The position numbers and the translations under genes are program-made. Below the pieces are notes generated by a model, which worked only from the letters and a program-made list of their open reading frames with translations, was not told the DNA's origin and ran no database searches. A DNA stretch of 10,059 bases from Rickettsia typhi (GTDB lineage Bacteria > Pseudomonadota > Gammaproteobacteria > Burkholderiales > Burkholderiaceae_C), in assembly GCA_943325485.2 (NCBI GenBank), contig CALPPP020000029.1, forward strand, positions 1 through 10,059, given 5' to 3'. Positions 1 to 10,059 of the stretch are shown here, piece by piece. Each line of letters starts with the position of its first letter. Within the stretch, counting starts at the first letter, position 1.

Positions 1-1
1 G

Positions 2-385
2 TACGACGACTTTGCCCACCACCCCACGGCCATTCGCACCACCGTTGACGGCTTGCGCCGCCAAGTCGGCACGGCCCGCATCTTGGCGGTGTTCGAGCCG
101 CGCAGCAACACCATGAAACTCGGCGCGATGAAGTCACAACTGCCGTGGAGCTTGGAACAAGCCGACTTGGCGTTTTGCCACACCGCTGGACTGGACTGGG
201 ACGCCGCCGAAGCCCTGGCCCCCATGGGAGCCCGCGCTTGCATCGCGAACGACATCGACAGCTTGGTGGCGCAGGTCAAGGCCGCAGCCCGCCCCGGCGA
301 CCATGTGCTGTGCATGAGCAATGGCGGCTTTGGCGGGGTTCATGCCAAATTGCTGCAGGCTTTGAAAGGGATTGCTTTGGCCTGA
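2..385 (+). CDS. mpl: Mpl, UDP-N-acetylmuramate:L-Ala-gamma-D-Glu-meso-DAP ligase (3' part only)
   Basis: This is the C-terminal ~127 residues of a Mur-ligase family protein; the 5' part lies outside the window. Mpl is a cytoplasmic ATP-dependent ligase that joins recycled murein tripeptide to UDP-MurNAc, returning it to peptidoglycan synthesis. The visible part opens with YDDFAHHPTAIRTT, which is the Mur-ligase DDYAHHP motif at the start of the C-terminal domain. It continues with FEPRSNTMKLG and ends with VLCMSNGGFGGVHAKLL, both of which I associate with Mpl rather than MurC. The frame is open from base 2 with no internal start needed. The final residues (GIALA) and the TGA stop are encoded inside a REP-like palindrome, so the extreme C-terminus may have been rewritten by that repeat. 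The downstream neighbour aroG is convergent. MurC is the main alternative and is less likely from the SNGGFGG ending. Confidence 0.93.
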   Translation, partial: YDDFAHHPTAIRTTVDGLRRQVGTARILAVFEPRSNTMKLGAMKSQLPWSLEQADLAFCHTAGLDWDAAEALAPMGARACIANDIDSLVAQVKAAARPGDHVLCMSNGGFGGVHAKLLQALKGIALA

Positions 386-400
386 AGGCCTCGCAATGAC
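370..400. repeat. REP-like palindrome overlapping the mpl stop codon
   Basis: An imperfect hairpin: outer arms ATTGC (371-375) and GCAAT (393-397), inner arms GGCC (379-382) and GGCC (387-390), and a TGAA loop that contains the mpl TGA stop (383-385). The outer sequence GATTGC...GCAATGAC resembles the dispersed 'GTCATTGCGAG...GCAATC' repeats found between genes in many bacteria. That resemblance is from memory and was not searched. No T-tract follows on the plus strand, so it does not look like an intrinsic terminator. Confidence 0.55.
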
Positions 401-443
401 AATCCAAAATTCATTGAAAAGGCGAAAAAAGTCATTGATAACG

Positions 444-474
444 AAAAACGTCATCGCGAGCGCAGCGACGCGAT
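444..474 (-). terminator. Possible weak intrinsic terminator for aroG
   Basis: Read on the minus strand, 13 nt after the aroG stop there is a 6-bp stem ATCGCG/CGCGAT with a 10-nt loop, then GACG, then five T. The stem is short and the T run is displaced by four bases. It is a candidate only, and the same bases belong to the REP-like repeat. Confidence 0.3.
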
Positions 475-478
475 CTGC
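450..478. repeat. Second REP-like palindrome, inverted relative to the first
   Basis: The arms ATCGCG (453-458) and CGCGAT (469-474) flank a 10-nt loop. The edge GTCATCGCGAG (450-460) is the reverse complement, with one mismatch, of CTCGCAATGAC (390-400) in the first element. The two therefore form a head-to-head pair, the usual layout of bacterial interspersed mosaic elements. Between them lies an imperfect 13-nt direct repeat CGAAAAA[A/C]GTCAT (423-435 and 442-454). Confidence 0.5.
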
Positions 479-486
479 TGAGCCAG

Positions 487-1602
487 TTATTTCTTGCCGC
501 GCCGCGCTTTGACACCTTTGGACAGCACGTCCAGCGCTTGCAAGGAGTCATCCCACGCCAGACAAGCGTCGGTGATGCTTTGGCCGTAAGTCAGCGTTTC
601 CACTTTGTCTTTGCCAGGGGTGAACTTCTGCGCACCGGCTTTGAGGTGGCTTTCGATCATCACGCCAAACACGCTGTGTGAACCGCCGGCCATTTGGTCG
701 GCGATGTCTTGGGCCACCACCAACTGGCGCTCGTGCTGCTTGCTGCTGTTGGCATGGCTGCAATCGACCATCAGGCTGGCGGGCAATTTGGCGGCTTCCA
801 ACTCTTTGCAGGCTGAGGCAACACTGGCGGCGTCGTAGTTGGGCGTTTTGCCGCCACGCAAAATCACATGGCAATCGGGGTTGCCCTGGGTTTGCACAAT
901 CGCCACTTGGCCGTTTTTATGCACCGACAAAAAGTGGTGGCCGCGCGCAGCCGCTTGGATGGCGTCTGTGGCGATTTTGATGTTGCCATCGGTCCCATTT
1001 TTAAAACCAATCGGTGCCGACAGTCCCGAGGCCAACTCGCGGTGCACCTGGCTCTCGGTGGTGCGCGCGCCAATCGCGCCCCAGCTGATCAGGTCGCCAA
1101 TGTATTGGGGTGAAATCACATCCAAAAACTCGCTGCCTGCGGGCACACCAGCACGGTTGATCTCAATCAGCAACTGGCGCGCAATGCGCAAACCCTCGTC
1201 GATGCGAAAGCTCTCGTCCAAGTAGGGGTCGTTGATCAAACCCTTCCACCCCACCGTGGTACGCGGCTTTTCAAAGTACACCCGCATCACGATTTCCAGC
1301 GTATCGGAGTACTTTTCGCGCTCGACCTTCAAGCGGCGCGCATAGTCCAAGGCGGCAGCCGGGTCGTGGATGGAGCAAGGGCCCATCACCACCAGCAAGC
1401 GGTCGTCTTTGCCAGCCATGATTTTGTGCACGCGCTGGCGGGTCTTGGCGATCAAGCTCTCGACGGCCGTGCCAGCAATGGGAAAGAAGCGGATCAAATG
1501 TTCAGGAGGCGGCAACACGGTGATGTCCTTGATGCGTTGGTTGTCGGTTTGGCTGGTCTGGTCATTGATCGGCGCATAAGCATCATGCTTGGGGGTTTTC
1601 AT
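487..1602 (-). CDS. aroG: Class I (alpha) DAHP synthase, first step of the shikimate pathway
   Basis: A 371-residue 3-deoxy-7-phosphoheptulonate synthase. It condenses phosphoenolpyruvate and erythrose-4-phosphate in the cytoplasm, committing carbon to Phe, Tyr and Trp. Motifs align with E. coli AroG. The metal ligands are C76 (GPCSIHD), H283 (DCSHANS), E317 (MIESHL) and D345 (SITDAC). Substrate-binding residues are K112 and R114 (EKPRTT), R180 (GARTTESQ), K201 (FKNGTDG) and R249 (LRGGK). Positions matching the E. coli Phe pocket are kept (P165, S195, F224), and HHFLSV is closer to Phe-sensitive AroG than to AroF; Phe sensitivity is therefore an inference. The protein is about 20 residues longer than E. 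coli AroG, mostly at a hydrophilic N-terminus. The ATG follows AAGGAG (1613-1608) by 5 nt, a strong site that fixes the start. Upstream lies a Phe/Tyr leader peptide and attenuator. The gene is last in the rodA-tldD-aroG block but separated from tldD by 203 bp. Confidence 0.97.
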   Translation of the reverse strand: MKTPKHDAYAPINDQTSQTDNQRIKDITVLPPPEHLIRFFPIAGTAVESLIAKTRQRVHKIMAGKDDRLLVVMGPCSIHDPAAALDYARRLKVEREKYSDTLEIVMRVYFEKPRTTVGWKGLINDPYLDESFRIDEGLRIARQLLIEINRAGVPAGSEFLDVISPQYIGDLISWGAIGARTTESQVHRELASGLSAPIGFKNGTDGNIKIATDAIQAAARGHHFLSVHKNGQVAIVQTQGNPDCHVILRGGKTPNYDAASVASACKELEAAKLPASLMVDCSHANSSKQHERQLVVAQDIADQMAGGSHSVFGVMIESHLKAGAQKFTPGKDKVETLTYGQSITDACLAWDDSLQALDVLSKGVKARRGKK

Positions 1603-1647
1603 CGAAGCTCCTTGGAAGCGTTTCTGATCGGGGCAACAGGGTTTGGC

Positions 1648-1675
1648 AAAAAAAAACCGCCGGAGGCCGGCGGTT
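1648..1675 (-). terminator. Leader terminator (attenuator) of aroG
   Basis: On the minus strand a perfect 9-bp stem, AACCGCCGG (1675-1667) and CCGGCGGTT (1663-1655), encloses a CCT loop and runs directly into nine T (1656-1648, the first two shared with the stem). This is a textbook intrinsic terminator, but it sits 45 nt upstream of the aroG start and 28 nt after the stop of a Phe/Tyr-rich leader ORF. It would therefore cut transcription before aroG rather than serve only as the tldD terminator. Confidence 0.9.
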
Positions 1676-1723
1676 GGTTCGGGGTTCTAAGCGTTGTTTG
1701 CGTTCAGACCTCTCGACCGCCGG
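1667..1723 (-). promoter_or_regulatory. Antiterminator pairing of the aroG attenuator
   Basis: CCGGCGGT at 1723-1716, inside the leader ORF just after the last Phe codon, is identical to eight bases of the terminator 3' arm (1663-1656). It is a perfect complement of ACCGCCGG (1674-1667) in the terminator 5' arm. Pairing here would prevent the terminator. A ribosome finishing the leader at the TGA (1706-1704) should cover this segment and let the terminator form. A ribosome stalled at the earlier TTT TTC TTC run (1742-1734) should just leave it free. The footprint reasoning uses general knowledge of ribosome size. Confidence 0.7.
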
Positions 1724-1772
1724 TAAAGCGTGAGAAGAAAAAATAAGCAAAGTAAAAACGAAAAGAAGCCAT
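1704..1772 (-). CDS. Phe/Tyr-rich leader peptide of the aroG attenuator
   Basis: A 22-codon ORF (24 if the in-frame ATG at 1778 is used). Its first part reads MASFRFYFAYFFFSRF, followed by TGGREV and TGA. Seven of its first 16 residues are Phe and two are Tyr, including three consecutive Phe codons. The peptide most likely has no function of its own: translation speed over the Phe/Tyr codons would sense charged tRNA-Phe and tRNA-Tyr. The role is inferred from the composition, the terminator 28 nt downstream, the alternative pairing segment inside the ORF, and the target gene, a DAHP synthase. It is analogous to E. coli pheL in front of pheA. No clear Shine-Dalgarno sequence precedes either ATG, so initiation may be leaderless or inefficient; this is the weakest part of the call. 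It is too short for routine gene calling. Confidence 0.78.
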   Translation of the reverse strand: MASFRFYFAYFFFSRFTGGREV

Positions 1773-1779
1773 GGGCATT

Positions 1780-1788
1780 AATGTAGCA
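1780..1788 (-). promoter_or_regulatory. Candidate extended -10 promoter for the aroG leader
   Basis: On the minus strand TGCTACATT (1788-1780) fits an extended -10 (TGn plus TACATT, compared with TATAAT). No good -35 box is visible 16-18 bp upstream, where the tldD stop lies. A start about 7 nt downstream would fall at 1773-1771, on or next to the leader ATG at 1772. Transcription could also simply read through from tldD. Confidence 0.35.
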
Positions 1789-1805
1789 CAGGGTTTTCAG
1801 GTGCT

Positions 1806-3266
1806 TTATGCAGTGCCGCCCACCGTCAAACCATCGATACGCAAGGTGGGTTGCCCCACACCCACGGGCACGCTTTGGCCTTCTTTGCCGCAGGTACCCA
1901 CACCGGGGTCCAGCGCCATGTCATTGCCAATCATGCTCACGCGTGTGAGAGCATCAGGGCCATTGCCAACCAAGGTGGCACCCTTGACAGGGTATTGGAT
2001 TTTCCCGTTTTCCACCCAAAACGCTTGGCTGGCAGAGAAGACAAACTTGCCCGAGGTGATGTCCACCTGACCACCGCCAAAGTTGGTGGCGTACAAACCT
2101 TTTTTGATGCTTGCGACGATTTCCTCTGGGGGCTTGTTCCCCGCCAACATATAGGTATTGGTCATGCGCGGCATGGGCACATGCGCATAGCTTTCGCGCC
2201 TACCATTGCCCGTGGGGGCAACACCCATCAGACGGGCATTCATGCTGTCTTGTATGTAGCCCACCAAAATGCCATCTTCAATCAGCACATTTTTCTGACT
2301 GGCGTGGCCTTCATCGTCCACGTTGAGCGAGCCACGACGATCGGCAATGGTGCCGTCGTCAAGCACGGTGACACCTTTGGCAGCCACACGTTGGCCAATC
2401 TTGCCGCTAAAGGCACTAGAGCCTTTGCGGTTGAAGTCGCCCTCCAGTCCATGACCAATGGCTTCATGCAACAAAATGCCTGGCCAACCCGAACCCAGCA
2501 CCACAGTCATTTCACCCGCAGGCGCAGGCTGCGCTTCTAAGTTGGTCAGCGCTGAACCCACGGCTTCATCCACATAACGGGTGAGGCAAGCCGCATCAAA
2601 ATGCGCCAAACCAAAGCGCCCGCCGCCGCCGGCCGAGCCACTTTCACGACGACCGTTTTGCTCGACGATGACCGACAAGGACAAGCGGACCAAGGGACGC
2701 ACATCGGCCGCCAAAGTGCCATCAGCTCGCGCCACCATCACCACGTCGTACTCGCTGGCCAAGCCAGCCATGACTTGCACCACACGCGGGTCTTTAGCGC
2801 GGGCTTGCTTTTCCATGCGCTCGAGCAACTGAACTTTGGCTGTGCTGTCCAAACTGCCGATGGGGTCTAGCCCATGGTAAAGCGACCGGCTCGGCGCGAT
2901 AACTCTCGCAGGTACGTGGGTGCTGGCATTCAAGCCCGATGATGAAATGCTGCGCACCGTATGCGCTGCATCCATGAGCGACGCCATGGAAATATCGTCA
3001 GAATAGGCAAAGGCAGTTTTCTCACCGCTGACCGCGCGAACACCCACACCTTGGTCGATACTGAAAGAACCCGTTTTGACAATGCCCTCTTCCAAGCTCC
3101 AACCTTCGGAGCGGGTGTACTGGAAGTACAAATCAGCGTCATCGACTTGGTGGGCACGGATGGCCGACAAAGCTTGGGTGAGGTGGGATTCGTCCAAGCC
3201 GTAAGGCGTGAGCAGCAGGTTTTGCGCGATGGTCAATCGCTCGAGGGTAGGTTCGCGTGAAATCAT
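1806..3266 (-). CDS. tldD: TldD, metalloprotease subunit
   Basis: TldD with its partner TldE (PmbA, not in this window) forms a cytoplasmic zinc protease known from microcin B17 maturation, CcdA degradation and peptide processing. The zinc motif HEAIGH (H267, E268, H272) lies in GWPGILLHEAIGHGLEGDF, and the third ligand candidate is C459 in GVGTCGKEGQ. Other TldD hallmarks are DGTLAADVRPLVRLS, GGGGRFG, TGNGRRESYAHVPMPRMTNT, GGGQVDITSGKFVFS and the C-terminal VGGTA. I use the ATG at 3266 (486 residues). It gives an N-terminus in register with the 481-residue E. coli protein, while the in-frame TTG at 3293 adds nine residues without support. Neither start has a convincing ribosome binding site. 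The gene follows rodA by 54 bp on the same strand, with a hairpin in the gap, and is probably co-transcribed with it. Confidence 0.95.
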   Translation of the reverse strand: MISREPTLERLTIAQNLLLTPYGLDESHLTQALSAIRAHQVDDADLYFQYTRSEGWSLEEGIVKTGSFSIDQGVGVRAVSGEKTAFAYSDDISMASLMDAAHTVRSISSSGLNASTHVPARVIAPSRSLYHGLDPIGSLDSTAKVQLLERMEKQARAKDPRVVQVMAGLASEYDVVMVARADGTLAADVRPLVRLSLSVIVEQNGRRESGSAGGGGRFGLAHFDAACLTRYVDEAVGSALTNLEAQPAPAGEMTVVLGSGWPGILLHEAIGHGLEGDFNRKGSSAFSGKIGQRVAAKGVTVLDDGTIADRRGSLNVDDEGHASQKNVLIEDGILVGYIQDSMNARLMGVAPTGNGRRESYAHVPMPRMTNTYMLAGNKPPEEIVASIKKGLYATNFGGGQVDITSGKFVFSASQAFWVENGKIQYPVKGATLVGNGPDALTRVSMIGNDMALDPGVGTCGKEGQSVPVGVGQPTLRIDGLTVGGTA

Positions 3267-3290
3267 GTTGCCATTGTAGGAGGCGCCCAA

Positions 3291-3312
3291 CAACCCTGTG
3301 CGCCACGGGTTG
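3291..3312. repeat. Intercistronic hairpin between rodA and tldD
   Basis: The arms CAACCC (3291-3296) and GGGTTG (3307-3312) extend inward with GTG/CAC after one bulged base, around a CGC loop. This makes a nine-pair hairpin in the rodA-tldD mRNA. It has no T-tract on either strand, so it is not an intrinsic terminator. A role in message processing or stability is possible but only inferred. Confidence 0.45.
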
Positions 3313-3320
3313 AGGTTTGG

Positions 3321-4475
3321 CTACGACTGCACCAACTGCTTGGCTTTGGCGATGGAGAGCAAAATACCAATGCCAAAGCCCAGCGTCACCATGGCCGTGC
3401 CACCATAGCTGATAAAAGGCAAGGGCACCCCAACCACCGGTAAAAAACCACTGACCATGCCCATGTTGACAAAAGCATAGGTAAAAAAGATCAAGGTCAC
3501 GCTGCCCGCCAGCAAGCGGGCAAACAAGGTCGGCCCCTCAAGAGAGATCGCCAAGCCCCTGAGTACCAGCACCAAAAATCCACCCAACAAAAGAATATTG
3601 CCTAACAAACCAAACTCTTCAGAGTAGGCCGCAAACACAAAGTCGGTGGTGCGCTCAGGAATGAAATCGAGTTGGGCTTGGGTGCCTTGCATAAAGCCTT
3701 TTCCCCAAAACCCGCCCGAACCAATGGCAATCATGCCTTGTATGGTGTGAAAACCCTTGCCTAATGGGTCTCGGCCAGGATCCAATAAGGTACATACCCG
3801 CTGCTGTTGGTAATCCCTCAACAAAGGCCAATCCATGCCTTTGGCACATAAGCTGGGTTCGAAAATCACAATCAAAACAATACCGACAATACCCAAAACC
3901 AATGGTGGAATGATCAGCCACCAACTCAGGCCAGCGAGAAAAATCACATACAAACCTGCTGACATCACCAAGATGGCGGTGCCTAAATCGGGTTGCTTGA
4001 CGATCAGAGCCACAGGAATGAGCAAGATCAGGCCGCCCACAAAAAAATCCAAAGTCCTGAGCTGGCCCTCGCGCTTTTGAAACCACCAAGCTAGCATCAG
4101 CGGCATACCAATTTTCATGATTTCACTGGGCTGAATCACGATGCCCACATTCAGCCAGCGCTGTGCGCCCTTGCGGGTTAAACCAAACAAGGCCACAGCC
4201 ACCAACAAAGCCAATCCCACGGTGTAAATGGGTACGGCCAAGGACATCATGCGTTGGGGGGGAATTTGCGCCACCACAAACATGATGAAGCAGGCAATCA
4301 GCATATTTCGGCCATGGTCCAGAAAACGCTGCCCTTCGGAATAGCCCGATGAAAAAATGGTCAGCAATCCAACAACGGCCAGCAGCAAAACCGCCAAGCC
4401 TAAAACAGTGTCAAAGCCTTTGACCAGCGGCGTGATGCGCTGAAACACACTGTATTTACCAAGTTGGGTTCCCAT
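3321..4475 (-). CDS. rodA: RodA, SEDS-family peptidoglycan glycosyltransferase of the elongasome
   Basis: A 384-residue polytopic inner-membrane protein that polymerises lipid II into glycan strands for rod-shaped growth, acting with the transpeptidase PBP2 (MrdA) and MreBCD. Hydrophobic segments occupy most of the protein, beginning near residues 22-42. The SEDS signatures are present: QPSEIMKIG (115-123), VKQPDLGTA (159-167), DYQQQRVCTLLDPGRDPLG (221-239), GTQAQLDFIPERTTDF (264-279) and PLPFISYGG near the C-terminus. D278 in ERTTDF matches the essential Asp of E. coli RodA (D262). FtsW is excluded by the FIPERTTDF loop and overall RodA likeness. Compared with E. coli there is a slightly longer loop before DYQQQR (residues about 207-220). 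The ATG (4475-4473) lacks a clear Shine-Dalgarno sequence. No mrdA or mreBCD is upstream; a divergent nuclease gene starts 40 bp away, so rodA must have its own promoter. Confidence 0.95.
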   Translation of the reverse strand: MGTQLGKYSVFQRITPLVKGFDTVLGLAVLLLAVVGLLTIFSSGYSEGQRFLDHGRNMLIACFIMFVVAQIPPQRMMSLAVPIYTVGLALLVAVALFGLTRKGAQRWLNVGIVIQPSEIMKIGMPLMLAWWFQKREGQLRTLDFFVGGLILLIPVALIVKQPDLGTAILVMSAGLYVIFLAGLSWWLIIPPLVLGIVGIVLIVIFEPSLCAKGMDWPLLRDYQQQRVCTLLDPGRDPLGKGFHTIQGMIAIGSGGFWGKGFMQGTQAQLDFIPERTTDFVFAAYSEEFGLLGNILLLGGFLVLVLRGLAISLEGPTLFARLLAGSVTLIFFTYAFVNMGMVSGFLPVVGVPLPFISYGGTAMVTLGFGIGILLSIAKAKQLVQS

Positions 4476-4515
4476 GGCCGCAGTTTATCGGAGCGCCATG
4501 GGAGAATCCGCACCC

Positions 4516-6576
4516 ATGTATGCACTTTATGAAGAAAGCGGGAAATTTCACACGGGACGGGTATTGTCCGAGGCTGATGCGTCTGCACAACTTGAACTCG
4601 ACACGGGCAAACGCGTCAAGGTCAAATCTAACCAACTGCTGATGAAGTTTGACAAACCGCAGCCGACAGAATTCATGCTTGCCGGCAGAGCAGTCGCCTC
4701 CAGCATGGAAGTAGACATGGCCTGGGAGTTTGCGCCTGAAGAAGAATTTGGGTTTGCCGACTTGGCGCGTGACTATTTCTCTAAAGACGCCAGTCCTAGC
4801 GAGCAACTGGGCACGCTGTTTTGCCTGTTTGAGGCTCCGCACTATTTCCGAAGAGCCGGCAAAGGCCGCTTTCGCAAGGCCTCAGCCGACATCGTTCAAC
4901 AAGCCCTCATCGCTATCGAAAAGAAAAAGCAACTTCAACTGCAAATCGCAGATTGGGCTCAAGAACTCATGCATGGCCGCTGTCCTCCCCCAGTGCAGGC
5001 GCAACTGTTCAAGATTCTCTTCAAGCCTGATAAAAATGCCCCAGAGTACAAAGCCGTGGTGGAGGCTGCTAAACAAAGCCAAACCGCGCCTTTGGTGTTG
5101 CTGCAAAAAGCGGGGGCCATACGCTCAGCCTACGACTTTCACTGGCAGCGTTTTTTGTTTGAGCATTTCCCCAAAGGGACGGCCTTTCCTTCGCTTCAAG
5201 CGCCCGCCATCACAGCGGAACTTCCACTGGCCAATCTCAAGGCTTACTCCATTGATGACTCTCAAACCACCGAAATTGATGACGCTTTATCGGTTCAAGG
5301 TTTGGGCAGCGACTGCATCACTGTGGGCATCCATATTGCTGCACCGGCTTTGGCGCTCAAGCCTGGGGATGCCATAGATATGTGTGGCCGTGTCCGTTTA
5401 TCGACGGTGTACATGCCAGGCCACAAAATTACCATGCTGCCTGACAGTGTGGTGCAGGCCTACACTTTGCAAGAAGGACGTAACTGTCCAGCCTTGTCCT
5501 TGTATGTCAGCTTGGATGCACAAACCTTGTCTGTGCTCAATACCGAAACTCGCCTAGAGTTGGTTCCTATCCAAGCCAATATGCGACACGACCAACTCGA
5601 CACGTTGGTCACCGAAAGCTGGCTTTGCACGGAGACCGCCAATGTGCAAACCACAACCGCGGTTGCCATGCCCCATGCCGAATTGGCCTTCTTGTACCGT
5701 TTGGCAAAACATCTGAAGGCAGCGCGCGAAGTCATTCGTGGCAAACCAGAAACATTCAACCGCCCAGATTACAACTTTCGCTTGGCAGAGGTAACAGACA
5801 CTGGCCCGACTGGACATGAGACTGTACACATCAGTGTTCGCACACGCGGATCCCCGCTTGACCTCATCGTGGCCGAAGCCATGATTTTGGCCAACAGTAC
5901 ATGGGGCCAATGGCTGGCCAGTTTGGGCGTGCCAGCCATTTATCGCAGCCAAGCTTCATTGGCGCCTGGCATCAAAGTCCGAATGGGTACCAAGGCCTTA
6001 CCCCATGCGGGCATCGGTGTGCCTAGCTACGCATGGAGCACCTCGCCGCTACGCCGCTACACGGATCTGGTCAACCAATGGCAACTGATTGCCAGCGTGC
6101 GACATGGTGCAACCGCCGCACTGGCGGCCCCCTTCAAACCCAAGGATGCAGAACTGTTTGGCATCATCACCGCTTTTGAATCTGCCTACAGCGCCTACAA
6201 CAGCCACCAAGCCAGCATGGAGCGGTTTTGGACTTTGCAATATTTGCGCCAAAACGCGCTGAGTGAACTTGATGCGACCGTCATCAAATCTTTTCCCGGC
6301 GAACCTGCACTGGCCCGCGCAGACCATTTACCTTTGGTTTTTTCGGTCATGGGTTCGCCAGCGCTTGAAAGAGGCAGTCGGGTACGGGTTCGTCTTGGGG
6401 CTATGGATTTGATAGCCTTGGACATCCATGCTCAATTCATTGAGTCTTTGATGCAGACCCAAGAACTCACACCCACCGAAGAAGATGAAGAGATGGCTGC
6501 TGGCCCACTCGCCATTGCCGTTGACTTAAATGATGCAGATGAAACTCAAACTGCGCCTTCGGGTGCATCGGGTTAA
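4516..6576 (+). CDS. RNB-domain exoribonuclease (RNase II / RNase R family)
   Basis: A 686-residue protein of the RNase II superfamily, which degrades RNA processively 3' to 5'. Residues 1-45 form a small beta-rich domain (FHTGRVLSEADASAQLELD, GKRVKVK). Residues 75-225 are mostly helical and may include a winged helix. The RNB catalytic domain runs from about 230 to 580. The active-site stretch is YSIDDSQTTEIDDALSV: D247, D255 and D256 match three of the four E. coli RNase II metal-binding aspartates, while the fourth (D207) is E253. The basic motif TSPLRRYTDLVNQ (509-521) supplies the catalytic Arg. An acidic tail (655-675) ends the protein, and no clear S1 domain sequence is recognisable, so the symbols rnb and rnr are withheld. 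I prefer the ATG at 4516, preceded by GGAGAA and matching my memory of homologues that begin MYxLFEESGKF; in-frame ATGs at 4474 and 4498 are possible. Divergent to rodA and 20 bp before the TonB-like gene, it probably heads that operon. Confidence 0.9.
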   Translation: MYALYEESGKFHTGRVLSEADASAQLELDTGKRVKVKSNQLLMKFDKPQPTEFMLAGRAVASSMEVDMAWEFAPEEEFGFADLARDYFSKDASPSEQLGTLFCLFEAPHYFRRAGKGRFRKASADIVQQALIAIEKKKQLQLQIADWAQELMHGRCPPPVQAQLFKILFKPDKNAPEYKAVVEAAKQSQTAPLVLLQKAGAIRSAYDFHWQRFLFEHFPKGTAFPSLQAPAITAELPLANLKAYSIDDSQTTEIDDALSVQGLGSDCITVGIHIAAPALALKPGDAIDMCGRVRLSTVYMPGHKITMLPDSVVQAYTLQEGRNCPALSLYVSLDAQTLSVLNTETRLELVPIQANMRHDQLDTLVTESWLCTETANVQTTTAVAMPHAELAFLYRLAKHLKAAREVIRGKPETFNRPDYNFRLAEVTDTGPTGHETVHISVRTRGSPLDLIVAEAMILANSTWGQWLASLGVPAIYRSQASLAPGIKVRMGTKALPHAGIGVPSYAWSTSPLRRYTDLVNQWQLIASVRHGATAALAAPFKPKDAELFGIITAFESAYSAYNSHQASMERFWTLQYLRQNALSELDATVIKSFPGEPALARADHLPLVFSVMGSPALERGSRVRVRLGAMDLIALDIHAQFIESLMQTQELTPTEEDEEMAAGPLAIAVDLNDADETQTAPSGASG

Positions 6577-6596
6577 CCATTTTTTGAACGAAGCAG

Positions 6597-7448
6597 ATGC
6601 TTGTTGCCTTTTTCCATGCTGACAGACTTTTGCCCTTGGCCCTGGGCATTTCGCTGGCTGTTCATGCGGTTGTGCTCGCCGTCAGACTGAGCCCGCCTGA
6701 GGATATTGACCGTTTGGTGCGAGACCCTGGCTTAGAAGTGATTTTGGTCAATACCGAGTCGGATGAAAAAGCCCCAGCCAAGCCCAAGGCAATTGCTCAA
6801 ACCAATTTGGCCGGCGGTGGCGAAACCACGAATGACAGATCAACTTCACCATTGATCAATTCACCGACGACCCGCTCTGGTCAAGCTGACAACCAAGTTC
6901 AGCAAAAAATTGCTGAAAAGGAACGCGAACAAGCTGAATTGCTGACCCGCACCAAACAAACTTTAGCCAAACTCAATGCCTCGCACAACACCAACAAAGA
7001 TCCTGCGATTGAGCGGCAACGCCAGCAACTTATCAACTTGCTGGCTCAAATTGAAAAACGCATACAAGAAGAAAACGCACGGCCTCGCAAACGTTATGTC
7101 AGCCCCAGCACACAAGAGGCTTCTTTTGCTCGTTACTACGACTTGCTTAGGCGCAAAATCGAGGCAAAAGGAACCTTGGATTTCCCACAGTCACAAGGCC
7201 AAAAGCTTTATGGCTCGCTGATCATGGTCATCACGATTGACACGCGCGGCCAAGTCATCTCAGCGGATATTTCACAAGGCTCGGGCAACCCTTTGCTTGA
7301 CTTTCATGCCAAACAGATTGTGCGCAATGCTGGCCCCTATGGTGCCTTTAGCGACGCAATGCGGCGAGAAATGGACCAGCTCGCCTTGGTTACGCGCTTT
7401 AGTTTTGACCATAACAACACTTTACAAACCACTTTACAAGGCGAATGA
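6597..7448 (+). CDS. TonB-family energy transducer, non-canonical linker
   Basis: A 283-residue inner-membrane-anchored periplasmic protein. A single signal-anchor helix (about 11-31) carries S19-x3-H23, the SxxxH pattern that couples E. coli TonB to ExbB/ExbD. Next comes a short Lys/Pro/Ala segment (58-66). From about 100 to 162 there is a charged stretch (KIAEKEREQAELL, IERQRQQLINLLAQIEKRIQ) likely to form a coiled coil, in place of the long Pro-Glu/Pro-Lys spacer of classical TonB. The TonB C-terminal domain covers about 178-272 (ARYYDLLRRKIEAKGTLDFP, GSLIMVITIDTRGQVISADI, FHAKQIVRNAGPYGAF). TonB proteins transmit proton-motive energy to outer-membrane receptors or other envelope machines. 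No exbB, exbD or receptor gene is in the window, so the partner is unknown. The start ATG has only a weak GAACGAAG upstream. Its TGA overlaps the mtgA ATG (ATGA), indicating translational coupling. Whether it serves iron uptake or the envelope is open. Confidence 0.82.
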   Translation: MLVAFFHADRLLPLALGISLAVHAVVLAVRLSPPEDIDRLVRDPGLEVILVNTESDEKAPAKPKAIAQTNLAGGGETTNDRSTSPLINSPTTRSGQADNQVQQKIAEKEREQAELLTRTKQTLAKLNASHNTNKDPAIERQRQQLINLLAQIEKRIQEENARPRKRYVSPSTQEASFARYYDLLRRKIEAKGTLDFPQSQGQKLYGSLIMVITIDTRGQVISADISQGSGNPLLDFHAKQIVRNAGPYGAFSDAMRREMDQLALVTRFSFDHNNTLQTTLQGE

Positions 7449-8188
7449 CTTTGCCTTCGCATCGCCGCCATCCACTTTTACTTGCAGGTTTGCGATGGCT
7501 TGTCTTTTTCTTTTGGTGCGCTTTGGGTTTGCAGGTTTTTTTTGTCGCACGCATTGCGATGATGCGCTATGTGGACCCAGGCTCCACCGCTTTTCAAAGG
7601 TCTGAATTGGGTCGTATCAGTCTCAAGTACTCCGCTGTTCGTTGGTCACAGAAATGGGTGGAACGCCCGAAACTGCCAGTCCATATTCAGCGTGCCGTCA
7701 TTGCTTCTGAGGATGATATTTTTGCGTCACATACAGGTGTCCAGTGGGAGGCGCTTGAGCGTGCTTGGAGTAAAAATGCTCGGGCTGAGGCCAAAGCGCA
7801 AGCTAAAAATCAAACCCCTAAAGTGGTGGGTGGCTCCACCATCACACAGCAGTTAGCAAAAAACCTCTTTCTGAGTGGCGAGAGAACTTTCTTTCGCAAG
7901 GCCCAAGAATTGGTCTTGACGCTCGTCTTGGAGCAATGCTTAAGCAAGCAGCGCATCTTAGACATCTATCTCAACAGCGTCGAGTGGGGGGAAGGTATTT
8001 TTGGTATCGAAGCGGCGGCCCGACATTACTATGGCCGCTCTGTGGGTCAATTGAGTGCTGCAGAGGCAGCGCGGCTGGCAGTCATGTTGCCTCGCCCCAA
8101 ATACTATGAAAAATTTCCGCGTTCACCTTATTTGAATGACCGTGCCGCTACGATTTTGGCTCGAATGCCCCAGGTGGCATTGCCATGA
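7445..8188 (+). CDS. mtgA: MtgA, monofunctional peptidoglycan glycosyltransferase
   Basis: A 247-residue GT51 enzyme that polymerises lipid II into glycan strands on the periplasmic side of the inner membrane without transpeptidase activity. An N-terminal membrane anchor spans about 11-38 (rich in Leu, Phe and Val). The GT51 motifs appear in order: motif 1 [15 protein letters not shown], with the general-base Glu E89 followed by D90; motif 2 [15 protein letters not shown] (129-143); motif 3 [13 protein letters not shown] (151-163); motif 4 [20 protein letters not shown] (168-187) with the second Glu E180; then [11 protein letters not shown]. Before motif 2 there is a small Ala/Lys-rich insertion ([13 protein letters not shown]). 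No penicillin-binding domain follows, so it is not a class A PBP. The length fits the family. It overlaps both neighbours by 4 nt through ATGA, so it is probably translated from the same message as the TonB-like gene and ruvC. Confidence 0.96.
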
Positions 8189-8688
8189 CAGAGGTGGTTC
8201 GCATTTTGGGCATAGACCCGGGCTTGCAATGCGTCGGATTTGGCGTGATTGACAGCACAGGCTACCAATTGCACTATGTGGCCAGCGGCACCATCACCAC
8301 CACACATTTGCCGCGCGACGATTTACCTGCCCGCTTGAATGTGATTTTCAAAGGCATTGCGCAAGTGGTTGAGCGCTATGGTCCACAGGAAACAGCGGTT
8401 GAAATTGTGTTTGTCAATATGAATCCGCAAGCCAGCCTTTTACTCGGTCAGGCCAGAGGTGCTTGCTTAACCTCGTTGGTGCAACAAGATTTACCAGTTG
8501 CTGAGTACACCGCATTGCAAATGAAAAAAGCCATTGCTGGACATGGCAAAGCTGCCAAAGCGCAGGTGCAAGAGATGGTGAAGCGTTTGCTGAAGTTGCC
8601 GGCTTTACCAGGACCCGATGCAGCCGATGCTTTGGGCTTGGCGATCACGCATGCGCATGCGCGTCAAAGTGCAATCATCCGTAAATGA
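8185..8688 (+). CDS. ruvC: RuvC, Holliday junction resolvase
   Basis: A 167-residue RNase H-fold nuclease that cuts Holliday junctions symmetrically as a dimer, working with the RuvAB branch-migration motor in recombinational repair. The four acidic catalytic residues are all present: D11 (ILGIDPG), E73 (AVEIVF), and D145 and D148 (GPDAADALG). F76 matches E. coli Phe69, which stacks at the junction. GQARGA (88-93), [19 protein letters not shown] (107-125) and [13 protein letters not shown] (127-139) are family signatures. The length is close to E. coli RuvC (173), with a slightly shorter basic tail. The start ATG overlaps the mtgA stop (ATGA). It is the last gene of its operon and ends 10 bp from the stop of convergent lpxC. 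ruvA and ruvB, its usual neighbours, are not in the window. Confidence 0.97.
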
Positions 8689-8698
8689 GGTACTGAAG

Positions 8699-9622
8699 CT
8701 ACCAAGCAGGCGCGAGTTGGGCAAGACCGCGTGGAGCACGCCGCTCGTCCTCGAAGCTGACGATTTCATAGGCTTGGGGTTGGCTGAGCAACTCGCGCAG
8801 CAAGCGGTTATTCATGGCGTGTCCTGAGCGAAACGCGCTGTAGGACGCCAGCAATGGACGTCCTAAGAGATACAAGTCACCCATAGCATCGAGTATTTTG
8901 TGTTTTACAAATTCATCGTCGTAGCGTAAGCCGTCGCTATTGAGCACTTTGTAATCATCCATGACGATGGCGTTGTCTAAACCACCGCCCAAAGCCAAGC
9001 CATTGGCTCGCATGTGCTCAATGTCTTTTGAAAAACCAAAAGTGCGAGCACGAGCAATGTCTTTGACGTAACTGCCGGTTTCCGTGTCAAATTCAACCCG
9101 TTGACCCGTGGCATCCACTGCTGGGTGTTGAAAGTCAATTTCAAAGCTGAGTTTGTAGCCGTGGTAGGGCGAGAGTTTGGCCCATTTACGATGCTCTGCC
9201 TCACCCTCCATGACCGATACTTCGCTGAGTACACGGATGAAGCGTTTGGGCGCGTCTTGCAACACAATGCCTGCACTTTGCAAAAGAAATACAAAAGAGG
9301 CAGACGAGCCATCGAGGATAGGTACTTCTTCCGCCGTGATATCCACATACAAGTTGTCGATACCAAGCCCCGAACACGCTGACATCAGATGCTCGACGGT
9401 CAGCACCTTCACACCTTGGGCAGAAATGGTGGAGGCCAAACGCGTGTCGGTCACAGCAGTCGCTGAGACCGGTATTTCGACCGGATGACTCAAATCGATG
9501 CGTCTGAAAACCACCCCTGTGTCGGGGGGAGCGGGGCGCAGACACAGTTCTACCCGTTGGCCACTGTGCAGGCCAACACCAACCGCGCGGGTAAGGGTTT
9601 GCAGAGTTCTTTGTTTAAGCAC
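8699..9622 (-). CDS. lpxC: LpxC, UDP-3-O-acyl-N-acetylglucosamine deacetylase
   Basis: A zinc-dependent cytoplasmic deacetylase and the first committed step of lipid A synthesis. Zinc ligands are H78 (LTVEHL), H241 and D245 ([13 protein letters not shown]); the general base is E77, and the second catalytic His is H268 in SGHAMNN. The N-terminal [21 protein letters not shown] and the RARTFGF and [13 protein letters not shown] segments are diagnostic. I place the start at the GTG at 9622-9620 (307 residues, E. coli 305). It begins the conserved LKQRTL segment, lies 10 bp after the ftsZ stop, and has a GAGG just upstream, although the spacing is only 1 nt. A longer in-frame reading from an ATG at 9760 would overlap ftsZ and adds 46 residues unlike LpxC. 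Linkage ftsZ-lpxC is the conserved end of the division/cell-wall cluster. The GTG start and crowded ribosome binding site suggest modest translation coupled to ftsZ. Confidence 0.96.
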
Positions 9623-9632
9623 GCCTCGGATT

Positions 9633-10058
9633 TTAATCAGCTTGTTTGCGCAAGAATGCCGGAATTTCGTAGTTATCCATTCCACCTGAGGACATGGCAT
9701 CCACTTTGGCCGCAGCTTGTGTGCGGTCACGTGTTCGCCACACGCTGGGCACATTGACATTGCCGTAATCGGCCGATGTTATTGCGCTTGCAGTGTTGCC
9801 GGCCATTGGACTGTTCTCAGTCATGGTGCTGCTAGGCATGATGGCTTGTGGGGCATAGCCTACGTTGTCAGTGCCCGTGCGTTGTATGACAGTCAGGGGA
9901 GGTGCGATGCGTTTACCTGCATGTGCCAAACCTGTGGCCACCACTGTGACGCGGATTTGGTCACCCAGCGATTCGTCATAGGCTGTGCCGTAAATCACAT
10001 GGGCTTCAGATGACGCAAAGGCACGAATGGTGTTCATGGCTTCGCGAGACTCTGCCAA
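9633..10058 (-). CDS. ftsZ: FtsZ, tubulin-like cell division GTPase (3' part only)
   Basis: The C-terminal ~142 codons of FtsZ, the polymerising GTPase that forms the cytokinetic Z-ring at midcell. The window cuts off the GTP-binding N-terminal domain. What remains is the end of the globular C-terminal subdomain ([36 protein letters not shown]), a low-complexity linker of about 60 residues rich in Thr, Ser, Pro and Met, and the conserved terminal peptide [13 protein letters not shown], which binds membrane tethers such as FtsA and ZipA. The frame is open to the window edge, so the first visible Met is internal and not the start. lpxC follows after 10 bp on the same strand and is probably co-transcribed. 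Confidence 0.97.
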
Positions 10059-10059
10059 C

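Follow-up and report, generated by a model that had tools for sequence, protein, structure and literature searches.

Introduction

The pheL-pheA and pheM-pheST attenuators of enteric bacteria combine a Phe-rich leader peptide, a terminator and an alternative pairing of the leader RNA that is controlled by the ribosome. A single leader can also sense several amino acids sharing a pathway, as in the ilvB and ilvGMEDA leaders of E. coli, and the DAHP synthases of enteric bacteria are separately regulated. For aromatic genes elsewhere, Table 7 of PMC1173090 lists putative attenuators for Vibrio aroAIalpha_Y-tyrA, which encodes a DAHP synthase and tyrA, and for gyrA-serC-pheA-tyrA of Bordetella parapertussis. 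The legend of Fig. 6b in PMC6429828 refers to short uORFs with Phe and Tyr codons adjoining genes of shikimate metabolism, the genomes being those of an alphaproteobacterium, Clostridium novyi, Thermovirga lienii, Arcobacter and Baumannia. According to the accessible part of PMC7298713, the trpL RNA of Sinorhizobium meliloti (rnTrpL) begins with the ATG of its leader ORF and has a described role in trans. In the open literature, as far as its texts are accessible, we found no account of a leader peptide for aroG in Burkholderiales, while a prediction may be contained in the 2004 survey of proteobacterial attenuators (Vitreschak et al., cited in PMC1262725).

We herein analyse the region in front of aroG in the window, i.e. 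the whole 10,059-nt stretch of DNA, and conclude from sequence comparison that it very probably (at about 0.92) holds a transcription attenuator of the classical ribosome-mediated kind, with aroG as the gene controlled. The mechanism parts are like those of pheL-pheA and pheM-pheST, while the target is a DAHP synthase and the leader carries Tyr and, in relatives, usually also Trp codons. The Rfam model Phe_leader (RF01859) scored 16.8 bits (E 1.9) against the window, below its gathering score of 55, and the locus is therefore not a member of this family by the model.

Results

Leader ORF and terminator in front of aroG

The 203-nt intergenic stretch between tldD and aroG contains a short ORF and an intrinsic terminator on the minus strand (Table 1). 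Seven Phe and two Tyr are found in SFRFYFAYFFFSRF, nine Phe/Tyr among the 22 codons of the leader, and the 3' end of the ORF reads ACC GGC GGT CGA GAG GTC. A sequence-only reading of this DNA had reported an ORF of 22 or 24 codons with these Phe/Tyr counts, a hairpin with nine T and a gap of 28 nt between ORF and hairpin, and we could reproduce all of these coordinates and counts. It had also named the gene behind the terminator a DAHP synthase, which is borne out by the TIGR00034 match and by the closest solved sequences, which are DAHP synthases, some of them named Phe-sensitive or Phe-regulated.

Table 1. Features of the tldD–aroG region, in positions of the window.
Feature	Position	Strand	Remarks
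tldD	stop at 1806	minus	NCBIfam PRK10735.1; 5' neighbour of the leader, same strand as aroG
Putative extended -10 box TGCTACATT	1780..1788	minus	ends 7 nt before the second leader ATG (1772)
Leader ORF, 22 codons, peptide MASFRFYFAYFFFSRFTGGREV	1772-1704	minus	stop codon 1706-1704
Longer leader version, 24 codons, from the first ATG	1778-1704	minus	nested start, same frame
Control codons (predicted), eight Phe/Tyr	1734..1763	minus	first bases 40 to 13 nt before segment 2
Hairpin 1:2 (predicted)	1709..1737	minus	CTTCTC 1737-1732 with GAGAGG 1714-1709; inner stem 1730-1727 with 1721-1718
Segment 2, CCGGCGG, antiterminator arm within leader ORF	1717..1723	minus	complementarity to segment 3
Segment 3, AACCGCCGG, shared arm	1667..1675	minus	pairs with segment 2 (via 1673-1667) or segment 4
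Segment 4, CCGGCGGTT, terminator 3' arm	1655..1663	minus	pairs with segment 3
Terminator hairpin AACCGCCGG-CCT-CCGGCGGTT	1675-1655	minus	starts 28 nt 3' of the leader stop
Nine-T run of terminator	1648..1656	minus	two T inside the stem
aroG, DAHP synthase, 371 aa	487..1602	minus	TIGR00034, E 6.3e-161

A terminator scan by itself is unremarkable here, with 2 terminator-like sites found and 1.3 expected, and a Phe-rich ORF might in principle have come to lie beside an unrelated terminator by chance. We give this a negligible probability, since not one of 20000 shuffles of these 203 intergenic nt (dinucleotide-preserving, with a plain shuffle where that failed) produced a short ORF that starts with ATG and has 8 or more Phe/Tyr in 10 codons, in line with the earlier judgement that the cluster is hardly accidental, and since the conservation described below contradicts it. 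Counting both strands, the window has 164 ATG-started ORFs of 8–40 aa, and more than 4 Phe/Tyr per 10 codons are reached by none of them except this ORF, from either of its two nested starts.

Elsewhere in the window, a 283-aa ORF on the plus strand (6597-7448), with no Pfam match at E 1e-5, precedes a transglycosylase gene (7445-8188). The region 7445-10058 holds the transglycosylase and RuvC and, on the opposite strand, LpxC and a C-terminal piece of FtsZ (Pfam), i.e. housekeeping surroundings.

Conservation across aroG loci

For comparison, 190 aroG loci were assembled from the window, 29 + 80 loci of same-family genomes and 80 named loci among the matches listed. Relatives of aroG were present in 189 of 200 same-family genomes, and the best 109 of the 189 were taken. 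Leader, terminator and segment 2 occur together in 172 of the 190 loci examined, comprising all 109 same-family loci (best 109 of 189), 62 of the 80 named loci among the matches listed, and the window. A fixed register recovered 163 of these carriers and a looser search the other nine, eight of which are named loci. Named carriers include Polaromonas, Variovorax, Hydrogenophaga, Acidovorax, Limnohabitans, Comamonas and Rhizobacter, and further Burkholderia, Paraburkholderia, Caballeronia, Cupriavidus lacunae, Massilia, Rugamonas and Janthinobacterium. The alignment across Burkholderiales, which the sequence-only reading had put forward as a check, came out in its favour, with aromatic codons and reading frame being kept while the peptide drifts to 145 distinct sequences among 163 leaders.

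The leader is absent from 18 of the 80 named loci (among the matches listed): three Polynucleobacter, two other Cupriavidus copies, Thauera, Azoarcus, Rhodocyclus, a Rhodocyclaceae MAG, Chitinimonas, a beta-proteobacterial MAG (L091, 80% identical), three records bearing the labels of other phyla, three gammaproteobacterial records and L037, for which only 40 nt of upstream DNA is available. In Polynucleobacter (L058, L059, L061) and Cupriavidus (L065, L066), aroG is 74–77% identical to that of the window with no leader in 500 nt upstream; the leader may have been lost there, or an aroG copy may have been acquired without it.

The comparison also bears on the view that the hairpin is the transcription terminator of tldD and the Phe/Tyr ORF incidental. 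In the window, tldD is indeed the upstream gene on this strand, its stop codon standing 130 nt ahead of the hairpin. Of the 92 loci that have a leader and flanking sequence, however, 50 have tldD directly upstream and in the other 42 it was not found at that place, the leader staying with aroG. Moreover, both the aromatic ORF and the complementarity between its end and the terminator arm are conserved, and the -10 box just before the leader suggests a promoter of its own, so that a terminator serving tldD is very improbable. The location between tldD and aroG, as first reported, is thus true of the window, but tldD is inessential to the arrangement.

A covariance model built from 46 leaders was searched against 250 genomes of the order with strict filters. 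Matches at E up to 0.001 were obtained in 91 of the 250 genomes and were full-length in 74. We checked 66 of the 74 full-length matches for aroG, the other eight being the window and family genomes already seen. Of those checked, 64 have aroG 21–142 nt downstream in the same orientation and two, both weak (G303, G425), are not adjacent to aroG; the aroG-linked matches span 14 families, including the window's own. Given the strict filters and the 159 genomes without a match, this reach within the order is a lower bound. In G220, G330 and G404 (family f22), the model match is followed by two tandem DAHP synthase genes on the same strand.

Within the class, 5 of 187 genomes match; three belong to the window's family, and the other two to a single family outside the order. 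The latter matches (G573:C8:1048762-1048916 and G450:C33:188723-188878) have aroG 51–58 nt downstream and leaders with FYFWYYF or FYRWYYF, and may point to an older origin of the leader or to transfer.

Aromatic codons of the leader peptide

As in known attenuators, the leader is rich in codons for products of the pathway: at least five in-frame Phe/Tyr/Trp codons precede segment 2 in 161 of the 163 leaders, with a median of 7 aromatic codons in the ORF frame vs 2 and 2 in the other frames. The distance from the last aromatic codon to segment 2 amounts to 9–19 nt in 160 of 163 loci. Tyr is present in 161 leaders, at least three Phe in 161, Trp in 146 and all three amino acids in 144. Upstream of segment 2, TAT/TAC is found in the ORF frame at 161 of 163 loci and in the other frames at 0 and 14, and TGG in the ORF frame at 146 loci and in the other frames at 5 and 30.

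The original Phe/Tyr label holds for the window, yet across the clade a Trp codon is usual (146 of 163 leaders), which makes the label too narrow there. None of the three leaders from the window's genus (L001, L030, L120) has one, and the sensor here would therefore respond to Phe/Tyr. In 14 loci a Trp codon stands away from its usual place, over 18 nt 5' of segment 2, so that its presence, not its position, seems to be kept; conservation of TGG for a reason of RNA pairing is possible. Two leaders (L051, L152) carry His codons at sites occupied by Tyr or different residues in other leaders (RYHFWHFHIQHL), and in a same-genus pair FYFWHFHLPP (L152) compares with FYFWYFYFSP (L166).

A terminator with alternative pairing is a design common to riboswitches, T-boxes and protein-bound elements, and an RNA-binding protein, a small molecule or a directly bound tRNA could take the place of the translating ribosome as the regulator. 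However, zero Rfam families were found in the window at gathering score, relaxed matches being weak, and the in-frame aromatic content is kept over the 145 distinct peptides, with TAT/TAC biased to the ORF frame. As only translation reads in-frame codons, their conservation argues that translation is involved, and we regard regulators of the former kind as highly unlikely.

Antiterminator pairing and covariation

CCGGCGG in the leader (1723-1717) repeats the 3' arm of the terminator and is complementary to its 5' arm (1673-1667), and would therefore be able to pair with this arm as an antiterminator. The sequence-only reading had overlooked this segment. The predicted pairings 2:3 (antiterminator) and 3:4 (terminator) are mutually exclusive, and it is segment 2 that turns leader and terminator into a switch. 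The arrangement is that of an attenuator, with an intrinsic terminator between leader ORF and structural gene and, in segments 2 and 3, an antiterminator which excludes it and whose first arm is placed at the end of the leader ORF.

Over the 163 loci, 7 of 7 positions of 2:3 can pair in 111, 6 in 40 and 5 in 12, counts that are favoured by the choice of segment 2, for which at least 5 of 7 pairs were required. Shuffling segment 3 among the loci gave a mean of 92 full matches and a maximum of 102 in 2000 shuffles, compared with 111 observed, in a control in which relatedness is still present. Changes on one side are accompanied by changes on the other: ten loci from eight genera have CCGTCGG in segment 3, and all of them, and no other locus, have CCGACGG or CCGACGA as segment 2, the leader mostly reading Asp-Gly there in place of Gly-Gly. 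CCGCCAG in segment 3 likewise goes with CTGGCGG in segment 2 in eleven loci.

In a MAFFT alignment of 46 diverse leaders, 83.6% of the cells of the 2:3 helix are paired, vs 16–54% when the helix is slid along the alignment (best slid control 53.6%), and the 3:4 helix reaches 96.6%, vs 27–64% (best slid control 64.3%). The paired percentage of 2:3 was attained by 2 of 500 shuffles and its covariation score by none, while two of the five measures stayed at shuffle level (56 of 500 shuffles were as high for pairs changed on both sides, and 305 of 500 for further pair types). An eighth 2:3 pair, between alignment columns 104 and 170, is missing in 35 of the 46 leaders. Segment 2 is read in frame 1 in 121 loci, in frame 0 in 40 and in frame 2 in 2, of which the last two could be sequencing errors; with its frame differing in this way, segment 2 is not conserved as peptide.

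An attenuation switch in front of aroG, as the sequence-only reading had proposed, is therefore supported by leader, terminator and antiterminator arm being conserved across aroG loci; these parts, their co-variation and their association with aroG are directly observed.

Hairpin 1:2

The minimum-energy fold of the window's leader RNA consists of hairpin 1:2 (1737-1709) and the terminator, at -36.4 kcal/mol and a z of -3.05, with 1 of 200 shuffles as good; across relatives, the median z of the 1:2 fold is -1.11. Loose fold criteria for 1:2 were passed by all 163 loci, yet also by 85–95% of shuffled flanks, and because of the latter the folding test over the 163 loci was dropped as proof of 1:2. 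On the alignment, 1:2 is 75.0% paired vs 65.6% for the best slide, and the outer stem displays some covariation, its score being reached by 9 of 500 shuffles. We consider the predicted hairpin 1:2 the least supported part of the attenuator, with moderate support across relatives.

Attenuation might also proceed without 1:2, as a variant of the proposed explanation and not a rival to it, with the finishing ribosome masking segment 2 and the antiterminator being the default fold in the absence of translation. In 138 of 163 loci, the distance from the start of segment 2 to the stop codon is 8–24 nt, so that a terminating ribosome would cover much of it, and the controls leave hairpin 1:2 little supported beyond chance; the best fold of the window's leader RNA, 1:2 plus 3:4, and the covariation of the outer stem speak against such a variant, and we hold it to be rather unlikely. 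In many of the 46 aligned leaders, GAGAG follows segment 2 (window 1714-1709), and CCTC, TCTC or TTCCC often stands just 5' of segment 3. These tracts may extend the antiterminator or take part in the formation of hairpin 1:2.

Putative promoter and likely leader start

Of the 163 leader starts, 132 have a box resembling TGNTANNNT that ends 6–8 nt upstream, vs 1 of 833 other ATGs of the same upstream stretches; the leader start was picked among in-frame ATGs by its closeness to the -10 spacing. A promoter scan requiring a -35 match as well returned zero promoters in the intergenic stretch. Shine-Dalgarno-like motifs precede 0 of 139 boxed leaders vs 135 of 155 aroG starts, a result which is partly forced, the box filling part of the stretch concerned. 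With the -10 box directly before the leader ATG, transcription is predicted to start at or within ~2 nt of this ATG, and a leaderless leader mRNA is predicted for the window's family. As judged by eye, Burkholderia-type loci have a TATAAA-like box ~35–45 nt upstream instead and Massilia-type loci a likely -10 box that is also farther upstream, so that the leaderless trait would be limited to the window's family and near kin. As for the leader of 22 to 24 codons originally described, both ATGs are present, while the -10 spacing in relatives makes the second ATG (1772, 22 codons) the likelier one.

DAHP synthase complement of the genomes

The type I DAHP synthase domain was searched in 26 genomes. 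Six complete ones, including both complete genomes of the same genus, have one DAHP synthase-like match besides KdsA, which was confirmed in these six; nineteen complete genomes have a third type I match, and the window's own genome, 59% complete, has one type I match. Class II DAHP synthases occur in 2 of the 26 genomes and in none of the six single-copy genomes. Since aroG is the sole DAHP synthase found in both complete same-genus genomes, the whole pathway would be under the control of the switch in these genomes. Such leaders were also looked for at second DAHP synthase copies, and these were rejected as additional targets (0 of 18): two of the 20 second-copy stretches examined (L202, L207) are the leader-bearing copies, and none of the other 18 has an aromatic leader followed by a GC-rich terminator, with a maximum of 5 aromatic residues in 10 (L200).

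Discussion

From the arrangement and conservation of the parts we infer promoter position, leaderless translation, ribosome stalling and a dependence on Phe/Tyr supply, and propose the following model. RNA polymerase would begin at the leader, followed by a ribosome that translates the 22-codon peptide. When charged tRNA-Phe or tRNA-Tyr is scarce, or tRNA-Trp too in most relatives, the ribosome would stall on the aromatic codons 13–40 nt before segment 2. Segment 2 (CCGGCGG) would then stay free to pair with segment 3 (CCGCCGG), no terminator would form, and aroG would be transcribed. With ample aromatic amino acids, the ribosome would reach the stop codon, 17 nt past the start of segment 2, which would be covered or folded into 1:2, leaving segments 3 and 4 to form the terminator and transcription to end near 1648.

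More tentatively, and at what we would put somewhat below even odds, one leader could read Phe, Tyr and Trp at the committed step shared by the pathway, its leaderless RNA integrating the charging of three tRNAs, where enteric bacteria have DAHP synthases under separate control, and genera retuning the codons, with a role in trans being conceivable. As examples of retuned codons, the window's genus is without Trp, and one lineage has His where its sister has Tyr. The attenuator predicts control of the entry step of aromatic amino-acid synthesis in many Burkholderiales, and the natural series of leaders with altered codons and compensating arms offers material for the study of multi-amino-acid attenuation and of the translation of leaderless leaders.

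Among the described systems, the leaders of ilvB and ilvGMEDA share the sensing of several amino acids, theirs being branched-chain and those read here aromatic. The S. meliloti trpL RNA, as presented in the accessible part of PMC7298713, is a leaderless leader mRNA like that predicted for the window's family, with a Trp peptide and trp genes in contrast to the aromatic codons and aroG found here; by analogy with rnTrpL, the terminated aroG leader RNA or its peptide could act in trans. The uORFs of the Fig. 6b legend in PMC6429828 resemble the aroG leader in having Phe/Tyr codons near shikimate genes, although their host bacteria differ. The entries in Table 7 of PMC1173090 are likewise predictions of attenuation at aromatic genes, including a DAHP synthase in the Vibrio case, whereas the operons differ and those table entries are tyrA-associated. 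Within the open literature searched, the best explanation for the aroG leader is a known mechanism, classical attenuation, at a new target, namely a DAHP synthase preceded by this set of codons.
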